DNA of 64,000 bases, from positions 185,821 to 249,820 of IMG/VR virus record IMGVR_UViG_3300044591_002232. The stretch is one strand, 5' to 3'. The stretch's first letter is position 1, and the number at the start of each line of letters is the position of its first letter. The notes beneath the pieces were generated by a model. That model was not told the origin of the DNA and did not search any database. It worked only from the letters and a program-made list of their open reading frames with translations. The stretch comes from a virus. Positions 1-64,000 of the stretch are shown here, in pieces. The position numbers and the translations under genes are program-made.

Positions 1-2
1 AA

Positions 3-314
3 TTTCATAAAAGAGGCTGGATCGATAATACCCTAAATGAGTACATTATAAAAACCCCAGAACTTCTTGATCAAAGGGTCGAGAGGGATGTTGATAAGGC
101 AATAGAAAATTATGAGAAATTAGAAGAACCTGAACCGGTTAATATGGTCAATGAGACTATTTTAAAAGAAATAGAAACTGGTGATTATACCGAAGAGCAA
201 AAAAAGATTATTAAAGATGCCGTTTTTTATGAAAAAGAGCCTGATGGAAGTACTGCTCAGAGTCTTTTAGGTGGGGAAATTGGCATAAAGGCCCCGTGGG
301 TTCACAAAGATTGA
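3..314 (+). CDS. C-terminal part of an unknown protein (partial)
   Basis: The open frame enters from the left edge and gives 103 residues before a TGA. The product is very acidic and charged, with no motif I recognise; it ends in a short glycine and proline containing tail (GGEIGIKAPWVHKD). There are no internal stops and codon use resembles the neighbours, so it is probably the end of a real gene whose start lies outside the window. A tRNA-Pro gene follows 23 bases later. Function unknown. Confidence 0.6.
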   Translation, partial: FHKRGWIDNTLNEYIIKTPELLDQRVERDVDKAIENYEKLEEPEPVNMVNETILKEIETGDYTEEQKKIIKDAVFYEKEPDGSTAQSLLGGEIGIKAPWVHKD

Positions 315-337
315 AAGGTGTGCTATATAGATTATAA

Positions 338-412
338 CCGGTTATCGCCTAACTTGGTATGGCACCTCCTTTGGGAGGAGGAAAAATTTAAGTTCAAATC
401 TTAATAACCGGA
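338..412 (+). tRNA. trnP(UGG): tRNA-Pro (anticodon UGG)
   Basis: A complete 75-nt cloverleaf is readable. The acceptor stem CCGGTTA (338-344) pairs with TAACCGG (405-411), with discriminator A412. The D stem is GCC/GGC and its loop is AACTTGGTA. The anticodon stem CCTCC/GGAGG encloses loop TTTGGGA, giving anticodon TGG at 372-374 followed by G37. The T stem TTAAG/CTTAA encloses TTCAAAT. A C1-G72 first pair and G37 are typical of bacterial tRNA-Pro. CCA is not encoded. It probably supplements the host tRNA pool during expression of phage genes. The next gene begins 42 nt downstream. Confidence 0.93.
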
Positions 413-454
413 TTGGCCCTAGTGCCAAACACACACAAACACAGGAGAAAACAA

Positions 455-628
455 ATGACACCTTATGAATTACGCTTTCAAATTTTTCAGGAAGCCAGAC
501 TAATTGCTACCGAAGATTTTGCAAATAAAAGAGAAGCTGCCAGGGAAGGCACGTACACTCCATTCCCTACAGTAGAACAGATCGAAGTCCTGGCTGATCA
601 GATCAAGGATTTTGTCGAAGAGAAGTAG
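455..628 (+). CDS. Small conserved cyanophage protein (57 aa), function unknown
   Basis: I chose the ATG at 455 because AGGAG lies about 8 nt upstream; an upstream in-frame start would run into the tRNA-Pro gene. The protein begins MTPYELRFQIFQEA and continues as an acidic, mostly helical chain with a VEQIEVLADQIKDFV helix at the end. From memory, short proteins beginning MTPYELRF are frequent in T4-like cyanophages, but no role is known to me. It stands between the tRNA-Pro gene and the Thg1-like gene. Confidence 0.75.
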   Translation: MTPYELRFQIFQEARLIATEDFANKREAAREGTYTPFPTVEQIEVLADQIKDFVEEK

Positions 629-638
629 ACAATTTTTG

Positions 639-714
639 AACTGTCCATGAAATTGGATTTCCAATCAAATCTGTCTTATACTCATTCAAGTGAGACAAAT
701 TTTTATGGACAGTT
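639..714 (+). promoter_or_regulatory. Long-range hairpin over the start codon of the Thg1-like gene
   Basis: AACTGTCCATGAAA at 639-652 can pair with TTTTATGGACAGTT at 701-714. That is 14 base pairs including one G-U, and a wobble pair plus an A-T pair can extend the outer end. The loop is about 48 nt. The downstream arm contains the probable ATG start (705-707), so a folded transcript would hide the start codon. A role in translational control is inferred; only the complementarity is seen. Confidence 0.5.
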
Positions 715-1463
715 TAGGAGATCTTCTAAAATCCCAAGAACAAATAGAGGCCGGAAGAAAAGCCGATCCCTTTTTGCCTCTTATGGCAAGAATTGATGGT
801 AAATGTTTTAGCAAATTTACCAAAGGACTCAAAAGACCTTTTGATGCGAAATTTGTAGAGTTAATGGTTGAAACCACCAACCATTTGGTAAATGAAAGTG
901 AGTCTCTTTTGGGTTATTGTCAATCAGACGAGATTACTCTGTATTGGTATCTCGATAAGGGAAATTATTCTAATAGGGAATTCTGGTTTTCAGGTAAGTT
1001 CCAAAAGTTAACTTCTGTTCTTGCATCAACCGCGACCTCATTTTTTGTTGCAAATCTTCAAAAATTTCTTCCTGAAAAAGTGGGTCAATATCCGACTTTC
1101 GATGCAAGGGTTTGGTCTGTTCCTGATTTAGAGCATGTTTATAAAAACTTTCTTTGGCGGTTTAAGGATGCCCAAAAGAACTCCGTTTCAATGTATGCAA
1201 GACATTTCTTTTCTCATAAAAATTTACAGAATAAAACTGGAAACGAAATGAAAGAAATGTTAAAAGAAATTGGAAATCCTTGGGAAGATCTACCAGATTT
1301 CTTTAAATCTGGAACCTATATAAAAAGAAAACGGATCTTGCTTGATCCATCCCAATGCTTAGATGTTCCAGAAAAATACAGACCACTTGAGCCTATTATT
1401 AGAACTACTGTTTCTGTCTGGAACCCACCCGAAACAATTTCACCTGAATGGTTTAACTTATGA
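705..1463 (+). CDS. Thg1-like 3'-5' nucleotidyltransferase (tRNA-His guanylyltransferase family)
   Basis: This 252-residue protein matches the Thg1 family: MARIDGKCFSKFTKG near residues 28-42, then GYCQSDEITLYW near 70-81. The expected two-metal carboxylates are present as D31, D75 and E76, matching D29, D76 and E77 of the human enzyme. Thg1 adds G-1 to tRNA-His, whereas bacterial and phage Thg1-like proteins often repair 5' ends of tRNAs by template-directed 3'-5' addition. The length is close to a typical Thg1. I prefer ATG 705 over the GTG at 690; the ATG sits in a predicted hairpin. Neighbouring tRNA genes (Pro at 338, intron-bearing Arg at 3053) fit a tRNA-maintenance role. The next gene overlaps by 4 nt. 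Confidence 0.85.
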   Translation: MDSLGDLLKSQEQIEAGRKADPFLPLMARIDGKCFSKFTKGLKRPFDAKFVELMVETTNHLVNESESLLGYCQSDEITLYWYLDKGNYSNREFWFSGKFQKLTSVLASTATSFFVANLQKFLPEKVGQYPTFDARVWSVPDLEHVYKNFLWRFKDAQKNSVSMYARHFFSHKNLQNKTGNEMKEMLKEIGNPWEDLPDFFKSGTYIKRKRILLDPSQCLDVPEKYRPLEPIIRTTVSVWNPPETISPEWFNL

Positions 1464-1675
1464 AATCAACTGAATTTTGCTATTGGCTACAAGGTTATTT
1501 TGAACTTCGTCGCGGCGAGGCTCAATCTGGTATGTCTCTTACTCATGAGCAGGTAGAGATTATTGAGAGGCATCTTGCCCTGGTTTTTAAACATGAAATT
1601 GACCCGTCTTATGGTCCTCCTTCTCACCAGAATCAGTTAAATCAGATTCATGGCGGCGAACTTATGAGGTGCTGA
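1460..1675 (+). CDS. Conserved cyanophage small protein (71 aa)
   Basis: The start overlaps the previous stop (ATGA), which implies translational coupling. The protein opens with MKSTEFCYWLQGYFELR and has a helix LTHEQVEIIERHLALVF. From memory, a short protein with an FCYWLQG(F/Y)FE start is widespread in T4-like cyanophages and is annotated as hypothetical. There is no catalytic motif, signal peptide or membrane segment. The C-terminal 20 residues are polar and probably disordered. Confidence 0.75.
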   Translation: MKSTEFCYWLQGYFELRRGEAQSGMSLTHEQVEIIERHLALVFKHEIDPSYGPPSHQNQLNQIHGGELMRC

Positions 1676-1677
1676 TT

Positions 1678-1950
1678 ATGAAAGACATTTCTTCAGATAC
1701 TCAGGTGGTGCTGACCGCCCTAACACAAAGCGAATATGGACTTGATCCCGCCGACATCCCAAATGAGGCGGCTCGTATGGCTCACATTGCCGCCACCACC
1801 CTCCGCGCCACCGTGGATCAGCTGGTCCCAGATGAACCAGACCCAGGATTGAGTCAGTTCTGGGACGATGAAGCTGATCGTGAGTGGCAAAACAATCAAC
1901 ATTTTCGCCGCAAATTCCTCGCCCTTGTCAATGAACTAGAGAATATCTAA
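1678..1950 (+). CDS. Unknown acidic protein (90 aa)
   Basis: The ATG at 1678 is preceded by GAGGTG at a workable distance; a GTG nine bases upstream is possible but less likely. The chain is acidic and mostly helical, with a tryptophan-rich stretch (FWDDEADREWQ) in its second half. The frame is more GC-rich than the genes on either side (many GCC and ACC codons), which may point to a separate origin. No family is recognised. Its stop overlaps the next start (TAATG). Confidence 0.6.
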   Translation: MKDISSDTQVVLTALTQSEYGLDPADIPNEAARMAHIAATTLRATVDQLVPDEPDPGLSQFWDDEADREWQNNQHFRRKFLALVNELENI

Positions 1951-2192
1951 TGACCGACGAACAATTGTTTAATCGCTTTAAGACCCTGACTTCTGAAATT
2001 ATGGACACTGCCGCCGTTGTTCAGAATGATTATGATTGGCTGATTCTTAATCGGGCAATTACCTTTGAAGAAGTAAGAGAAGAATATTGGCGGTTTTTAA
2101 AGCGGATCGAGGACCATAAATGCGAGTTAGAGTCTTTATCTACTGACGTTTGTGGGAGACTTTCGGAGGTTATGCAGAATTTTGACACTTAA
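1950..2192 (+). CDS. Unknown helical protein (80 aa)
   Basis: The start codon shares a base with the preceding stop, so the two genes are probably co-translated. The product looks like a small helical bundle: MTDEQLFNRFKTLTSEIMD, then a central aromatic patch (YDWLILNR and EEYWRFLKR), then a C-terminal helix. No cysteine pairs or catalytic motif suggest an enzyme. It belongs to the run of small genes between the Thg1-like gene and the RNA region. Confidence 0.6.
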   Translation: MTDEQLFNRFKTLTSEIMDTAAVVQNDYDWLILNRAITFEEVREEYWRFLKRIEDHKCELESLSTDVCGRLSEVMQNFDT

Positions 2193-2207
2193 TCCCAATT
2201 GTTAATT

Positions 2208-2543
2208 ATGGAATTTACACTTACTGAATCACACATAAAATTACTTAAATCTATGTATGTCGGCTGGAGTCCCTGTGAGTATGGTGCTCCGGAAATTGAT
2301 CCCAAAAGACCCTATGGAAATAGTTCGGTAGAGCATGATATTCATGAAATTTTAACAGGTGAAGAGCCTGATGGTGAATTAGATGATGATCTATCTTATG
2401 AATATTATAAGTTACATAAAGAAACTCAAACTGCTTTAGAAATAGTTTTAAGGACTGGTCAATTTGAACCTGGGGTGTATTCTACCTCGACTCCTTACAA
2501 AAGAGATTGGAAGTTAGTTACTGAATCTGATCCACTTTTTTAA
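2208..2543 (+). CDS. Conserved cyanophage hypothetical protein (111 aa)
   Basis: ATG 2208 was preferred to a TTG nine bases earlier. The sequence has a helical start (TLTESHIKLLKSMYVGW) followed by C-E-Y-G-A-P-E-I-D and KRPYGNSSV. From memory, proteins with a KRPYGNS stretch recur in T4-like cyanophage genomes as hypotheticals. The middle is very acidic. Nothing indicates an enzyme or membrane protein. It is the last gene before the RNA-rich gap, and a sigma70-type promoter starts 15 bases after its stop. Confidence 0.65.
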   Translation: MEFTLTESHIKLLKSMYVGWSPCEYGAPEIDPKRPYGNSSVEHDIHEILTGEEPDGELDDDLSYEYYKLHKETQTALEIVLRTGQFEPGVYSTSTPYKRDWKLVTESDPLF

Positions 2544-2557
2544 CTGGCACAATCCTC

Positions 2558-2586
2558 TTGACAAATCAGAGAACATGTGGGATACT
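2558..2586 (+). promoter_or_regulatory. Sigma70-type promoter for the structured RNA and tRNA-Arg region
   Basis: TTGACA (2558-2563) is followed after exactly 17 nt by GATACT (2581-2586), a perfect -35 and a 4/6 -10 element. No reading frame of useful length starts for about 900 nt downstream, so the transcript would be a non-coding RNA that may continue into the split tRNA-Arg. Confidence 0.6.
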
Positions 2587-2589
2587 TAA

Positions 2590-3010
2590 AAGGTGGAAGT
2601 CGTTAGGCACATAGCCTAAAAAGACGCCATTTTAGATGGGGCAGCAATTTAATTACTTGCAATGTAAAAAAATCATCTAGTTTTAGTCGTGGTTGAGGGG
2701 CCACATTCAAAATTTTGGAGAAATCCGGTGTTTTGATTAAATCCTAAGTTTTCTTAGGTCGGGGGACTGATCACCCCTGATCCTCTTATTATGGGTTCTG
2801 GGTGGAATTCCCAGTGGTTCCGAAAGGGACTGTCCTCTGTAGGTGCGATACCTACATCCTCCTTTATGGGGGATAAGAACAGCTATTGGAGACCCATACT
2901 AAATAAAACTGATAGCGATCAGTCCTCTGGCGGGCTCTTATGAAGTCCGATCACGGCTGGTCCATCAAAAATAACCCCTTAGACCTAAGTAAAATCTAGG
3001 AATTTTTAGG
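2590..3010 (+). ncRNA. Candidate large structured non-coding RNA
   Basis: This stretch has no protein gene but is unusually rich in clean hairpins. They are TTAGGC/GCCTAA (2603-2619), GTGG/CCAC (2689-2704), CCTAAG/CTTAGG with a TTTT loop (2743-2758), GGGG/CCCC (2762-2777), CTGGG/CCCAG (about 2798-2814), GTTCC with GAAA tetraloop and GGGAC (2817-2830), GTAGG/CCTAC (2839-2855), ATCCTCC/GGGGGAT (2856-2874) and CTGAT/ATCAG (2909-2922). ATGGGTT (2791-2797) pairs with GACCCAT (2891-2897), closing four of these hairpins into one multibranch domain. A promoter lies just upstream and a tRNA just downstream. Large phage RNAs of the GOLLD class sit beside tRNAs in freshwater phage DNA, so that is one candidate; I cannot confirm it by eye. 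Confidence 0.55.
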
Positions 3011-3052
3011 AATTACTGGTTTTTATTGGTTTTTATGTTTTGGGGTTTTTAT

Positions 3053-3345
3053 GTCTCGTTAGTTCAGTGGATTAGAACAATTGCCTTAAGTTAAACGGAG
3101 CTTCATAGAAGAAATTTTATGAATGTAACTTCTCAAATTCGGGGAAACCTAAGTTCTTTATGAATATGGCAATCCCGAGCCAAGCAAGAGAAATCTTGAA
3201 GGTGTAGAGGCCAGACGGGAAGCATCTAAGTCTTTATGGATATGATGGAGGGATGGTCCAGACCACAAACAATTGGAAGATTGGCAGGGAAATCTGTAGT
3301 GGTACGCTAAGCAATAAGTCGCAAGTTCGAGCCTTGCACGAGACG
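3053..3345 (+). tRNA. trnR(UCU): tRNA-Arg (anticodon UCU) interrupted by a group I intron
   Basis: The exons are 3053-3087 and 3307-3345. Joined, they give a 74-nt cloverleaf. The acceptor stem is GTCTCGT/ACGAGAC with discriminator G3345. The D arm is GTTC-AGTGGATTA-GAAC. The anticodon stem ATTGC/GCAAT encloses loop CTTCTAA (anticodon TCT), and the variable loop is AAGTC. The T arm is GCAAG-TTCGAGC-CTTGC. The 219-nt insert falls between positions 34 and 35. CCA is not encoded. Splicing is required before the tRNA can work. Exon ends follow the group I rule: U before the intron, G as its last base. Confidence 0.9.
3088..3306 (+). ncRNA. Group I self-splicing intron (IC3-like) in tRNA-Arg
   Basis: The core elements are readable in order. 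A P-like segment TTCGGGGAAACCT lies at 3138-3150, and a Q-like segment GGCAATCCCGAGCCAAGC at 3168-3185. An R-like segment GGTGTAGAGGCCAGACGGGA lies at 3201-3220, and an S-like segment ends in GGTCC at 3255-3259. P7 can form from AGGCCA (3208-3213) and TGGTCC (3254-3259). P1 pairs exon CTT with GAG, and P2 pairs TTCATA with TATGAA. The layout and sequence resemble the cyanobacterial tRNA-Leu(UAA) intron as I remember it, which also lies between positions 34 and 35. There is no open reading frame, so no homing endonuclease is encoded inside. Confidence 0.9.
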
Positions 3346-3423
3346 CTAAATGTTTAGTGTATAATTAATTTTTATTATCTACTAAATACTTTTACCTTAG
3401 TTGATTCGCATTCTATAAGGTAG

Positions 3424-3453
3424 AAAGGGACTCTTCTTGAGTCCTTTTCTTTT
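3424..3453 (+). terminator. Rho-independent terminator after tRNA-Arg
   Basis: AAAGGGACTC (3424-3433), loop TTCTT, GAGTCCTTTT (3439-3448), then CTTTT. The stem is about ten pairs and is followed by a T-rich run. It would end transcripts of the RNA and tRNA region. Confidence 0.8.
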
Positions 3454-3460
3454 ATAAATA
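3453..3460 (+). promoter_or_regulatory. T4-type late promoter (TATAAATA)
   Basis: TATAAATA lies 33 nt upstream of the 31-codon reading frame at 3494 and just after the terminator. The motif matches the gp55/gp33-dependent late promoter of T4-like phages. Confidence 0.6.
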
Positions 3461-3493
3461 GTATTGCGAATCAACTAAAGGAGTATAAATTTT

Positions 3494-3589
3494 ATGGAAA
3501 AGGAGTATCTCGAATCTCTCGTAGAGCAGGGGGCAGCACCCCTCGCCCTCTTCTCCATAAAAATCTATGGAAATTTTATGGGAGATTAG
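3494..3589 (+). CDS. Very small protein (31 aa)
   Basis: A 31-codon frame starts at an ATG with AAAGGAG 10-15 nt upstream and a late promoter 33 nt upstream. The product begins MEKEYLESLVEQGAAPLALF, an amphipathic helix followed by a short hydrophobic end. Part of its DNA (GGGGGCAGCACCC) is repeated at 3681-3693 outside any gene, so the frame might instead reflect a structured DNA or RNA element. Function unknown. Confidence 0.4.
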   Translation: MEKEYLESLVEQGAAPLALFSIKIYGNFMGD

Positions 3590-3725
3590 TTTATCAGTAA
3601 AACCGCCAGCTTAGGAGTTTGAAAGTTCAATACAATTGTATTTGAGGAGCATTACCTCTTAACTTCATAACTGGCAGAATCGGGGGCAGCACCCGGATTT
3701 CCCACTACAATAAATACCACATAAA
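3590..3725 (+). other. Intergenic stretch with hairpins
   Basis: No gene is seen here. CCAG (near 3609) and CTGG (near 3671) can close a three-way structure containing an ATACAATTGTAT palindrome and a GAGG/CCTC hairpin. A GGGGGCAGCACCC element follows and then the late promoter motif AATAAATA at 3709-3716. It does not fold as a tRNA. Confidence 0.4.
3709..3716 (+). promoter_or_regulatory. T4-type late promoter (AATAAATA)
   Basis: AATAAATA lies just upstream of the reading frames starting at 3726 and 3820, with nothing else that could serve them. Confidence 0.5.
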
Positions 3726-3911
3726 ATGATAATTACCCTATGTTTTCTTCCCATAGCAATAATATTCATAATTACCAAAATTTCGCTACTTCTTTCATCC
3801 AGCGCCTCTGAGATCCATCATGTCCGAGAAGAATCCACAAAACCCCACAAATACCTGGAATCATCATATGAAGACGTTGACAAGGCGAAAGAAGCAGTTA
3901 GAGACCGCTGA
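3726..3911 (+). CDS. Possible small membrane protein (61 aa)
   Basis: The frame opens with a strongly hydrophobic segment (residues 1-25, rich in Ile and Leu), then a serine stretch and a charged tail. That would suit a membrane anchor or signal peptide. No Shine-Dalgarno site is obvious, and its 3' third overlaps another frame (3820-4038) that looks at least as good. A late promoter lies 10 nt upstream. I rate it as possible only. Confidence 0.3.
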   Translation: MIITLCFLPIAIIFIITKISLLLSSSASEIHHVREESTKPHKYLESSYEDVDKAKEAVRDR

Positions 3912-4038
3912 GACGCTCTCACAGGCTATTTCCGACTGGTATTTGGAGAATGGTCTGCCAGAACCTGACTGGAAAATTCAAAAAGATCCTGAATGGTGGA
4001 CTTCCTACCTGGCCAGTTTAAAAACTGACCACTCATAA
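3820..4038 (+). CDS. Unknown basic protein (72 aa)
   Basis: The chain begins [13 protein letters not shown], has a basic helix ([16 protein letters not shown]) and then an aromatic, acidic part ([18 protein letters not shown] and [10 protein letters not shown]). The alternating charge and tryptophans look like a folded small protein rather than a chance frame. No motif is recognised. It lies directly upstream of the pentapeptide-repeat gene, with 50 nt between them. Confidence 0.5.
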
Positions 4039-4088
4039 GACCCAGAGAACAAAAGTCTGATATACTTAGTGAGTTCAAAAACAACATT

Positions 4089-4700
4089 ATGAAAAAAACC
4101 ATCAACGGAAAAGAGTACACTATTGAACCGGGCGCCGATCTTCGGGGCGCCAATCTTGTGTGCGCCCATCTTGTGGGCGCCAATCTTCGGGCCGCCATTC
4201 TTCGGGGCGCCAATCTTGTGGGCGCCAATCTTTGGGGTGCCAATCTTGTGGATGTCGATCTTGTGGGCGCCAATCTTGTGGGCGTCATTCTTGAGGGCGC
4301 CGATCTTCAGTACGCCGATCTTCGGGGCGCCAATCTTGAGGGCGCCAATCTTTGGGGTGCCAATATTGAAAATGCAAAACTTCCTGATTTCCAACTCCCT
4401 CCAGAAAAAGGTTCCTTTATTGCCTATAAAAAAGTTGATACTGGAGTTATTGAAATTTTAATTCCTGAAGACGCAAAAAGAACCTCTTCTCTTGTTTCTC
4501 GCAAGTGTCGGGCTTCTCATGTTAGGGTTCTTGAAGGCTCTGGATTTTCCCCGACACATACTGAAAAGAAATTAGAATATAAAGAAGGAGAAGTTGTTTA
4601 TGCCGATGCCTTTAATGACGACATTAGGGTTGATTGTACTTCAGGAATTCATTTCTTTATGACAAAAAAAGAAGCCGAGGAGTGGGGTTCTAACATCTAA
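4089..4700 (+). CDS. Pentapeptide-repeat protein with phage-type C-terminal domain
   Basis: Residues 15-95 are about 16 consecutive pentapeptide repeats of the A(D/N)LxG type, which fold as a right-handed quadrilateral beta-helix. The C-terminal half (about 105-203) begins [13 protein letters not shown] and ends [14 protein letters not shown]. This resembles a domain often attached to phage pentapeptide proteins (DUF5758-like, from memory). The repeats are nearly identical at DNA level with a 15-bp period, so the array is young or kept uniform. The cellular role is not known. The next small frame overlaps its stop codon. Confidence 0.85.
4133..4372 (+). repeat. 15-bp tandem repeat array inside the pentapeptide gene
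   Basis: The unit is close to GGCGCCAATCTTGTG, repeated about 16 times with one to three changes per copy. The period equals five codons and encodes the pentapeptides. Because the repeats lack stops in several frames, long antisense frames appear over it; these are not genes. Confidence 0.9.
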
Positions 4701-4823
4701 TGGAAACCCCACACTACAACATTCCCGAACGCTACATTATTTCCGATTTTCATTATGATGATCAGGTATTGGACCACCGATGAATACAAAAAAACAATCA
4801 AAGACGCTTTGAATCAAGCATGA
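4700..4823 (+). pseudogene. Tiny gene apparently broken by a frameshift
   Basis: Frame one gives [20 protein letters not shown] and stops at 4783. Frame two, shifted by one base, continues with WTTDEYKKTIKDALNQA and stops at 4823, overlapping the next start in ATGA fashion. Read together with one frameshift near 4760-4770 they would make one protein of about 40 residues that ends exactly where a coupled gene should end. The alternatives are two separate mini-frames, or no gene. A base-calling error is as likely as a real mutation. Confidence 0.4.
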
Positions 4824-5032
4824 CACTCACTTCAAAATTTAAAAAAGACATCAATACTCTTCGCCAGGCAGCAAATTGTGAGCTTCATCTTGGCATTAAA
4901 AATCCAAAGCTATATAAGAAGGTAAAGCGATTCTATGAGCAACAAGGAATCGTCTTTTCCGGAGAACCGGAGGATGATTATGAGATGCTTATTGATTACC
5001 TATACGAAGATCTTGAACTACAAACAGTATGA
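4820..5032 (+). CDS. Unknown protein (70 aa)
   Basis: The start overlaps the previous stop by ATGA, and the stop overlaps the next start in the same way. It is a basic N-terminal helix (MTLTSKFKKDINTLRQAA), then a KLYKKVKRFYEQQG segment, then an acidic tail. No known family is recognised. Its coupling to the methyltransferase gene suggests shared expression with the start of the glycan cassette. Confidence 0.6.
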   Translation: MTLTSKFKKDINTLRQAANCELHLGIKNPKLYKKVKRFYEQQGIVFSGEPEDDYEMLIDYLYEDLELQTV

Positions 5033-5688
5033 TTGAAAATTTTTCTTGGTTTGAAAACAAAAAAGACAATTTTAGGGAATATGTTTTAGGACTTCCTGAT
5101 TCAGAAGTAGAAGAAATTCTTGGAGCGATTCCCTCAGCCTGGAATTACCCACCAAAAAGTCATCGAGAATTTGCCGAATGGTTAATTAAAACTCTAAAAC
5201 CAAAAGTTACAGTAGAACTTGGCGTAGATTATGGGTATTCATCTTTCTTAATGGCTCTTTGTCAAAATAATCCGGTTTATGGAATTGATTGTTTTGATAT
5301 TTCAAAACATGGAATCCGAATTGATGATGATTATCAATTTGTTCTTGCTGTCAAAGAAAAGTTAAAAATTGATAATCTCACGATTATTAAAGATTATTTT
5401 GATAATGTGGCAAAAAGCTGGGATGAGCCAATTGATCTTTTGCACATTGATGGTCTTCATGATTATGATAACTGCAAGAATGATTTTGAAACGTGGTTTA
5501 CTCTTATGTCTAAAAAAGGAGTTGTCATAATGCACGACACAATTTCAGCACCAGATGGTGTTGGGAGATTCTTTAATGAACTAGACCATCCAAAAATCAA
5601 CTTTAAAAATTCTTTCGGTCTAGGTGTTGTTGCAAAAAGTCAGACCCTGATTGATAAAATTCAAAATCAGTTTCATGATTGGGTTTAA
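5029..5688 (+). CDS. SAM-dependent methyltransferase (Methyltransf_24-like)
   Basis: A 219-residue class I methyltransferase. The SAM-binding motif is VELGVDYGYSS (about residues 63-73), followed by a GIDCFD acidic strand end. A catalytic-site strand DLLHIDGLHDY lies near 141-151, and VVIMHDT near 165-171. These are hallmarks of the family-24 methyltransferases often found among cyanobacterial and phage sugar genes. It heads the glycan cassette, so the acceptor is probably a sugar or glycoconjugate; that is inference. The downstream fucosyltransferase-like gene overlaps its 3' end by 14 nt. Confidence 0.85.
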   Translation: MIENFSWFENKKDNFREYVLGLPDSEVEEILGAIPSAWNYPPKSHREFAEWLIKTLKPKVTVELGVDYGYSSFLMALCQNNPVYGIDCFDISKHGIRIDDDYQFVLAVKEKLKIDNLTIIKDYFDNVAKSWDEPIDLLHIDGLHDYDNCKNDFETWFTLMSKKGVVIMHDTISAPDGVGRFFNELDHPKINFKNSFGLGVVAKSQTLIDKIQNQFHDWV

Positions 5689-6442
5689 TTCCTTGGGGCA
5701 TTTGGGTAGACTTGGGAATCAAATGTTTCAATATGCCTCTCTTAGGGGCATTGCAAGAAACAATAATTACGAATATTGCATCCCACAATCTGGCCACGAA
5801 TTATTCAATTGCTTTACACTAAAGAATTTCTCACCATTAAACATCCAATACATTGATCCAAACCGACCAACTGTTCAAGAAAACAATTTTTCTTTTGATG
5901 AAAAACTATTCAATAATTGTCCCTCTTGGGTAAATTTGTTTGGTTTTTTTCAGTCTGAGAAATACTTCAAACACATTGAAAAAGAGATCAAAGAAGATTT
6001 TACTTTTATTGATTCAATTTTAGAACCCGCAAAAGAGGCTATTTCATGCTTTGAAAATCCGGTTGCTCTTCATGTAAGAAGAACCGATTACCTAACCAAT
6101 CCAAATCATACTGTTCTTCCATTAGAATATTATAGTAATACAATAAAAAAGTTTAATAATCAACAAATTATTGTATTTACAGATGATCCTAAATGGGCCT
6201 ATGAACAAAAACTTTTTGATGATGATCGCTTTGTGATTTCCGAAAACAATTCAAATTATGTTGATCTTTGTTTGATGACGTTATGTAGTGGGCACATTAT
6301 TGCCAATAGTAGTTTTTCTTGGTGGGGTGCCTGGCTCTCTAATAGTGAGAGAGTCATTGCACCTTCTGGTTGGTTCGAGGGGTCCGATAATTCACACCTA
6401 GATACTGTGGATTTAATTCCAAGTGAATGGGAGCTTATTTAA
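5675..6442 (+). CDS. GT11 glycosyltransferase (alpha-1,2-fucosyltransferase-like)
   Basis: A 255-residue protein with the full GT11 signature: LGRLGNQMFQYA near the N terminus, LHVRRTDYL in the middle (the HxRRxDY donor-binding motif), FTDDPKWA, and IIANSSFSWWGAWLS near the C terminus. Family members transfer L-fucose from GDP-fucose to position 2 of galactose. The start at 5675 overlaps the methyltransferase gene; it has no clear ribosome site, so coupling is likely. At 255 residues it is slightly shorter than usual (about 280-300) but no motif is missing. It lacks membrane segments and so should act in the cytoplasm. Confidence 0.9.
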   Translation: MIGFNSLGHLGRLGNQMFQYASLRGIARNNNYEYCIPQSGHELFNCFTLKNFSPLNIQYIDPNRPTVQENNFSFDEKLFNNCPSWVNLFGFFQSEKYFKHIEKEIKEDFTFIDSILEPAKEAISCFENPVALHVRRTDYLTNPNHTVLPLEYYSNTIKKFNNQQIIVFTDDPKWAYEQKLFDDDRFVISENNSNYVDLCLMTLCSGHIIANSSFSWWGAWLSNSERVIAPSGWFEGSDNSHLDTVDLIPSEWELI

Positions 6443-7149
6443 TGAAAGTTGCAATTATTTTTATTGGTACTGCAAAGTACATCGATTTTCTTCCGCTTTA
6501 TTACGAAAAGTGTGAAGAAAATTTCTTGGTAAATACACAAAAAACCTATTTTGTCTTTACTGATGGAGAGATCTCTGATCCACCAGAAAATGTGAAAATT
6601 TATTCTCAAGAACATCTACCCTGGCCCTATATTACTCTAAAGAGATTTGAAATTATAAACAAGGCAAGTGAAGATCTTTATAATTTTGATTGGGTTGTTT
6701 TTATGGATGCAGATACCCTAGTAGTTGATAAAATTACTGAAGAAGAATTCTTTAGTGATAAACAACTTTTGGGGGTTCATCATCCATGCGCCTTTATGAA
6801 AATGTCTCCGCACAATGAACCACCTGGGGCCTTTGAGACCAATCCCATTTCGACCGCCTGGACTAATGATTTTTCAATTTATTATCAAGGATGTTTTTGG
6901 GGTGGAAAGGTTCCTTATGTGATTGACTTGATTGATGAACTAGAGGACTGTGTAAATCAAGATCTAGAGAAAGGAATTGTTGCGGTATGGCACGATGAAA
7001 GCCATTTAAATCGGTATTTCTCACAACATAAAGATCAGATTAGGCTATTTGGTCCAGAATATGCCCATCCAGAATCTCTAAAACAATACTTTGATTTTAA
7101 ACCAAAAATTGTACATCTTGCAAAAAATAATTCAATCTATCACAAATGA
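6442..7149 (+). CDS. GT6 glycosyltransferase (ABO / alpha-1,3-galactosyltransferase family)
   Basis: The start shares one base with the previous stop (TAATG). The 235 residues follow the GT6 plan: VAIIFIGTAKYIDFLPLYYE at the N terminus, TYFVFTDG, a LPWPYITLKRFEII segment, the divalent-metal motif region VVFMDADTLVV, YYQGCFWGG, and WHDESHLNRYF near the C terminus. Vertebrate members make blood-group A/B and alpha-Gal epitopes; bacterial members and one in cyanophage P-SSM2 have been reported. GT6 commonly acts on an H-type fucosylated acceptor, and the gene next door is a fucosyltransferase, so the two may work in sequence. Confidence 0.9.
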   Translation: MKVAIIFIGTAKYIDFLPLYYEKCEENFLVNTQKTYFVFTDGEISDPPENVKIYSQEHLPWPYITLKRFEIINKASEDLYNFDWVVFMDADTLVVDKITEEEFFSDKQLLGVHHPCAFMKMSPHNEPPGAFETNPISTAWTNDFSIYYQGCFWGGKVPYVIDLIDELEDCVNQDLEKGIVAVWHDESHLNRYFSQHKDQIRLFGPEYAHPESLKQYFDFKPKIVHLAKNNSIYHK

Positions 7150-7910
7150 AGTACTCTGTATATTATCATATTTGGTCTCCTGATCAAACTGATCTCTGGA
7201 AGATCATGGTTGATGAACAATTAAAAAGACTTTATAAATCAAATATCCAAGACTATGCGGTAATCAATTGTGCTATTAACGGTTCTCAGGCAAGTAGAAT
7301 CAGGGATTTTGTTTCAATATATGATTGGGTCAATATCTTAGATTATAGAGATAGTGATGAAGAATACGAAGGATTTACCTTGAAGTATCTTTATGAAGAT
7401 TGTGTTTCTAAAAAATACGAGAAGGTTCTATATTTTCATACTAAAGGAATTAGCCATTTTGCCGGAGTGAGAGACCAGTATTCGGATAGAAAATTCCGGG
7501 CGGTCAATAGCTGGAGGCATCTTATGGAGGCCGGATGTATTGACAATTGGATTCAGAATGTCCTAGAGCTTGACAGAAATCAGGTATCTGGGGTAAACTA
7601 TTGTCTAGACCCCTGGCCGCACATGAGCGGAAACTTTTGGTGGGCTCGGGCTGATTATGTTTCAACATTAAATCACCCGACAAAACAAGCATTCAAACAA
7701 GATGGCAGAGATTTTGGCCCAATTGAAAGAATGAATTTTGAAAAATGGATTGGGATGAATAATCCAACTGTTTACAGTCTTTATGACTCCCCCTTTAGTT
7801 ATGATTTTAAGGGATTATCTCCTGATATTATCCCAACTCCACTAGGAGAGCCACATTGGTTTTGGCTCTATCGAGACGATATTTTTCCACATTATATTAA
7901 AAAATTATGA
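7146..7910 (+). CDS. Putative glycosyltransferase (unclassified)
   Basis: A 254-residue protein with no membrane segment. It has a KVLYFHTKGISHF stretch near residues 98-110 and SGNFWWARADYV near 160-171. From memory, a YFHTKG followed later by NFWWA is seen in a group of putative glycosyltransferases in bacteria and phages. A canonical DxD is not evident, although YCLDPWPHMSG may contribute. ATGA overlaps at both ends place it firmly in the glycan operon. The donor and acceptor cannot be predicted. Confidence 0.6.
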   Translation: MKYSVYYHIWSPDQTDLWKIMVDEQLKRLYKSNIQDYAVINCAINGSQASRIRDFVSIYDWVNILDYRDSDEEYEGFTLKYLYEDCVSKKYEKVLYFHTKGISHFAGVRDQYSDRKFRAVNSWRHLMEAGCIDNWIQNVLELDRNQVSGVNYCLDPWPHMSGNFWWARADYVSTLNHPTKQAFKQDGRDFGPIERMNFEKWIGMNNPTVYSLYDSPFSYDFKGLSPDIIPTPLGEPHWFWLYRDDIFPHYIKKL

Positions 7911-8629
7911 CATTTGGATGTTTTCACACTGTATATGAAAATAAAAGAGCGACCGAGTTTGTTCTAGAGCAATTTAGAAAGTATCACCCGGATGCTCCTT
8001 ATACGATTTGTTGTGATGGTGGGGTTGATTATTCTTACCTGGCCAAAAAGTATAATTGTAAATATGTGCATTCATATATGAGAATCGGTCGAAGAAATAC
8101 TGGGCATCCTTCAGGGGTTTATGGATTCACAAAGGACGAATCTCTTCATTGGATTCATATGTTCAGAGAGGCCGCAATTCATGTCAGGAATTATGGTGGG
8201 TCTCATATGATTATGATGGAAGACGACGTATTGACCCAAGGAAAGGTAATCATTGATCCATCCTGGGAATGTGCTGGATTTGATGTTCCTGGAAATAAAA
8301 TTGCACCTTCTCTTCTCAAATATATCTCTGATAAGTATCACATTTTTCCGAATGTAGATTGGTATGGTGCCGGTGGAGGAAGTATCTTCAATATCGAAAC
8401 TTTCTTGGATAATTATCATCAAATTTATGATTTTATTGATTTTGAGTTTGATTATATTTTAAACAATTTAGATTATCGTTTTGGGTGGTTAGATCTTTAT
8501 ATGCAAATTGCTTATTTTGTTTTACGAAAAGAGTATTCTATTAATACAAATCTAACCGAGGTTTGGAAGACGCCAAATTATAGGGACACAAATTTCTCTC
8601 TTGTTCATGCCTATAAGGAACTTTATTGA
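7907..8629 (+). CDS. Putative GT-A-fold glycosyltransferase
   Basis: A 240-residue protein beginning MTFGCFHTVYENKRATEFVL, like nucleotide-diphospho-sugar transferases in which an early strand is followed by a helix carrying charged residues. MIMMEDDVLTQG (about residues 101-112) looks like the acidic DxD-type metal site, and WYGAGGGSIFN follows later in the place where GT-A enzymes often have a small-residue acceptor loop. There is no signal or membrane helix. Overlapping starts and stops tie it to its neighbours. Specificity unknown. Confidence 0.65.
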   Translation: MTFGCFHTVYENKRATEFVLEQFRKYHPDAPYTICCDGGVDYSYLAKKYNCKYVHSYMRIGRRNTGHPSGVYGFTKDESLHWIHMFREAAIHVRNYGGSHMIMMEDDVLTQGKVIIDPSWECAGFDVPGNKIAPSLLKYISDKYHIFPNVDWYGAGGGSIFNIETFLDNYHQIYDFIDFEFDYILNNLDYRFGWLDLYMQIAYFVLRKEYSINTNLTEVWKTPNYRDTNFSLVHAYKELY

Positions 8630-9600
8630 TGAATATTGCACTAATTGGTCCTGGAATTCTACCCATTCCCCCCAATGGTTGGGGGGCGGTTGAGAGTCTT
8701 ATTTGGGACTATTCTCTTGAACTGAATCAGTTAGGACACACTGGAATTATAACCAACACCCAAGACTGGGATGATATCATTTCTGATTTAAATTCGGATA
8801 ATTTTGATTTCGCCCATCTTCATTATGATGTTTTTTATCCTCTTCTTGATAGAATCAAAAATGAAACCAAAATCAAGACTATTGGGATGAGTAGTCATTA
8901 TCCATATATTGATCAATCTCACATGCATCAGAGGGATGGTTATGACAAGATTTTTGATTTTATTATTAAGAACAATCAATACTTTATCTTCTGTATTTCT
9001 AAAAAAGATTACAAGACATTTAAGAGTCATGGGGCCAATGAGGACTTTTTGATTCTTTCAGAAAATGGAGCAAATCATAATACTTTTACTTATAACAAAA
9101 CTCCTTCTCTTCCTAATAGGTCTTTATACCTAGGCCAGATTTGTCAAAGAAAAAAACAATGGATTTATCAAGATATTGAGTGCATTGATTTTGTTGGCAA
9201 GATCATGACCCAAACACCTTTTGACCCAAATAAAAACTATCTTGCGGAATGGTCTGATGAAGAAAAACGATCTAATTTCACTAATTATGGTAATCTTGTT
9301 CTGTTGTCTGATGGCGAAAACGGAACTCCTTTGGTCGTTAAAGAGGCCCTGATTAATGGTTTAGGAGTTGTTATTTCTAAATACGCTGCCCATGATCTAG
9401 AAGATGGTATTCCCTTTGTTTCTGTTATATCAGATGAAAAATTAGAAGATCTTGATTACATTAAAGAGAAAATAGAAGAAAATCGAGAAGTTTCTCTTTC
9501 TATGAGAGATGATATCAGGCAATATGCAATAGACAATTTTTCATGGGAAAGTCTGGTTAAACTTTATGCGGAGAATGTTGAAAAATGCAAATCTGTATAA
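8629..9600 (+). CDS. GT4-like (GT-B fold) glycosyltransferase, copy 1
   Basis: Start ATG 8629 overlaps the previous stop (TGATG). The 323 residues begin MNIALIGPGILPIPPNGWGA, the N-terminal nucleotide-fold loop of GT4 enzymes, and later carry NLVLLSDGENGTPLVVKEAL, which matches the EX7E-type C-terminal donor site. It is clearly a paralogue of the next gene: both share the IPP(N/K)GWGAVESLIWD start, a Y-L-(G/A)-(Q/K)-I-x-x-RK(K/R)Q segment and NLVLLSDGE. Copy 1 and copy 2 have diverged well beyond half of positions, so the duplication is old. Confidence 0.85.
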   Translation: MNIALIGPGILPIPPNGWGAVESLIWDYSLELNQLGHTGIITNTQDWDDIISDLNSDNFDFAHLHYDVFYPLLDRIKNETKIKTIGMSSHYPYIDQSHMHQRDGYDKIFDFIIKNNQYFIFCISKKDYKTFKSHGANEDFLILSENGANHNTFTYNKTPSLPNRSLYLGQICQRKKQWIYQDIECIDFVGKIMTQTPFDPNKNYLAEWSDEEKRSNFTNYGNLVLLSDGENGTPLVVKEALINGLGVVISKYAAHDLEDGIPFVSVISDEKLEDLDYIKEKIEENREVSLSMRDDIRQYAIDNFSWESLVKLYAENVEKCKSV

Positions 9601-10535
9601 TTGGTCCAAATTCTCCAATTCCACCTAAAGGATGGGGGGCTGTTGAGAGCCTAATTTGGGATATGAAAAACGCTTTAGAAGAAATGGGTCATAAAGTGAC
9701 CATCATTAATACTGGAGATCCATTAGAAATTATTCGCACTATTAATAGTCTAAGGCCCGATTTTGTTCATATTAATTATGATGATTGGATTCCAATTTAT
9801 CCCTATATTCAATATCCCTGCGCTATCACGACACATTTTGCCTATCTGACGAGACCCGAGTTTATGGGGGCCTATAAACAAAGAATTTTTGATCAATTTT
9901 CTTATATTAAACCAAATGTCTTTGGACTATCAGAAGAGATCAATGATGTTTATCATTCTGTTTGTAGTATTCCAAAATCTCAACTCTTTTTAAATCCAAA
10001 TGGGGTTAATTTTGAAATTTTTAAAAAAACGAACTATCCGGAAAATCCAGATAGTTCAATTTATCTTGCAAAAATAGATCACCGAAAAAGGCAATATTTA
10101 TTTCAAGAAATAGATTCTCTTTTTTATGCTGGAAATATTGCTGATTCTAGATTTAATAAAGAGAAAAATTTTCTAGGAGAATGGTCTAAGCAACACCTTT
10201 ATGAGAATTTAACTGATTATGGTAATCTAGTTCTTCTTTCAGATGGAGAGGCTCATCCTCTTGTTTGTTTAGAAGCATTCGCCGCTGGTCTAGGTGTTGT
10301 GATTTCTGAATGGGCATTTGCAAACTTAGATACCTCTAAGGAGTTTATTACGGTTATTCCAGAAGATCAGATAAGTAATATTGCTTATGTTGAAGAAAAA
10401 ATTATTGAAAACCGGGAATCCTCAATTAAAAATCGAGATCAGATTCTAGATTATGCAAGAACTTTTGATTGGAAAAAAATTCTAACAAGACATTACATAC
10501 CAAATATTGAGAAATTAATTTATGGACAGGAATAA
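9585..10535 (+). CDS. GT4-like (GT-B fold) glycosyltransferase, copy 2
   Basis: A 316-residue paralogue of the preceding gene, overlapping it by 16 nt. Motifs: MQICIIGPNSPIPPKGWGA at the N terminus, AITTHFAYL in the first domain, YLAKIDHRKRQYLFQEID at the domain boundary and NLVLLSDGEAHPLVCLEAFA in the donor site, where the acidic pair of the EX7E motif is conserved. Tandem GT4 enzymes usually add successive residues of one glycan. The DNA is AT-rich like the rest of the cassette. Confidence 0.85.
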   Translation: MQICIIGPNSPIPPKGWGAVESLIWDMKNALEEMGHKVTIINTGDPLEIIRTINSLRPDFVHINYDDWIPIYPYIQYPCAITTHFAYLTRPEFMGAYKQRIFDQFSYIKPNVFGLSEEINDVYHSVCSIPKSQLFLNPNGVNFEIFKKTNYPENPDSSIYLAKIDHRKRQYLFQEIDSLFYAGNIADSRFNKEKNFLGEWSKQHLYENLTDYGNLVLLSDGEAHPLVCLEAFAAGLGVVISEWAFANLDTSKEFITVIPEDQISNIAYVEEKIIENRESSIKNRDQILDYARTFDWKKILTRHYIPNIEKLIYGQE

Positions 10536-11310
10536 ATCAATCTATAAACTTCAGAATTTTGGTCCGATTTATTATATTAATTTGGACGATCATGTGGAAA
10601 GAAGAGAATTTATGGAATCCCAATTTGAATATTGGGGTATTGAAAATTACACTCGCATTTCGGCGTATGATGGAAGAAATGATGATCTAGGGGATATTAT
10701 TAAAGGAAAGTATCCTGATAATGTTTCCACTTCAGAATTGGGGTGCCTAACTAGTCATCTAAAGGCGATTAAGTACTGGTACGAGAATAGTGATACATCA
10801 TATGCAGTCTTTATGGAAGACGATTGTTTAATTATTGCTAATTGTTGGAATTTTACTTGGCAGGAGTTTTTGTCTAGGGTTCCCTATAATTTTGATTGTT
10901 TACAGCTTGCTATCATCTGTACCGGAGATCTTCATTTGCAAATTCATAGGCATCAAATGAATGAATTTTCTACGGCTTGTTATGTCATAACAAGACGATA
11001 CGCCAAGAAACTAATCGATCTCCATTGTAGAGATGGTAAATATAAATTAGATCAAGATATTCGACCTCGTGCGGTGGCAGATGATTTGATCTATTCCACT
11101 GGAATCGTATATTCGACTCCTCTATTTTTATACAAGCTGGAACTTGGTTCTACAATACATGAGGATCATGTAGAAACGTTCCATAAAAATTCTTATGATG
11201 GTCTAAAGGCCTTCTGGGAAAATAAGGGTTCTGAATTATCTGTGGAGCAAATAACGACATACAACCCATATTTCAACAGCGTTATTGGCTCTTCTGGTCA
11301 GGGGGCTTGA
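10522..11310 (+). CDS. GT25 glycosyltransferase (LPS-type)
   Basis: A 262-residue GT25 family member. The family opening IYYINLDDHVERREFMESQF lies near residues 16-35. GCLTSHLKAIKYWYEN comes before the acidic site YAVFMEDDCLI, and ACYVITRRYAKKLI follows. GT25 enzymes add galactose or glucose to lipooligosaccharide cores in bacteria. It is the last gene of the cassette; a sigma70-like promoter overlaps its stop. The C-terminal 40 residues are less typical. Confidence 0.88.
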   Translation: MDRNKSIYKLQNFGPIYYINLDDHVERREFMESQFEYWGIENYTRISAYDGRNDDLGDIIKGKYPDNVSTSELGCLTSHLKAIKYWYENSDTSYAVFMEDDCLIIANCWNFTWQEFLSRVPYNFDCLQLAIICTGDLHLQIHRHQMNEFSTACYVITRRYAKKLIDLHCRDGKYKLDQDIRPRAVADDLIYSTGIVYSTPLFLYKLELGSTIHEDHVETFHKNSYDGLKAFWENKGSELSVEQITTYNPYFNSVIGSSGQGA

Positions 11311-11335
11311 CAGAACGACAGACCCATGCTATCGT
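11307..11335 (+). promoter_or_regulatory. Sigma70-type promoter upstream of the envelope cassette
   Basis: TTGACA (11307-11312) and TATCGT (11330-11335) are separated by 17 nt. The -35 overlaps the stop codon of the GT25 gene. It would drive the RlpA, NlpC/P60 and porin genes with a leader of about 120 nt. Confidence 0.6.
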
Positions 11336-11341
11336 AGTGAC

Positions 11342-11387
11342 TTCACCTGGTTCCTAAATACTTCCTCATTATGAATCAGGTGAATTA
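11342..11387 (+). promoter_or_regulatory. Leader hairpin and late promoter upstream of the rlpA-like gene
   Basis: TTCACCTG near 11343-11350 pairs with CAGGTGAA near 11377-11384, forming an 8-bp stem. CTAAATA (11354-11360), a T4-type late promoter, lies in the loop. The stem is part of the transcript only if the upstream sigma70 promoter is used, so early and late transcripts would have different leaders. Confidence 0.4.
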
Positions 11388-11459
11388 GAGCCGGAGATGT
11401 TGCCTTTAGAACAGGTGATGCCACAACATCAATCCGGATGTAGAGTTCAATTAAAATTA

Positions 11460-11933
11460 ATGCTTTTTTCTAAAAAAATTCTAACGATTGCGGCCCTAGG
11501 TTCAATTGGTGTTTCTATTTTATCTCCAATCGAATCTAAGGCTATTTCTGTATCTAAATTTGTTGACCCATCAACTGAAACAAAAACCGAATGGGAAACT
11601 AAATTTGAGCAGAAATTTCCCAATTATAAAACGCCATTGGCGAGTGTTTATCAAGGTCGAGCGTCATTTTACGGGCCGGGGTTTTATGGTAGACAAACTG
11701 CAAATGGTGAAGTTTTCCGCCCAGGTACTATGACCGCAGCGCATAAAACACTTCCGTTTGGCACTCGCGTCCGAGTTACGAACATGAGTAATGGGAGATC
11801 GACGGTTGTTAGAATCAACGACAGAGGACCATATGTTGGAGGGCGGATCATTGATCTTTCCGAAACAGCAGCAGATGCAATTGGGATGAGAAATTCCGGG
11901 GTTTCTCCTGTAAAGATCCAAATCCTAAACTAA
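11460..11933 (+). CDS. RlpA-like double-psi beta-barrel protein, secreted
   Basis: I chose ATG 11460 because it puts a classical signal peptide at the N terminus: MLFSKKI, a hydrophobic core, then a cleavage region ending ESKA. The C-terminal 95 residues carry the RlpA fold motifs QGRASFYGPGFYGRQTANGE, TAAHKTLPFGTRVRVTN and VRINDRGPYVGGRIIDLSE. RlpA proteins bind or cleave peptidoglycan in the periplasm; cyanobacteria have many. The SPOR domain is absent. With the peptidase and porin that follow, it forms a cell-envelope cassette, perhaps taken from a host. A role in lysis or envelope remodelling is inferred. Confidence 0.88.
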   Translation: MLFSKKILTIAALGSIGVSILSPIESKAISVSKFVDPSTETKTEWETKFEQKFPNYKTPLASVYQGRASFYGPGFYGRQTANGEVFRPGTMTAAHKTLPFGTRVRVTNMSNGRSTVVRINDRGPYVGGRIIDLSETAADAIGMRNSGVSPVKIQILN

Positions 11934-11937
11934 GGCC

Positions 11938-12384
11938 ATGATCCCGACAGTAGAGGAAGTGCGTATTGTTGAACCAAACTTTGAAGAAGTTTTTATTCAA
12001 AATCAAAACGCATTCAATAAGTACAATGGTCGAAGGAACAACTGTTCTAATACAGTAAGGAAATTTCTTTCCTTACTAGGTATAAATACTGACAGAGTTA
12101 CGGCCTGGGCCGATACAGTCCGTAACCTTGGTAAAATCATCTACAACCACAATCAATTACAAAAAGGTGATATTGTGGCCATGGGGAGACCTGGAGATAC
12201 CTGGCATGTCGGTGTTTATTTCGGAGACGGAAAGGTTCTCCACCAATCGGCAATGAGAGGCTACAAGGTAGGAATCTTCAACGATATTAATGCCTTCATT
12301 AACTATCATCGAGGATTCTATATCGTAAGACCTCATACGAACATTCTAGAAAATCAATTTTTCATTTCACCTGAACTTACTTAA
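11938..12384 (+). CDS. NlpC/P60-like cysteine peptidase, probable peptidoglycan hydrolase
   Basis: This 148-residue protein has the layout of an NlpC/P60 or CHAP-like domain. The presumed catalytic cysteine is C36 in RRNNCSNTVRKFL. The presumed histidine is H90 in GDTWHVGVYFGDG, preceded by LQKGDIVAMG, and LHQS follows. No signal peptide is seen, so it may need a holin or the tail to reach the wall. It begins 4 nt after the RlpA-like gene and is followed 6 nt later by the porin. Cleaving stem peptides in peptidoglycan is the family function; the exact bond is unknown. Confidence 0.75.
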   Translation: MIPTVEEVRIVEPNFEEVFIQNQNAFNKYNGRRNNCSNTVRKFLSLLGINTDRVTAWADTVRNLGKIIYNHNQLQKGDIVAMGRPGDTWHVGVYFGDGKVLHQSAMRGYKVGIFNDINAFINYHRGFYIVRPHTNILENQFFISPELT

Positions 12385-12390
12385 ATTTTT

Positions 12391-13851
12391 ATGAAACTTT
12401 ATCAACAACTAATGCTTGCCCCAGTAGCCGCTGGTGTTATGATTTCTCCGGCTACCGCTCAAACATTTAAACTGGATGTTGTAGATTACTACGCATCTCA
12501 GGAGCAAGTAACCAGCATTACACAATTCTCTGATGTTCGCCCTACTGATTGGGCCTATCAGGCACTCACCAATCTTGTAGAGCGTTATGGTTGTGTTGCT
12601 GGTTATCCAGACCTAACCTATCGTGGTGGTCAATCAATGACCCGTTATGAGGCAGCCGCCCTTCTGAATTCCTGTCTAGATCGTGTAACAGAAGTAACCG
12701 ATGAAATTCGGAAACTTCAAGAAGAATTTAAGGCTGAACTAATCGTTCTCCGCGCCCGCGTAGAGGGCCTAGAAGCCCGTGCCGCTGTTCTTGAGGCAAC
12801 TCAATTCTCTACTACCACCAAACTTAATGGTGAAGTAAGTTTTGTTCTTGCTGGTGTTCCTGATTATCAGGGTCGCGGTGTCAAGGCAGATGAAACCTCA
12901 TTTAATTATGATATGCGCCTGAATTTCGATACCTCATTTACCGGTAAAGATCTTCTTCGCACTCGTCTACGGGCCGGGAATTTTAGTGATCTTCCTTTTG
13001 GCTCTAGTTCTTCACTGTTCAAACTTGACAAGGCCGAAACCACTGATAATTCGGTAGAACTTGATCGACTGTATTACCAGTTCCCGGTAGGTAGTGACGT
13101 AACTGTTACTGTTGGTCCTATGGTACGGAATACTGAAATGGCCTGGGTTCCCACTGCATATCGTTCTGGGATTCTTGATTTCTTCACGACTGCTGGTGCT
13201 CCGGGTGTTTATAACAAGGCAACCGGTTCTGGTATTGGTGTTCAGTATCAGGCAAATGGTCTTGTTGCCGGTGTAAATTATGTTGCCCAAAACGGCGACA
13301 GCACCGAATCGGGCGTATTTGATGCTGATGGTGCCCTGAACGTAATGGCCCAGCTCGGCTACAAGGCCTCTAATTGGGGTGTTGGCGTCGGTTATCGTTA
13401 TGGCTCCGAGGGCACTCGTCTACGCACCTACAACGGCTTCCGTGGGGCCAATGGAGCACTTCTGGACAACCAGGACTCGAATAGTGTTGCGGTGAATGCT
13501 TACTGGCAGCCCGTTGAATCTCGCGTTGTTCCATCGATCAGTGCTGGTTATGGTTATAATGCCGTAAGTGGCCGACCTGGGGACACTGATGCAACCGATT
13601 CCCAATCCTGGTTTGTCGGTATGCAATGGAATGATGCTTTTGTTTCTGGAAATTCTGCTGGTGTTGCGGTTGGTCAACCTGCAAATGCAGAAGATCTTGA
13701 TGAGGCCCTGATGCTTGAAGTTTTCTATAAGGTTCAAGTAACTGATAATATCAGTGTTACTCCTTCTGTATTTTATGTGAGTAATGATGCTGGCCAACGA
13801 GGTAATGCCTCTGAGGTCGGTGGCGTAATCCAGACAACTTTCAAGTTCTGA
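12391..13851 (+). CDS. Cyanobacterial-type SLH-OprB outer-membrane porin
   Basis: The 486 residues have the full plan of cyanobacterial porins. A signal peptide ends around ATAQ (residues 1-23). An SLH domain (about 44-100; FSDVRPTDWAYQALTNLVER and GYPDLTYRGGQSMTRYEAAA) anchors to peptidoglycan. A coiled coil runs from 100 to 137, and a beta-barrel from about 139 ends in the outer-membrane signature TTFKF. Host proteins of this type are somewhat longer (about 500-570). The gene is visibly GC-richer than its neighbours and uses CGC, GCC and CTG more often, which suggests acquisition from a cyanobacterium. In the host such porins pass ions, including iron, and small solutes. A phage copy could replace or alter host uptake or surface receptors; that is inference. 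Confidence 0.9.
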   Translation: MKLYQQLMLAPVAAGVMISPATAQTFKLDVVDYYASQEQVTSITQFSDVRPTDWAYQALTNLVERYGCVAGYPDLTYRGGQSMTRYEAAALLNSCLDRVTEVTDEIRKLQEEFKAELIVLRARVEGLEARAAVLEATQFSTTTKLNGEVSFVLAGVPDYQGRGVKADETSFNYDMRLNFDTSFTGKDLLRTRLRAGNFSDLPFGSSSSLFKLDKAETTDNSVELDRLYYQFPVGSDVTVTVGPMVRNTEMAWVPTAYRSGILDFFTTAGAPGVYNKATGSGIGVQYQANGLVAGVNYVAQNGDSTESGVFDADGALNVMAQLGYKASNWGVGVGYRYGSEGTRLRTYNGFRGANGALLDNQDSNSVAVNAYWQPVESRVVPSISAGYGYNAVSGRPGDTDATDSQSWFVGMQWNDAFVSGNSAGVAVGQPANAEDLDEALMLEVFYKVQVTDNISVTPSVFYVSNDAGQRGNASEVGGVIQTTFKF

Positions 13852-13853
13852 AT

Positions 13854-14063
13854 ATGACTGTAGTAACAAACGAACACGGGCAAACCAATGTGTTTGCCAA
13901 AGAACCAACAATGTACATTTTGGAGGAAGACATGCAAAAACACGAACAACAGCCTTATGCTGAATTTGCCGAATCGGTAAATGCAAAATTTGCAATCGTC
14001 GGGGTTATTTCGGGGATTATTTCCTATGCCCTGACTGGTAAACTATTTTTTGGACTTTATTGA
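13854..14063 (+). CDS. hli: High-light-inducible protein (HLIP)
   Basis: A 69-residue protein with one membrane helix near the C terminus. It matches cyanophage HLIPs: a leading TNVFAKEPTMYILEE segment, a polar linker, then AESVNAKFAIVGVISGII and ALTGKLFFG. The helix motif is normally AExxNGRxAMxG; here NGR is NAK and AM is AI, so two pigment-site positions differ. HLIPs bind chlorophyll and carotenoids and protect photosystem II assembly; phage copies are thought to sustain photosynthesis during infection. It follows the porin with a 2-nt gap. Confidence 0.85.
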   Translation: MTVVTNEHGQTNVFAKEPTMYILEEDMQKHEQQPYAEFAESVNAKFAIVGVISGIISYALTGKLFFGLY

Positions 14064-14073
14064 GGAAATTAAA

Positions 14074-14163
14074 ATGATTTTAGGACGAATGGCAATGATT
14101 GCTATGATGACAATGATCGGAACTTATCTGGTCAGCGGTCAGCTAATTCTAGGAGTTTTCTGA
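14074..14163 (+). CDS. Mini-HLIP, 29 aa single-helix protein
   Basis: A 29-codon frame with GAGGA 8 nt before the ATG. The product reads MILGRMAMIAMMTMIGTYLV then SGQLILGVF. This looks like the second half of a phage HLIP helix (GRxAMxG... then TGQIIPG), with the AExxN part cut away and replaced by the start codon. It keeps the GR-AM residues that the upstream HLIP lacks. It lies 10 nt after that gene and would be co-expressed. The two may pair as a heterodimer, or this may be a remnant. Confidence 0.6.
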   Translation: MILGRMAMIAMMTMIGTYLVSGQLILGVF

Positions 14164-14164
14164 G

Positions 14165-14323
14165 ATGGTTGAAATTATTTCCGCCGCGACAACAGTATCA
14201 TCTATAGTGCTGCTGGTGTTGATACTTTTAGAGTGGTTTTTCTTGGGCAAAGCAGTGGAACCTGCGAGAACAGGGGCATCTCTAGTGCTCACGGTGTTGC
14301 TACTTTTAAGGTTGTTTGTCTGA
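14165..14323 (+). CDS. Small gene of uncertain frame (two-helix protein or frameshifted repeat protein)
   Basis: From ATG 14165 the frame gives 52 residues with two hydrophobic stretches. Its codons are unusual for this genome (many GTG, CTG, TTG). In the frame one base back, from about 14173 to 14364, there is no start codon, but the codons look typical and the product contains an internal repeat: YSAAGVDTFRVVFLGQ then SSAHGVATFKVVCL. One extra base near 14172 would join MVE to that frame. So either a real two-helix protein or a frameshifted repeat protein is present. A terminator follows. Confidence 0.35.
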   Translation: MVEIISAATTVSSIVLLVLILLEWFFLGKAVEPARTGASLVLTVLLLLRLFV

Positions 14324-14335
14324 AACTTATTGAAT

Positions 14336-14362
14336 TTAGGGGCCTTGTGCCCCTTTCTTTCT
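14336..14362 (+). terminator. Rho-independent terminator
   Basis: GGGGC (14339-14343), loop CTTGT, GCCCC (14349-14353), extended by an A-T pair and followed by TTTCTTTCT. It closes the envelope/HLIP transcript and directly precedes a late promoter. Confidence 0.75.
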
Positions 14363-14367
14363 AAATA
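14361..14367 (+). promoter_or_regulatory. T4-type late promoter (CTAAATA)
   Basis: CTAAATAG immediately after the terminator and 22 nt upstream of the ATG at 14389. Confidence 0.6.
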
Positions 14368-14388
14368 GGACAACTAGATTAAAAAATA

Positions 14389-14625
14389 ATGGGTGGGTTC
14401 ATTTCCGATTGTGGTAATTATGGGGTCTTTAAGTTTGAAAAACAATGGATGGTGGTTTTTCATAATCAACAGCTAGAAGTTTTTAACACAATTAACCAAT
14501 GCAAAAAGTTCATAAAGACTCATAGCGCCAGTTTAGAAACTGTCATAACCAAACCAAAGACCACCTCAAAACCTGATAAAGTAAAACCAAGTTCTAGGAG
14601 AACCAAGTGCTCACAACAAAAGTAA
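14389..14625 (+). CDS. Unknown protein with basic tail (78 aa)
   Basis: The first 45 residues look folded (ISDCGNYGVFKFEKQWMVVF, then FNTINQCKKFIK); the rest is a lysine, threonine and serine rich tail that is probably disordered. There is no clear ribosome site, but a late promoter stands just upstream. The end overlaps the next gene by 19 nt. No family is recognised. Confidence 0.55.
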   Translation: MGGFISDCGNYGVFKFEKQWMVVFHNQQLEVFNTINQCKKFIKTHSASLETVITKPKTTSKPDKVKPSSRRTKCSQQK

Positions 14626-14918
14626 GACTGCAATTGGAAGAAATCTGCCAGCGAATCGAGTTGAAACAAGAAGTTTCTTTCTCGGACATGAATCTGATTC
14701 AAAAATATGCTAATGTAAATAGAACAGTCTATGATATGCTACAGAGAGCCCGAAGGAGGGCAATTCAAGGAAGTTTTCATGAAGGCGGTCTAGATGAATT
14801 TTTGGACCAGATGAACATCGGAAATCCTGATCCTCAAACTCACATCACTAAAGATAGTAGTATTGATGATCTTGCGGATTTCTTCAAAAGCGATAATGAC
14901 CACATGCGGCGAGATTAA
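14607..14918 (+). CDS. Conserved cyanophage protein (103 aa)
   Basis: The start is a GTG at 14607 with AGGAG 7 nt upstream, which decides the start. The chain begins MLTTKVRLQLEEICQRIEL, contains a basic stretch MLQRARRRAIQGS and ends with a short acidic region (DDLADFFKSD). From memory, a protein with this MLTT(K/R)VRL(Q/E)LEEIC beginning is common in T4-like cyanophages without assigned function. It overlaps the next start (TAATG). Confidence 0.75.
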   Translation: MLTTKVRLQLEEICQRIELKQEVSFSDMNLIQKYANVNRTVYDMLQRARRRAIQGSFHEGGLDEFLDQMNIGNPDPQTHITKDSSIDDLADFFKSDNDHMRRD

Positions 14919-15172
14919 TGCTTCTTTCTAATTATCAAATAGTTTTACTTTTTATCTTTTCTGTCATTGCTTATATGGTGGTAGTAGATAAAAATGTTGC
15001 AGAATACATTAATCTTGCTTTTAAGATTTTCTGGATAACCATTCAAAGATATTTCTGGATTCTGAGATACCACCCCAAAAATCCAATCACGAACTTTATT
15101 ATGGCCAGGCGATACGCCAAAATGGCCAAGGAGTTTCACAAGGAAATGACCTCCAAGCCCCCTCTTGACTGA
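14918..15172 (+). CDS. Small membrane protein conserved in cyanophages (84 aa)
   Basis: One strong N-terminal membrane helix (residues 4-22, SNYQIVLLFIFSVIAYMVVV) is followed by a second amphipathic, aromatic stretch (IFWITIQRYFWILRYHPKNP) and a basic tail with ARRYAKMAKEFHKE. The HPKNPITN motif is one I associate with a conserved cyanophage membrane protein. Its function is unknown. A sigma70-like promoter overlaps its stop. Confidence 0.7.
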   Translation: MLLSNYQIVLLFIFSVIAYMVVVDKNVAEYINLAFKIFWITIQRYFWILRYHPKNPITNFIMARRYAKMAKEFHKEMTSKPPLD

Positions 15173-15194
15173 TCACACCATCCTGTGCTAGAAT
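15165..15194 (+). promoter_or_regulatory. Sigma70-type promoter overlapping a start codon
   Basis: TTGACT (15165-15170) and TAGAAT (15189-15194) are 18 nt apart. The -10 covers the A and T of the ATG at 15193. Transcripts from here would begin inside the gene, making ATG 15217 the first usable start on them. Confidence 0.5.
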
Positions 15195-15798
15195 GACAAC
15201 ACCATCCGATTTTGACATGGAAGACAAACTAGATTTTAAGTCCTTACAATCAAGGATTAATGAAATTAAAGAAGGCGGCGAAGAAAGTGCCGACTTTACA
15301 ATGGAATATATTCAGTGCCTATTTGATCGACATGATCTTAAAGAAAGTATTCCAGATGATTATGAATTACCAGATGTTCCTGATGTTATTTTTGACGCGA
15401 TTCGCAAAGGAGAAGTTCCCACACGGGATCAAATTCTTCTAATGGATGCTGATACTCAAAATCATCTTCTTTTTGAACTTGTCTGGGCCTGTGGGATGCT
15501 TGCGGTTTCTTATTACACCCAAGATGAAGAAACAGAAGATGAAGAATCAAGTACTTTTGATGTTATTCTTAATATGGTCAAGGAAGGTCCTGGTCAATGG
15601 TCTGCCTGTTATCTTATTGCGGTCATGACTCTTATGAATGCCAGGGTTCCTTCCCAGACTATGATTGCACGACTCACAAATAATTTTGACGAATCAGAAG
15701 AACAGGTCCAGGAAAATATTAACAACTTTATCGAACTTGCTTCTGCGTTACTTCTAAGGCATAAAGAAGACAAGATCTATTATGATTCTGAGGAATGA
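15193..15798 (+). CDS. Unknown acidic protein (201 aa)
   Basis: The protein is strongly acidic and mostly helical. It contains YELPDVPDVIFDAIRKGEVP (about 58-77) and a hydrophobic middle (LLFELVWACGMLAVSYYT). Another ATG lies at 15217 (Met9), which would fit the overlapping promoter better. No catalytic motif is visible; the high Asp/Glu content could suit a DNA-mimic or inhibitor, but that is a guess. Its stop overlaps the next small gene by ATGA. Confidence 0.65.
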   Translation: MTTPSDFDMEDKLDFKSLQSRINEIKEGGEESADFTMEYIQCLFDRHDLKESIPDDYELPDVPDVIFDAIRKGEVPTRDQILLMDADTQNHLLFELVWACGMLAVSYYTQDEETEDEESSTFDVILNMVKEGPGQWSACYLIAVMTLMNARVPSQTMIARLTNNFDESEEQVQENINNFIELASALLLRHKEDKIYYDSEE

Positions 15799-15959
15799 CC
15801 GATTTTGATCCAACGGCTCCTTGGTTTGAATTTAATTCATATTGCGAGTGCTGCTATTCTTTAGGAGTAGCCCCGTCAATCAGGGCCTTTGTTGGTTATA
15901 ACAAGTTCTTCAAAGAGTATTTTAATGAGAAAACGCAAAAATTCGACGCCAAAGGTTAA
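15795..15959 (+). CDS. Small cysteine-containing protein (54 aa)
   Basis: The start overlaps the previous stop (ATGA) and GAGGA lies immediately upstream. It encodes 54 residues beginning MTDFDPTAPWFEFN, with a compact CECC cluster at 17-20 and a C-terminal basic-aromatic stretch (VGYNKFFKEYF). The cysteine cluster could bind metal. Its 3' end overlaps the following gene by 35 nt in another frame. No family is recognised. Confidence 0.55.
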   Translation: MTDFDPTAPWFEFNSYCECCYSLGVAPSIRAFVGYNKFFKEYFNEKTQKFDAKG

Positions 15960-16167
15960 ACCCCCGGCCATCGCCACCTCAAGCGTTGATTATGAGCTGC
16001 CCCCTTTCCATATTGCATTTCCGTTCAGGCTGTGCTACAATGACCGAGGAGAAGAAAAAACCTGCTACTTTTCTTGTAAGGAGCATGTTCAGTCTTATGT
16101 CAGTCGCTACAAGTTAAAGAAAAATCAGGTTAAAATCGAGAAAACACTACCCAAAGGAGAAAACTAA
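15925..16167 (+). CDS. Conserved cyanophage protein (80 aa)
   Basis: I start it at ATG 15925 (MRKRKNSTPKVK) rather than a TTG 36 nt earlier inside the previous gene. After a basic lead come FHIAFPFRLCYNDRGEEK and YFSCKEHVQSYVSRYKLKK, which suggest a small two-layer fold. From memory, similar sequences with a FSxKExxxxYxxRxKLKK segment occur in cyanophages as hypotheticals. The next gene starts 2 nt after its stop, and the AAAGGAG inside its end serves as that gene's ribosome site. Confidence 0.65.
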   Translation: MRKRKNSTPKVKPPAIATSSVDYELPPFHIAFPFRLCYNDRGEEKTCYFSCKEHVQSYVSRYKLKKNQVKIEKTLPKGEN

Positions 16168-16168
16168 A

Positions 16169-16606
16169 ATGAATGTGGAGTATCGTTTTTCAGAAAATCG
16201 GGCTGCTGTTCTAAAAATGTGTGATTGTGTTGGTAACTATCGCGTAAAGGGACTGGATCACCGAGGAAATAAGTTTAGAACATCTATTGGTCAGTGGAAT
16301 AAACTAGAACTAGCCACAGAAAAAGATTATTGTGAGTTCTTTAAAAGAGATAATCATATTTCAAATAATTCTGTCACTTCTAGTGGGTCTAGGTCATTTA
16401 AGATGCAAATTACCGAAACAACACCAAATTGTAGACCACATTATCCAATGAGTATTGAAGCACATTCTGAGGATGTTCCTTTATTTTTAGAATTTATTGG
16501 TAAACATCCTTGGTTTAATGATCCAGATTTAAGTTTTGTTCCTATGCCATCTGATCAAAAATTTCCAGAGTTGACTGATGAGAAAATTATGGAATTTCGG
16601 TTATAA
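16169..16606 (+). CDS. Unknown protein (145 aa)
   Basis: A strong ribosome site (AAAGGAG) stands 9 nt before the ATG. The protein has a beta-rich opening (MNVEYRFSENRAAVLKMCD) and a C-terminal half with YPMSIEAHSEDVPLFLEFI and HPWFNDPDLSFVP. No known motif. It belongs to the run of small genes of likely host-takeover function, a label based only on position and size. Confidence 0.6.
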   Translation: MNVEYRFSENRAAVLKMCDCVGNYRVKGLDHRGNKFRTSIGQWNKLELATEKDYCEFFKRDNHISNNSVTSSGSRSFKMQITETTPNCRPHYPMSIEAHSEDVPLFLEFIGKHPWFNDPDLSFVPMPSDQKFPELTDEKIMEFRL

Positions 16607-16634
16607 TTGCCAATCAAAAACTTGGAGAAAATTA

Positions 16635-16868
16635 ATGAAACCAACTTGTTCATTGTCATGGGAACCCAACCCAACCCCTAATACTTATTCTGGCTGGGCA
16701 ACTTATAGGGCCGGTGATATGACCGTAGCCATTGAAATGGATAGCTTTAGGCGGGCTCAAGCTCTTTATGAACTAATTAATATGGCATGTGTTCTAAGTA
16801 AGTGCCAAGCAATTGATCAATCTATTGATGGTATTAATCGCTTACTTGAAAATTATCGAGATGAATAA
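16635..16868 (+). CDS. Unknown protein (77 aa)
   Basis: ATG 16635 is chosen because GGAG lies 8 nt upstream; the frame is open further upstream but that part overlaps the previous gene. The product begins MKPTCSLSWEPNPTPNTYSG, has a FRRAQALYELINMACVLSK helix, and ends in a short charged tail. A beta segment followed by a helix suggests a compact domain. No family is recognised. Confidence 0.6.
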   Translation: MKPTCSLSWEPNPTPNTYSGWATYRAGDMTVAIEMDSFRRAQALYELINMACVLSKCQAIDQSIDGINRLLENYRDE

Positions 16869-17058
16869 TATTATAACTTTTGATATTAGATGGTTTACTT
16901 TTGTTAATGATTGTGGTGATAGAATGGGGTTCTTTCGTTTATTTGGACGGGGGCTGGCTTGGAAGGATCTAAGATATAATCCTCTTCTCTTTAGTGAAAG
17001 AAACAATTATGTAAATACATTTAAAATCGGTCATTATTCGTTTAAATTTTTAAATTAA
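16861..17058 (+). CDS. Unknown basic aromatic protein (65 aa)
   Basis: The start (ATG 16861) overlaps the previous gene by 8 nt. The sequence is rich in Phe, Trp and Arg, with ITFDIRWFTFVND and FFRLFGRGLAWKDLRYNPLL, then a beta-like end (FKIGHYSFKFLN). Similar short aromatic proteins are common in cyanophage early regions. No domain is identified. Confidence 0.55.
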   Translation: MNNIITFDIRWFTFVNDCGDRMGFFRLFGRGLAWKDLRYNPLLFSERNNYVNTFKIGHYSFKFLN

Positions 17059-17082
17059 AATAACCCAAAGGAGAAAACTAAA

Positions 17083-17310
17083 ATGGCACTTAGCGAAAAA
17101 GTAGAAGACAAGCTGAAAGAAGCCGAAGGAGTTCTTCGGGATTCTCTTTATTGGGCTTCCAAGAATGAAAAGCCTACGACTATCAGTGCAATCTCTCATG
17201 TTCTTCTTGAGATTGATGCTCTTCTAAAAATTGATAAATTCCAGGATCAACTAGAAAATCTAATAAATAAACAAGATCCTAACAATCCCTTTGGAGGATT
17301 CTTTAAGTGA
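17083..17310 (+). CDS. Conserved cyanophage helical protein (75 aa)
   Basis: A strong ribosome site (AAAGGAGAAAACTAAA) precedes the ATG. The product is a helical hairpin: MALSEKVEDKLKEAEGVL, RDSLYWASKNEKPTTISAI, then DKFQDQLENLINKQ and a short PNNPFGGFF tail. Proteins starting MALSE(K/Q)V with an NEKP or TEKP turn are, from memory, frequent in T4-like cyanophages. Function unknown. Confidence 0.7.
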   Translation: MALSEKVEDKLKEAEGVLRDSLYWASKNEKPTTISAISHVLLEIDALLKIDKFQDQLENLINKQDPNNPFGGFFK

Positions 17311-17483
17311 TTAATTACCTTTCTGAAACTGAGCAAGACGAGCTTTTCGCGTTAAAAAACGCTATTACGGACAGTATTTCTGCTGTTAATTCTGATAAAA
17401 TGGAACGCTTTACAGAGCTATTCGTTAGGACTCTTTCAGGAAAAGGCCCTGGTGAGGTTTTTGCAGAACCTTCTAACTTCTAA
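17307..17483 (+). CDS. Small unknown protein (58 aa), GTG start
   Basis: A GTG at 17307 overlaps the previous stop (GTGA) and has TTGGAGG 10-16 nt upstream. It encodes a 58-residue acidic helical protein beginning MINYLSETEQDELFALKNAI and ending with a proline-rich tail. The good ribosome site and the exact fit between two genes support it. A late promoter for the next gene overlaps its stop. Confidence 0.6.
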   Translation: MINYLSETEQDELFALKNAITDSISAVNSDKMERFTELFVRTLSGKGPGEVFAEPSNF

Positions 17484-17486
17484 ATA
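17480..17486 (+). promoter_or_regulatory. T4-type late promoter (CTAAATA)
   Basis: CTAAATAG overlaps the stop of the upstream gene and lies 16 nt before the ATG at 17502. Confidence 0.65.
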
Positions 17487-17501
17487 GTCAAAAAGGCTAT
17501 T

Positions 17502-17747
17502 ATGAAAACATTCAGACAATTTCTAGAACAAGATATTTCTTCTTTTGAACAAAGACGTAAAAATACCTTGGACATGAATAGAGAAAGACTTGAGCAAGAC
17601 GCTGAAAGAAGGAAACAAGAGTCTGAAGAAAGAACAACCAAACTAAAGGCCGAAAGACAAGCTAGGGAAGAAGAACGACACCAAAAAGAGGTCGCTAGAA
17701 GAGAACAACAATTACAACAAAGATTACGCCAACTAGAGCAACGATGA
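17502..17747 (+). CDS. Coiled-coil protein (81 aa)
   Basis: After MKTFRQFLEQDISSFEQR the chain is one long, highly charged helix rich in Glu, Arg and Gln with heptad-like spacing (residues 15-81). The MKTFR(Q/E)FLE opening is, from memory, shared by several cyanophage small proteins, some of them structural. A late promoter just upstream supports late expression. It overlaps the glutaredoxin gene by 4 nt. Confidence 0.7.
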   Translation: MKTFRQFLEQDISSFEQRRKNTLDMNRERLEQDAERRKQESEERTTKLKAERQAREEERHQKEVARREQQLQQRLRQLEQR

Positions 17748-17980
17748 AATTCACAATCTATTCAAAACCTGGCTGCCCTTATTGTGATAAGATTAAAGCA
17801 GTCATGTATAATTATAATTTTGAACATGTGGTCTACACTCTTGACGAAGATTTTACTCGTCAACAATTTATTGATCAATTTGGGCCAGGACGCACATTTC
17901 CTCAGGTTATTATGAATGATCAAAAACTTGGTGGCTGTGTAGATACTGTAAAATACCTAAGAGAGCAAAATCTTGTCTAA
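17744..17980 (+). CDS. grx: Glutaredoxin
   Basis: A 78-residue single-domain glutaredoxin with active site C11-P-Y-C14 (SKPGCPYCDKIK), a TFPQV segment with the cis-proline near residue 53, and GGCVDTVKYL near the C terminus, the glutathione-binding GG(C/S)xD motif. It reduces disulphides using glutathione; in T4-like phages it serves ribonucleotide reductase. It is coupled by ATGA to the coiled-coil gene and shares a base with the next start. Confidence 0.93.
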   Translation: MKFTIYSKPGCPYCDKIKAVMYNYNFEHVVYTLDEDFTRQQFIDQFGPGRTFPQVIMNDQKLGGCVDTVKYLREQNLV

Positions 17981-18330
17981 TGGAAGAGACTCTTTATGAT
18001 GTAGAAAAAGCAATTGATTTTGCCTTTAAAGAAAAGAAATTTATTATGAATTTCTACTCTTATTTAAAGGTAAAAAATGCTCGTAGGGTTGATGCCCAAG
18101 AATTTAAAAAGAGTCTGACTGCCGAAAATATCAGATCCCTGGCTCAGGAACTGAATCTTTATATCCAAGGCGGCCAGACCGAAGATGCCAAGCAACTCAG
18201 GGAGGCTTATGGACATCTCTCTAAACCAGAAGCCAGAAAAATCATGACCTATATTTTAGGTTTCATTGATGATTGTGATAAGTACGTTAAGGACAAGAAT
18301 GCAAAACGGCCAAGACGAAAGCCTAAATAA
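17980..18330 (+). CDS. Conserved cyanophage protein (116 aa)
   Basis: An acidic helical protein beginning MEETLYDVEKAIDFAFKEKK, with the conspicuous stretch REAYGHLSKPEARKI near residues 68-82 and a very basic C-terminal tail. A protein with YGHLSKPEARK is widely conserved in T4-like cyanophages as I recall, with no function assigned. The start overlaps the glutaredoxin stop (TAATG). Confidence 0.75.
   Translation: MEETLYDVEKAIDFAFKEKKFIMNFYSYLKVKNARRVDAQEFKKSLTAENIRSLAQELNLYIQGGQTEDAKQLREAYGHLSKPEARKIMTYILGFIDDCDKYVKDKNAKRPRRKPK
18323..18329 (+). promoter_or_regulatory. T4-type late promoter (CTAAATA)
   Basis: CTAAATAA overlaps the stop of the upstream gene and lies 27 nt before ATG 18356. 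Confidence 0.55.
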
Positions 18331-18355
18331 TATACCAAACCGAGGAATCCTATGG

Positions 18356-18511
18356 ATGATCGGTTCAAAAAGTAATAAGGAGGAGCAGTTTTTCAATTTT
18401 CACATTCAGAAAACTGTTACTCTTTTCTCTAGAAGATTTCAGTTTTCTGTAGGACTTACCGGAACAAAATCTAAGGAGAAAACAAATGTACGGAATGACT
18501 ATTTACATTAG
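18356..18511 (+). CDS. Small beta-rich protein (51 aa)
   Basis: ATG 18356 is chosen because GAGGA lies 9 nt upstream; longer starts in this frame run back into the previous gene. The product begins MIGSKSNKEEQFFNFHIQKT and continues with alternating hydrophobic residues (VTLFSRRFQFSVGLTG), like two beta strands. Its end overlaps the next gene by 26 nt. A similar short protein next to this membrane protein is, I believe, usual in cyanophages. Confidence 0.55.
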   Translation: MIGSKSNKEEQFFNFHIQKTVTLFSRRFQFSVGLTGTKSKEKTNVRNDYLH

Positions 18512-18746
18512 CATTGTACTAACATTATTACTTTTTGTGGTGGGTGGAATTGTTGGATGGATTATTTCTTTGTATGTAAATAAAGAAGAAGATACTCGTC
18601 CTTTTATTCACCCTGAGTTCATGGACGCATCAGGAAACATACTTCCAGACGAAATTCTCGCATTAAGATTTACCCCCAAATTAGACATAGAAGAGGATTA
18701 TTATGACACAGACCCCGACGAAGACGAAGCCGAAAACTACGGTTAA
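18486..18746 (+). CDS. Conserved cyanophage membrane protein (86 aa)
   Basis: A strong ribosome site (TAAGGAG) precedes the ATG. A membrane helix spans about residues 5-28 (IYISIVLTLLLFVVGGIVGW); the remainder is acidic and soluble, with HPEFMDASGNILPDEILALR. The HPEFxDxxGxxxxxE(I/L) motif is one I recall from conserved cyanophage membrane proteins. It would sit in the inner membrane with its tail in the cytoplasm. It overlaps the next gene by 44 nt. Confidence 0.7.
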   Translation: MYGMTIYISIVLTLLLFVVGGIVGWIISLYVNKEEDTRPFIHPEFMDASGNILPDEILALRFTPKLDIEEDYYDTDPDEDEAENYG

Positions 18747-19266
18747 ACCAGTTAATTTACCAGCAAATCCATTTCAGCATGAGATTTTAGAACTCGCCTG
18801 TTCTCAAAGAACTCGGGCCAAGAAGATTGAGATTCTTCAAAAATACCAAAACAATGCTCTTGTTGCATTGTTTATTTGGAATTATGATGAATCTGTGGTT
18901 AGCCTAATCCCTCAAGGAGAAGTTCCCTATTCGGCAGCCGGAGATATGACATCTGGCAATGACACTCTTTCGGCTGCCATTGAAAAGCAAATTGATGATA
19001 AAATGGTTGATGCTCTTGGTGGTAATCAACGAACCACCCTAAGAAATGAGGCCGATAAGTTTTACATGTTTATCAAAGGTGGTAATGATTCTCTTTCTTC
19101 AATTCGACGAGAGACTATCTTTATTCAACTTCTAGAAGGTCTTCATCCAAAAGAGGCCCAGATTCTTTGTCTTGTAAAGGACAAGCGACTCACTGATGTT
19201 TATAATCTACCATTTGATCTGATTCAAGAGACCTTTCCCTTTATTCAATGGGGTGGGAGGTCATGA
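18703..19266 (+). CDS. DUF6433-like conserved phage protein (187 aa)
   Basis: The ATG lies inside the upstream gene. After a Thr/Lys-rich lead comes HEILELACSQRTRAKKIEIL, then KYQNNALVALFIWNYDESVV, IPQGEVPYSAAG, DKFYMFIKGG, and RRETIFIQLLEGLHPKEAQI followed by KDKRLTDVYN. This order matches the conserved cyanophage and T4-like protein that I know as DUF6433. Its role is unknown; it is usually linked to early or middle genes. Confidence 0.8.
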   Translation: MTQTPTKTKPKTTVKPVNLPANPFQHEILELACSQRTRAKKIEILQKYQNNALVALFIWNYDESVVSLIPQGEVPYSAAGDMTSGNDTLSAAIEKQIDDKMVDALGGNQRTTLRNEADKFYMFIKGGNDSLSSIRRETIFIQLLEGLHPKEAQILCLVKDKRLTDVYNLPFDLIQETFPFIQWGGRS

Positions 19267-19565
19267 TGTGGACCGAAGAAGAAAAAAAGAATCTTCCCAG
19301 GAAGTATAATTGCCAACTGATTTATTCTAGTGCTTCTTTAGAACAGGCCAGGGACAAGTCTCTTCCTCGGGATGCCTATCTAGTCTATTATAAGGATAAT
19401 GAAGGTAATCTCGCAATGGATGTTTGTAGATGTAGTAAAAAGGTTAATTTGTTTGATCTTTATTACGATAAATTTGGAAATGTTCAAAAAATTGCGTTTG
19501 GTTATGGTAATGTGAGTCCTAAACTCTGGGGCGAAGAACCTAAAAAGAAAAAGAGGAATTCTTGA
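19263..19565 (+). CDS. Conserved cyanophage protein (100 aa)
   Basis: ATG 19263 overlaps the previous stop and has GGGAGG 4-10 nt upstream. The product contains LPRKYNCQLIYSSASLEQAR, LPRDAYLVYYKD, VCRCSKKVNLFDLYYDKFG and FGYGNVSPKLWG, ending in a Lys/Arg tail. That pattern is highly conserved in T4-like cyanophages, where it is annotated as hypothetical. C-x-C and a basic tail suggest nucleic-acid contact, but this is unproven. Confidence 0.75.
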   Translation: MMWTEEEKKNLPRKYNCQLIYSSASLEQARDKSLPRDAYLVYYKDNEGNLAMDVCRCSKKVNLFDLYYDKFGNVQKIAFGYGNVSPKLWGEEPKKKKRNS

Positions 19566-19759
19566 TGTCAGATGGATTTGGAGACAACAAAAAAGTCAAG
19601 ATCTCGGTAAATCGAGATGAAATCAATAAAATTATCAAAAAGTACAAAAGAGCCAAGAAACTTATGAGAACCAATGTTTATCAGGTGCAGGTCATGGACG
19701 GCACCGAGACTTATATTTCTGGTCTAATCAAAGAGGCCAAGTCAGATCCGCCTGAGTAA
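19565..19759 (+). CDS. Small basic protein (64 aa)
   Basis: The ATG is coupled to the previous stop (TGATG). It starts MSDGFGDNKKVKISVNRDEI and has a lysine-rich helix (NKIIKKYKRAKKLMRT). High net positive charge is compatible with nucleic-acid binding. It ends 3 nt before the speD gene. No named family. Confidence 0.6.
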   Translation: MSDGFGDNKKVKISVNRDEINKIIKKYKRAKKLMRTNVYQVQVMDGTETYISGLIKEAKSDPPE

Positions 19760-19762
19760 GAA

Positions 19763-20089
19763 ATGGGAAAGCACTACATCTTAAACCTTTATGGTTGCGA
19801 ATTTAATGTTCTAGACGATCTAGAATTTCTTGTTCAACTTTTAGTAGACTCGGCTCTTCTTTGTGGGGCCACTATTTTAGAAAGATGCTCTTATAAATTC
19901 CAACCACAAGGAGTCACGGCCATTCTTCTTCTTGCCGAATCTCATATTTCAATTCATACTGTTCCAGAAAAAGGAGAGGCCTATGTTGATTTTTATACGT
20001 GTAGTGTAGTAGACCCAATTGTTGGCTGTCAAAATGTAATTGAAAAACTGGTCCCTTCTTCACATAAACTTGAACTAATTGAAAGATGA
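19763..20089 (+). CDS. speD: S-adenosylmethionine decarboxylase proenzyme (SpeD)
   Basis: A 108-residue bacterial-type AdoMet decarboxylase. The self-cleavage site is AESHISIHT with S60, which becomes the pyruvoyl group; the processing residues H65 and C80 are in the expected places (S63, H68 and C83 in the Thermotoga enzyme). MGKHYILNLYGCEFNVLDD is the usual opening. It supplies decarboxylated SAM for spermidine synthesis. Marine and freshwater cyanophages carry it often. Two neighbouring small genes are coupled to it. Confidence 0.93.
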   Translation: MGKHYILNLYGCEFNVLDDLEFLVQLLVDSALLCGATILERCSYKFQPQGVTAILLLAESHISIHTVPEKGEAYVDFYTCSVVDPIVGCQNVIEKLVPSSHKLELIER

Positions 20090-20313
20090 ATTCTGAAAGA
20101 GTCAAATTAATTATTAAAAATATGGAGCTTCTTTTGGCCCAGTTAAAACTAGAATATGATGAAGAGGAGCCCACACCAAAAAGACAAAAAGAAAACTTTA
20201 TAGATATAAGGGATCTTCTTAGACTAGAAGAATATGAAGAACCAGAGTATTATGAAGAACCGGAAGATGATTTACCAAATGTTTCAGTAAGATGGAGGAA
20301 TGATGATGTATGA
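20086..20313 (+). CDS. Conserved cyanophage acidic protein (75 aa)
   Basis: It overlaps speD by ATGA. A short amphipathic helix (MNSERVKLIIKNMELLLAQL) is followed by a very acidic, proline and tyrosine containing tail. A protein with MN(S/P)ERVKLI(I/V)KNME is, from memory, conserved next to speD or nearby in T4-like cyanophages. Function unknown. Confidence 0.7.
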   Translation: MNSERVKLIIKNMELLLAQLKLEYDEEEPTPKRQKENFIDIRDLLRLEEYEEPEYYEEPEDDLPNVSVRWRNDDV

Positions 20314-20467
20314 TCTAAATGATTTTGAAAAGGGCCTAGGAAACTTTTCCGACCGCGTAGAGATTATTGTTGGCCTAGAAATTGGTGATAAGATTTCTTC
20401 CGATGAGGCTTATAAAATGATTAAAGAAGAGTTTAAAAAACTTAAAAAACTACATACGGAAAATTGA
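20306..20467 (+). CDS. Small helical protein (53 aa)
   Basis: GGAGGA lies 7 nt before ATG 20306 and the gene overlaps the previous stop. The 53 residues run MYDLNDFEKGLGNFSDRVEI, IVGLEIGDKISSDEAYKMIK and a lysine-rich helix. The strong ribosome site and tight packing between two genes support it. No homologue is recognised. Confidence 0.6.
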   Translation: MYDLNDFEKGLGNFSDRVEIIVGLEIGDKISSDEAYKMIKEEFKKLKKLHTEN

Positions 20468-20469
20468 TT

Positions 20470-22176
20470 ATGAGACCAGTTAAAGCAGCCGATCTTCTTG
20501 AATTAGATAAACGTTTACAGACAGTGGTTCTTCAGTGCTACCCGATCCCTGAGCAGGTTATATATCAGGCGGCAAAGTGTGATTATTCTGAAACACCTAT
20601 TCATGAACAAGTAATTCCTTCTCCGGCTAAATGTGGTGAGTGGATTGTAGAAACTCTTTTGGCTAATGATAAGGGTCATTATGGAAGCGTAGAGCATCCA
20701 GCAATCACACTTTCTGTTTCTGGTTATGTTCATAGCGTAATGGTGCAGGCCAGAACTCATCGAGTCGGAGTTACTTTTGACTGCTTAGCAGGAGAAAGTT
20801 TAATTACCGTGAATAAAAGAAAAAAAGTAAAGACTACAACTATTTCTCAGTTGTATGAAATGTATACTAAAGGAGAAGAACTTCCTTTAGTCCGAAGTCT
20901 TAATGAAGATAGGGGTTATTTTGAATATTCAAAGATTGGAAAAGTATTTAAAAACACGGAAAAAGATCTATATCTAGTTACCCTAGATGATGGAAAGCAA
21001 CTAAAGTGCTCAATGGACCACCGAATTTTCACTGAAAATGGATGGCAGCGCCTTAAAGAACTTAGTGTAGGCGATAAGGTATCCTGTAATGGCGTATCTT
21101 TGGCCTTAATTGGTGAAGCCAGGGAAAAGTATACTAATCCAGTTTGGTTGGCGTCAGAATTAAAAACTAAGACGCCAATGCAAATATCTAAGGAACTAGG
21201 AGTCTCTTATGAGGTTATTAAAAAATATGCTTATAAATTTGGGTTAACCTGGGAAATTAGGAAGGACCATAATACTGGTAAAAAACTGGATACCTCTCAT
21301 TTTACCGAAGAGCAAAGAAAATTGCGAAAAGAAAATGCAATTAAAAATATTTCTAAGGCTCATGAAAAAATAGAAGAATGTGGTCATCCTGGTAGAAAAC
21401 ATCCGGATAATACAGAAGTCAGAGTTTATAATTGGCAAAAATATAACAAAGAAAATATTCTGGATCATCATGGAAGGATCTGCTCTAATTGCGGGGCAAC
21501 AACTAAACTTCATTGCCATCATAAAACACCTGTTAAAGAAGACATCAATCAAGCGTATAACATTGATAATTATGAGATCCTGTGCTCTAGTTGTCACGCT
21601 AAAGAACATAAGGCATTAAGGACACACTTTGTTTCAATTTCTTCAATTGAGTTTTTGCGGACTGATATTACTTATGATATTGAGGTTGATGGAAAATATC
21701 ATAATTTTGTTTGCGATGGAGTTGTGGTACACAATTGTCAATCTCAACGCTATACGGGTAAACGAGTATTAAAGGTTGTCAACGACGAACTTCCAGTTGA
21801 AGACGTTTTTTATATTCGTCCTCCAGGGTATTATACAAATCGTCAAGGTAAAAAATATGATTGGACCCTCGCTGACTATAATGATGAATTAGATTTCATT
21901 TATGAGGGGTGTAAGAGATACGCAGCAAAGTATGAAAAGGGGATGTGTGAAGAACACATCAGGGATTATCTCCCACAGGCAATTCGTCAAAACTTTGTAG
22001 TATCCTTTAACCTCAGGTCTGTTCTGCATTTTATGGATCTTCGGGCAAAGATGGACGCTCAATTAGAAATTCAGGCTCTTTGTGCCCAAATGGCGCCTCT
22101 TCTTGAAAAATGGGCTCCTAATGTCTGGAAGTATTATGAAGAAAAACGCCTACATAAAGGTAAATTAGCCCCATAA
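20470..22176 (+). CDS. thyX: Flavin-dependent thymidylate synthase ThyX containing an intein
   Basis: The 568-residue precursor is ThyX (250 residues) split by a 318-residue intein. The extein parts join as QARTHRVGVTFD plus CQSQRYTGKR, giving the ThyX signature (RHRxxSxNxxSxR-like; here RTHRVGVTFDCQSQRY). The insert is therefore in the most conserved site. Other ThyX features are EHPAITLSVSGYVHSVMVQA upstream, and QAIRQNFVVSFNLRSVLHFM plus DAQLEIQALCAQM downstream. The enzyme makes dTMP from dUMP with FAD and methylene-folate. I use ATG 20470; a TTG start 6 nt earlier is possible. It is typical of cyanophage nucleotide metabolism; activity depends on protein splicing. Confidence 0.93.
   Translation: MRPVKAADLLELDKRLQTVVLQCYPIPEQVIYQAAKCDYSETPIHEQVIPSPAKCGEWIVETLLANDKGHYGSVEHPAITLSVSGYVHSVMVQARTHRVGVTFDCLAGESLITVNKRKKVKTTTISQLYEMYTKGEELPLVRSLNEDRGYFEYSKIGKVFKNTEKDLYLVTLDDGKQLKCSMDHRIFTENGWQRLKELSVGDKVSCNGVSLALIGEAREKYTNPVWLASELKTKTPMQISKELGVSYEVIKKYAYKFGLTWEIRKDHNTGKKLDTSHFTEEQRKLRKENAIKNISKAHEKIEECGHPGRKHPDNTEVRVYNWQKYNKENILDHHGRICSNCGATTKLHCHHKTPVKEDINQAYNIDNYEILCSSCHAKEHKALRTHFVSISSIEFLRTDITYDIEVDGKYHNFVCDGVVVHNCQSQRYTGKRVLKVVNDELPVEDVFYIRPPGYYTNRQGKKYDWTLADYNDELDFIYEGCKRYAAKYEKGMCEEHIRDYLPQAIRQNFVVSFNLRSVLHFMDLRAKMDAQLEIQALCAQMAPLLEKWAPNVWKYYEEKRLHKGKLAP
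20782..21735 (+). mobile_element. Intein with HNH homing-endonuclease domain in ThyX
   Basis: The intein starts at Cys (block A, CLAGESLITV) and ends VVVHN just before Cys+1 of the C-extein. Block B is KQLKCSMDHRIFTENGW with the expected histidine; blocks F and G are TYDIEVDGKYHNFVCDGVVV followed by HN. Between the splicing halves lies a helix-turn-helix (TPMQISKELGVSYEVIKKYA) and an HNH domain with C-x2-C pairs: ICSNCGATTKLHCHHKTPV and ILCSSCHAKEH. The endonuclease looks intact, so the element may still be mobile by homing into intein-less thyX. Confidence 0.93.
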
Positions 22177-22181
22177 AACTT

Positions 22182-22346
22182 ATGAAATCCTATTGTATAA
22201 AAGACCATGAGACTGGTCGTGTTTTTAAGATTCTTCTGACCGAAGAAGAACTTTCAGAATTTCTGGCCGACAATCCAGAAATGGATGAATGCGTTGATTG
22301 CATCGAATGCGAAGACTCACCTAGTATAACTTTGGAGGATTATTGA
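22182..22346 (+). CDS. Small acidic protein with CxxC-type cysteines (54 aa)
   Basis: It starts 5 nt after thyX. The 54 residues begin MKSYCIKDHETGRVFKILLT and end with a cysteine group (ECVDCIECED), which could coordinate a metal. Its stop overlaps the next start (TGATG), so the two are probably coupled. No named family. Confidence 0.55.
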   Translation: MKSYCIKDHETGRVFKILLTEEELSEFLADNPEMDECVDCIECEDSPSITLEDY

Positions 22347-22600
22347 TGCCCACTTATCCGATTATTAACAAAGAAACAAAAGAACAAAAAGAGATTACTC
22401 TTTCTATTGACGAATGGGAAAAGTTTAAGGTCGAAAACCCCTTGTGGATCAGGGATTGGGGAGATCCACAAACTTGTCCTAATACGGCAGAAATTGGAGA
22501 ATGGCGCGACAAATTGAATCGGAAACATCCGTCATTTAATGAGGTTCTTAAAAAAGTAAAAAAAGCTGGCGGCATGAACGCAAGAATGGAAACTTTATGA
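22346..22600 (+). CDS. Conserved cyanophage protein upstream of phoH (84 aa)
   Basis: ATG 22346 overlaps the previous stop and GGAGG lies 7 nt before it. The sequence begins MPTYPIINKETKEQKEITLS, has the W-rich stretch NPLWIRDWGDPQTCP, and ends with NEVLKKVKKAGGMNA. A protein starting MPTYP(V/I)xNKETxE(Q/E)KE is standard in T4-like cyanophages close to phoH. The N-terminal pattern recalls small FmdB-like zinc ribbons, but the cysteines are missing. Function unknown. Confidence 0.75.
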   Translation: MPTYPIINKETKEQKEITLSIDEWEKFKVENPLWIRDWGDPQTCPNTAEIGEWRDKLNRKHPSFNEVLKKVKKAGGMNARMETL

Positions 22601-23370
22601 CAAGATCACGCGCTCACCGTAAATCCAGGCAACAAGCAAACATCCCACTAAACAAGAAAAAAACTCAATCCCCACTAATAACTCTTGATCATCTGGTCGA
22701 ACTCCAGCCATTAACAGAAAATCAAAAAAGACTTTTTTATTTTTATGATGAGGGCAAGAACATAGTGGCTCATGGATATCCGGGAACCGGAAAGTCGATT
22801 TCGTTAATTTACAAGGCCCTAGAAGAAGTCCTGGATCCATCGACTCCTTATAAAAAGGTAATTGTCGTAAGATCTACCGTTGCAACACGCGACATTGGAT
22901 TTCTCCCTGGATCAATTTCTGAAAAGATTGCAGAATTTGAAGTACCTTATAAGTATATGATCAAAAATCTTTTCGATTTTAATTCTGACGAAAAGTATGA
23001 GATGCTTTATGGGAACCTAAAGGCCCAGAAGAGTTTTTACTTTATGCCAACGAGTTTTATTCGTGGGATGACAATTGACGAGGCCGTTATAATTGTTGAT
23101 GAATTTCAGAATTTAACATATCATGAATTAGACAGTATCATTACACGAGTGGGTCTGGATAGTAAGATACATTTCAGTGGTGACATTGCCCAATCGGATC
23201 TTATAAAAAAATCAGAAAAAGACGGGGCCGCATTGTTCCTGAAGATTCTTGGTCAAATGGAATCTTTTGAGACGATTAATTTTGGTATTGATGATATTTG
23301 TAGGTCCTCTTTAGTTAAAGAGTATATTGTCGCAAAACACAAATTGGGGTTGTTTAATAATGCCATCTAA
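22597..23370 (+). CDS. phoH: PhoH-like P-loop ATPase
   Basis: The 257 residues carry Walker A GYPGTGKS at 60-67, Walker B IIVDEFQNL near 168, and the PhoH-like flanks VIVVRSTVATRDIGFLPGS and SKIHFSGDIAQ. The PhoH family is among the commonest cyanophage markers; the name derives from a phosphate-starvation gene, but the biochemical role is not settled (RNA-linked ATPase or helicase is suggested). A basic lead (residues 1-22) is typical of the phage type. The start overlaps the previous stop by ATGA. Confidence 0.92.
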   Translation: MTRSRAHRKSRQQANIPLNKKKTQSPLITLDHLVELQPLTENQKRLFYFYDEGKNIVAHGYPGTGKSISLIYKALEEVLDPSTPYKKVIVVRSTVATRDIGFLPGSISEKIAEFEVPYKYMIKNLFDFNSDEKYEMLYGNLKAQKSFYFMPTSFIRGMTIDEAVIIVDEFQNLTYHELDSIITRVGLDSKIHFSGDIAQSDLIKKSEKDGAALFLKILGQMESFETINFGIDDICRSSLVKEYIVAKHKLGLFNNAI

Positions 23371-24031
23371 ATTCGTACATAAATTAATCGAAGTTCCAAA
23401 ATTAGAAAGATTTCATGTGGATGGAAAAAGATTCTACAAGAAAGTAGATTCCGATGATCCAATGAATTTTATTTCTATTACCACAATTACTTCTAATTAT
23501 AGTAAAGAAAAGTTTGCTCTTTGGCGCAAAAAAATTGGAGAGGAACAGGCAAATAGGATCACTAAAAATGCTACTAATCGTGGCACCCAGATGCATAATT
23601 TAATTGAGCATTACCTCCACAATGAAGAACTTCCTAAATCCGCCCCACTTCCCAAACTTCTTTTTGATGTTGCAAAGCCGGAACTTAACAAGATAAATAA
23701 TATACTGGGTATTGAAATTCAGCTATATTCTGAATATTTTCAGGTCGCTGGCACAGCAGATCTTATTGCAGAATATGATGGTGTTCTCAGCATAATAGAT
23801 TATAAAACGAGCGAAAAACCAAAGCCACGCGAATGGATTGAAGGATATTTTGTACAAGCAACTGCATACGCACTGATGCTCTATGAACTCACCGGAATAA
23901 AAGCCAAACAATTACTAATCATAATGGCCTGTGAAAACGGAGAAGTAGAGGTTTATAAAGAAACAGATCTTAAAAAATACATTAAACTACTTAGAATTTA
24001 CATCGAGAAATTCAAAAAAGATCATGAATAA
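23360..24031 (+). CDS. PD-(D/E)XK exonuclease (RecB/Cas4-like)
   Basis: I start at ATG 23360, which overlaps phoH by 11 nt. The 223 residues show the nuclease order: RGTQMHNLIEHYL (the early His/Glu helix), FQVAGTADLIAEYDGVLSII (Asp), then DYKTSEKPKP (Asp-x-Lys), then QATAYALMLYELTG (the Q-x3-Y motif). Phage members are annotated as exonuclease and probably act in recombination or host DNA breakdown. It lies immediately before the gp33-gp59-gp32 group. Confidence 0.87.
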   Translation: MPSKFVHKLIEVPKLERFHVDGKRFYKKVDSDDPMNFISITTITSNYSKEKFALWRKKIGEEQANRITKNATNRGTQMHNLIEHYLHNEELPKSAPLPKLLFDVAKPELNKINNILGIEIQLYSEYFQVAGTADLIAEYDGVLSIIDYKTSEKPKPREWIEGYFVQATAYALMLYELTGIKAKQLLIIMACENGEVEVYKETDLKKYIKLLRIYIEKFKKDHE

Positions 24032-24299
24032 AGCAAAAGAATACAAAAAACAATTAGAAGAAGAACTCAAAAAGAGATTCCATTCCCCTGAAAAGTTCGC
24101 TCAAGAAATTGAACAACTTGTTCTAGAAAATGGGAATTATAATTATATCACCGCAATTGTTGAATATTGTGATGATAATGATATTGATCTGGAAATGGTT
24201 CCGAAACTTCTAACCAAACCACTGAAAGAAAAACTAAAGTGGAATGCGACTGAACTTAACTTTCTCAAGAAGACTTCTTTAGGAAGACTTCCGATTTGA
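24024..24299 (+). CDS. gp33: gp33-like late transcription coactivator
   Basis: A 91-residue protein whose C-terminal segment PLKEKLKWNATELNFLKKTS, then GRLPI, is the hallmark of cyanophage gp33. In T4, gp33 bridges the sliding clamp gp45 to RNA polymerase at late promoters together with gp55. Here the many (C/A)TAAATA late promoters in the window provide its presumed targets. It is followed by gp59 and gp32 as in T4. Confidence 0.85.
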   Translation: MNKAKEYKKQLEEELKKRFHSPEKFAQEIEQLVLENGNYNYITAIVEYCDDNDIDLEMVPKLLTKPLKEKLKWNATELNFLKKTSLGRLPI

Positions 24300-24303
24300 C
24301 CAC

Positions 24304-24332
24304 TTGACAAAATCCCAATGAGCGCCTATAAT
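24304..24332 (+). promoter_or_regulatory. Perfect-consensus sigma70 promoter inside the start of gp59
   Basis: TTGACA (24304-24309), a 17-nt spacer, TATAAT (24327-24332): consensus in every position. The -10 lies within codons 4-5 of the gp59 reading frame, so a transcript from it cannot contain that start codon. It is best placed to drive gp32. Confidence 0.75.
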
Positions 24333-24899
24333 GTCTACGAGACGTATCTGGCTCTTCGTCAGCATTTTACGAATCCAAATTATGACTATTTCCGGTATTC
24401 AGGAAAAGTAAAAACCAATATTGATTCCTTTAATAAAAGACGAGACAGATACTTTTTTGAAAAGCTCTCAAGAAAGAAAACCGAACCAGAGATTATAAAT
24501 TACTTTGTTTCAAACTTTATTCAATCTTCTGATCCTTCTAAAATGTGGGTCGGAGAACTCAAGACTAACGGAGACGAGAATTATTTAAACTGGAAAACTA
24601 GAACTCAGTCGCTTTCATATCGATTCAAACAAGAACTAAATATACTGACCGAAAAGCATCATCTCTACGAGGCATTGTTTTCAGAGAATGGATCTCATTC
24701 ACGAATTATTAAACAATATTTGGGGGGGAAGGTTTCAATCGAAACATTAGTGATTTTAGATGATCTAACATCTTTTATGAAGAAATTAAATGCTAATGAC
24801 GTTGTAGTTTCTTTGGTGATTCATAAGGTTAGAAAATATAGGCCATTTCTTTCTTATGATAAAGAGATCTTTATTCAAGAAATTCGGTCAAGATTATGA
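24318..24899 (+). CDS. gp59: gp59-like DNA helicase loader
   Basis: The 193 residues begin MSAYNVYETYLALRQHFTNP, then YDYFRYSGKVKTN and KRRDRYFFEKLSRK, matching the N-terminal HMG-like domain of T4 gp59, which has a comparable KRRDKYFFQKLS segment. The C-terminal half (QLNILTEKHHL-like region and SFMKKLNAND) is the helical domain. gp59 loads the gp41 helicase onto gp32-coated forks. Gene order 33-59-32 supports the call. A perfect promoter overlaps its first codons. Confidence 0.85.
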   Translation: MSAYNVYETYLALRQHFTNPNYDYFRYSGKVKTNIDSFNKRRDRYFFEKLSRKKTEPEIINYFVSNFIQSSDPSKMWVGELKTNGDENYLNWKTRTQSLSYRFKQELNILTEKHHLYEALFSENGSHSRIIKQYLGGKVSIETLVILDDLTSFMKKLNANDVVVSLVIHKVRKYRPFLSYDKEIFIQEIRSRL

Positions 24900-24903
24900 T
24901 TAT

Positions 24904-24924
24904 TTGTGGTTGGTAAACCACTCA
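24904..24924 (+). promoter_or_regulatory. Hairpin upstream of gp32
   Basis: GTGGTT (24906-24911) pairs with AACCAC (24916-24921) around a 4-nt loop, 42 nt before the gp32 start. T4 gp32 represses its own translation by binding structured leader RNA; a similar role here is only an inference. Confidence 0.35.
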
Positions 24925-24962
24925 AGAAAGTTTCCGGTGTTCCGTTATTTAAGTAAAAAAAC

Positions 24963-25883
24963 ATGGATTTTAAACAACTAAAAAAACAATCTTCTTTAGG
25001 TGGTCTGACTGATAAACTTCTTAAGGAAGCAGAGAAAATGGGGAATTCTTCTTCTGCTAAAGATGAACGAATTTTTTCTGTAGAAAGAGATAAGAGTGGA
25101 CTTGGGCTCGCAATCGTGAGATTTCTACCACCTCCAGCAGGAGAAGATGCGGCTTTTGTGAAACTTTATAATCATGGGTTTCAGGTGAACGGGAAGTGGC
25201 TTATAGAAAATTGCCCCACGAGTTTGGGTTTGCAATGTGCGATTTGTTCCAAAAATTCAGAATTGTGGGGCTCAGGCATTGATTCAAACAAAAAAATCGC
25301 TAGTCAGCGTAAGCGTAAACTGAGTTTTTATAGTAACATTTACATTGTCAAAAACCCGGCTGACCCTTCACTAGAAGGAAAAGTAATGCTCTTTAGGTAT
25401 GGCCAAAAGATTTTTGATAAAATTGTGAGCGCACTTAAGCCCGAATTTGAGGGTGACGAGGTTCTAGATCCATTTGATCTTTGGAATGGTGCTGATTTTA
25501 AGATAAAGGTCAAAACTGTGAAAGAATCTTCTGGGGCATCATATCCGAATTATGATGAAAGTTCTTTTATGTCGCCTTCCGCTCTGAGTGATGATGACGA
25601 AGAACTAGAAAGAATTTGGAAGCAGTGTTATTCTCTACAGGAACTTATTTCCCCTGATAAGTTCAAAAGCGAGGAAGAACTCCAAAAACGTCTAAATTTT
25701 GTTCTTGGTACTCCTTCACCTTCTGTTCAAAAACAAGAAGAAGAGGTTGAAGAACAATTTACACCATCAGATGTAAACATCACAAAAGAACTAGAGACTT
25801 CTTATAGGAGTTCTAAAGTTGCCGATGAGGATGAAATGGAAGAAGACGATGATCTGAGTCGGTTTCAAGAATTAGTTGGTTGA
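24963..25883 (+). CDS. gp32: gp32 single-stranded DNA-binding protein
   Basis: The 306 residues have all three T4 gp32 parts. A basic N-terminal segment (MDFKQLKKQSSLGGLTDKLL) serves cooperative binding. An OB-fold core has a zinc site built from H71, C84, C92 and C95 (ENCPTSLGLQCAIC). The C-terminal tail is strongly acidic (EDEMEEDDDLSRFQELV) and recruits replication proteins. gp32 coats ssDNA in replication and recombination. A near-perfect terminator with a TTCG loop follows 8 nt after the stop. Confidence 0.95.
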   Translation: MDFKQLKKQSSLGGLTDKLLKEAEKMGNSSSAKDERIFSVERDKSGLGLAIVRFLPPPAGEDAAFVKLYNHGFQVNGKWLIENCPTSLGLQCAICSKNSELWGSGIDSNKKIASQRKRKLSFYSNIYIVKNPADPSLEGKVMLFRYGQKIFDKIVSALKPEFEGDEVLDPFDLWNGADFKIKVKTVKESSGASYPNYDESSFMSPSALSDDDEELERIWKQCYSLQELISPDKFKSEEELQKRLNFVLGTPSPSVQKQEEEVEEQFTPSDVNITKELETSYRSSKVADEDEMEEDDDLSRFQELVG

Positions 25884-25892
25884 GTTCTATAT

Positions 25893-25915
25893 GGGCGCTC
25901 TTCGGGGCGCCTTTA
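25893..25915 (+). terminator. Rho-independent terminator after gp32 (TTCG tetraloop)
   Basis: GGCGCTC (25894-25900), loop TTCG, GGGCGCC (25905-25911), then TTT. Seven pairs with a very stable tetraloop. The late promoter-like TTAAATA at 25913-25919 follows at once. Confidence 0.85.
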
Positions 25916-25922
25916 AATAGTT

Positions 25923-26360
25923 ATGAATACACCAAGAATTTATGCTTACAAAATTACTTTTTTAGAAGTACCATACTATTACTATGGTGTTCATAAAGAG
26001 AAATTTTTTGATGAGTATTATATGGGCTCTCCTGATTCTGATAAAACCAAGTGGTGCTGGGATTTTTATACTCCAGAAAAGCAAATATTACAAGTATTCT
26101 CTAATGATGAATTTGGGTGGAGCGATGCCCAAAAAGTTGAGTATCGCATAATTAAATCAGTTTATAATTCGGACAAGTGGTGTCTTAATTTACATTGTGG
26201 GGCAACAATGTCTATAGAACAAAGAAGTAAAAATGCCGTTACTACCAATACTCAAAAATGGCAGTGTACTGTAACAGGGATTATTACAAACCCAGGTAGA
26301 CTTTCTCAAATTCAAAGATCTAAAGGAATCGACACCTCCAATCGAATAAGAATTCAATAG
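25923..26360 (+). CDS. GIY-YIG-like (putative homing endonuclease family) protein
   Basis: The N-terminal part resembles GIY-YIG domains: YAYKITFLEVPYYYYGVHKE (the paired Y-x-I and Y-G-V strands), DEYYMGSPDSDK, and a later helix with EYRIIKSVYN containing the family glutamate. Residues 112-145 include QCTVTGIITNPGRLS and GIDTSNRIRIQ, which look like a modular DNA-binding segment of phage endonucleases. The free-standing position after gp32 is typical of selfish endonuclease genes. The active-site arginine is not certain. Confidence 0.6.
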   Translation: MNTPRIYAYKITFLEVPYYYYGVHKEKFFDEYYMGSPDSDKTKWCWDFYTPEKQILQVFSNDEFGWSDAQKVEYRIIKSVYNSDKWCLNLHCGATMSIEQRSKNAVTTNTQKWQCTVTGIITNPGRLSQIQRSKGIDTSNRIRIQ

Positions 26361-26449
26361 GTCACCCCATAAACTAGCACACGGCTCATAAAATTCCACT
26401 CATCATCCTGTATAATAAGAACACTTACTAAACATAATTTACTCTTATA

Positions 26450-26477
26450 AAGAGGAGTCAAAAAACTCCTCTTTTTT
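26450..26477. terminator. Bidirectional terminator between converging genes
   Basis: AAGAGGAGT (26450-26458), loop CAAAAA, ACTCCTCTT (26465-26473) followed by TTTT; the other strand has a matching A/T-rich flank. It separates the plus-strand replication genes from the minus-strand baseplate genes. Confidence 0.85.
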
Positions 26478-27192
26478 AATGATTATAAATCCTAGTATTA
26501 TCTCCTCTCTTTAATTTCCTATCGATAAACTGAGTTCCGCCTTCTTTATAGGTCATAATCTCCTCAATATTCTCCAACAAAACGTTTAAATATCTGCCTT
26601 TAAGAATAAAAATTTCTCTTTTTCTTTCTTCTTTATTGATTTCGTAGTCATAATTAGTCACAGGTACTATAAAATCAGTTGAAGGAATAGTCTCGGTTCT
26701 TTCTAGACCTGCATCATAAAACTGGTAATATTGAATTCCTTCAATAACAACAAAATTTCCATTATCTTTCCAGGTTGGACTAATTCTTTTTCCTCCTTCT
26801 AAAATAGTTCTTCCTCTTGAGTCTTTGATTTCTGTGGTTTCATAATGATGAATCCCACTGTATAGATTTTCATAAGAACCATACTTTTCAAGCATCACTC
26901 GATCAAATATTTTTTGTGGCATTGGCCATTCATTTTGAACATTGATCATGTTATTTGAAAGAAAGATTACCCAATCAAGAGTTGCATCACCGTAGAATCT
27001 TGCGGCCAGATTGTCGGGTCTTTCGTCTCCTTTTATGATGTACTTCTCAAAGAAGACCACATCATTAAAGATCTCTTCAAAAATCTTTCCTCTTCTGAAG
27101 AAGTTTTTTATTTGAATGTAGTCATTGATTTTTGCGTCCTTTATGTTGCTTATGTAATCAAAATTAGGGACGTAGCTGAAGTAGTGGGCCAT
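26476..27192 (-). CDS. gp53: gp53-like baseplate wedge protein
   Basis: A 238-residue protein opening MAHYFSYVPNFDYISNIKDA, with YIQIKNFFRRGKI and a middle region containing ERPDNLAARFYGDATLDWVI and FLSNNMINVQNEWP. These match baseplate wedge gp53 of T4-like cyanophages; the YG(D/N)xxLDWVIxLxN motif is typical of contractile-tail wedge proteins. It belongs in the outer wedge, attached to the hub side of gp6/gp25. The gene shares one base with the upstream gp48 stop, so the two are coupled. Confidence 0.87.
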   Translation of the reverse strand: MAHYFSYVPNFDYISNIKDAKINDYIQIKNFFRRGKIFEEIFNDVVFFEKYIIKGDERPDNLAARFYGDATLDWVIFLSNNMINVQNEWPMPQKIFDRVMLEKYGSYENLYSGIHHYETTEIKDSRGRTILEGGKRISPTWKDNGNFVVIEGIQYYQFYDAGLERTETIPSTDFIVPVTNYDYEINKEERKREIFILKGRYLNVLLENIEEIMTYKEGGTQFIDRKLKRGDNTRIYNH

Positions 27193-28433
27193 TAGAATCC
27201 GATTGGGTGGTTATCGTTATAATCTACGTCATATATTGGATGAAGTTCTTTGAAGTTTAATGTCAAATTATACATGACCATTGTACTAATCGGTGTACCA
27301 TTGTTGTCAGTATCATTAAACGTGGTATATGATCCAAGAGGTGTATAATCAGTAGTACATGATTGAAGAGCACACATTTTTATTTTACCAATTGAAGGAT
27401 GGTCTGGTGTATTTTCGGCTAACTTATTTCCGGGATTTCCTGAAAGGTATTTAATCCTAAAGACATAAGGGGAATTTAAAAATATGTTTGAATCACTAGC
27501 TGTTCTTGGGGCCATGTTTTGTTTGAAAAATTTTATAATACTTTTAATTTTTGTCGCCTCTTCGTTATTTTTAGAAAACATAGAAAAGGAAAATGCAAAC
27601 TGTCTTAGTTGGGGACTTTGAAAGAGTAATTCAAGGTTGGGGTTGAAAATTCCGCCAGTTGTACGAGTTAATAGCCCACCGACTCCGATTGCTTGGCCCG
27701 CCAGATATGTTAAAGCCATGCTTCCGAATTCAGTACCTCTGGCCCAATCTATTAATTGTTTTGTTTGGTCCATTCCTGATCCACCCCCCTCACCTTGCAT
27801 AAATGACATAGAAATTCTGGCTAATTGCATTTGAAGAGTATTTAAACGGTCTTCAGTCCAGTCTGCTGAATTTGTGTCAGATATTTTTGTTATGGGTAGA
27901 TATACATATGGTTTTTTTTCAACTGCTTTGTAATTATCAAATTCTTTTCCTGGTTTTTGTACTGATAAATCTAAATTTTCTACTCTAATAGCCGCAGATT
28001 GTCCAACTCTTTCGGGGTCCGAAACGTTATCTCTTAAAAGACTTCTATTTTTATATTCCCATATACTAAATTGAATTCTATCCTGAGAATCACTCATGTT
28101 CGCTGGATACACCAAAATACTAGAATTTGATTTAAAATTAACTCCCCGTCCTAAACCTGTAGAAACTGGTGTTGATGAGATTTCTCGAACCGATCTACTT
28201 GAGGCTTGATTAGCGATCACCGATGATGTAGAAGAGCTTAAAGTGAGATTTTGGTTTTTTAGATAGTCATCTAAGGATTCCTTTGAGATGAGAGAAATGT
28301 TTTTAACATCCCTCTCGGTATTTTCAATTGTTTTAGGATCAAGTTTATCTAAAACTTCTGGAATAAGTTTTAATATACCATCATCCCCTATCTCCCCAAT
28401 TGTCACTAAATATCGTTTATTTTTACTGGCCAT
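27192..28433 (-). CDS. gp48: gp48-like baseplate tail tube cap protein
   Basis: 413 residues with a variable, Ser/Thr-rich first quarter followed by NSSILVYPANMSDSQDRIQF, PYVYLPITKIS, and the strongly conserved C-terminal part: QLRQFAFSFSMFSKNNEEAT, FFKQNMAPRT, FLNSPYVFRIKYL and YNLTLNFKELHPIYD. This is the fold of the tail-tube cap on which the tube starts, gp48 in T4. The end of the giant protein gene overlaps its start by 11 nt. Confidence 0.87.
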   Translation of the reverse strand: MASKNKRYLVTIGEIGDDGILKLIPEVLDKLDPKTIENTERDVKNISLISKESLDDYLKNQNLTLSSSTSSVIANQASSRSVREISSTPVSTGLGRGVNFKSNSSILVYPANMSDSQDRIQFSIWEYKNRSLLRDNVSDPERVGQSAAIRVENLDLSVQKPGKEFDNYKAVEKKPYVYLPITKISDTNSADWTEDRLNTLQMQLARISMSFMQGEGGGSGMDQTKQLIDWARGTEFGSMALTYLAGQAIGVGGLLTRTTGGIFNPNLELLFQSPQLRQFAFSFSMFSKNNEEATKIKSIIKFFKQNMAPRTASDSNIFLNSPYVFRIKYLSGNPGNKLAENTPDHPSIGKIKMCALQSCTTDYTPLGSYTTFNDTDNNGTPISTMVMYNLTLNFKELHPIYDVDYNDNHPIGF

Positions 28434-31400
28434 TGCCAGTTTCCTCCGTAGTGTCTATTATTTCCACAAAGGGACTTCCCTCATTCAGTAATTCATTATA
28501 AAGACTTTCAGGTATGCTTATATTAACTTTTATATTAATGTTCTTTTTGTCATTTAATGGTGACACAACATTCCCAGTTTTTATCACTTCTGAAGTGGGA
28601 TAAAATATTTGTATATTTTCTCCATATATTCTCAAGAATGGTGGTAATGGTAATTTAGTTTGTGTTCCTGGTGTGGGAACTACTGGTTTAGGTTCTATTA
28701 CTACCCCATCACCCCCATCACCCTCACCATCAATGGGTGGTGTAATAGGCTGTTCAGGAACAATGACAGTCAATGTAACTATTTGTTCAGAACTATTGCC
28801 AGTTTCATCGGTGGCGACAATGGTGATGAAATATTCAGGTTTTATATTATAGTCTGGGCTAAAATTAATTGATACAGAACCTGTATTGGGATTTATGGTA
28901 AAAAACTCTAAGTCAGGACCACTTAGGCCATAAGTGATTTGGTCTCTATCACTCGCAACAGCAGTGTACACAACAGTACCAGGAGCAACGCCTTGATCCA
29001 CTTCTACCGCACCACCAGAAGAAAATACTGGTGGTTCAGTATCTAAAGATTCAATTGGAGTGGTAGGTGAAGAGGTTACTGATTCTGGATTACCCTTTCC
29101 GTCAGTATAGGTGGCGGTTACGGTAATTATTTTGCCAACAACAGACTGTTCTAGCAAATAACCTATGGATGTTGCTCCAGGAATTTCTAGCCCGTTAGCC
29201 TTCCATTGATAAGAAAGTGTTCCAATTCCGTCTTCATCGGCAAGGGTAGATACTGCGGTGAGTATTTGACCCTCAACTGGAGTTCCAGAGATTGTAATAT
29301 TTCCTGTTGGGTTGGCATTGATATCAATTATAGTTATGGTAAAAGTACCACTGTCGGATAGTTCACCGTCCGAAGCAGTAACGGTAATACTAATTGTACC
29401 AATATCACTAGAGGATGGTGTACCGGAGAAAGTACGAGTGGTCGCATTGAAATTTAGCCAATTTGGCAATGGACTCCCATTAGTCCGGGTAGCCGAGTAC
29501 GTGAGTACGGAGCCAATGTCCACATCTGAAAAAGTGTTTACCGGGATGGTATATGTAAATGGGACATTTTCCTCGATATTTTGATTGGCTAGTGGGAATT
29601 TTAGTTCTGGGGTTTCATTAACATCTATAACAACAATTGTAAAGGGCTGAGTATATGATATCTCAATGCCAGTGTATCTTACAATAATAGAGTATGAAGA
29701 TTTTATTTCAAAATCTGGACTAGAACCCACAAAAAAGAGTTCGCCAATATTTCGCATGGAGAAATTACTGGCATCTGCGCCCTCTATGGAAAGGTTATTT
29801 TCCCACCTTTCTTCAGGATTAATTACTACAAAATCACCAATTTTAACACCTGAACCAATAACCGTATTCTCGGGAATAGAATTTGAAGAGAGAGTGATTA
29901 CAGAAACGTAAACTATGACAGGCTGTTCAGAGGAGTTTCCGGCAAAATCAGTGGCAGTTACAGTAATATAATAAATGGCTTTGATTTTTGGATCCGGAAT
30001 GGCATTTATTGTTACATCTCCGGTAACGGGATTAATACTAAAGTCAGACGCATCAGCCCCTCCAAGACTATATGTAATTTGGTTGATATTAAAGTCACTA
30101 TCACTGGCAACAGCAGTGTAAACTACGGCTCCAGCAACCACGTTAATATCAACAAAAGCGGTTGATCCAGATGAAAACACTGGAGCAACAGTGTCTACGT
30201 TTGCCACTGGGAAAGTGGGGGCCGAGGTAACAGTTTCAGCAGTCCCTCTACCATCGGTGTAAGAAACTGTAACAGTAATTTCTTTGTTTAATTCATTTTG
30301 AGTTAACTGGTAGGTGTTGGCAGTAGCACCGAGAATTTCTACACCATTAGCATTCCATTGATAACTAAAAGTACCAAGCCCGTCATCATCGGAAATATTA
30401 GGAACAGCAGTGAGAGTTTGTCCTTCACTAGGAGTTCCAGTAATTGTAAGACTGCCAGTAGGTGCGTCATTGGTGTTGATAACACTTATGGAAAAGGTGT
30501 CACTAACCGAGGACTCACCATCGGAGGCAGTAACGGTAACGCTAACTACACCAACATCGTCATTTAGAGGTGTGCCAGAAAAAGTACGAGTGGCCGCATT
30601 GAAACTTAGCCATTCACCGTTCACGATATTGGTTGAGTATGTGAGGTTTGTACCGGTAAAAGTAGTTGAAGGGATGGTGAAATTGAAGGGCGAATCTTCT
30701 GTGGCAGTTTGATCAACGATGGGGGAGTTAATTGTTACAGGTTCGGACTCGATAGTAATCAGGGCCAGTGTCCCATTACCGCCCGGAACACTGCTGCTGC
30801 CACCGGCAACAGAATTAGGGAATTGGAGAGAGCCCGTCCATCCGCTTCTATTCCGTGACCAGACAGCAATTCTGCCTCCACCACCACCACCACCGGTTGG
30901 ATCTGTTAGCAAATTACTTCCACCTCTAGCCTGAATAACACCAGAACCAGAGAAATTTCGGCAGTATATATAAATTCCACCCCCGGCACCAGCGCCATTT
31001 CTATGGTGAGTAGTATTCTCACCATCCATTCTGACATTACCGTTAACAATTACGTTATTAACTGCAACTAGCCTTAGGGAGCCACCTCCCCTACCGGCCT
31101 GAGCCCCCCATGCGGAATTCCCCCCAGCACTACCTGCCGTCACTGGAACATTTTCAACGCCATAGGTGAGAGTACCTCTACCACCTCTCCCCCCATGACC
31201 ACCGCCTACCGCGTCAAATTGTCCTTTTCCTCCTGCCGGGCCATTTCCTGAGCTGTATGCGGCTCCACCTAGGGTGTATCCTCTCCCAGTACCTTCGATT
31301 GTAGCTCCTGATTCCAACTCAAAAGAGCCGACTTCAAGCAGCGGAGTGGAGTCGGTTGTTGGGTGTGATGATAGATCGATCAGGGACCCTTGGCCGATTT

Positions 31401-34400
31401 TCATCAAACCGTCAACTTTTACGCGAGCGCCCCATGACCTTGACGGGGCGGCCGGTACGCATGTGATTGCCATTGAAGCATTGTTCAGAATTGTGACATT
31501 TCCCCCTACTTGTAAATCTTGACTACCGTGGTATATTAGTCTCACTCTGTTGCTAGTTAAGTTGCCGGCGACACTAAGAGACCCGCGTATCTCACTTACA
31601 GCATAATCATTTGTTCCAGCCGACAGGTTTAAATCACCAGCTATTGCAATACTACCGTTCTGTAAGTAAATCCCGCCTCGACCCGTAGTTGTCACATTCC
31701 CCTGGACGGTAAGAGACAATCCGCCACCTACTCCGAACATCCCTCCGGCGATAGTTAATGACGGGAGTGTAATTGCCGAGGGTTGTTCAACATGTAAAAC
31801 TCCACCCCTAACAGATGCGGTGGGGAAAAAACTTGTGTCGGACAAGTAAATTGTCCCTGGATCCCCTTGCCCCCCATTAAAATTGAAACCACGCCCACCT
31901 TGATTACATTGTAGTATTAATGTGGGATTTTGTGTTTCATTTTGAATAGCTTGCATTACGGTATTGTACCGGAGAGAGATTCTACCGCCACTCCCGGCAC
32001 CACCCCCTTGCACTTCTCCGACAACGGTTCCACCGTTGGCAGAAATTATGCCCTGACCCGATACTGAGCTGCAGGTAATAGAAACTGATCCGCCAGAACC
32101 ACCCCCGGCAGTATTGTGTACAGGGGAAAGACCATCCGCTTCAATTCTCCCGTTGATCGTTATATGGCCGGTCGCCTCTATCTTTACTGCTCCACCACCT
32201 AATCCCCCAACTCCCCAGGAATTTCCTGCTCCGCTGCTACCGGGGTCTTCGGGGGATATCAAATTACCGTAAATTAACCCACGCGAGCTAAGACCACCAC
32301 CACCTCCATAGGTTCCACCCTGTCCGGAGATAGCACCAATGCTTACTCCTCCCCCTGGACCAAAACCCCGACGAGGCAGGATAGGATCAACTCCATACCC
32401 CTTTCCGTTAGCGGTAATGGACGCTGCCGAATTCAGTACTAAATTAGTACATTCTATCCAAATTCTATTATCTGGTGTCCAGTCTGAATATACCCCGACC
32501 GTTCCTGTAGTATCTGTTTGACTTGGGTGAGTAATTATTGAGTTGACAGTTACAGTAGAAGCCCTTAGCTTAGTATTCCAACCCCTTATTGTGAGGGTTT
32601 CATTGTTTATGAATTCGGAGAGTTCTGGGGTGGTTGTAGATAGGGTGACAGGGTGGTTTATCATTACCCTGTCACCGCTTGTCGGGATTCCTAAAGTATC
32701 TCCATTAATCCACGTAGAGGCATTTTCCCAATTCCCTTCTGCATTGGTGACCCTGAAGCTCAATAAAACTTCAATTTCTGGCAGTGGTTCGTTGTCCAAT
32801 GAGACAAATTGCACATACCCGTTTTCAGTTTCTTCTCCGACTGTTAATGCCGGTTGACCATTTAGAAAGACTTCTGTATCGGATGGCATTCCCCTGACGG
32901 AAGCTATAGTTGCAAGTCCGGGTGATGGGATAGCGCCGTCAATATCCACTCGGCTGTCGTTAACATAAGCGGTAATCCGCGTTATTCCAACATTACCATA
33001 AGTGTCAATTCTTCCACCACCAGGAAGACCTAGAGATAAAAATCCGGGGGTAGTGAGGGGATTCCACGCTTCCGCTATATTATTTACCGGGTCGGTTAGG
33101 AAATAGCCGATACTGTTGGTTTTTTTCCTATATGTGAACCCGTTTTTAGTGTAATTTCCTCTTGATCCAATTACAGACAGGTTACATTCCCTGAGAGTAT
33201 CTGATGGAAGATATAAGGACTGTCCGTTTACATTTTGGACTGGTAGTAGTGAATTTCCGCCCGTAGTTGACTGTTCAGGAACGAAGACACAATTAACAGT
33301 GTCGTCACCTAGTAGCCAGCTAACCGATAATTGCCCGTTTGTGTTGTTCCAAGAACTTGTCAATGACCCCGATGCCAGGGCAGAATCAAAATCTGCCGCA
33401 TCTTCATACTCGGTATGATCTCCGGTTAATACAGCATAGCCACCCCAAGACCTGTTCAAGGTTGTAGAGTTGAAAAAGCTGAGGGGTACAGAGCTGCCCC
33501 GGTAATTATATGCATTTATCCTTAAAGATTCCGCTAAAGTTCCTTTATTGGCGTGCATTGGTGTTTGAACACCGTCTGTCAATACTTCTACTTCTACATT
33601 ACGTCCAAGATTCGTCCCTGGAAGGGGAATTATTCCGATGAAACTAACACCATCGACAATTACAATACGTTGATTTGCCGTAGCAGTGAATGGCGGTGTT
33701 GCTGGTTGACCGTCAAGGAGTAAATACCACCCCGAATGTAGTGTTATCATGCCGAGAGTGGTCTGAAGGCTTTGAATCTGAGCCGGAGTAGATTGGCCGG
33801 GAACTCCGCTATATGCCAGGTTACTATTAGGCGAGCTTAGGACTATCAGACGGTTATTGTGTTGAATACAGGCAAGGTTGCCGCCTTGCATACCGACAAT
33901 ACCACCACTGGTAGCGAGTAGATTGGTGCGATTAACCCCAAAACGTCCGACAAGCATTCCCAGAGATTCTGATGTTGTAACTTCAGAATCCTGATTCCTC
34001 CATTGGATAACAAAAGGTAACGTCTCAGAACTTGAGATATTAATACTAGCTACACCATAATTATTAGCCTGAAAGGTCTTTTTCCAGTTGTTGGAGTAAA
34101 ATGAAATGGCCTGGTAAGGCAGAGGTTTATTCTCCACCATTGGCCCATACCACGCAGGTGACCACGGTTTTTGAAGAGCGAGAGTTGCCACTTTTCCTGG
34201 TGGAAGATCATACCCGAATACTGGTAAATTATTTCCTATTGTTGTCGAACTGAGATCAGTTAATGCACCATCAGGTAGAATAGTGTGCATTATAGAGCTA
34301 ACCCCGTCCTGAGTATATAGGGAGTAAGATACACCTGTTCTTGTAGCCGAGCTGGTAAACCGCTTAAGAGCTGGGTGATAGTTACAACAGAGTTCTCCCA

Positions 34401-36102
34401 CGTTCTTAGCGAGAATAGACTCGCCCATTACCTGTTGTTCAACGAGAGGAGAGTAAATGGAGAAGGGAATTTGTGTAGATAACGTAACAGAGTAGTAATA
34501 ATGGTCTATTGATTCTTGGGTTGAACCACCCTGACCCCAGGACCACAAATTTAAAAGAACGTCTCTTAGACCGATAGTTCCCTCGTTAATCAACCGGGGA
34601 CTATCCAACATATCCCCGCCAAATAATGTACCGGCAGTAGCCCAATGGTTAAAATTCATTGGACCCATTTCTCTGGTGTAAGTGCGATAGACTGAAAAAT
34701 TACCACGCCAGTCTCTAGTTTGGTTATAATATACACCAGCAGCCGCTTTAGCAGTATAACCATTAACAAGACTGGATGTTTCCCTGTCTGGCATCAACCA
34801 TGCCCACCAGTACAATCGCATATGGTCAAGTAAAGGGTTGGGCATTGCTTCCCTATAACCAACACCTATAAGCCCACCAAGTTCAGCAGCATCAAAGCCG
34901 CTCCATCTCCGTGGGGAATATGAAAGTAGGTCATCTACCCATGCTCGGTATCCACTATAAGTTTCTGGAAAACTTGGGGGGTTATTGTCTTTAGACCATA
35001 ACTGTTGCAAACGACTCCAAGTATCATTATCCATGGAATCTGGCTTATACCTGCCGAGTTGATTCCTTAACTCCAGGTATTCTGACTCTGAAGGTAATAC
35101 TGCAGTTGGGGCTCCTATGGTCCCCTGTTCTGATATGAGTTGTATGTCAGGTGCCGGTGGCAATGTCACTGTTACAGCTTGACCATCTCCAAGATGGATA
35201 ACAAGACTCGGAGAATTGATAAGTAAAGCCCGTCCTCCTGTTGCAGTAGTCCATTCATATCCAGCTCCAGAGGCCACCCCTGTCTGGGAAACCCAAAACG
35301 AAGCGTCATATACTTCCCACTTTCGTACCAAAAAACCACAGTCCGAAAACCTTCTTAAACGTTCAGCTAAAGTACTTCCAAATTCCCCCTCAGTGAGGGA
35401 AGAAGTGACATCAATTCTTGCTTCTGGACGACTTGAGCTTAGAAGAGTTGGTCCAAATGCTGTCGTGCTGTGGTCCTGTCCCGATTCACTAGCTCCATAC
35501 TTCTCCCAGTAAACCGCACCGTTTACTGATGCGTTGTAAGTTGGTCCGATCTCACGATCAGAAGTCCATGGTTTATTGACAGACCATGCAATAGCGTGCC
35601 AAGATGGAACAATGTTTCTCCAGTCTTGTCCCAGGAAAGATAGACCTGCCGGATCTTTATATGATGCCGGAGGAAATACTTCATAACCGCGATATGGAAG
35701 AATTATTTCAACTTTCAGTATGGTTTTGCCATTGCCGATGGCTGTTGCAATTTGTTCGGCGGCACCGGGAAACCGCAACAGCATCGATCTGTGAACAGCA
35801 TCAAATGCCAAGGCTCCAGGATTTGTTGGATGGCTCCAATTAGCAACTGGACCAGCACCAAACGGGACTAAGTTACTTTTAGGGGGTGACATCGCACCGT
35901 TTTCCGCCAGAGGGATAGGACGATTCCAATCCGCACTAAAACCACTAATTCCGGCTGCTTCAAATGACTCGATTGTGATAGTTTCCGTTACACCTGGTAC
36001 TGGTGCGGGGGTAACAGGTGGTATAGGTGGTGTTGGTACGGGGTGTGCAAATGGAGGCCACCAACCCGTGTTCTCATCATACGGGACCATCGAATTAGTC
36101 AT
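28423..36102 (-). CDS. Giant modular adhesin-like virion protein (2559 aa)
   Basis: Visible parts in order: a Pro-rich N terminus (1-40); a beta-rich domain to about 330; a tryptophan-rich helical region (about 340-720) that vaguely recalls alpha/alpha-toroid polysaccharide lyases; beta domains; a glycine-rich beta-helix-like region (about 1230-1785); then Ig/cadherin-type repeats (about 1790-2450). Two copies of a three-domain block occur there, marked by TRTFSGTP, GT(F/L)SYQW and VVYTAVASD. The last 100 residues end just inside gp48. The region coding residues 1-1790 is visibly GC-richer than its neighbours. Placed between gp48 and gp4, it is probably a virion fibre or adhesin, perhaps with glycan-degrading activity; this is inference. 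Confidence 0.8.
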   Translation of the reverse strand: MTNSMVPYDENTGWWPPFAHPVPTPPIPPVTPAPVPGVTETITIESFEAAGISGFSADWNRPIPLAENGAMSPPKSNLVPFGAGPVANWSHPTNPGALAFDAVHRSMLLRFPGAAEQIATAIGNGKTILKVEIILPYRGYEVFPPASYKDPAGLSFLGQDWRNIVPSWHAIAWSVNKPWTSDREIGPTYNASVNGAVYWEKYGASESGQDHSTTAFGPTLLSSSRPEARIDVTSSLTEGEFGSTLAERLRRFSDCGFLVRKWEVYDASFWVSQTGVASGAGYEWTTATGGRALLINSPSLVIHLGDGQAVTVTLPPAPDIQLISEQGTIGAPTAVLPSESEYLELRNQLGRYKPDSMDNDTWSRLQQLWSKDNNPPSFPETYSGYRAWVDDLLSYSPRRWSGFDAAELGGLIGVGYREAMPNPLLDHMRLYWWAWLMPDRETSSLVNGYTAKAAAGVYYNQTRDWRGNFSVYRTYTREMGPMNFNHWATAGTLFGGDMLDSPRLINEGTIGLRDVLLNLWSWGQGGSTQESIDHYYYSVTLSTQIPFSIYSPLVEQQVMGESILAKNVGELCCNYHPALKRFTSSATRTGVSYSLYTQDGVSSIMHTILPDGALTDLSSTTIGNNLPVFGYDLPPGKVATLALQKPWSPAWYGPMVENKPLPYQAISFYSNNWKKTFQANNYGVASINISSSETLPFVIQWRNQDSEVTTSESLGMLVGRFGVNRTNLLATSGGIVGMQGGNLACIQHNNRLIVLSSPNSNLAYSGVPGQSTPAQIQSLQTTLGMITLHSGWYLLLDGQPATPPFTATANQRIVIVDGVSFIGIIPLPGTNLGRNVEVEVLTDGVQTPMHANKGTLAESLRINAYNYRGSSVPLSFFNSTTLNRSWGGYAVLTGDHTEYEDAADFDSALASGSLTSSWNNTNGQLSVSWLLGDDTVNCVFVPEQSTTGGNSLLPVQNVNGQSLYLPSDTLRECNLSVIGSRGNYTKNGFTYRKKTNSIGYFLTDPVNNIAEAWNPLTTPGFLSLGLPGGGRIDTYGNVGITRITAYVNDSRVDIDGAIPSPGLATIASVRGMPSDTEVFLNGQPALTVGEETENGYVQFVSLDNEPLPEIEVLLSFRVTNAEGNWENASTWINGDTLGIPTSGDRVMINHPVTLSTTTPELSEFINNETLTIRGWNTKLRASTVTVNSIITHPSQTDTTGTVGVYSDWTPDNRIWIECTNLVLNSAASITANGKGYGVDPILPRRGFGPGGGVSIGAISGQGGTYGGGGGLSSRGLIYGNLISPEDPGSSGAGNSWGVGGLGGGAVKIEATGHITINGRIEADGLSPVHNTAGGGSGGSVSITCSSVSGQGIISANGGTVVGEVQGGGAGSGGRISLRYNTVMQAIQNETQNPTLILQCNQGGRGFNFNGGQGDPGTIYLSDTSFFPTASVRGGVLHVEQPSAITLPSLTIAGGMFGVGGGLSLTVQGNVTTTGRGGIYLQNGSIAIAGDLNLSAGTNDYAVSEIRGSLSVAGNLTSNRVRLIYHGSQDLQVGGNVTILNNASMAITCVPAAPSRSWGARVKVDGLMKIGQGSLIDLSSHPTTDSTPLLEVGSFELESGATIEGTGRGYTLGGAAYSSGNGPAGGKGQFDAVGGGHGGRGGRGTLTYGVENVPVTAGSAGGNSAWGAQAGRGGGSLRLVAVNNVIVNGNVRMDGENTTHHRNGAGAGGGIYIYCRNFSGSGVIQARGGSNLLTDPTGGGGGGGRIAVWSRNRSGWTGSLQFPNSVAGGSSSVPGGNGTLALITIESEPVTINSPIVDQTATEDSPFNFTIPSTTFTGTNLTYSTNIVNGEWLSFNAATRTFSGTPLNDDVGVVSVTVTASDGESSVSDTFSISVINTNDAPTGSLTITGTPSEGQTLTAVPNISDDDGLGTFSYQWNANGVEILGATANTYQLTQNELNKEITVTVSYTDGRGTAETVTSAPTFPVANVDTVAPVFSSGSTAFVDINVVAGAVVYTAVASDSDFNINQITYSLGGADASDFSINPVTGDVTINAIPDPKIKAIYYITVTATDFAGNSSEQPVIVYVSVITLSSNSIPENTVIGSGVKIGDFVVINPEERWENNLSIEGADASNFSMRNIGELFFVGSSPDFEIKSSYSIIVRYTGIEISYTQPFTIVVIDVNETPELKFPLANQNIEENVPFTYTIPVNTFSDVDIGSVLTYSATRTNGSPLPNWLNFNATTRTFSGTPSSSDIGTISITVTASDGELSDSGTFTITIIDINANPTGNITISGTPVEGQILTAVSTLADEDGIGTLSYQWKANGLEIPGATSIGYLLEQSVVGKIITVTATYTDGKGNPESVTSSPTTPIESLDTEPPVFSSGGAVEVDQGVAPGTVVYTAVASDRDQITYGLSGPDLEFFTINPNTGSVSINFSPDYNIKPEYFITIVATDETGNSSEQIVTLTVIVPEQPITPPIDGEGDGGDGVVIEPKPVVPTPGTQTKLPLPPFLRIYGENIQIFYPTSEVIKTGNVVSPLNDKKNINIKVNISIPESLYNELLNEGSPFVEIIDTTEETGNGQ

Positions 36103-36115
36103 AATTTTAGCGGCT

Positions 36116-36135
36116 TATTTAGTAAAACTATTTAG
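36116..36135 (-). promoter_or_regulatory. Two tandem late promoters for the giant gene
   Basis: On the minus strand CTAAATA occurs at 36129-36135 and again at 36116-36122, 13 nt apart, upstream of the ATG at 36102. The doubled motif is unusual in this window. Confidence 0.6.
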
Positions 36136-36178
36136 GCGGCAAATTTCATCTTAAGGAAATAAATTATTTTTAAATGGA

Positions 36179-36757
36179 CTATTTATAGATCCGTATCGGA
36201 TAAAAAGTAGGAATCTTTAAAACATAATTAAGTTCATCGTTTTTTATTTCATAAAACTTTGATTGAACCCTATCAAAGCGATATTTTCTAAAAGGTGATT
36301 CGACAAAACCAGCGGCATCTCTCCAGTGGAAATTTAATCCCTGAAAGTATTCACCACTCGCATCTGTGATCATTATTACTGGATTTAAATCATACCATTC
36401 TGGGGTTTTTGCAATGTATTTAAAAGTATAAATGCCATTCATCTTTAGAGAATCGGCTGTTCTGTCCATTCTCGCCAATGTGGCGGTTAGAAGTTGGAAA
36501 TAAGAATTGGGATCATAATTACTTGGAATGTTTTTGGATAACTCTTCAAGTTTGTTTATTTTTTCTTTTTCTTCTTGGATCGTTGTAAATCCAGGAAAGG
36601 TTGTGATGTCTCTTCCTTGTTTTTGTGCAAGATCGACAATTCGATCTTCGTCTTGTTTAATCTTCCGCCTTTTTGCGTCAGATAGCTTTCCAAAGAAGGA
36701 AACAATTTTTCCAAGAGTTTTCCACGCCCCGATGGCGATATTGGAGAATAATCCCAT
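36179..36757 (-). CDS. Conserved cyanophage virion protein (192 aa)
   Basis: A basic helical N-terminal half (WKTLGKIVSFFGKLSDAKRR, then heptad-like helices) is followed by a globular part: NSYFQLLTATLARMDRTADS, YTFKYIAKTPEWYDLNPVI and GEYFQGLNFHWR. A protein with YFQG(L/I)N(F/Y)HW is, from memory, conserved near baseplate and head-completion genes in T4-like cyanophages and found in virions. It follows gp4 by 3 nt. Confidence 0.65.
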   Translation of the reverse strand: MGLFSNIAIGAWKTLGKIVSFFGKLSDAKRRKIKQDEDRIVDLAQKQGRDITTFPGFTTIQEEKEKINKLEELSKNIPSNYDPNSYFQLLTATLARMDRTADSLKMNGIYTFKYIAKTPEWYDLNPVIMITDASGEYFQGLNFHWRDAAGFVESPFRKYRFDRVQSKFYEIKNDELNYVLKIPTFYPIRIYK

Positions 36758-36760
36758 TTT

Positions 36761-37201
36761 TTATATCCCTAGATCCCGCTCTGTCACCAACTTAAATATC
36801 ATATTATTGGATTCACAAAATTTCTCGGCCTGTTGCCACTTGGATAAATTCTTTTGATAGGTTGCGACTTCATTTAAATAGGTTGCTGTTTTTTTCCTTC
36901 CTTTTTTGGGGGATTTGGTCTGCTTCTCAGGTTTTACCTCTATCAAATAATTCTTTATAATTCCTTCTTTATTCGTAATTTTTACAAACAAATCGGGAAA
37001 ATATCGCCGGATTTTATTTGTAGATTGATCAAAATATTGTATTGGAAAAGGTTCCGAAGACCATTCTAAAACACTTTCGTTATTATCAGCCCAGATAAAA
37101 ATTCTACGTTCCCAGGACGATCTAAAAATGATCTGGGTTTTATCTCCTATATATTTTTCTGGATTTCTTGGAGTATAAAAACCTTGGACGTAATTTGCCA
37201 T
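36761..37201 (-). CDS. gp4: gp4-like head completion protein
   Basis: 146 residues with IIFRSSWERRIFIWADNNES near the N terminus, VLEWSSEPFPIQYFD, and RRYFPDLFVKI followed by YLIEVKPEKQ. This is the T4 gp4/gp50 head-completion pattern; the E...PD...E-x-K arrangement is a PD-(D/E)XK-type nuclease fold. It seals the packaged head before tail joining. It is expressed from a minus-strand late promoter at 37226-37232 that overlaps the leader of the divergent gene. Confidence 0.87.
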   Translation of the reverse strand: MANYVQGFYTPRNPEKYIGDKTQIIFRSSWERRIFIWADNNESVLEWSSEPFPIQYFDQSTNKIRRYFPDLFVKITNKEGIIKNYLIEVKPEKQTKSPKKGRKKTATYLNEVATYQKNLSKWQQAEKFCESNNMIFKLVTERDLGI

Positions 37202-37202
37202 C

Positions 37203-37209
37203 CTAAATA
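37203..37209 (+). promoter_or_regulatory. T4-type late promoter (CTAAATA) for gp54
   Basis: CTAAATAT, 25 nt upstream of the GTG at 37234, on the plus strand. Confidence 0.65.
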
Positions 37210-37225
37210 TCTAAGAAATTGTAAC

Positions 37226-37232
37226 TATTTAG
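37226..37232 (-). promoter_or_regulatory. T4-type late promoter (CTAAATA) for gp4
   Basis: TATTTAG on the plus strand reads CTAAATA on the minus strand, 25 nt upstream of the gp4 start at 37201. It faces the plus-strand promoter in the same 32-nt gap. Confidence 0.65.
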
Positions 37233-37233
37233 A

Positions 37234-37917
37234 GTGGCGGTAGTAAGAACCATAAGTCAGGTAAAGAATCTACTTCTTAGACCCGCAACAACAAGTCATT
37301 TTGAATGCTTTTTTAATCCTCCACCTAAAGTCGCAAGTTTTATGAGTTCTCGGGAAGAAGCGGGAGCCGGAGTAAATCTAAGTTCTAATGTCATGGAAAG
37401 AATCAATATTTCTTGCTGTGACGCTTCACTCCCTGGATCTAACTTGCAACTTGCCACCTTGACTGATTCTTATCCAGGAGTCACCGAAAATTACGCCTAC
37501 AGACGCGCATACGATTCCAGATCAGATTTCACTTTTTATGTGGATTATCTAGAAAATGGTGCAGTTGCATCTGCCCAGGCATATACTGTGATTCTCTTTT
37601 TTGAAAACTGGATTTCTTATGCTGCAGGAGAGAATATTTCTGGAAATTTCAAAGGAACGAACTATTTCAATAGAGTAAATTTTCCTGAAGAATATTTGGC
37701 GGCGAAAATAACCATTCATAAGTTTGAAAAGGAAGTGTCCAGTAGAGTTTTAAAATATGATTTTATTAATGCATTTCCCTTTTCTATTGCTTCCATGCCG
37801 GTTTCTTATGAGGGATCCCAAGTATTAAAATGCACCGTGTCTTTTTCTTATCAGAGATATCTTGTTAAATTAGAGAATTTTACTGGGTCTTCTACTTCTA
37901 CTTCTTCTACCACTTAA
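37234..37917 (+). CDS. gp54: gp54-like baseplate tail tube initiator
   Basis: The start is GTG at 37234. The 227 residues begin MAVVRTISQVKNLLLRPATT, then SHFECFFNPPPKV, NISCCDASLPGSNLQLATL, and DFTFYVDYL. This matches the tube-initiator protein of T4-like phages, which is related to the tail tube protein gp19; a distant gp19-type tube protein is the alternative. The last residues are a Ser/Thr run. It heads the plus-strand baseplate hub genes. Confidence 0.72.
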   Translation: MAVVRTISQVKNLLLRPATTSHFECFFNPPPKVASFMSSREEAGAGVNLSSNVMERINISCCDASLPGSNLQLATLTDSYPGVTENYAYRRAYDSRSDFTFYVDYLENGAVASAQAYTVILFFENWISYAAGENISGNFKGTNYFNRVNFPEEYLAAKITIHKFEKEVSSRVLKYDFINAFPFSIASMPVSYEGSQVLKCTVSFSYQRYLVKLENFTGSSTSTSSTT

Positions 37918-37962
37918 AATAATTAAAACGTCTTACAAGACCACTTAGTCGTAATATAGCAT

Positions 37963-37970
37963 GATAAATA
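37963..37970 (+). promoter_or_regulatory. T4-type late promoter (GATAAATA)
   Basis: GATAAATAG lies 26 nt upstream of the gp26-like start at 37996, with GAAGGA following. Confidence 0.65.
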
Positions 37971-37995
37971 GAAGGAATATCATTCATTAATCATT

Positions 37996-38718
37996 ATGGC
38001 ATTACCCGTTGTTAATACTCCTGAATATTTTCTTGAACTTCCATCAACCGGACAAAAAGTAAAATTCCGCCCATTTGTTGTCAGAGAGGAAAAAGTTCTA
38101 CTTCTGGCCCTAGAATCCGAAGACATTTCTGAAATGTCCAATGCAGTCAAAAATGTTCTTGCTGCTTGTGTCAAGGGTGATAATCTTGACATTGAAACTC
38201 TTCCGACTTTTGATATTGAATATCTCTTCCTTAATATTCGTGGCAAGGCGGTTGGTGAAGAAATTGAGCTGAACATTCTCTGTCCAGATGACGGCGAAAC
38301 TTATGCCCCCGTAAAGATCTTTATTGACGAAATTCAAGTAACAAAAAACCCTGAACATTCTAAACAAATCAAGATCAACGATTCCTTGATGATGGAAATG
38401 CGGTATCCGTCTCTTGAACAGTTTATTAAAACCAACTTTGATTTCCAGAATAAAAAGAACCAACTAGAACAATCTATTGATCTAATTGCATCTTGTGTGG
38501 ATAAAATTTATAATCAAGAAGAAGTCTGGACCTCTTCTGATGTGACTCAACAAGAAATTGTCGATTTCTTAGAAGGATTCAATTCTCAACAATTCCAAAA
38601 GATTGAAAGTTTCTTTGAAACGATGCCAAAACTAGAACATAAAGTGGAGGTGGTGAATCCAGAAACAAAAGTTGAAAGTGAGGTTACTCTGACAGGGCTA
38701 TCCGATTTTTTCGGCTAG
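37996..38718 (+). CDS. gp26: gp26-like baseplate hub protein
   Basis: 240 residues. The opening LPVVNTPEYFLELPSTGQKV and KFRPFVVREEKVLLLALESE are diagnostic of the T4-type baseplate protein family containing gp26; IEYLFLNIRGKAVGEEIELN and the later LEGFNSQQFQKIESFFETMP also fit. gp26 is a baseplate hub component needed for hub assembly. It is followed by the gp51-like gene, the same order as in T4. Confidence 0.87.
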   Translation: MALPVVNTPEYFLELPSTGQKVKFRPFVVREEKVLLLALESEDISEMSNAVKNVLAACVKGDNLDIETLPTFDIEYLFLNIRGKAVGEEIELNILCPDDGETYAPVKIFIDEIQVTKNPEHSKQIKINDSLMMEMRYPSLEQFIKTNFDFQNKKNQLEQSIDLIASCVDKIYNQEEVWTSSDVTQQEIVDFLEGFNSQQFQKIESFFETMPKLEHKVEVVNPETKVESEVTLTGLSDFFG

Positions 38719-38729
38719 GAATGAGCCAT

Positions 38730-38897
38730 ATGGACCTGATGTCTTATTATAAGTTAATCTTTAGTCTGACTCAGTTCCATAAATGGTCAATTACAGAAAT
38801 TGAAAATTTGTTGCCCTATGAAAGAGAAGTTTATGTTATTATGTTGAATCAACATATTGAAGAGGAAGAACAGAAAGCCAAATCCCAGGCCCAGTAA
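38730..38897 (+). CDS. gp51: gp51-like baseplate hub assembly protein
   Basis: A 55-residue protein with MSYYKLIFSLTQFHKWSITE and ENLLPYEREVYVIMLNQHIE, then a Glu/Lys/Gln tail. The H(K/H)WS(I/L)xE(I/L)ExxLP(Y/W)ER(E/D) pattern is that of gp51, which helps assemble the hub but may not stay in it. An in-frame ATG at 38721 is also possible; AGGA at about 9 nt favours 38730. The next gene begins immediately after its stop. Confidence 0.8.
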   Translation: MDLMSYYKLIFSLTQFHKWSITEIENLLPYEREVYVIMLNQHIEEEEQKAKSQAQ

Positions 38898-41468
38898 ATG
38901 ACAAATCAGCAAAAGCTCGCAAAACTTAAGAAGCAGTACGGAAATGATATCTTTATAGCCGAGGCTTTTGTTCGTCTTCTTCAGATTAAAAAATCTGATA
39001 AACTATATCCTTCTGCGATTGAATGGGTTATTACAGAAATTCTTGATGATAAAAAAGACACCCTAACCAAAAAAGAACGTCAACAATTTGAAAAAGATAA
39101 TAAAGAAAAGAAGGTCGGTGTTGTTCACAAAAAGATCATAAAGCAGATTGGGGTTCTTTATAAAATTAATCAAGTATTAGATGGTAAGGATGATATTGCC
39201 ACTTCTAAACTTGATGATACAATTCCTGCGGCTCCATCTTCAAATGTAGACTCAACAAAAAAAGAAAAGCCGGAAGTAAAATTAGAATCTAATTTAAAAA
39301 GAGTTCCAAAGGGTGGTTCTGTAAATCTTGTTTGGACCTCAAAAAATGCGATAAAAATTAGAAGAACCAATATTCCTGGAGTCACAACCAAGTCCCCAAT
39401 AAATGGTTCTATTGAGGTTGGTGATATTCGTAGAAGAAGAGATTTTTATATTATTGTTGAAGGTCTTGGAGGATCTGCCGAATCTAGAGTAACCACATTA
39501 GTTGAGACTCAGGCATTTTTACAAGGAAAAGAAAAAGAACCAGTTGACATTCCTCAACCAAATGATACTCCAAGAAGACCATCTACTTCTCTTGTTAGCC
39601 CATCTTCAAGACCACAGCAACAGACAAGAACTTCTAGACCAGTAACAAGTGGTGGAGATGCCTCTTCATTGAATCTTGGTATTCTTTCAAGTATTGATAA
39701 GTCCTTGGCAAATGTATCAAAGATTCTTTTTGGTCAATTACGACTTAATCAAAGGGCATTTGATCTAGATCGAAGGAGGCGAGAATCTGAAATAAGACAA
39801 GGAAAAGAAGAAGAAATGGAGGCCGATAAGGGACCTTCTGGTGGTGAGCTAATGAAGAAAGGGGCCGAAAAGATTCTTTCTCCATTCAAGGCCATTATTG
39901 ATAAGATTGTCAATTTCTTGTTCTTCACATTTTTAGGTAGAGTATTTACTGACCTTGTTAAATGGTTTAATGATCCCGAGAATAAAGGAAAAGTAGAGGC
40001 TCTTGGGAGATTTATTAAAACCTTGTGGCCTTTGATTGTAGGTGCGGCTCTTCTATTTTTAACTCCTTTGGGGGGTTTTATTGTTGGAGTAGTTCAGTTT
40101 TTAATTGGTACTTATAAAACACTAAAGGGTTTAAAGGGGCTAATTGGTCGTCTTATTTTTAAAAAGGGAGCAAAACCAGGAGCAAAGCCATTAGCCAAAC
40201 CAAAAGTCACTACAGGTAAAGGTGGGGTGGCTCCTAAAAGACCTTTGGGGGGTGGGCCAACGATTACGGGTGATGTAACAAAATCTGGTTTTAAAACGCC
40301 CAAATTTAGACCTACCGGAGGTAATATTGCGTCTGCGTTGATTGGCTTTGGACTTGAAACTGGAACAAATCTTATTTTTGGAAATGTCCGGGAAAATATG
40401 GTAATGAGTGCCGCTGAAAAAATTAATTTATTACCAGAAGATGAGAAAAAAGTTGCAATAAAAAAAATAGAGGACCAAATAAAAACGCAGGAGAAATTAG
40501 GAGTCCTAAGAAATTCAGAAACTATTGATTATCTAAAATCAGTTTTAAATAATGTGAATTTTACAGGACCAAATCCAAGAAAAATGGCTGTGGGTGGAAA
40601 AGTATTTTCTGGCCTTGTAAAAGAAACTGATGGAATAAAAGTATCTGGTGCTGGTAGTGATACTCAGGCATTCCCGATTATGGGCGGTGGAATGGCAGTT
40701 CTACAGCCGGGGGAAATCGTTCTCAATAAAAAAGGAGTACAAAATGCAATGAGATTGGGGATAGATCCTCTTGAATTGAATACTGGCCCAAATGCTAACA
40801 GACCTCAAAAAATAAATGGTAGTAATATAAAACTAATGAAGACTGGTGGGGTTGTAGGTAATAAAATGATGACTAATAATAAAATGAATAGCAGAAGTAT
40901 GAGTTCATCTTCTATAAGTACTCCAATGATCTCTAGAGGATCACAATCAAATTCTTCTATGAGTACTCCAATGACCTCTAGAGGATCACAAACGAGTTCA
41001 TCTCCTATGGGTACTTTTATGAGACCAAGACTGTTTTCTACTCCTCAAATATCAAATTACTCTCCACAAAGAAGTAGAGAAACACCTCAAAATTTTGGTT
41101 TTAGCGGGCCTCTTTTGTCAGCAAGATCATACACTTCTAATTATTCTACCCCACAAGAATCAACAACCACTGAATATAAAAAAGAGACTCCATTTATATC
41201 AAGTGAGAAAATTAGAATACCAACTTTTAATTCAATTTCATCTGACAGTAATTTCAGAATACGGAGAGCCGAAACTGATATAACCCCGAGACCTCTTTCA
41301 AGACTCTCTAATAACATTACAACAATAACTCTTCCCCCAATTACTCAAACCGCCGGAACCGCCGCATCATCTCCCGGATCTGGAACTCAACTTCCTACAT
41401 TCTCAGCGACTCCTTCTGGTCTGGCTGATGTTAGAATGTCAATGGCTAATATTTATGGTATAGTGTAA
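38898..41468 (+). CDS. Large baseplate hub or tape-measure-like protein A (856 aa)
   Basis: The N-terminal 60 residues are helical and basic, followed by an Ig-like segment (about 130-215), a low-complexity stretch, and a hydrophobic region (about 330-410: KIVNFLFFTFLGRVFTDLVK, then WPLIVGAALLFLTPLGGFIV). Further on come VSGAGSDTQAFPIMGGGMAV and LQPGEIVLNKKGVQ, then a Ser/Thr/Pro/Arg-rich tail. Proteins of this make-up lie at the T4 gp29 position in cyanophages and probably fill the hub or tube. The FFTFLG segment is shared with the next gene, so the two are paralogues in part. Confidence 0.65.
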   Translation: MTNQQKLAKLKKQYGNDIFIAEAFVRLLQIKKSDKLYPSAIEWVITEILDDKKDTLTKKERQQFEKDNKEKKVGVVHKKIIKQIGVLYKINQVLDGKDDIATSKLDDTIPAAPSSNVDSTKKEKPEVKLESNLKRVPKGGSVNLVWTSKNAIKIRRTNIPGVTTKSPINGSIEVGDIRRRRDFYIIVEGLGGSAESRVTTLVETQAFLQGKEKEPVDIPQPNDTPRRPSTSLVSPSSRPQQQTRTSRPVTSGGDASSLNLGILSSIDKSLANVSKILFGQLRLNQRAFDLDRRRRESEIRQGKEEEMEADKGPSGGELMKKGAEKILSPFKAIIDKIVNFLFFTFLGRVFTDLVKWFNDPENKGKVEALGRFIKTLWPLIVGAALLFLTPLGGFIVGVVQFLIGTYKTLKGLKGLIGRLIFKKGAKPGAKPLAKPKVTTGKGGVAPKRPLGGGPTITGDVTKSGFKTPKFRPTGGNIASALIGFGLETGTNLIFGNVRENMVMSAAEKINLLPEDEKKVAIKKIEDQIKTQEKLGVLRNSETIDYLKSVLNNVNFTGPNPRKMAVGGKVFSGLVKETDGIKVSGAGSDTQAFPIMGGGMAVLQPGEIVLNKKGVQNAMRLGIDPLELNTGPNANRPQKINGSNIKLMKTGGVVGNKMMTNNKMNSRSMSSSSISTPMISRGSQSNSSMSTPMTSRGSQTSSSPMGTFMRPRLFSTPQISNYSPQRSRETPQNFGFSGPLLSARSYTSNYSTPQESTTTEYKKETPFISSEKIRIPTFNSISSDSNFRIRRAETDITPRPLSRLSNNITTITLPPITQTAGTAASSPGSGTQLPTFSATPSGLADVRMSMANIYGIV

Positions 41469-44383
41469 TGATTAATACTAATAACTTCTTTAAAAGAAAT
41501 ATATCAATAAGAAATCCAGCGGTTCCTTATAAAAAAGGAAAGTTCATTGATCAATCCGCAGAATATAAGAGTAGAGTATTTTCAAGAGTACAAGAAAGTC
41601 CATTGACCAAGACTCTTCTTTCTATGAGAAAGAATGTTCTTGGAATTGAAAATGCCTTAAGAGGACTGTTTGAACTTGACAAAAAGAAACAGACAACTGA
41701 TCAAAAGTTTGATTTAGCTGAAAAACAAGAGGCCAAAGATAAACCAAAAGTCAAACCAAAAACTCCAAAAATTTTTGGAAACATAGTCGAAAGACCAAAA
41801 ACAGGCATAATAGATGCCGTTAAAAATTTTGTTACCTTTACATTTTTGGGGTGGTTATTCACAAGATTACAGCCATTTATCGATAAGGCCGGTGGATTAG
41901 TTCCACTTCTTGAGAATATTATGAAATTCTTTAGCGGCCTTATTGTTGGAACATTAAATGCTTTTGCGTCATTTTTAAAATTTGGTTATGATGTAAAAGA
42001 TACTTTTGATTTAAAAATCAAAGAAATAAAGAAAGAGGCCGAAGGAATAAGTAAACATTTTGATAATACCTTGGGTGAATTGAAGACGGTATTTTCTGGA
42101 GCAATTGAGATTGTTAATTCATTTTTAAACACTTCTGTTGATGAGGAGGAATTAAAAACTGCAAGACAAGATGCCTCTAAAGATTCTCCAGAAACTAATA
42201 TTCCACCTCTTCCAAAACTGCCAGATGTTGCAACTGTATCACCATCTTCATCTGCAGCATCTAATATAAGTCGAGATTCACCAACAGGAAAGACAAGTCC
42301 TCAATCAACTCCGATATCAACAACTTCTCCGACAATTTATAAAGTAAATACTGGCGGTAGAATTGATCCAACAAAAACTCCAATTACAAGAGTCACGGAA
42401 CAAAAAGAAAAAAGAGTTATCAGAAGAAAACCTGATATTCAGCAACAAAAAACTGTTCCTGGTAAGGACGTTGGGGGTGAAGATAAGGTAAAAGAAGTTT
42501 ATGGTGAAGAAACAGGAACTTTTAAGTCAGATCTTATTCCCAATTCTATTTTCTTTAGAACAGAAACCAAAAGTGGTTATGCCGGTCTATTAAAGGCAGC
42601 CGAAGAATATAAAAGACCAAATGACCGAGATATATTGGGTCTTGGTAATCTTATGGGTGCCACGGTTGATACTGCCCTTGGTCAAAAACTTGAAAGGCGG
42701 ACTATTACTCAATTTGCTGATGGTATAAAATATTTGGTTGAACAAGGAATGTCAAATCCTGAGGAGTTTAAGAAAATCGATCTTGAAGATATGGTAAGAA
42801 AGATTGTTGAGCCAAAAGTAAACATGGCAATCAATCGAATCCGAGAAGAGATTAATAAAAAGTCAATAGTTGAGTCAGGTCCTGGAGAGGGGGGAGAAGG
42901 TGGTTATACTGGGGGAGAATATGGCGGGTATTCCCCAACATCTGGCCTAGAAAAAGAAATTTATGACTATTTGATTAATGTCAAAAAAATGAATGATATC
43001 CAGGCATTGGGGTTGATGGCCAATATAAGTAGAGAAAGTAGCTTTATACCCAATAATAGAGAGCCTGGTGGCACCGGTATTGGGTTATTTCAGTGGTCGC
43101 ATGGTAGGGTTGCGCCTTTTATTAGGGCCGTTCCAGATTGGGAAACTAATTGGAAAGCCCAGATAGATTATGCATTGTCAGAGCCCAAACATTTATCTTT
43201 AGTTGAGCCAGGTGGATATCAAGCCAAGAATTTTTCTTCCGCGCAAGAAGCGGCAGATTGGTGGATGAAAAAATGGGAAAGGCCTGCCGATGAGGCTTCA
43301 GGGTCAATAAAACATCAACAATATTTGGCTAATGTTCCTAGATCCCCTGAAGGAACTGCAAAATTTCGATCAGGATCTTTCGGTGGAGTTGAAGCAATGG
43401 GAGCTGGATTTAAAACTGGATTAAAAACTGGCCCCGCTGGAAGAATTGGAGCCGGAACTGAATATCACGTAGATGCTAGAATAGTTCCTGATTTACCATT
43501 AAGGGATAAAATAGCAATGATTGATTCAATGGCGGCAGCACATGCGCAAGAAGGTTATGTTATGGAATTTTCTGGAAGAGGGGTCGCTGGATCGAGATGG
43601 GATCCAAATATGTCATATAGTGAAAAAGAAAAGTTAGCAAGAAAAGTCCTGAAGTCCCATTGGGCTGCTAGATCTGGGTGGGAACCTTTTGATTATTTTA
43701 TTGTTAAAAAAGCGGCTAGGGATAGATACGATATAAGTGCTCAAGGTTCTAATATTATGGCCCCGAGAATTCCTGGTGGATCTTATGTATACGGAGAGGG
43801 TGGAGGAAGGGGGAGATTTTTGTCAATACGAGATAAAAATGGTAGAGAAATATTTCAAGTAATGCACGGTGACAAGGGAGTTCCTTCCCCTAAAAAAATT
43901 GGACAAATATTCAAAATGGATGAACTTAAAGGGGCATCAACTTCTCAAAGATCTAGAACACCAAGACAATCACCGAAACCAGAAATACAAAGAATCACTC
44001 AAACTCCACCTGGCGAACCTTATCTAATAAAGGGTAAAATGTATTATGTTGATCTAAAAAATAACAAGGTTTTCACTATAAATGGAAAGGGAGATCGAGT
44101 AGAGGTTAAAGTCGGTCCTGGTCAGAATGAATGGTTACTTAAAGAGATTTATAAAATGAGACAATTAAGACAAAATCAAAAAATCTCGTTTTCTAAAATC
44201 CCACCAACTACACCAGCCGAAAAATATGCTTCTTATAATCAACCAGATTCACAAAAACCATCATATATTCAACCAATTATCATAAAAGAATTGGTTCCAG
44301 TCTCTACTGGTTCAGGTTCCATAATTGCCTTTGCACCACCTTCAATATCTAACGACAAATCTCAATCACTTTCTAGAGGATAA
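41468..44383 (+). CDS. Large baseplate hub protein B with phage tail lysozyme domain (971 aa)
   Basis: The N-terminal third has the same membrane-like segment as the preceding protein (IIDAVKNFVTFTFLGWLFTR). The middle is Ser/Thr/Pro-rich. Around residues 485-615 lies a lysozyme domain of the Phage_lysozyme2 type: EKEIYDYLINVKKMNDIQA, LMANISRESSF (presumed catalytic glutamate), GTGIGLFQWSHGRV and AADWWMKKWERP. A further domain with AAAHAQEGYVMEFSG and a FQVMHGDKGVP stretch follows. It would cut peptidoglycan when the tail is injected. Its start shares the A of the previous stop. Confidence 0.8.
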   Translation: MINTNNFFKRNISIRNPAVPYKKGKFIDQSAEYKSRVFSRVQESPLTKTLLSMRKNVLGIENALRGLFELDKKKQTTDQKFDLAEKQEAKDKPKVKPKTPKIFGNIVERPKTGIIDAVKNFVTFTFLGWLFTRLQPFIDKAGGLVPLLENIMKFFSGLIVGTLNAFASFLKFGYDVKDTFDLKIKEIKKEAEGISKHFDNTLGELKTVFSGAIEIVNSFLNTSVDEEELKTARQDASKDSPETNIPPLPKLPDVATVSPSSSAASNISRDSPTGKTSPQSTPISTTSPTIYKVNTGGRIDPTKTPITRVTEQKEKRVIRRKPDIQQQKTVPGKDVGGEDKVKEVYGEETGTFKSDLIPNSIFFRTETKSGYAGLLKAAEEYKRPNDRDILGLGNLMGATVDTALGQKLERRTITQFADGIKYLVEQGMSNPEEFKKIDLEDMVRKIVEPKVNMAINRIREEINKKSIVESGPGEGGEGGYTGGEYGGYSPTSGLEKEIYDYLINVKKMNDIQALGLMANISRESSFIPNNREPGGTGIGLFQWSHGRVAPFIRAVPDWETNWKAQIDYALSEPKHLSLVEPGGYQAKNFSSAQEAADWWMKKWERPADEASGSIKHQQYLANVPRSPEGTAKFRSGSFGGVEAMGAGFKTGLKTGPAGRIGAGTEYHVDARIVPDLPLRDKIAMIDSMAAAHAQEGYVMEFSGRGVAGSRWDPNMSYSEKEKLARKVLKSHWAARSGWEPFDYFIVKKAARDRYDISAQGSNIMAPRIPGGSYVYGEGGGRGRFLSIRDKNGREIFQVMHGDKGVPSPKKIGQIFKMDELKGASTSQRSRTPRQSPKPEIQRITQTPPGEPYLIKGKMYYVDLKNNKVFTINGKGDRVEVKVGPGQNEWLLKEIYKMRQLRQNQKISFSKIPPTTPAEKYASYNQPDSQKPSYIQPIIIKELVPVSTGSGSIIAFAPPSISNDKSQSLSRG

Positions 44384-45690
44384 TGACAGATAATACCCCA
44401 AATAAGGGTTCAGTACAAGAACTCAAAATTATTTCAAATTATTCTGGAAAAGATCTTAATCTTACAGATGGATTTTTAGAATTAATTTTATATGAGTCTA
44501 TTCTTTCTTATACAGTTTTCGCAGAAATGTCATTTGTTGATACTGGGCATCGTCAAACACAAAACGGCACAGCCGCAATGGAAGGTGACGATATTAATCT
44601 AGTTTCTAATGAAAAGATAGAACTCAAAGTCACTGACGCAAATAATCAAATCATAAATTGCAAAGGTAATAATCATCTAAGAATCAACACAATTAAAAGT
44701 GTAGATGAGACTGTTAATAAATCGATTATTTCTTTAGATCTTCATTCAAAAGAACGTATTGATAATGAACTAGTAGAAACAAGATTAACTAATCGTTATG
44801 ATGGAAAGATTTCTGATTCGGTTTTTAATATCTTAAGAAATGCATTAAGAACCCCAAAGACAATAGATATTGATCAAACATTAAATGAATTCAATTTTAT
44901 TGGACATTTGGAGAAACCTTTTCATAAAATTCCTTGGCTCGCAAAAAGGTCTGTTCCAGATATGCCTAATGCCAAAGGAAATCTAGCCGGATACTTTTTT
45001 TATGAAACCTTTGATGATGGATCAGGAACTGGTGGTTATAAATTTAAGTCAATTGATAAATTATGGTCCCAGACACCAAAAAGAAAACTAATTTATAATG
45101 ATCTAATTTCTATTCCAACTGGCTATTCTGGAAAGATCTTGGCCTATTCTTTTGATAGTAATTTAAGTGTGGACAGAGCCCTAAAGTCTGGGGCGTTATC
45201 TTCTTCGGTTATTAAAACTTTTGATCCGAGAACAAATAATTATAAAGAAGACACTTTTACCGACAAAGATCGATTAAAACCCGCAAATATTGGAGGATTA
45301 GAAACTCCAAAACTTGGAATTGATGGGGCCACTAGAATATCTTCTAGGGTAAGGGATACTGGTGTATTACCTCTAGGATCTAATCTAAAAAGTCAATTAA
45401 ATTCTGCAGATCAACAGAATTTTAATATGGAGGAAATTATTCGACAATCTTACACTAGGTATAATAATTTATTTACGGTTAAACTTTCCATTACAATTTA
45501 TGCTGATTTTGGGATTCATGTTGGGGATATTATAGAATGTGATTTTCCAGAAGTTTCTGGAAAAGATAAAACAATTGTAAGCAATAAAAAGTCTGGAAGG
45601 TACATGGTGATTGATTTAGCTCATCGTGTTCATTCCACTGGGTTCTACAGTGTGCTGAACTTAGCCAGAGAAAGTATTCGCAAGAAATAA
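44383..45690 (+). CDS. gp27-like baseplate hub protein
   Basis: 435 residues. The N-terminal half has VQELKIISNYSGKDLNLTDG and FLELILYESILSYTVFAEMS, a hub beta-barrel pattern, then DNELVETRLTNRYDGKISDS. The C-terminal half ends with HVGDIIECDFPEV, GRYMVIDLAHRVHSTGFYSV and LNLARESI, which is characteristic of contractile-tail hub proteins of the gp27 type. It would form the trimeric hub that holds the gp5-like spike encoded two genes downstream. Confidence 0.78.
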   Translation: MTDNTPNKGSVQELKIISNYSGKDLNLTDGFLELILYESILSYTVFAEMSFVDTGHRQTQNGTAAMEGDDINLVSNEKIELKVTDANNQIINCKGNNHLRINTIKSVDETVNKSIISLDLHSKERIDNELVETRLTNRYDGKISDSVFNILRNALRTPKTIDIDQTLNEFNFIGHLEKPFHKIPWLAKRSVPDMPNAKGNLAGYFFYETFDDGSGTGGYKFKSIDKLWSQTPKRKLIYNDLISIPTGYSGKILAYSFDSNLSVDRALKSGALSSSVIKTFDPRTNNYKEDTFTDKDRLKPANIGGLETPKLGIDGATRISSRVRDTGVLPLGSNLKSQLNSADQQNFNMEEIIRQSYTRYNNLFTVKLSITIYADFGIHVGDIIECDFPEVSGKDKTIVSNKKSGRYMVIDLAHRVHSTGFYSVLNLARESIRKK

Positions 45691-45691
45691 C

Positions 45692-45699
45692 CATAAATA
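45692..45699 (+). promoter_or_regulatory. T4-type late promoter (CATAAATA)
   Basis: CATAAATAG directly after the gp27-like stop and 13 nt before the GTG at 45712. Confidence 0.65.
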
Positions 45700-45711
45700 G
45701 AGAAAACCCGT

Positions 45712-45930
45712 GTGTCTAAAATGACGATAGATCAACATATCAAAAATAATGAAAATGAACTGAAAGATCCCATGATCAGTTCACAAAGAAGGCGACATCT
45801 TTATTCTGAATTAGAAGACCTTCTGTCTTACAAAGAGCTTTATCCAAATGAAGAAAAGGATCCAAATCCTTTAGAGCTTTTTTGTGGATTGAATCCAGAT
45901 GCCCCAGAATGTAAAATTTTTAATCTATGA
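45712..45930 (+). CDS. Conserved cyanophage protein (72 aa)
   Basis: The start is taken as GTG 45712 because GAGAAAA lies about 8 nt upstream; ATG 45721 would give MTIDQHIKNNENEL. It has the well-conserved stretch DPMISSQRRRHLYSELEDL and a C-terminal NPLELFCGLNPDAPECKIF. From memory this is one of the small conserved cyanophage proteins next to gp5; function unknown. It overlaps the gp5-like start by ATGA. Confidence 0.75.
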   Translation: MSKMTIDQHIKNNENELKDPMISSQRRRHLYSELEDLLSYKELYPNEEKDPNPLELFCGLNPDAPECKIFNL

Positions 45931-48161
45931 GCCTTTTTAATCCCGAAACTTCCACGTTTGGTTCATTGGTTGGTTGGTTTGGGCAAATTGTGGATGAAGT
46001 TAATTGGTTAGATAACACGGCCAATAGAGAGTTCAAGCACAAACTACATACTTCTCAAGATATTGCAGGATTTGGATATAGATACAAAGTAAGAATTTTC
46101 GGAAGAGATGCCGCAGTAAAGAATTTTTCTGATGATCTTTTAGAAATGGCCGAAGTGATTCTTCCAGTCACGGCAGGATCAGGTCATGGAGGAAGTGTTC
46201 AAACACCGAATCTAAAACAAGGAATGTACGTGTGGGGGTTTTATAAAGATGGAATTGACGCAACCGAACCTATAATCTTCGGTGTTTTACCAAATAATGC
46301 CCAGACTTCTTTATTTGGTGGGGATCCTGATAAGAATTTTGTTGCTAGATCTGGATATTTCGGAAGAAAAAGACCAATTCCAGTAGCAACAAAAAACATA
46401 AAAATCGAGGGGCCTGGATCTCCACCATGTAAAGAAGGATGTAATGCAAACGCTGCTGCTGTTGCTGATATAGATAAAAACACTGATGGAAGAAGACCAT
46501 TTTATGTCCCAAAAACAATCAACTGTGAAGGGTCTTCTGGTGAATTGGAGGGACTTCAAAAAGTTATAAAACAGCTCCTAAATGATATAAAATTTGCAAG
46601 AAGAGCAACCCAATCTTTTCTCGGGGCCGCATCAGATTTAACATCTAATACAGTAAATCTGGTCAACCAGGCCGCAAATCTTGTAGCATCTATTTTTAAG
46701 GCCTTGATTACGAAAATCAGGGGAATTGTTGTAAACTGGTTTAATAAATTAGTCGCTGATCTTTATGATAAACTCCCCCCAAACTTAAGACCCAATCTGG
46801 CCGAAGGAGTTAAAAGAGGTGCCAATACAATTGAATGTGTTTTTAACAAAATCATTTCTAAACTTTTAGAAATTGCAAAACAGTTGCTGCTACAAATTAT
46901 TGATAGATACATTAATGCTCCCCTTTGTGCAGTAGAAAGTTTTGTTGGAAGTTTTTTCGCAACAATTTTGGGGGAAATCACTGATGGAATACAAAATGCT
47001 ATTGCTGGTATTTTAGGACCTGTCGGGGAAATTGCAAGTGTAATTTTTCTTGCAATGGATGTTCTTATTGGAATTCTCAATTTCCTTTCTTGTGAAGAAG
47101 ATCTTGATTGCCAGATGATTGATGAGTGGAATTTCTTTACCGGAAGTCAATATACTTTAGAAAAATTGACCGGAGCAACGGGTAAAAAAATTCAGTCCTT
47201 TGTCAATAATGCAAATAATTCGGCCCCACCGTGCAGCACTGGTCAGTTACCCTGTGGTCCACCGACGATTTCATTTTTTGGTTCTGGGACCGGAGCTACT
47301 GGCAATCCGGTTATTTCGGCAACCGGTTATATTTTAGGTGTTGATTTACTAAACGGAGGAGCATATACTTCGCCACCAGATGTAAAAATTATTGATGGTT
47401 GTGGGATTGGTGCCGGCGCAGTATTGGTTCCTATCATGGAAGACAAAGAAGATGGAACTCAGGAAGTTGTTGATGTGGTTGTTGTGGATCCTGGTTTTGG
47501 TTATCTCTCGGCTCCTAATGGTTCTACTGGTGGGGACGGAACAACGTTCTCTGGTCCTTCTGATACAATTATTTTCCCACCAGAAAAGGAAGTTGGTCAG
47601 CCAAATTCCCGAGGAATAAGAGTATTACCACCAAATAAGACAGTCAAAGTATCTAAAGGCGAGAAAATCTTTTTACCGAATGGTTCCAATGTTCCAGTAT
47701 TTGATCCTAATGGAAATCCAGTACAAGAACTTGAGGGTAAAGGCCAATTAACTTCTGATGAAATTACAGAAGATGGTAACATTACTACTCCGGATAATAA
47801 AACCGAAACCTTTGAACAAAATGCAGATTCTTATCAAATTCTAATTTGTATTGAGGATCTCGCTATTCTTAATGAAGGAGTTAATTATCAAGAAGGGGAT
47901 GAAATCATTATAACTCCCGATAATGGTACAATAGTCAAGCCGATTCTTGATGAATTTGGAAAAATTATTGAGGTTAATCTGATCGCAAAGGGGTGTGGAT
48001 TTACTGATGTTCCAGAAATTCGGGTCCAATCAGAAACTGGAATTAATGCTGTTCTTGTTCCAGTCTTTAATTTCCAAAGAATCAAAGACCTTGGGGTTTC
48101 TGTTCCGGATCTAGATACTAAGGTGGTAAATGTTGTTGATTGCGTCGGAAAGTTCAAATGA
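45927..48161 (+). CDS. gp5: gp5-like baseplate hub / spike protein
   Basis: 744 residues. The N-terminal OB-fold region (about 45-160) includes YRYKVRIFGRD, EMAEVILPVTAGSGHGGSV, KQGMYVWGFYKDGID and EPIIFGVLPNN. A long helical region (about 200-420) follows, then glycine/proline-rich repeats of the GGAYTSPPDVKIIDG and GFGYLSAP type (about 430-744), which recur in other cyanophage structural proteins. No lysozyme domain as in T4 gp5 is seen; a lysozyme domain lies instead in the protein at 41468. Confidence 0.8.
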   Translation: MSLFNPETSTFGSLVGWFGQIVDEVNWLDNTANREFKHKLHTSQDIAGFGYRYKVRIFGRDAAVKNFSDDLLEMAEVILPVTAGSGHGGSVQTPNLKQGMYVWGFYKDGIDATEPIIFGVLPNNAQTSLFGGDPDKNFVARSGYFGRKRPIPVATKNIKIEGPGSPPCKEGCNANAAAVADIDKNTDGRRPFYVPKTINCEGSSGELEGLQKVIKQLLNDIKFARRATQSFLGAASDLTSNTVNLVNQAANLVASIFKALITKIRGIVVNWFNKLVADLYDKLPPNLRPNLAEGVKRGANTIECVFNKIISKLLEIAKQLLLQIIDRYINAPLCAVESFVGSFFATILGEITDGIQNAIAGILGPVGEIASVIFLAMDVLIGILNFLSCEEDLDCQMIDEWNFFTGSQYTLEKLTGATGKKIQSFVNNANNSAPPCSTGQLPCGPPTISFFGSGTGATGNPVISATGYILGVDLLNGGAYTSPPDVKIIDGCGIGAGAVLVPIMEDKEDGTQEVVDVVVVDPGFGYLSAPNGSTGGDGTTFSGPSDTIIFPPEKEVGQPNSRGIRVLPPNKTVKVSKGEKIFLPNGSNVPVFDPNGNPVQELEGKGQLTSDEITEDGNITTPDNKTETFEQNADSYQILICIEDLAILNEGVNYQEGDEIIITPDNGTIVKPILDEFGKIIEVNLIAKGCGFTDVPEIRVQSETGINAVLVPVFNFQRIKDLGVSVPDLDTKVVNVVDCVGKFK

Positions 48162-48796
48162 ATCTAGCAGGAATTAAGGCCAGATCTCAGGGAAAGGATA
48201 AAGAAAACCCGGACCATATTGTTTATGGAAATAAAGATGGTCAGATTGAATTCGGAAAGCTGCACCTGGTAAATGCAAATCTAGATTCTGATGTGACTTC
48301 TGGTGTCTATCTTCAGGCCTATGATTCAAGGCATTATATGTCCATGGACATTGATGGAATTCGCAAAGGCTGGACTCTTAATAGATGTCCCGGAACTTAT
48401 GAGATTCTCTGCGGAACCGAAACAAAAGAAAGAGATCTTGGATTCTTTCTTCTTTCTGAAAACGGGGACATTGTAATCCGGGCACCAAAAGGAAGAATTC
48501 GTCTTTCGGCTCTTGATATAGATATTAGAGCAACCGGCCCTGATAATACCAGAGGATCAATTAATATTGATTCTAATCAAAGTGTTAACATTAAAACAGG
48601 AAGTTTTGATGTTAAGGCAACTGTTGGTGTAAAAATCTTTACTCCTTATACCCTAGACATGATCGCAAATACTACCCTAAATATCACTAGCAACTTCGTT
48701 AGCAGCCTTACTGCGGCCTCAAAATCCTATCCGGCCAAGGGGGTTGTTCCGACACAATCTACTGTTAAGTTTAATACTGATTCTAGTTACATCTAA
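48158..48796 (+). CDS. Baseplate spike-like beta-helical protein (212 aa)
   Basis: ATG 48158 overlaps the previous stop. The sequence has repetitive beta stretches: GDIVIRAPKGRIRLSALDID, IRATGPDNTRGSINID, SNQSVNIKTGSFDVKATVGV and LDMIANTTLNITSN. Such spacing suits a triple-stranded beta-helix like the C-terminal needle of T4 gp5, so it may be the puncturing spike that completes the gp5-like hub. Membership of a named family is not certain. Confidence 0.65.
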   Translation: MNLAGIKARSQGKDKENPDHIVYGNKDGQIEFGKLHLVNANLDSDVTSGVYLQAYDSRHYMSMDIDGIRKGWTLNRCPGTYEILCGTETKERDLGFFLLSENGDIVIRAPKGRIRLSALDIDIRATGPDNTRGSINIDSNQSVNIKTGSFDVKATVGVKIFTPYTLDMIANTTLNITSNFVSSLTAASKSYPAKGVVPTQSTVKFNTDSSYI

Positions 48797-48798
48797 TT

Positions 48799-49590
48799 AT
48801 GGCATTTCAATTTGACGATTTATCTGTTTCCCATCAGCTAGTTATTGGTTCTGGGTTCCCTATTGTTCCATTCAGAGTGGGTCCTGGGAAAGTTCGCGGT
48901 GCGGCATCTATTGAAGGACCTGCGGTTATTGGATCTCCTAGTGGCTGGCCTTTTCAGACCGCAACATTAATGGTTGGTCCAGATAACAATGTCGATACTC
49001 CACCAGCGGTTTATCCTGGTGATGTAAAAGCATGTGGGCTTTGGAATCATTCACCATATTCTTTTCATGTGGTTGGGAATGCTGTTGTCAATGACCATGT
49101 GGATGTTGCTCTTGATGTAAATGCTGGTGGATTTTTAAGAGCCGGTCTTGGAGTTCAGTCTCAAGGAGATGTATTTGCTTTTTATGGAGCCCATAAACTT
49201 TCAGACAAAAAGAATTTCGACATTCCACATCCAACAAAAAAAGGCTGGAGACTTCGACACACTTGCCTTGAAGGCCCATCAAATGATGTCTATATAAGAG
49301 GGAAACTGAAAAACAGCAACGAAATCATTCTTCCTGAATACTGGAAAGAACTTGTTGATGTTGAATCAATTACTGTAAGTATCACTCCAATCGGGACCCA
49401 TCAAGATATTATGGTAAAAACAATCACCCAAGAAAAGATCATTGTTCAATCAAAGAGTGTAATTCCTATTAATTGTTTTTATCATGTCTTTGCAATGAGA
49501 AAGGATGGGGATATTTTGATCTCTGAATATGAAGGTAATTCTCCATCAGATTATCCCGGAGACAATTCACAATACACTATTAATTCTTAA
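48799..49590 (+). CDS. Conserved cyanophage virion structural protein (263 aa)
   Basis: Beta-rich protein with PIVPFRVGPGKVRGAASIEG, AVIGSPSGWPFQTATLMVG and the characteristic KNFDIPHPTKKGWRLRHTCL followed by EGPSNDVYIRG. From memory the HPTKxGWRLRHTCxEGP motif marks a virion protein found in most T4-like cyanophages. It might be part of the baseplate or short fibres. It starts 2 nt after the spike-like gene. Confidence 0.75.
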   Translation: MAFQFDDLSVSHQLVIGSGFPIVPFRVGPGKVRGAASIEGPAVIGSPSGWPFQTATLMVGPDNNVDTPPAVYPGDVKACGLWNHSPYSFHVVGNAVVNDHVDVALDVNAGGFLRAGLGVQSQGDVFAFYGAHKLSDKKNFDIPHPTKKGWRLRHTCLEGPSNDVYIRGKLKNSNEIILPEYWKELVDVESITVSITPIGTHQDIMVKTITQEKIIVQSKSVIPINCFYHVFAMRKDGDILISEYEGNSPSDYPGDNSQYTINS

Positions 49591-49592
49591 TT

Positions 49593-49841
49593 ATGGAAGA
49601 AGAAAAGCTAGAGTTTCAATTTTATGATTTTGAGCCACCAGAACAGCCAGAATCCATTGATGTTTTTAATGTCAATGAAGATGGTTTGATTGATTTAGAT
49701 CTAACTGGTGGTCTGGATGTAGAAAAAAAGGCAAATTTTAATGGGAATGTAGAAATTATGACCGGTAATTTAACTATCCAAGACGTAAATATTTTAGAAG
49801 AAATTAATGCAATTAAACAATTTGTGGGAATGATACCATGA
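49593..49841 (+). CDS. Small acidic structural-like protein (82 aa)
   Basis: A very acidic first half is followed by a short repeat-like beta stretch (NGNVEIMTGNLTIQDVN) resembling fibre shafts, then a helix. It is compactly packed between two structural-region genes and overlaps the next start. It may be a small virion or chaperone protein; not recognised. Confidence 0.6.
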   Translation: MEEEKLEFQFYDFEPPEQPESIDVFNVNEDGLIDLDLTGGLDVEKKANFNGNVEIMTGNLTIQDVNILEEINAIKQFVGMIP

Positions 49842-50005
49842 TTATGACAAGAGAAACTCATGATGAGTTATTTGAATTACAAGAAGATATGGCAGAGTAT
49901 TTTGTTAATGAGCACTTTCCTATGAGTGGAGAGGCTTATTGGACAGTAGTTGAATGCATGGCAACGGCAAAACTTGCCGAACTTAGAGGGGAATTGGACA
50001 CTTAA
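49838..50005 (+). CDS. Conserved small cyanophage protein (55 aa)
   Basis: The start overlaps the previous stop (ATGA). The 55 residues contain EDMAEYFVNEHFPMSGEAYW followed by TVVECMATAKLAELRGEL. The PMSGxAYWTVVECMAxAKxAEL stretch is one I recall from many T4-like cyanophages, which makes this a strong small gene. A hairpin (TGGACA/TGTCCA) spans its stop codon. Function unknown. Confidence 0.8.
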   Translation: MIMTRETHDELFELQEDMAEYFVNEHFPMSGEAYWTVVECMATAKLAELRGELDT

Positions 50006-50076
50006 AAAACTGTCCACTGCATAAGTTTTTCTGATGTTTATGGGCTATTATATGAGAGTCCTAAACAAATACTGAC

Positions 50077-50265
50077 ATGCGTGGATTTATCAACAAAGAC
50101 CAAATTCTAGAATCTTATCGGCAAAAATCAGACCTACATAAGTTTGATGCGGTTGCCGAGGTTATTAATGAGATTCTTCCAGAAGATACTGCTGAAATGC
50201 CTTATCCAGATTACTATCATATGATTTATACAGTCTGGAATATTATTGAAGAAAATGAGGCCTGA
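50077..50265 (+). CDS. Unknown acidic protein (62 aa)
   Basis: It begins MRGFINKDQILESYRQKSD and ends with YPDYYHMIYTVWNIIEENEA, an acidic and aromatic helical protein. No ribosome site stands out. It overlaps the next gene by 11 nt. Not recognised. Confidence 0.6.
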   Translation: MRGFINKDQILESYRQKSDLHKFDAVAEVINEILPEDTAEMPYPDYYHMIYTVWNIIEENEA

Positions 50266-50410
50266 AACTAGGAAAGCAATGGAAGATCTTTTTTATGCAC
50301 GAAGGAATCTTCCAGAATGTGCGGCATCTTGTAATCTTACAAACAAGGAAATGAAAATTATTTTCAATGAGTATTGCCGGTTAAATCCGGCTACTTATGA
50401 AAATAAATAG
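50255..50410 (+). CDS. Conserved small cyanophage protein (51 aa)
   Basis: The 51 residues read MRPETRKAMEDLFYARRNLP, then ECAASCNLTNKEMKIIFNEY and CRLNPATYENK. The repeated (I/M)EDLFY(A/S)R...TxxEMKx(I/L)FNEYC pattern with an Asn-x-Thr turn looks like a small helix-turn-helix and is, from memory, common in cyanophages. A DNA-binding role is possible but not shown. Its stop lies within a late promoter (AATAAATA). Confidence 0.7.
   Translation: MRPETRKAMEDLFYARRNLPECAASCNLTNKEMKIIFNEYCRLNPATYENK
50402..50409 (+). promoter_or_regulatory. T4-type late promoter (AATAAATA)
   Basis: AATAAATAG overlaps the upstream stop and lies 19 nt before ATG 50429. Confidence 0.6.
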
Positions 50411-50428
50411 TAAAAATAGGTGGGTTTT

Positions 50429-50707
50429 ATGGGTTATAATATAACAAAAAATTACAGATGGTATAATGTTCCCAATGAACCCACTGTTTTGGCTCTTTTT
50501 TATTTTATTGAAGGAATTCCTTTTGATATGGATTTTATTGAAAAAGAGGGGAACCTTGATGCCGTAAATGAGGCCAACAAAAATAAAAGTATAAAGGCCG
50601 ATGACTTTTTTAGAAGTTCCCAGTACTTAATTGACGAAGAAGCCCATCCCATGCTCTTTCTGCTAGAATTGGAGAATCCAGAAAAATTGCCGAAGGATTA
50701 TGTCTAA
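50429..50707 (+). CDS. Unknown protein (92 aa)
   Basis: ATG 50429 has AGGTGG 6-12 nt upstream; a GTG nine bases earlier is less likely. The product begins MGYNITKNYRWYNVPNEPTV, then ALFYFIEGIPFDMDFIEKEG, and ends acidic. A late promoter upstream suggests late expression. It precedes a terminator and the long fibre gene. Not recognised. Confidence 0.55.
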   Translation: MGYNITKNYRWYNVPNEPTVLALFYFIEGIPFDMDFIEKEGNLDAVNEANKNKSIKADDFFRSSQYLIDEEAHPMLFLLELENPEKLPKDYV

Positions 50708-50710
50708 ATA
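50704..50710 (+). promoter_or_regulatory. T4-type late promoter (CTAAATA)
   Basis: CTAAATAA overlaps the stop of the preceding gene; a terminator follows about 40 nt later, so its product would be short unless readthrough occurs. Confidence 0.4.
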
Positions 50711-50750
50711 ATAGGTCTTTAGTTGGCTGCAATATCTACAAGACATGCTT

Positions 50751-50777
50751 GGACGCTCTTTATGGGGCGTCTTTTTA
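50751..50777 (+). terminator. Rho-independent terminator before the long fibre gene
   Basis: GACGCTC (50752-50758) pairs with GGGCGTC (50765-50771; one G-T), loop TTTATG, then TTTTT. Confidence 0.8.
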
Positions 50778-50790
50778 ATGGAAAACTTAA

Positions 50791-50797
50791 CTAAATA
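50791..50797 (+). promoter_or_regulatory. T4-type late promoter (CTAAATA) for the long fibre gene
   Basis: CTAAATAAGG, 25 nt before ATG 50822, right after a terminator. The fibre gene therefore has its own late transcript. Confidence 0.7.
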
Positions 50798-50821
50798 AGG
50801 AAGAAACTAAAAATAGTTATA

Positions 50822-53800
50822 ATGCTAAACCGCCTAGAAAATTTCCTGAAATCATCACGCGGAAAAATTATTTATGTAAATAATGAAAATTTAGATGCTA
50901 CTGATTCAATCAGTAATGACGGTTCATCGCCCTTTACACCGTTTAAATCTTTACAAAGGGCGTTGCTTGAGGCGGCTAGATATTCCTATCAGATTGGAAA
51001 TTCTAATGATCGATTTAACTTCTGCTCTGTCGTTGTAGCTCCAGGTGAATATTTTATCGATAACAGACCTGGACTAATAATAAACGACACCGGAACCGGA
51101 TACTTAAGAAATGGTGCAACCGCAACACTTTCGCAATTTGATTTAACAACAATTTTAGATGTCACAGATGAAAACAATAAACTTTACTTACTGAACTCAG
51201 CGTATGGTGGCATAATTGTCCCTAGGGGAACATCGATCATTGCGCAAGATCCGAGAAAGACAGTTTTTCGTCCGCTTTTCACGCCCGATCCAAGAAACGA
51301 AAACATAGAAAGATCTGCGATTTTTCGTATCACTGGAGCATCTTTTTTCTGGTCGTTCTCTATTGAAGACGCCGACCCAACGGGATTCTGCTATAAAAAC
51401 TACAACACCTCAAAATTTACTCCCAATTTCTCACATCATAAACTCACAGCATTTGAGTATGTTGATGGCGTAAATCCGGTAAAAATTAATGATACGTTCC
51501 TAAATGTAACAACTACAAGAACAGATCTGGAGCAATATTATGAAAAAGTTTCTCTAGTTTATGGTTCAACTTCTGGACGAGAAATTGATAATGTAAGCTA
51601 CATCGGTGGGGTTTCTGTTGATATTCAACCAGTTATTGATGAATATAGAATTGTAGGTCCAAGGGGCGATGTAATTGGTATTTCCAGTATTACATCGGGT
51701 GATGGAATTACTCCTTCTTCTACAATTACAGTAACTCTAGATCAAGATGCCGAAGGAATTTCAGTAGATACCTCGGTCCAAGTTTCCGGAGTTAATGTAA
51801 CTGGATATGATGGGCAATTTGTTGTAAGTGCAATTCCCTCTCCAAATCAGATTCGATATACCACATCAACAGTCCCCACAGTAGCAAATCCTGCGGTATT
51901 TGGGGCAACTTTAAATATTATTTCTGATACAGTCTCTTCAGCATCTCCATACATTTTCAATGTCCTATTGAAATCTGTTTATGGAATGTGTGGTCTTCAT
52001 GCAGATGGTTCTAAGGTTCTCGGTTTTAAGAGTGTTGTTGTTGCTCAATTTACGGCAATTTCTCTACAGAAAGATGATGATGCCTTTGTAATTTATGATG
52101 AAGAGTCTGGCAATTACCTAGACGCAACTGTTGTAAAAGATCTTTATAAAAATACAAGATCTAAGTATAAGCCAGAATTTCAGAGTTATCATATTAAACT
52201 TTCTAATGATGCCTTTGCTCAATTAGTCTCTGTATTTTCGATTGGTTATGCTGTCCAGATCATCGCAGAAGGCGGCGGGGATTATTCAATCACTAACTCA
52301 AACTCTAATTTTGGGGCCAAGACATTTATTTCTTCTGGTTATAAGAATGAGGCCTTTGATCAGGACGATCATGGCTTTATTGTTGGTGTTATTCCACCAG
52401 AAGAAATCGAACACAAAATCATCGGAATTGAGTTCCCGCAGATCAATATTGGTCTGACTACTTCTGTTTCTGCTGGAGCCGCAACTACAGATAAACTGTA
52501 TTTTTATAATGAGACTAATTCTGAAAATCCCCCTCTCCATTATAAAGATGGTTTTAGAATTGGTGCAAAAATTAATGATAGACTAAACATTGAAAACCCA
52601 GGAAGTGCCTCTTCTAGAATCGTAATTCCTGGAACTAATGCTTCTTATGAGAAATCTTCTATAGTTCAGACTCAGAATAACGGATTTGAAAATGCAATCA
52701 ATGATGGTGTTATTGCATTAACAGTCTCGCATAATTTTGCCGCTGGAGAAAAAGTCCGGGTAATTTCTCAAAATGGACATCTTCCTGATGGGATTTCTCC
52801 AGATACTGTCTACTACGTCATTGATTCTACTATTGATAATTCTCTTTCTAATACCCAGATTAAACTTGCAGTAACCAAAAATAATGCGATCAATAATGCG
52901 GCAATTCTTCCCAATAGAAAGGGGGGGAAATTATCTATTGTAAGTAGAGTTTCTGATAAAATTCCAGGTGAACCGGGCCACCCAATTCAGTGGGATTCTT
53001 CTAACAATAACTGGTACATCACTGTTTCTTCTTCTGATAATGGAATTTATGGTGGAATACTAACCTCCTCTTCCAGTGTAACTGGAAGGACCTATATTGA
53101 AAGAACCCCGGATAATAGGAAAGAAGAAAACAAACTCTATAAGATTCTTTATTGTATTCCCAAAAATACGACAACTGCAGCAAGACCTCCAGTAAATGGT
53201 TTTATTCTACAGGAAAGTAATGATTCGTCTCTTTCTGGGACTGAATTCAACAAATATTTTGGGGCAACCGATCTTGCGGTAGACACAGAAATCCGAAATC
53301 CAAAATTCATCTCCACCGCATCCTGGATTTCTAATGAAGTAACTATATTCACAGAACTCGATCACAAATTAAACGTGGGCGATCTTGTTGAGATCGATAA
53401 TGTAATTCCGGCAACATATAATGGGACATTCACTGTAATCAAGACCCCTTCTTCAAGATCTTTTGTTTATGAATTGACTTCCAATCCAGGACTCTTTGCA
53501 AATAATACAAGAGTCAGAAACTCTAATTTACCTTATGTAAAACGTAAAAATACGAGAAACATCTTCAGAATTTTTAAATCGGAAGAGGTTCGGAAGTTTG
53601 TTCGTAATAAACAAGATGGACTTTATGAACTGGCGGTGGTTCATACTTCTGTAAAACCAACTATTGAACCATTTACCAATAATTCATTCTCTCAACCGAT
53701 TGAAAATCTATATCCAAGACTTGATCGAGATAATCCGAATTCTAACCCAAATCAGACTTCTTGTTTTGCCGAGCATAATGTCATCGGAAATGTATTGGTT

Positions 53801-56800
53801 GATGATGCTAAAAATTCTATTTCAAAAGAAGCCGTCAATAAATTTAATTTAGATCTAAATCTTGGAATTGGTATTACCTCTATTATTTCCAATAGTACAG
53901 GAACTGCTCATACCATCTATACTAGTGTAGAACATGGACTTTTTGGAATTACTGGAATTTCTCTAGTAAGTGCCGGGTCCTCTTATATCACCGGGACGTA
54001 TTATGGCGTTGGGGCTGCAACTACTTTTAATGGCCAGTCCGCATCTTTTAGAGTGGTTGTCAATGCGTCTCAGTCCGTTACCGAAGTTGAGATTATGTCC
54101 AATGGAAGTAACTATTCTGTTGGGGACACGGTTTCAGTTGTTTCTGGAATCGGAACCACAACCGGATTTGTTGCTGCAGTTCTTGGGGTTACTTCTGTCG
54201 CTCCAATTTCAAATAAAGTGATTTCACTTTCTAATTATGTTGGGGATTTTGTTGGCTACAATGATACCTATACAATCACCAACATTAATAGTCCAAAGAT
54301 AATCAATGTTTCTTCTGCATCTACAATTGCAGGATTCTCAACCACTGCAGTAAATTATAATGCACATGGATCCATTAATGGTGAAGTTCTTTCAATTTCA
54401 TCTTTTACCTATGATAATATTTCTGGTATTGCAACAGTTACGACATCTACTTCACACGGCCTAAAATTAAATACAAAAATTAGACTTTCTGGGTTTGATT
54501 CTTCTTTCTATAATAAAGATGTTTATGTTTCATCTATAAATTCTTTGACCCAAGTAGAGGTTAATGTTGGAGTATCAACTTTCGTCCCTGCTACTACTGG
54601 AACTAGTTCTATTATTCCACTTGGAGTCGGCCCGATTGACTCAAAATCTAGACTGGCATATTATTATTCCGATATTAAATCAATTTCTGGAACTTCTTTA
54701 AGTGTTAGTGCAAGTGAAACGGTTCCTTTTGAAATTGTAAATGCTCAGACTTCCGGTCTAAAGAAGGGCGATTTTATCGAATCCAATGGGGAGATTATGA
54801 GAATCAAGGGAAGCATCAACTCTTCCTTTGTTGGTGTCTATAGGGCACAATTGGGCTCGGATAGAAGATCTCATCCATCCGGATCTGTAGTCAGAAAAAT
54901 TAATGTTGTTCCGGTTGAATTTAGAAGAAATTCAATTATACGAGCCTCTGGCCATACATTTGAATATGTTGGCTATGGTGCGGGTAATTATTCGACTTCT
55001 CTTCCTGAAAATCAAGATAGAGAAATCGAAAGAGATGAAAGGCTAATTTCTCAATCTACAAAGAACTCTGGAGGTATTGTTTATTATGGTGGTATGGATG
55101 AAAATGGTGATTTCTATTCAGCCAACCGTAAGTTTTCTTCTTCCACTGGGGAACAGCAAGTCTATGACCTCCCTATTCCAACTGTTGTTTCTGAATCAAC
55201 CCTTGAAGAATCTCTCAACATTGTAGAAACTGAAAAGGCCCTAGTCACTGGTTCTATAAAAGTAGATGGTGGCGAAAACAATGATATTATTTCTCAATTT
55301 AATGGCCCGGTTGTATTAAATAGAAAATTAACTTCCTATTCAGAAGAAGGTATCGAGGCGGCTTCTTTATTCTTGAAGGGGGATCAAAAGGTTTCAAGAA
55401 GATATACAATTTCTGATGATGAACCAACCTTTGCTGGTAATTATGGAGACATTGTTTATCGTGCGTCACCTACTGTTGGTGAAAATATAGGATGGGTTTA
55501 TACTCTTCAAGACGAGTGGGAAACATGGGGTTATGTTGGAAGTCTAGGGACCCAGATTTATCTTTATTCTGGCGATGAAGGTGGTCCAAATACTCTAGAA
55601 GGAATCGTCGATAAACTAAAATTTATTGGCGATTCCAATGGTTTTGGTATTGATGTTGTTATTCAAGTAGATCCATCTGCTGGATTTGGTACAATTGTAC
55701 TAAGAAATCCAATTGATGTTGTAAATTTTGGAGATAATATTCTTGGTCGTGGAATTCCTTCTTTTGATACTCGGAGTTTTGGAAGTCGAGTTGTTTACGA
55801 AGATACTTTAGGCGAGAGTAGTGTTGACTATGCATCTGGTATATCAGAAGATTCTCTATGGTGGTCAATTCCTGAAGAAACTTCTAATTATCGTTTTGAG
55901 TGGTATGCGGGGGAGACCCAATTAATGAGTCTTAATGGAGAAGGTCAACTTACTGTTACTTCTGTAATTAATGCTGATATCTCAGGTAATGCTGATACCG
56001 CAACTTTGGCCACAGGTGTAGATAAATCAGTCATTGCCGGAATTGGGTTGACTGGTGGTGGGCCCTTAAGCATAGGAAACGCCACATTAAGTGTTGATTC
56101 TACTGTAGTGAGGACGATTGGAACTCAGAATATCGGCGGGACTAAAACGTTTACAAATACTATTACTGGAAACATTTCTGGAAATGCTGGAACTGCAACT
56201 ACAGCAACTAATTCTAATAATATTTTTAGAACCGGAATTCCAGCAAATAATACTTCTTCTTATAGGGTGTTATTGGGTCCCGCTAATAATAATGAGGGAT
56301 TTGGTGGAGCATTTGTAGTTGAAAATCAAAGTAGATTATATTATAGACCATCAACAAATACTTTAACCACAAATGTTTCAGGAGACTTAGATGGTAATGC
56401 GTCAAGTGCGGACCAAATAAAAACACAAACAAGAACAGCAAATTCTAATCATTTTCTAACTTTTGTCGATTCAAATAACAATTCTGCTACTAATGAGGAT
56501 CTTCATACTAGTACCAGGTTGTATTATAATCCATCCACTAATAATGGTGGGCTATTCTGTAGGGATGACATCACCGCATTTGCGGGTTCTGCATCTGATG
56601 ATAGTTTAAAGAAAAATAAAAAAGTCTTAGATAATGCATTAGAAAAAGTACTTTCTTTAGATGGATTTACTTTTAATTGGAATGACAAGGCGATTGAGTT
56701 GGGATTTTCTTCTGATGTAAGACAAGTTGGGGTTTCTGCTCAAAAAGTACAAGAATCACTCCCAGAAGCAGTCAAGGAAGAAAAACTAGATGATGAATCT

Positions 56801-56911
56801 ATTCTGCTTGTTAAATATGAAAAACTAGTCCCTCTACTTATTGAGGCAATTAAGGAACAGAATCAAAAAATTGAATCCTTAGAAAGGAGAATTCAGGAAT
56901 TGGAGAATTGA
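50822..56911 (+). CDS. Long tail fibre / baseplate structural protein with S74 chaperone (2029 aa)
   Basis: The start MLNRLENFLKSSRGKIIYVN and PFKSLQRALLEAARYSYQIG is the conserved cyanophage opening of the large baseplate-attached fibre proteins. The middle is a chain of beta domains with many Ser/Thr/Asn repeats. Residues 1750-1900 include NAGTATTATNSNN-type repeats like other fibre shafts. The last 110 residues are an S74 intramolecular chaperone of endosialidase: DDSLKKNKKVLDNALEKVLS, FNWNDKAIELGF, VRQVGVSAQKVQESLPEAV, then a C-terminal coiled coil. This domain trimerises the fibre and cuts itself off. It should bind the host surface. Confidence 0.87.
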   Translation: MLNRLENFLKSSRGKIIYVNNENLDATDSISNDGSSPFTPFKSLQRALLEAARYSYQIGNSNDRFNFCSVVVAPGEYFIDNRPGLIINDTGTGYLRNGATATLSQFDLTTILDVTDENNKLYLLNSAYGGIIVPRGTSIIAQDPRKTVFRPLFTPDPRNENIERSAIFRITGASFFWSFSIEDADPTGFCYKNYNTSKFTPNFSHHKLTAFEYVDGVNPVKINDTFLNVTTTRTDLEQYYEKVSLVYGSTSGREIDNVSYIGGVSVDIQPVIDEYRIVGPRGDVIGISSITSGDGITPSSTITVTLDQDAEGISVDTSVQVSGVNVTGYDGQFVVSAIPSPNQIRYTTSTVPTVANPAVFGATLNIISDTVSSASPYIFNVLLKSVYGMCGLHADGSKVLGFKSVVVAQFTAISLQKDDDAFVIYDEESGNYLDATVVKDLYKNTRSKYKPEFQSYHIKLSNDAFAQLVSVFSIGYAVQIIAEGGGDYSITNSNSNFGAKTFISSGYKNEAFDQDDHGFIVGVIPPEEIEHKIIGIEFPQINIGLTTSVSAGAATTDKLYFYNETNSENPPLHYKDGFRIGAKINDRLNIENPGSASSRIVIPGTNASYEKSSIVQTQNNGFENAINDGVIALTVSHNFAAGEKVRVISQNGHLPDGISPDTVYYVIDSTIDNSLSNTQIKLAVTKNNAINNAAILPNRKGGKLSIVSRVSDKIPGEPGHPIQWDSSNNNWYITVSSSDNGIYGGILTSSSSVTGRTYIERTPDNRKEENKLYKILYCIPKNTTTAARPPVNGFILQESNDSSLSGTEFNKYFGATDLAVDTEIRNPKFISTASWISNEVTIFTELDHKLNVGDLVEIDNVIPATYNGTFTVIKTPSSRSFVYELTSNPGLFANNTRVRNSNLPYVKRKNTRNIFRIFKSEEVRKFVRNKQDGLYELAVVHTSVKPTIEPFTNNSFSQPIENLYPRLDRDNPNSNPNQTSCFAEHNVIGNVLVDDAKNSISKEAVNKFNLDLNLGIGITSIISNSTGTAHTIYTSVEHGLFGITGISLVSAGSSYITGTYYGVGAATTFNGQSASFRVVVNASQSVTEVEIMSNGSNYSVGDTVSVVSGIGTTTGFVAAVLGVTSVAPISNKVISLSNYVGDFVGYNDTYTITNINSPKIINVSSASTIAGFSTTAVNYNAHGSINGEVLSISSFTYDNISGIATVTTSTSHGLKLNTKIRLSGFDSSFYNKDVYVSSINSLTQVEVNVGVSTFVPATTGTSSIIPLGVGPIDSKSRLAYYYSDIKSISGTSLSVSASETVPFEIVNAQTSGLKKGDFIESNGEIMRIKGSINSSFVGVYRAQLGSDRRSHPSGSVVRKINVVPVEFRRNSIIRASGHTFEYVGYGAGNYSTSLPENQDREIERDERLISQSTKNSGGIVYYGGMDENGDFYSANRKFSSSTGEQQVYDLPIPTVVSESTLEESLNIVETEKALVTGSIKVDGGENNDIISQFNGPVVLNRKLTSYSEEGIEAASLFLKGDQKVSRRYTISDDEPTFAGNYGDIVYRASPTVGENIGWVYTLQDEWETWGYVGSLGTQIYLYSGDEGGPNTLEGIVDKLKFIGDSNGFGIDVVIQVDPSAGFGTIVLRNPIDVVNFGDNILGRGIPSFDTRSFGSRVVYEDTLGESSVDYASGISEDSLWWSIPEETSNYRFEWYAGETQLMSLNGEGQLTVTSVINADISGNADTATLATGVDKSVIAGIGLTGGGPLSIGNATLSVDSTVVRTIGTQNIGGTKTFTNTITGNISGNAGTATTATNSNNIFRTGIPANNTSSYRVLLGPANNNEGFGGAFVVENQSRLYYRPSTNTLTTNVSGDLDGNASSADQIKTQTRTANSNHFLTFVDSNNNSATNEDLHTSTRLYYNPSTNNGGLFCRDDITAFAGSASDDSLKKNKKVLDNALEKVLSLDGFTFNWNDKAIELGFSSDVRQVGVSAQKVQESLPEAVKEEKLDDESILLVKYEKLVPLLIEAIKEQNQKIESLERRIQELEN

Positions 56912-56914
56912 TCT

Positions 56915-57769
56915 ATGGCAATTCCAAGCACCGGCCCCCTAAGTGGAACAAATATTAATGATGAATTCCCAGACTCAGAAGATGGTGGATTGCCCATGCA
57001 GTTAAGTGAATATAGGGGACTAACCGTATCAAAAAATGGACAAATATTCACTATTCCCCAATCACCCAGTCCCGTATCTTATTCTGATTTTCAAGGTGTT
57101 ATTTATGCTTATGAAATTGAAATTTGGGTAGTTGGTGGCGGTGGCGGCGGGAGTTCTGCGGTTCCCGGTGGTGGTGGTGGAGCTGGTCGTTTAGAAACTG
57201 GAAAGTTCCTTTTAACTCCTGGAACTTCTCATAATATAGTAGTAGGAAATGGTGGAAATCCTGGTTTTAGTGGAAATCAATCAAGATTTGGAAGTTTAAT
57301 AACTGCATTGGGTGGAATCGCCGGAACCAATGATAAAGGAGGCAGGTCTAATTTTCTTGGCTCCGAATCGAGTGTTGATACAGAGGGCGGCGGTGGTGGT
57401 GGCACCGGGGGACCCGGAATTACCCCAGAACGACCAGGAATTGATGGCTATGGTGGAGTTGGAACAACTATAAGTTTTCCTGGATTTATAAAAAATATTG
57501 GCGGTGGGGGTTCTGGTGGTAAGTTTGTGGGGGGAGACCCTACTGGATGTGTAAGTAGGTCCCCATCTGGCAGTGATTTTGGTGGTGGTTTAGGTGGGTG
57601 GAATAGAAATTCTTGTTCGGCTGGCGTTGACGGCACTGGAGGAGGGGGAGGAGGTAATGGAATTTCCGGGGGTTCGCCTAGTAGGGGTGGGAGGGGAGTT
57701 GTAATAGTTAGGAATATTACTCTAAATACTTTCCAAGAATTTTTAACAAATGATACTTATACTGTTTAA
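56915..57769 (+). CDS. Glycine-rich adhesin-like tail fibre protein (284 aa)
   Basis: After a short N-terminal domain (MAIPSTGPLSGTNINDEF, SEYRGLTVSKNGQIF) the protein enters YEIEIWVVGGGGGGSS, the start of a glycine-rich domain of phage fibre tips. About 35 percent of residues between 75 and 265 are glycine, in stretches such as GGGGGGTGG. The fold resembles the gp38-type polyglycine II sandwich of T-even adhesins and probably carries host specificity. It lies 3 nt after the fibre gene and before another fibre gene. Confidence 0.75.
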   Translation: MAIPSTGPLSGTNINDEFPDSEDGGLPMQLSEYRGLTVSKNGQIFTIPQSPSPVSYSDFQGVIYAYEIEIWVVGGGGGGSSAVPGGGGGAGRLETGKFLLTPGTSHNIVVGNGGNPGFSGNQSRFGSLITALGGIAGTNDKGGRSNFLGSESSVDTEGGGGGGTGGPGITPERPGIDGYGGVGTTISFPGFIKNIGGGGSGGKFVGGDPTGCVSRSPSGSDFGGGLGGWNRNSCSAGVDGTGGGGGGNGISGGSPSRGGRGVVIVRNITLNTFQEFLTNDTYTV

Positions 57770-57773
57770 CTTT

Positions 57774-57781
57774 CATAAATA
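57774..57781 (+). promoter_or_regulatory. T4-type late promoter (CATAAATA)
   Basis: CATAAATAG, 34 nt before the ATG at 57816, followed by AAGGAG as ribosome site. Confidence 0.7.
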
Positions 57782-57815
57782 GTAAAAAGGGGAAAGTGAA
57801 CCTTAAGGAGAAAAA

Positions 57816-60800
57816 ATGTCAGCAAATCGCAATTTCACTGTAAAAAATGGTCTTGAGGTTGCAGAAAACCTAATTTTTGCTGATGGCTCTAAACAACAGG
57901 TGGGTATAAAGACCGCGAATCCTTTTTATACTGTAGATGTTTATGGAGATATTGCACTTACTGGAAAATTATTTACGCCTCCAGAAAACGTAGGAATAGG
58001 AACCACAACTGGAATTATCGATGGCGATTTTGGCAACTTTATTCTAGGCGTAACCCCCTCTTTCTTTCGGGTTAATGATATTGTTAGTGGATCCTTTCTT
58101 CAGCCGGATACCCGAGTTGTATCTGTTGGAGCTTCAACTATTGGGATTAATCCTCCGCACTTAAGAATCACAGGGGGTGGAGTAACAGAAACGTTGAATG
58201 TAACAAGAAGAGTTACTTGCGGTGAAAATGGACAAATTTTGGTATCAAGAGGAGCCGGACTAAATCCAATCTGGAAGGACTCGGTGAATGAGGTAATTGT
58301 AAAAGAGACGACTTCCTCCAATACCAATTATTTGACATTTGTTGACGGTTCTGGTGAACAGGTATTAAATATCTCTCCCAATCAGATTGTTTTTATTCCA
58401 GCCACAGGAAACCTAGGTCTAGGAATTACAGATCCGAATTTTATATTTGATGTCTTAGGTGATACTAGATTTGATGGAACTCTTTTTGCCTCACTATTGG
58501 ATGGTGATTTGGTAAGTGGAAACTCCACAATTCAGAATTTATTTGTAATAGAAGATTCTTTTTTTGATTCTAATGTAATTCTCTCCTCTGGAAATATCGG
58601 AATTGGTTCTACTCTTCCAAATGCGAGATTAGACATAAGTGGAAATGCAATAATTTCTGGTATTGTCACTGCCCAGCAATTTTCCGGAACCGCGACAACC
58701 TCAATAAATTCAACAATAAAAAATAGTAATACTTCTTTAATAAGTTATCCAACATTTGTCACTGGAACTGGAAGTACAATTCTTGATATAAATGCTACAA
58801 AACTGACTTTTATTGCCTCTACTGCAAGTCTAGGTATTGGAACAGACAATCCTACAAAAAGTTTAGATGTTATTGGTGATATTTCCTTTACGAATAGACT
58901 ATTTGCTCAGTCTAAGCCGGAATTGGTGAAAACTGCTCAGGGGCTTTTAAGTAGTAATAATCCGAATTTTATTGGGATAAACACCTCAAATGTTACAGTT
59001 AATCAGATTATTCAGGGGAGTGTTGGCATTTCATCCAATACAAGAGTAACTGCTATCAGGGCGACAGGAATTGATATTTCTCCATCACACAATGTTTTAG
59101 TTTCGGGTCCAATTGAGAGTACAATTTCATTCTTTGTTTCCCCAGGACTGACTCCTGGTCTTAATAATCAAATTTTAATTTCTAGGGGTTCTGATAATTC
59201 GGCTATTTGGATTAATGCAGCGGATGTTACAAATACTGTAGTAATAGACAGTAATGAAAATAAGACCTTCTTTCCAATTTTATCTCCAGTAACTTCTGGG
59301 ATTTCTACGTTAACTGTTGATTCAACTGGTCTTGTTTATAATCCCTCTACTAATCGTTTGGGTATTGGAACATCAAATCCTTCAGACGCCCTAGATGTAC
59401 GTGGAAATGTAACCGCACTTTCTTATTTTGGGGACGGTGTAAATCTCTCGGGAATTGTCACTCAAATTGCCAGTGGAATCGGGATTAGCATCTCCCCAAT
59501 CAGCGGAAAAGGTCTCGTTACAATCGAATCATATACTCCAACCGGAAAGACGATTTATGTGAATCAAAATGGTAATGACAATAATACTGGGCTTTCTGAA
59601 AATCACGCAAAACGAACCATAAAGGCCGCAGCAAACACTGCGATTTTTGGGGACACTATCAAAGTATTTCCTGGAGTTTATGTAGAAGAAAATCCAATTG
59701 TCTTAAAGAAAACAGTCTCAGTAGAGGGGACTGAATTAAGAAACTGCGTAGTAACTCCAAAATATCCTTACCTAGATCTTTTCCATGTTAATAATGGTTG
59801 CCACATTACTGACTTAAGTTTCATTGGCCCTGCAATGACTGATGGGGCATCAATAGTCGCACTTCAGCCATTGGAGGGTGTTTCTCTAGATAGATATTTT
59901 GATGCTGCTAGACTTATCAGAACAAACTTAGATTATATTGCAAATGAAACAGTTGGGTTCTTAACAAGTGGTTTCAGTGGGTTTGCTGGAAATCATCGAG
60001 AGCAAGATGCCGCCAGACTTATTGATCTAAACATTAATTATATTGCGGCAGAGGCAGTTGGATTTTTAACTTCCCCTACTGGATTAAACTTTACTGTTCC
60101 TGGACCAGGTACACCCGGAGATTGTGCGGATGATATAAAAGATATCTTTAGGTCTGTTTCTTATGATTTAAAGGCAAATAGCAACAAAAAATCTGTTGGG
60201 GCTGCTTTATCTTATTTTAATTCATCTGGGGCACTTGTTCATATAACAGGGGTTGGGGTTTCTCAGGCAACTATTAATACTTTAAACTATGCAGTAGGTA
60301 TTGCAAAATCTGTTATTAACAACGTAACTCCCCCGATCTCTTATCAAATTGGCATCGGTAGTGTAACCCAAGTTATTGATCCTTCTGTTATTGCTGTTTA
60401 TGGTGGATGTGTTGCTGTAGGCACAACCATTTCACAATTAGTTGGTATTATTACATCTGCAATTGGAGCAGGAAATACCTCTGACCTTCCTGCTATCAGA
60501 TATGGTGTCACCCTAGAAAGTAAAGATTGCGCAGATGACATTAAAGATATTTGGAAATGTGTAACCCACGATATAACCAGAGGTGGAAATTCACGTTGTA
60601 TTGATGCTGGAAAAGCATATTATACTGATAACTGGAATCTAATTCCACAAATTCTAAAAAATCCTGGAGAAGTACAGCAGACAGTTGCATCGGTTGATTA
60701 TTCTTTTGGCGTGGCCAGAGCAGTTATCAATAACGTAACTTGGGGTGGGTATCCGGCCGGTCTTACTACTTCAGTTTCTAACGCAACATATAATGCTGTA

Positions 60801-62945
60801 ACCGGAATAACAACAATAACTGCAACCAATCATGGTCTTGTTAAAGATGATGCAGTTAAAATTGTGGGACTCGCCTTCACTTGCCCATCCGGTCCTGGAA
60901 TTGTAACTTACCCTTCAGGTGCTTTTGGATACATTTTTAATGTACTAAGAAGAGTAGACAGCAATAATTTTGAAGTTGTTGTTGGTCAATCAACCTTACC
61001 TCACACTTATGTATCCGGTGGAACTGTTCAAAAATATGGAAGTTTCCCTCATGATACTTATCAGGTAAAAGATCTTGCAATCCAAGGCGATCCATTAACT
61101 GGTTTTAATAATGCTATTAATGGATGTGCTAATGTTACTTCCGCAATACGATCTTGTGTTGGTATTGTTACTAACATTGTTGGCGTCGGCTCAGAGGCAT
61201 TTTCTACCGTCGGCATCAAAACTACATATCCCGGCAACTCTGGAGTCGGTGTTTCTTCTATTCGGTCAATTACCTCTGCAACATATGATCAAGTTACAGG
61301 AAAGACAACAATAATTGCTCCAGGATTTAGTGTACTTGAGGGGGATCAGATTGAACTTAGGGATTTAAAATTTAGTTGTAATTCTGATGGAGGAATATCT
61401 ACCCAACGCTTCCCATCAGGAAGATATGGTTACGATTTCTTTGTAGATAAAGTTAATCTCGACGGCTCCTTTGATGTTTATGTAGGACCATCCACCTTAC
61501 CACATACTTATGATGGCGGTGGTCTTGTTGTAGACCGGTCTGTTGCAGTTTCTACTGCCTTCTATGATAACACGACCGGAATTACCACTATTACTGCTCC
61601 TGGGGCGTATGTGAGGCAGGGAGACTTTGTTACCTTAAGAGATTTACAGTTCTCTTGTCCATCAGGTCCTACAATCCTTACTTATCCATCAGGTAAAAAT
61701 GGATTTGATTTCAAGGTAACACAAGTAATTGGAGCCGGAACAACATTTGTAGTAAATGTTGGAGTTTCAACTCTTCCACATAGCTATGTTTCTGGTGGAA
61801 GAGTATTCCCACCATTCTCTAGAGGGGTTGGCCCGATAACACAAGGTCCATATGTAAGAAACTGCACCAATTTCATACCAAATTCTATCGGTATGAAAGT
61901 TGACGGTTTTGCTGCCGAGCCTGGAGATAAGGATGACATTGGTGTGACTGGGACCATGAGTGTGGACAGCTACACTCAATATAATCAAGGTGGAATAGGA
62001 GTATCTATTACAAACGGAGCATATTCTCAATTAGTTTCTATATTTACTATTTGTGATGATATTGCTATATTCACTGGTTCTGGTGGCCAATGTGACATCA
62101 CAAACTCCAATAGTTCTTTTGGTAGATTAGGTCTGGTATCTGATGGTGTAGGTGATGTTTCTACTGGTTCAATCTACCGATACACCGGAATTGCAAATGC
62201 AGCCCTAGCAGAACAACCAATTGTTCAGGTTTCAAGTATAGGATCTCTGAGACCTTATGATGGCCAGGCTCTCTATTTTGGTGAGCTTTATTATGAAGTT
62301 AGACGAGTTAATATTTCAAATGGCGGTTCTGGTTATACTCTGCCACCTAGAGTAACAATTGATTCACCAACCGGACCAAATGGAATTAGAGCCGAGGCAG
62401 TAGCTACCATCGATGGATCAGGAAAAGTTTCATCTATTGATATAATTAGCACTGGTAGTCAATATAGAATTTCTGATTCTCCTACCGTAGCAATTGATCC
62501 TCCATCTGACCCAGGAACAACTGCAACTGCCAGCTTAGAGTTCTATCCACTATACTATACAATTGAATCTGCAACTCTTCCAAATTCCGGTATTTCAACC
62601 ATAACATTAAATACCAATCTTAACAATAGTGTAAGTCTAGGTACAACTGTTTATTTTAGTAGATTGAGCCTACAAATTGTTTCATCTCACTCTTTTGAAT
62701 GGGTCGGTTCTGGTAATGATATAAATAAAGCAAAGCCAGCTTTAGGTGGCGTTGTAAACCAAGAGAATGAGGTAGTTAAGTTGAATGGTGGTGAAGTATT
62801 TTATACAAGTACTGATCAGGCCGGAAACTTTAGAATTGGTGATGATTTCGTGATTAACCAATTAACAGGAACAGTTACTGGTAGATCTTTTAATCAAAGT
62901 ATTTTAAATAACGTAACCCCACTCATCATCGCATTAGGGAGATAA
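57816..62945 (+). CDS. Large tail fibre / structural protein (1709 aa)
   Basis: The start MSANRNFTVKNGLEVAENLI and LGIGTxNPxxxLDVxGD-type repeats (about residues 25, 200, 340 and 520) are typical of cyanophage fibre shafts. Around 580-680 is a right-handed beta-helix-like block (KTIYVNQNGNDNNTGLSEN, then IKVFPGVYVEENPIVLKK) like that of pectate-lyase folds. Repeated units DCADDIKDI(F/W) and TYPSG...VGxSTLPHTY recur two to four times. The C-terminal part includes GGSGYTLPPRVTID. It is preceded by a strong ribosome site and its own late promoter. Confidence 0.8.
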   Translation: MSANRNFTVKNGLEVAENLIFADGSKQQVGIKTANPFYTVDVYGDIALTGKLFTPPENVGIGTTTGIIDGDFGNFILGVTPSFFRVNDIVSGSFLQPDTRVVSVGASTIGINPPHLRITGGGVTETLNVTRRVTCGENGQILVSRGAGLNPIWKDSVNEVIVKETTSSNTNYLTFVDGSGEQVLNISPNQIVFIPATGNLGLGITDPNFIFDVLGDTRFDGTLFASLLDGDLVSGNSTIQNLFVIEDSFFDSNVILSSGNIGIGSTLPNARLDISGNAIISGIVTAQQFSGTATTSINSTIKNSNTSLISYPTFVTGTGSTILDINATKLTFIASTASLGIGTDNPTKSLDVIGDISFTNRLFAQSKPELVKTAQGLLSSNNPNFIGINTSNVTVNQIIQGSVGISSNTRVTAIRATGIDISPSHNVLVSGPIESTISFFVSPGLTPGLNNQILISRGSDNSAIWINAADVTNTVVIDSNENKTFFPILSPVTSGISTLTVDSTGLVYNPSTNRLGIGTSNPSDALDVRGNVTALSYFGDGVNLSGIVTQIASGIGISISPISGKGLVTIESYTPTGKTIYVNQNGNDNNTGLSENHAKRTIKAAANTAIFGDTIKVFPGVYVEENPIVLKKTVSVEGTELRNCVVTPKYPYLDLFHVNNGCHITDLSFIGPAMTDGASIVALQPLEGVSLDRYFDAARLIRTNLDYIANETVGFLTSGFSGFAGNHREQDAARLIDLNINYIAAEAVGFLTSPTGLNFTVPGPGTPGDCADDIKDIFRSVSYDLKANSNKKSVGAALSYFNSSGALVHITGVGVSQATINTLNYAVGIAKSVINNVTPPISYQIGIGSVTQVIDPSVIAVYGGCVAVGTTISQLVGIITSAIGAGNTSDLPAIRYGVTLESKDCADDIKDIWKCVTHDITRGGNSRCIDAGKAYYTDNWNLIPQILKNPGEVQQTVASVDYSFGVARAVINNVTWGGYPAGLTTSVSNATYNAVTGITTITATNHGLVKDDAVKIVGLAFTCPSGPGIVTYPSGAFGYIFNVLRRVDSNNFEVVVGQSTLPHTYVSGGTVQKYGSFPHDTYQVKDLAIQGDPLTGFNNAINGCANVTSAIRSCVGIVTNIVGVGSEAFSTVGIKTTYPGNSGVGVSSIRSITSATYDQVTGKTTIIAPGFSVLEGDQIELRDLKFSCNSDGGISTQRFPSGRYGYDFFVDKVNLDGSFDVYVGPSTLPHTYDGGGLVVDRSVAVSTAFYDNTTGITTITAPGAYVRQGDFVTLRDLQFSCPSGPTILTYPSGKNGFDFKVTQVIGAGTTFVVNVGVSTLPHSYVSGGRVFPPFSRGVGPITQGPYVRNCTNFIPNSIGMKVDGFAAEPGDKDDIGVTGTMSVDSYTQYNQGGIGVSITNGAYSQLVSIFTICDDIAIFTGSGGQCDITNSNSSFGRLGLVSDGVGDVSTGSIYRYTGIANAALAEQPIVQVSSIGSLRPYDGQALYFGELYYEVRRVNISNGGSGYTLPPRVTIDSPTGPNGIRAEAVATIDGSGKVSSIDIISTGSQYRISDSPTVAIDPPSDPGTTATASLEFYPLYYTIESATLPNSGISTITLNTNLNNSVSLGTTVYFSRLSLQIVSSHSFEWVGSGNDINKAKPALGGVVNQENEVVKLNGGEVFYTSTDQAGNFRIGDDFVINQLTGTVTGRSFNQSILNNVTPLIIALGR

Positions 62946-62947
62946 AA

Positions 62948-63298
62948 ATGGCCGCTGTAGCACTTAATACGTTTAAAACAATCAGATCAAATGTTGGAAT
63001 AGCAACCAGCACAATTTATACTTGTCCAGTAGGTGTTTCGGCCATTATCATTTTGGCCCAAGTTACTAATTTAACTACAGATACAACATCACAAATCACC
63101 GCGATACATGCGAGACCTGGTGATGTTCAAGTTGATTACAAATTTTCTAATGGAGCATTTGTCCCACCAAATGATAGCATAAATCTTGTTCCAGATGGTC
63201 GCTTGGCTCTAGAAACTAACGATTCTATTAAAATATTAGCCAGCGGCAATAACCAATTAAATATTGTATTAAGCATTCTAGAAACAGCAAAACAGTAA
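62948..63298 (+). CDS. Conserved cyanophage virion protein (116 aa)
   Basis: Beta-rich 116 residues beginning MAAVALNTFKTIRSNVGIAT, with STIYTCPVGVSAIIILAQVT and GNNQLNIVLSILE. A short protein of this type follows the large fibre gene in T4-like cyanophages as I recall, and is found in virions. It starts 2 nt after the fibre stop. Confidence 0.7.
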   Translation: MAAVALNTFKTIRSNVGIATSTIYTCPVGVSAIIILAQVTNLTTDTTSQITAIHARPGDVQVDYKFSNGAFVPPNDSINLVPDGRLALETNDSIKILASGNNQLNIVLSILETAKQ

Positions 63299-63302
63299 AA
63301 AT

Positions 63303-64000
63303 ATGTCTAAATTAGTTTCAGGGCGAGTAAAGAAAACCCCACAAAGCGGTTTAACATCCGACAGGTATGAATTTTTAGGGCTAGAACAGGCAGAACCGAA
63401 TTTAGGTGATCCTAAAGTTGGCCCTTCTTCTACTGGGGCAAATCCACTTCCTGTTGGCGAGGCGTATCAATTAGTTTCGATTTCAGAAAATGAAGGTGGA
63501 AGATATTGGACACCATTTTCCCCAGGAATTTCTACGGAACCTGGAGTTATTACTGTTTATCAGGACGGGTTTCTTCCTGCTGATGATAACCGATTTACTC
63601 AGATTAATGGGTTAAATTTTGTAGGGTTGGGGGTAACTATTGAAACTCCTGCTGTAGATGGCCCGACAGCAGGAGTTGGAATTGCTACAGTTAAATTTAA
63701 TTTAGGCCCTCAAGGATTACAAGGCATCCAAGGTATTCAAGGAATTCAGGGAATTCAGGGCAATTTAGGTATCCAAGGAACAATAGGTCCACAGGGTATT
63801 CAAGGAATTCAGGGCAATTTAGGTATCCAAGGAACAATAGGTCCACAGGGTATCCAAGGTATTCAAGGAATTCAGGGCAATTTAGGTATCCAAGGAACAA
63901 TAGGTCCACAGGGTATCCAAGGTATTCAAGGAATTCAGGGCAATTTAGGTATCCAAGGAACAATAGGTCCACAGGGTATCCAAGGTATTCAAGGAATTCA
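63303..64000 (+). CDS. Collagen-like tail fibre protein (partial, runs off the window)
   Basis: The reading frame is still open at the right edge after 232 codons. It begins MSKLVSGRVKKTPQSGLTSD, then RYEFLGLEQAEPNLGDPKVG, a conserved cyanophage fibre N terminus, then RYWTPFSPGISTEPGVITVY. From about residue 133 it becomes Gly-x-y collagen-like repeats (GIQGIQGIQG and GNLGIQGTIGPQ), encoded by tandem 63-bp DNA units. Such repeats form triple-helical shafts. The C-terminal binding domain lies outside the window. Confidence 0.8.
   Translation, partial: MSKLVSGRVKKTPQSGLTSDRYEFLGLEQAEPNLGDPKVGPSSTGANPLPVGEAYQLVSISENEGGRYWTPFSPGISTEPGVITVYQDGFLPADDNRFTQINGLNFVGLGVTIETPAVDGPTAGVGIATVKFNLGPQGLQGIQGIQGIQGIQGNLGIQGTIGPQGIQGIQGNLGIQGTIGPQGIQGIQGIQGNLGIQGTIGPQGIQGIQGIQGNLGIQGTIGPQGIQGIQGI
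63717..64000 (+). repeat. Tandem 63-bp collagen-coding repeats
   Basis: The unit starts GGGCAATTTAGGTATCCAAG and recurs at about 63758, 63812, 63875 and 63938. Spacing is 54, 63 and 63 bp, so the first copy lacks one 9-bp (GIQ) step. The copies are nearly identical, and the array continues past the window. Its length is likely to vary between isolates. Confidence 0.9.

What the first reader, a model, noticed from the sequence alone, without database searches (positions are those of the whole stretch)
3053..3345. Group I intron splitting a phage tRNA-Arg(UCU)
The two half-tRNAs assemble into a full cloverleaf only when a 219-nt insert is removed, and the insert has the ordered core segments of a group I intron. 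It resembles the cyanobacterial tRNA-Leu(UAA) intron and sits at the same position (34/35), but in a different tRNA. The shared CTT before the site would keep P1. P7 pairing is maintained by compensatory changes relative to the tRNA-Leu intron as I remember it. This looks like a host intron that moved into a phage tRNA. A phage tRNA that works only after self-splicing would be unusual.
Basis: partly seen in the sequence, partly recalled or inferred. Interest (0 to 1): 0.88.

Follow-up and report, generated by a model that had tools for sequence, protein, structure and literature searches.

The report
Self-splicing intron in phage tRNA gene
[quoted passage not shown] more than a hundred other viral sequences show the same arrangement, although the one review I could check says phage introns occur only in protein genes.

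Summary
Window 3053-3345 is a tRNA-Arg(UCU) split between nucleotides 34 and 35 by a 219-nt group I intron (3088-3306; Rfam RF00028, 53.6 bits, E 8.6e-11). The same intron, letter for letter, is in a second assembly. Across 37 related phage introns, P1, P3, P7, P8 and P9 pair in 99-100% of cells, with many compensatory changes in P3 and P8; the P7 change is compensatory and shared with several relatives. The phage is a ~250-kb cyanomyovirus (Kyanoviridae-like).

Split tRNA-Arg(UCU) is common in bacteria (67 loci; already reported for Beggiatoa and Thiomargarita) and in IMG/VR (67 loci). The window's nearest relatives are other phage introns, in tRNA-Arg (75-84% identity) and tRNA-Leu(UAA) (~76%); sampled bacterial introns are more distant, and cyanobacterial ones could not be sampled. 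Some phage tRNA-Leu introns carry an HNH endonuclease, whose family lies within 1 kb of the intron in 42 of 193 viral and 0 of 115 bacterial loci. A known ribozyme kind in a little-described place. Splicing was not tested.

The parts
3053..3087 (+). tRNA-Arg(UCU) 5' exon (nt 1-34), ending C32-U33-U34
   Evidence: ARAGORN intron mode and spliced sequence
3088..3306 (+). group I intron, 219 nt, no long ORF, ends in G (omega-G, 3306)
   Evidence: RF00028 53.6 bits; ARAGORN; three-frame translation shows stops
3307..3345 (+). tRNA-Arg(UCU) 3' exon from C35 to discriminator base G73; CCA not encoded
   Evidence: ARAGORN
3085..3100 (+). P1: exon CUU (3085-3087) with internal guide GAG (3098-3100), U.G at the 5' splice site
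   Evidence: 100% of cells paired in 37 phage introns
3102..3123 (+). P2: TTCATAGAA (3102-3110) / TTTTATGAA (3115-3123), GAAA loop
   Evidence: 82% paired, 116 double-change cells; minimum-energy fold
3129..3134 (+). P3 5' strand CTTCTC, pairs with GGGAAG 3217-3222
   Evidence: 221 of 222 cells paired, 83 with changes on both sides; slid controls 41-50%
3138..3179 (+). P4 (3138-3143 / 3174-3179) with P5 between
   Evidence: 99% paired
3209..3212 (+). P7 5' strand GGCC, pairs with GGUC 3255-3258 (guanosine-site helix)
   Evidence: 100% paired; usual pair is GACU/AGUC, window GGCC/GGUC, neighbour L271 GACC/GGUC
3223..3247 (+). P8 CAUC/GAUG
   Evidence: 100% paired, 31 double-change cells
3262..3303 (+). 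P9 region: ACCAC/GUGGU enclosing two hairpins
   Evidence: outer helix 100% paired

Best explanation
This is a phage tRNA-Arg gene for AGA/AGG codons whose anticodon loop is interrupted after U34 by a small group I ribozyme. The primary transcript should fold so that exon CUU pairs with the intron's GAG (P1) and a guanosine bound at P7 attacks after U34; U34 then attacks after the terminal G, joining the exons into a 74-nt tRNA that host enzymes finish (CCA is not encoded). The intron belongs to a lineage of small tRNA introns that circulates among large phages and has changed tRNA between tRNA-Leu(UAA) and tRNA-Arg(UCU), which share the CUU target. Some members in tRNA-Leu carry, or sit beside, an HNH endonuclease that could drive homing. 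The window's copy has no ORF, and that HNH family was not found in its genome, so it is probably inherited or was moved by recombination. Shown: sequence, position, conserved pairing, relatives. Inferred: splicing, tRNA function, homing, direction of transfer.
For: RF00028 hit and split tRNA. Pairing across 37 introns, with slid controls far lower in the core helices. Identical intron in L020. Nearest relatives are phage tRNA-Arg introns (L271 83.5%, L294/L290 82%) and then phage tRNA-Leu introns (76%); window with L271 at 99/97; phage tRNA-Arg intron L078 nested among phage tRNA-Leu introns at 100/99. One clade of all Arg introns rejected (p 0.010) and one clade of all phage introns rejected (p 0.004). 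HNH ORFs inside 686-945-nt phage tRNA introns; HNH within 1 kb in 42 of 193 viral loci, 0 of 115 bacterial. Intronless tRNA-Arg(UCU) with 56 of 74 identical exon positions in cyanophages Sf-FS3 and Bellamy. AGA is 56% of 380 arginine codons in 17 large ORFs.
Against: No splicing data. The window intron scores only 3.6 bits above Rfam's cut-off. Rfam's general model did not report the relatives in Atu_ph07 and LR756501 at E<=0.01; their membership rests on sequence similarity, the split tRNA and, for LR756501, the structural alignment. The window's place between phage Leu and Arg introns is weakly resolved in the full tree (support 80). Most viral relatives are metagenomic contigs that could include host DNA. 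The tree set was chosen by a 3' motif, so introns lacking it are not represented. AGA preference is expected in a 38% G+C genome and does not show the tRNA is used.
Confidence: 0.86

Rival explanations
1. Host capture: the phage picked up a host (cyanobacterial) tRNA-Leu(UAA) intron, which then moved into tRNA-Arg.
For: The phage is a cyanomyovirus; the insertion site and CUU target are shared with tRNA-Leu(UAA); phage tRNA-Leu introns are among its nearest relatives.
Against: Nearest introns are in phages. Sampled bacterial tRNA-Leu introns form a separate clade, 99/99. The 3' end GTCCAGACCACAAAC...GTGGTACG is shared with phage and other bacterial introns and, as I remember it, not with the Anabaena intron.
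Confidence: 0.12
2. The whole split tRNA-Arg gene was taken from a bacterium that already had a split tRNA-Arg(UCU).
For: 67 bacterial loci carry the same split tRNA; the phage/bacterial pair L081 and L218 groups at 100/99, so such transfers happen in some direction.
Against: The window's intron lies outside the main bacterial tRNA-Arg clade (37 bacterial rows, 100/99), and the best bacterial match scores 95 bits against 188-205 for the closest phage ones.
Confidence: 0.1
3. A dead tRNA: the intron no longer splices, or the tRNA is a relic.
For: RF00028 score near cut-off; large phages tolerate such insertions; no expression data.
Against: All core helices intact with compensatory changes; exons still form a complete cloverleaf with a 5-bp anticodon stem; the sequence is unchanged in L020, whose flanks differ.
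Confidence: 0.08

Closest known systems
Group I introns in bacterial tRNA-Arg(UCU) (Beggiatoa BOGUAY, Candidatus Thiomargarita nelsonii; PMC4853749)
   Same: Same isoacceptor; that paper also reports tRNA-Leu(UAA) split in the same organisms. In the bacterial loci found here the site is the same, 34/35.
   Different: Cellular genomes. The main bacterial tRNA-Arg introns form a separate clade from the window's. The Beggiatoa and Thiomargarita introns themselves were not fetched.
[quoted passage not shown]
   Same: Site 34/35, CUU/GAG P1, small ribozyme (from established knowledge; not fetched here).
   Different: Different tRNA; sits in host chromosomes and plastids; closeness to the window's intron not tested.
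Phage group I introns in protein genes (T4 td, Twort, psbA of S-SRM01, NAMPT of this same phage)
   Same: Group I ribozymes in phages, some with HNH endonucleases; this genome has one in its NAMPT gene.
   Different: They split protein genes. Hausner et al. 2014 (PMC3984707) state that all phage introns seen to then were in protein-coding genes despite the many phage tRNAs.
Split tRNA-Leu(UAA) in Agrobacterium phage Atu_ph07 and huge phage LR756501
   Same: Phage, site 34/35, related intron.
   Different: tRNA-Leu; apparently unrecognised: the Atu_ph07 paper lists 33 tRNAs by tRNAscan-SE and contains no mention of introns (PMC6102473).

Membership tests
Group I intron (Rfam RF00028) | Covariance-model score above the curated cut-off | tested here: met
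   53.6 bits, cut-off 50, E 8.6e-11
Group I intron (Rfam RF00028) | P3/P7/P8 catalytic core, including the P7 helix that forms a pseudoknot with P3 | tested here: met
   P3 99.5%, P7 and P8 100% of cells paired in 37 introns, with double changes
Group I intron (Rfam RF00028) | U.G pair at the 5' splice site and terminal G | tested here: met
   U34 with G of guide GAG; intron ends ACG. U at the 5' site and terminal G were required when splice sites were assigned in the survey; for the window ARAGORN found the site independently.
Group I intron (Rfam RF00028) | Guanosine-dependent self-splicing | not testable with these tools
   needs in vitro transcription
Group I intron subgroup IC3 | Subgroup covariance model or peripheral elements | not tested
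   no subgroup models available; assignment would rest on resemblance to remembered tRNA introns
tRNA-Arg(UCU) | Complete cloverleaf after splicing, anticodon UCU, A20 and C35 identity bases | tested here: met
   ARAGORN cloverleaf of the spliced sequence; identity bases read from the sequence
Cyanobacterial tRNA-Leu(UAA) intron lineage | Lies in tRNA-Leu(UAA) | tested here: not met
   lies in tRNA-Arg(UCU)
Cyanobacterial tRNA-Leu(UAA) intron lineage | Groups with cyanobacterial introns in a tree | not testable with these tools
   no cyanobacterial genome handle could be reached; bacterial Leu introns of two other phyla are separate
Main bacterial tRNA-Arg(UCU) intron clade | Same tRNA and site 34/35 | tested here: met
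   67 bacterial loci with CCTT|CTAAG or similar
Main bacterial tRNA-Arg(UCU) intron clade | Nested in that clade | tested here: not met
   clade at 100/99 excludes the window; single Arg clade rejected, AU p 0.010
Mobile (homing) group I intron | Endonuclease gene in or beside the intron | tested here: not met
   no ORF in the intron and no homolog of this HNH family in the phage genome

The most novel reading that the evidence does not exclude
Phage tRNA genes carry a widespread, so far undescribed family of mobile group I introns. An HNH endonuclease inside the intron, or next to the tRNA, cuts intronless tRNA alleles in co-infecting phages; the introns also jump between isoacceptors sharing the CUU target (Leu-UAA and Arg-UCU) and pass between phages and bacteria, which makes phages a reservoir of bacterial tRNA introns.
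Probability: 0.45. Interest if true: 0.72.

Novelty: new variant of a known kind. Interest (0 to 1): 0.55.

Why it matters
A 2014 review states that phage introns avoid tRNA genes and explains why; the present survey shows more than a hundred viral loci where they do not. Standard tRNA finders skip these genes, so tRNA sets of large phages are undercounted, and statements about which tRNAs phages lack may be wrong. The HNH association gives a testable route for how tRNA introns spread between phages, between tRNA species, and possibly into bacteria.

Tried and rejected
Gordonia phage Daredevil: ARAGORN proposes a split tRNA-Lys, but no RF00028 match at E<=0.01; not claimed. crAss-like phage hits (Kolpuevirus, cr111_1) lie next to a replicative helicase gene, not a tRNA. 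ARAGORN's split tRNA-Stop at window 31822 lies in a 2559-aa ORF on the same strand and was set aside. B23 also has a tRNA-Arg(UCU) near a tRNA-Pro, but its sequence is not orthologous (40 of 76 aligned columns), so it is not used as an empty site. Relatives of a virus record are not drawn, so cyanobacterial introns could not be reached. A first parse of bacterial tRNA-Leu introns failed from an off-by-one in the splice position and was corrected. Plain folding energy does not separate the gene from shuffles.

Full report
Observation. Window 3053-3345 encodes a tRNA-Arg(UCU) in two halves. Plain ARAGORN finds only tRNA-Pro at 338; intron mode finds the split gene with a 219-nt insert between U34 and C35. 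Rfam's group I model matches 3082-3279 at 53.6 bits, E 8.6e-11 for the 64-kb window. A second assembly, L020, has the same 219 letters, in aligned blocks that are 92-99.6% identical.

Genome. The window is bases 185821-249820 of a 249,820-base virus record. Its baseplate hub protein is 50% identical to Synechococcus phage B23 and 40% to S-SCSM1, and its OprB-SLH porin is 63% identical to S-SRM01: a Kyanoviridae-like cyanomyovirus, so a cyanobacterial host is inferred. ARAGORN finds two other tRNAs in the record, Pro(UGG) and Leu(CAA) (the record was scanned in pieces). A second group I intron, followed by an HNH ORF, splits the NAMPT gene about 2.9 kb before the window. AGA makes up 56% of 380 arginine codons in 17 large ORFs, so a UCU tRNA would be useful, though this is not evidence of use.

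Structure. I aligned 37 non-redundant phage tRNA introns and counted pairs for helices drawn on the window's sequence. P1 (CUU/GAG), P5, P7, P8 and the outer P9 helix pair in 100% of cells, P3 in 221 of 222, P4 in 220 of 222. P3 has 83 and P8 31 cells with changes on both sides. Sliding the 3' strands by one or two bases drops most core helices to 2-66%. In P7 the usual GACU/AGUC is GGCC/GGUC in the window and GACC/GGUC in its nearest relative, L271: a U-A to C-G double change plus an A-U to G.U change. A caveat: splice sites in the survey were assigned by requiring U before and G at the end of the intron, so those two letters are not independent evidence for the relatives.

How common is it? 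A blastn search of 50,697 phage records showed related introns; two records, Agrobacterium phage Atu_ph07 and a 735-kb uncultured phage, have tRNA-Leu(UAA) split at the same site. A tRNA-Arg version of the motif gave 87 viral stretches and at least 115 stretches in bacterial and archaeal genomes. Requiring a complete cloverleaf after splicing left 67 viral tRNA-Arg(UCU) loci (54 at 34/35, 13 at 33/34), 67 bacterial ones (all 34/35), 63 viral tRNA-Leu(UAA), and smaller numbers in tRNA-Asn(GUU), CAU-anticodon and other tRNAs. The bacterial hosts span Bacillota, Pseudomonadota, Bacteroidota, Thermodesulfobacteriota and Chloroflexota. After merging at 88% identity there are 15 viral and 50 bacterial tRNA-Arg types. 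Split tRNA-Arg(UCU) was already reported for Beggiatoa and Thiomargarita (PMC4853749).

Origin. The closest introns to the window's are phage tRNA-Arg introns (L271 83.5%, L294/L290 82%, others about 76%), then phage tRNA-Leu introns (76%); the best bacterial one is much weaker (95 bits). Four of the phages holding the nearest introns, Arg and Leu, also encode the window's hub protein. In trees the window joins L271 at 99/97, outside the main bacterial tRNA-Arg clade (100/99). A phage tRNA-Arg intron, L078, sits among phage tRNA-Leu introns at 100/99, showing a change of tRNA. One clade of all tRNA-Arg introns is rejected (AU p 0.010), and so is one clade of all phage introns (p 0.004); the seven bacterial tRNA-Leu introns sampled stand apart. 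These AU tests were run on groups natural to the question, but after earlier trees had been seen. Cyanobacterial introns could not be fetched, so a deeper cyanobacterial source stays open. Cyanophages Sf-FS3 and Bellamy carry an uninterrupted tRNA-Arg(UCU) that matches 56 of 74 exon positions of the window's, which is what an intron-free relative should look like.

Mobility. Several viral tRNA-Leu introns are 686-945 nt long and contain an HNH ORF starting close to the 5' splice site (Pfam HNH_3 just above cut-off for one and below it for another). A search with this HNH protein finds it within 1 kb of the intron motif in 42 of 193 viral loci, farther off in 7, and near none of 115 bacterial introns. 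The count includes cases inside the intron and cases beside the tRNA, and near-identical contigs were not merged, so it shows association, not a number of events. The window's intron has no ORF and its genome has no homolog of this HNH.

Literature. Hausner et al. 2014 state that all phage introns known then were in protein-coding genes (PMC3984707). The Atu_ph07 paper reports 33 tRNAs without mention of introns (PMC6102473). I found no report of group I introns in phage tRNAs in ten searches, but the library holds only open-licence papers, so this is not proof of absence.

Verdict. A real group I intron in a phage tRNA, part of a broad and apparently overlooked set. Self-splicing, use of the tRNA, homing and direction of transfer are inferences.

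Noticed in passing
window 2735-2980: Strongly structured non-coding stretch upstream of the tRNA (z -3.9, no Rfam match). Its first ~45 nt, two hairpins CCTAAG..CTTAGG and GGGG..CACCCC, recur at about 90% identity near split tRNAs in L274, L316, L258 and L105.
   Followed up: partly
window 3590-3720: A weakly structured, tRNA-like stretch (GCCAG...CTGGC) downstream of the tRNA; also GGGGGCAGCACCC at about 3528 and 3682.
   Followed up: no
G000:C1:182931-183170 (L001): Second group I intron of this phage, in the NAMPT gene, followed by an HNH endonuclease ORF with a NUMOD4 motif.
   Followed up: partly
window 690-1463: Thg1-type tRNA-His guanylyltransferase near the tRNA genes.
   Followed up: no
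window 20464-22176: Single ORF matching HNH endonuclease in the middle and thymidylate synthase at the C-terminal end: possible intein, fusion or insertion.
   Followed up: no
L268 3533-5017, L298 825-2309: Three matches to the window's intron within about 1.5 kb of one viral contig, suggesting several split tRNAs side by side (G013 has three RF00028 matches).
   Followed up: no
L040, L071, L085, L273 and others: Phage tRNA-Arg introns that appear to sit one base earlier (33/34) and begin CAAA or CAAG.
   Followed up: partly
L337 and L336: Dense tRNA clusters (22 ARAGORN calls in L337, 8 in L336) around a split tRNA-Arg related to the window's.
   Followed up: no
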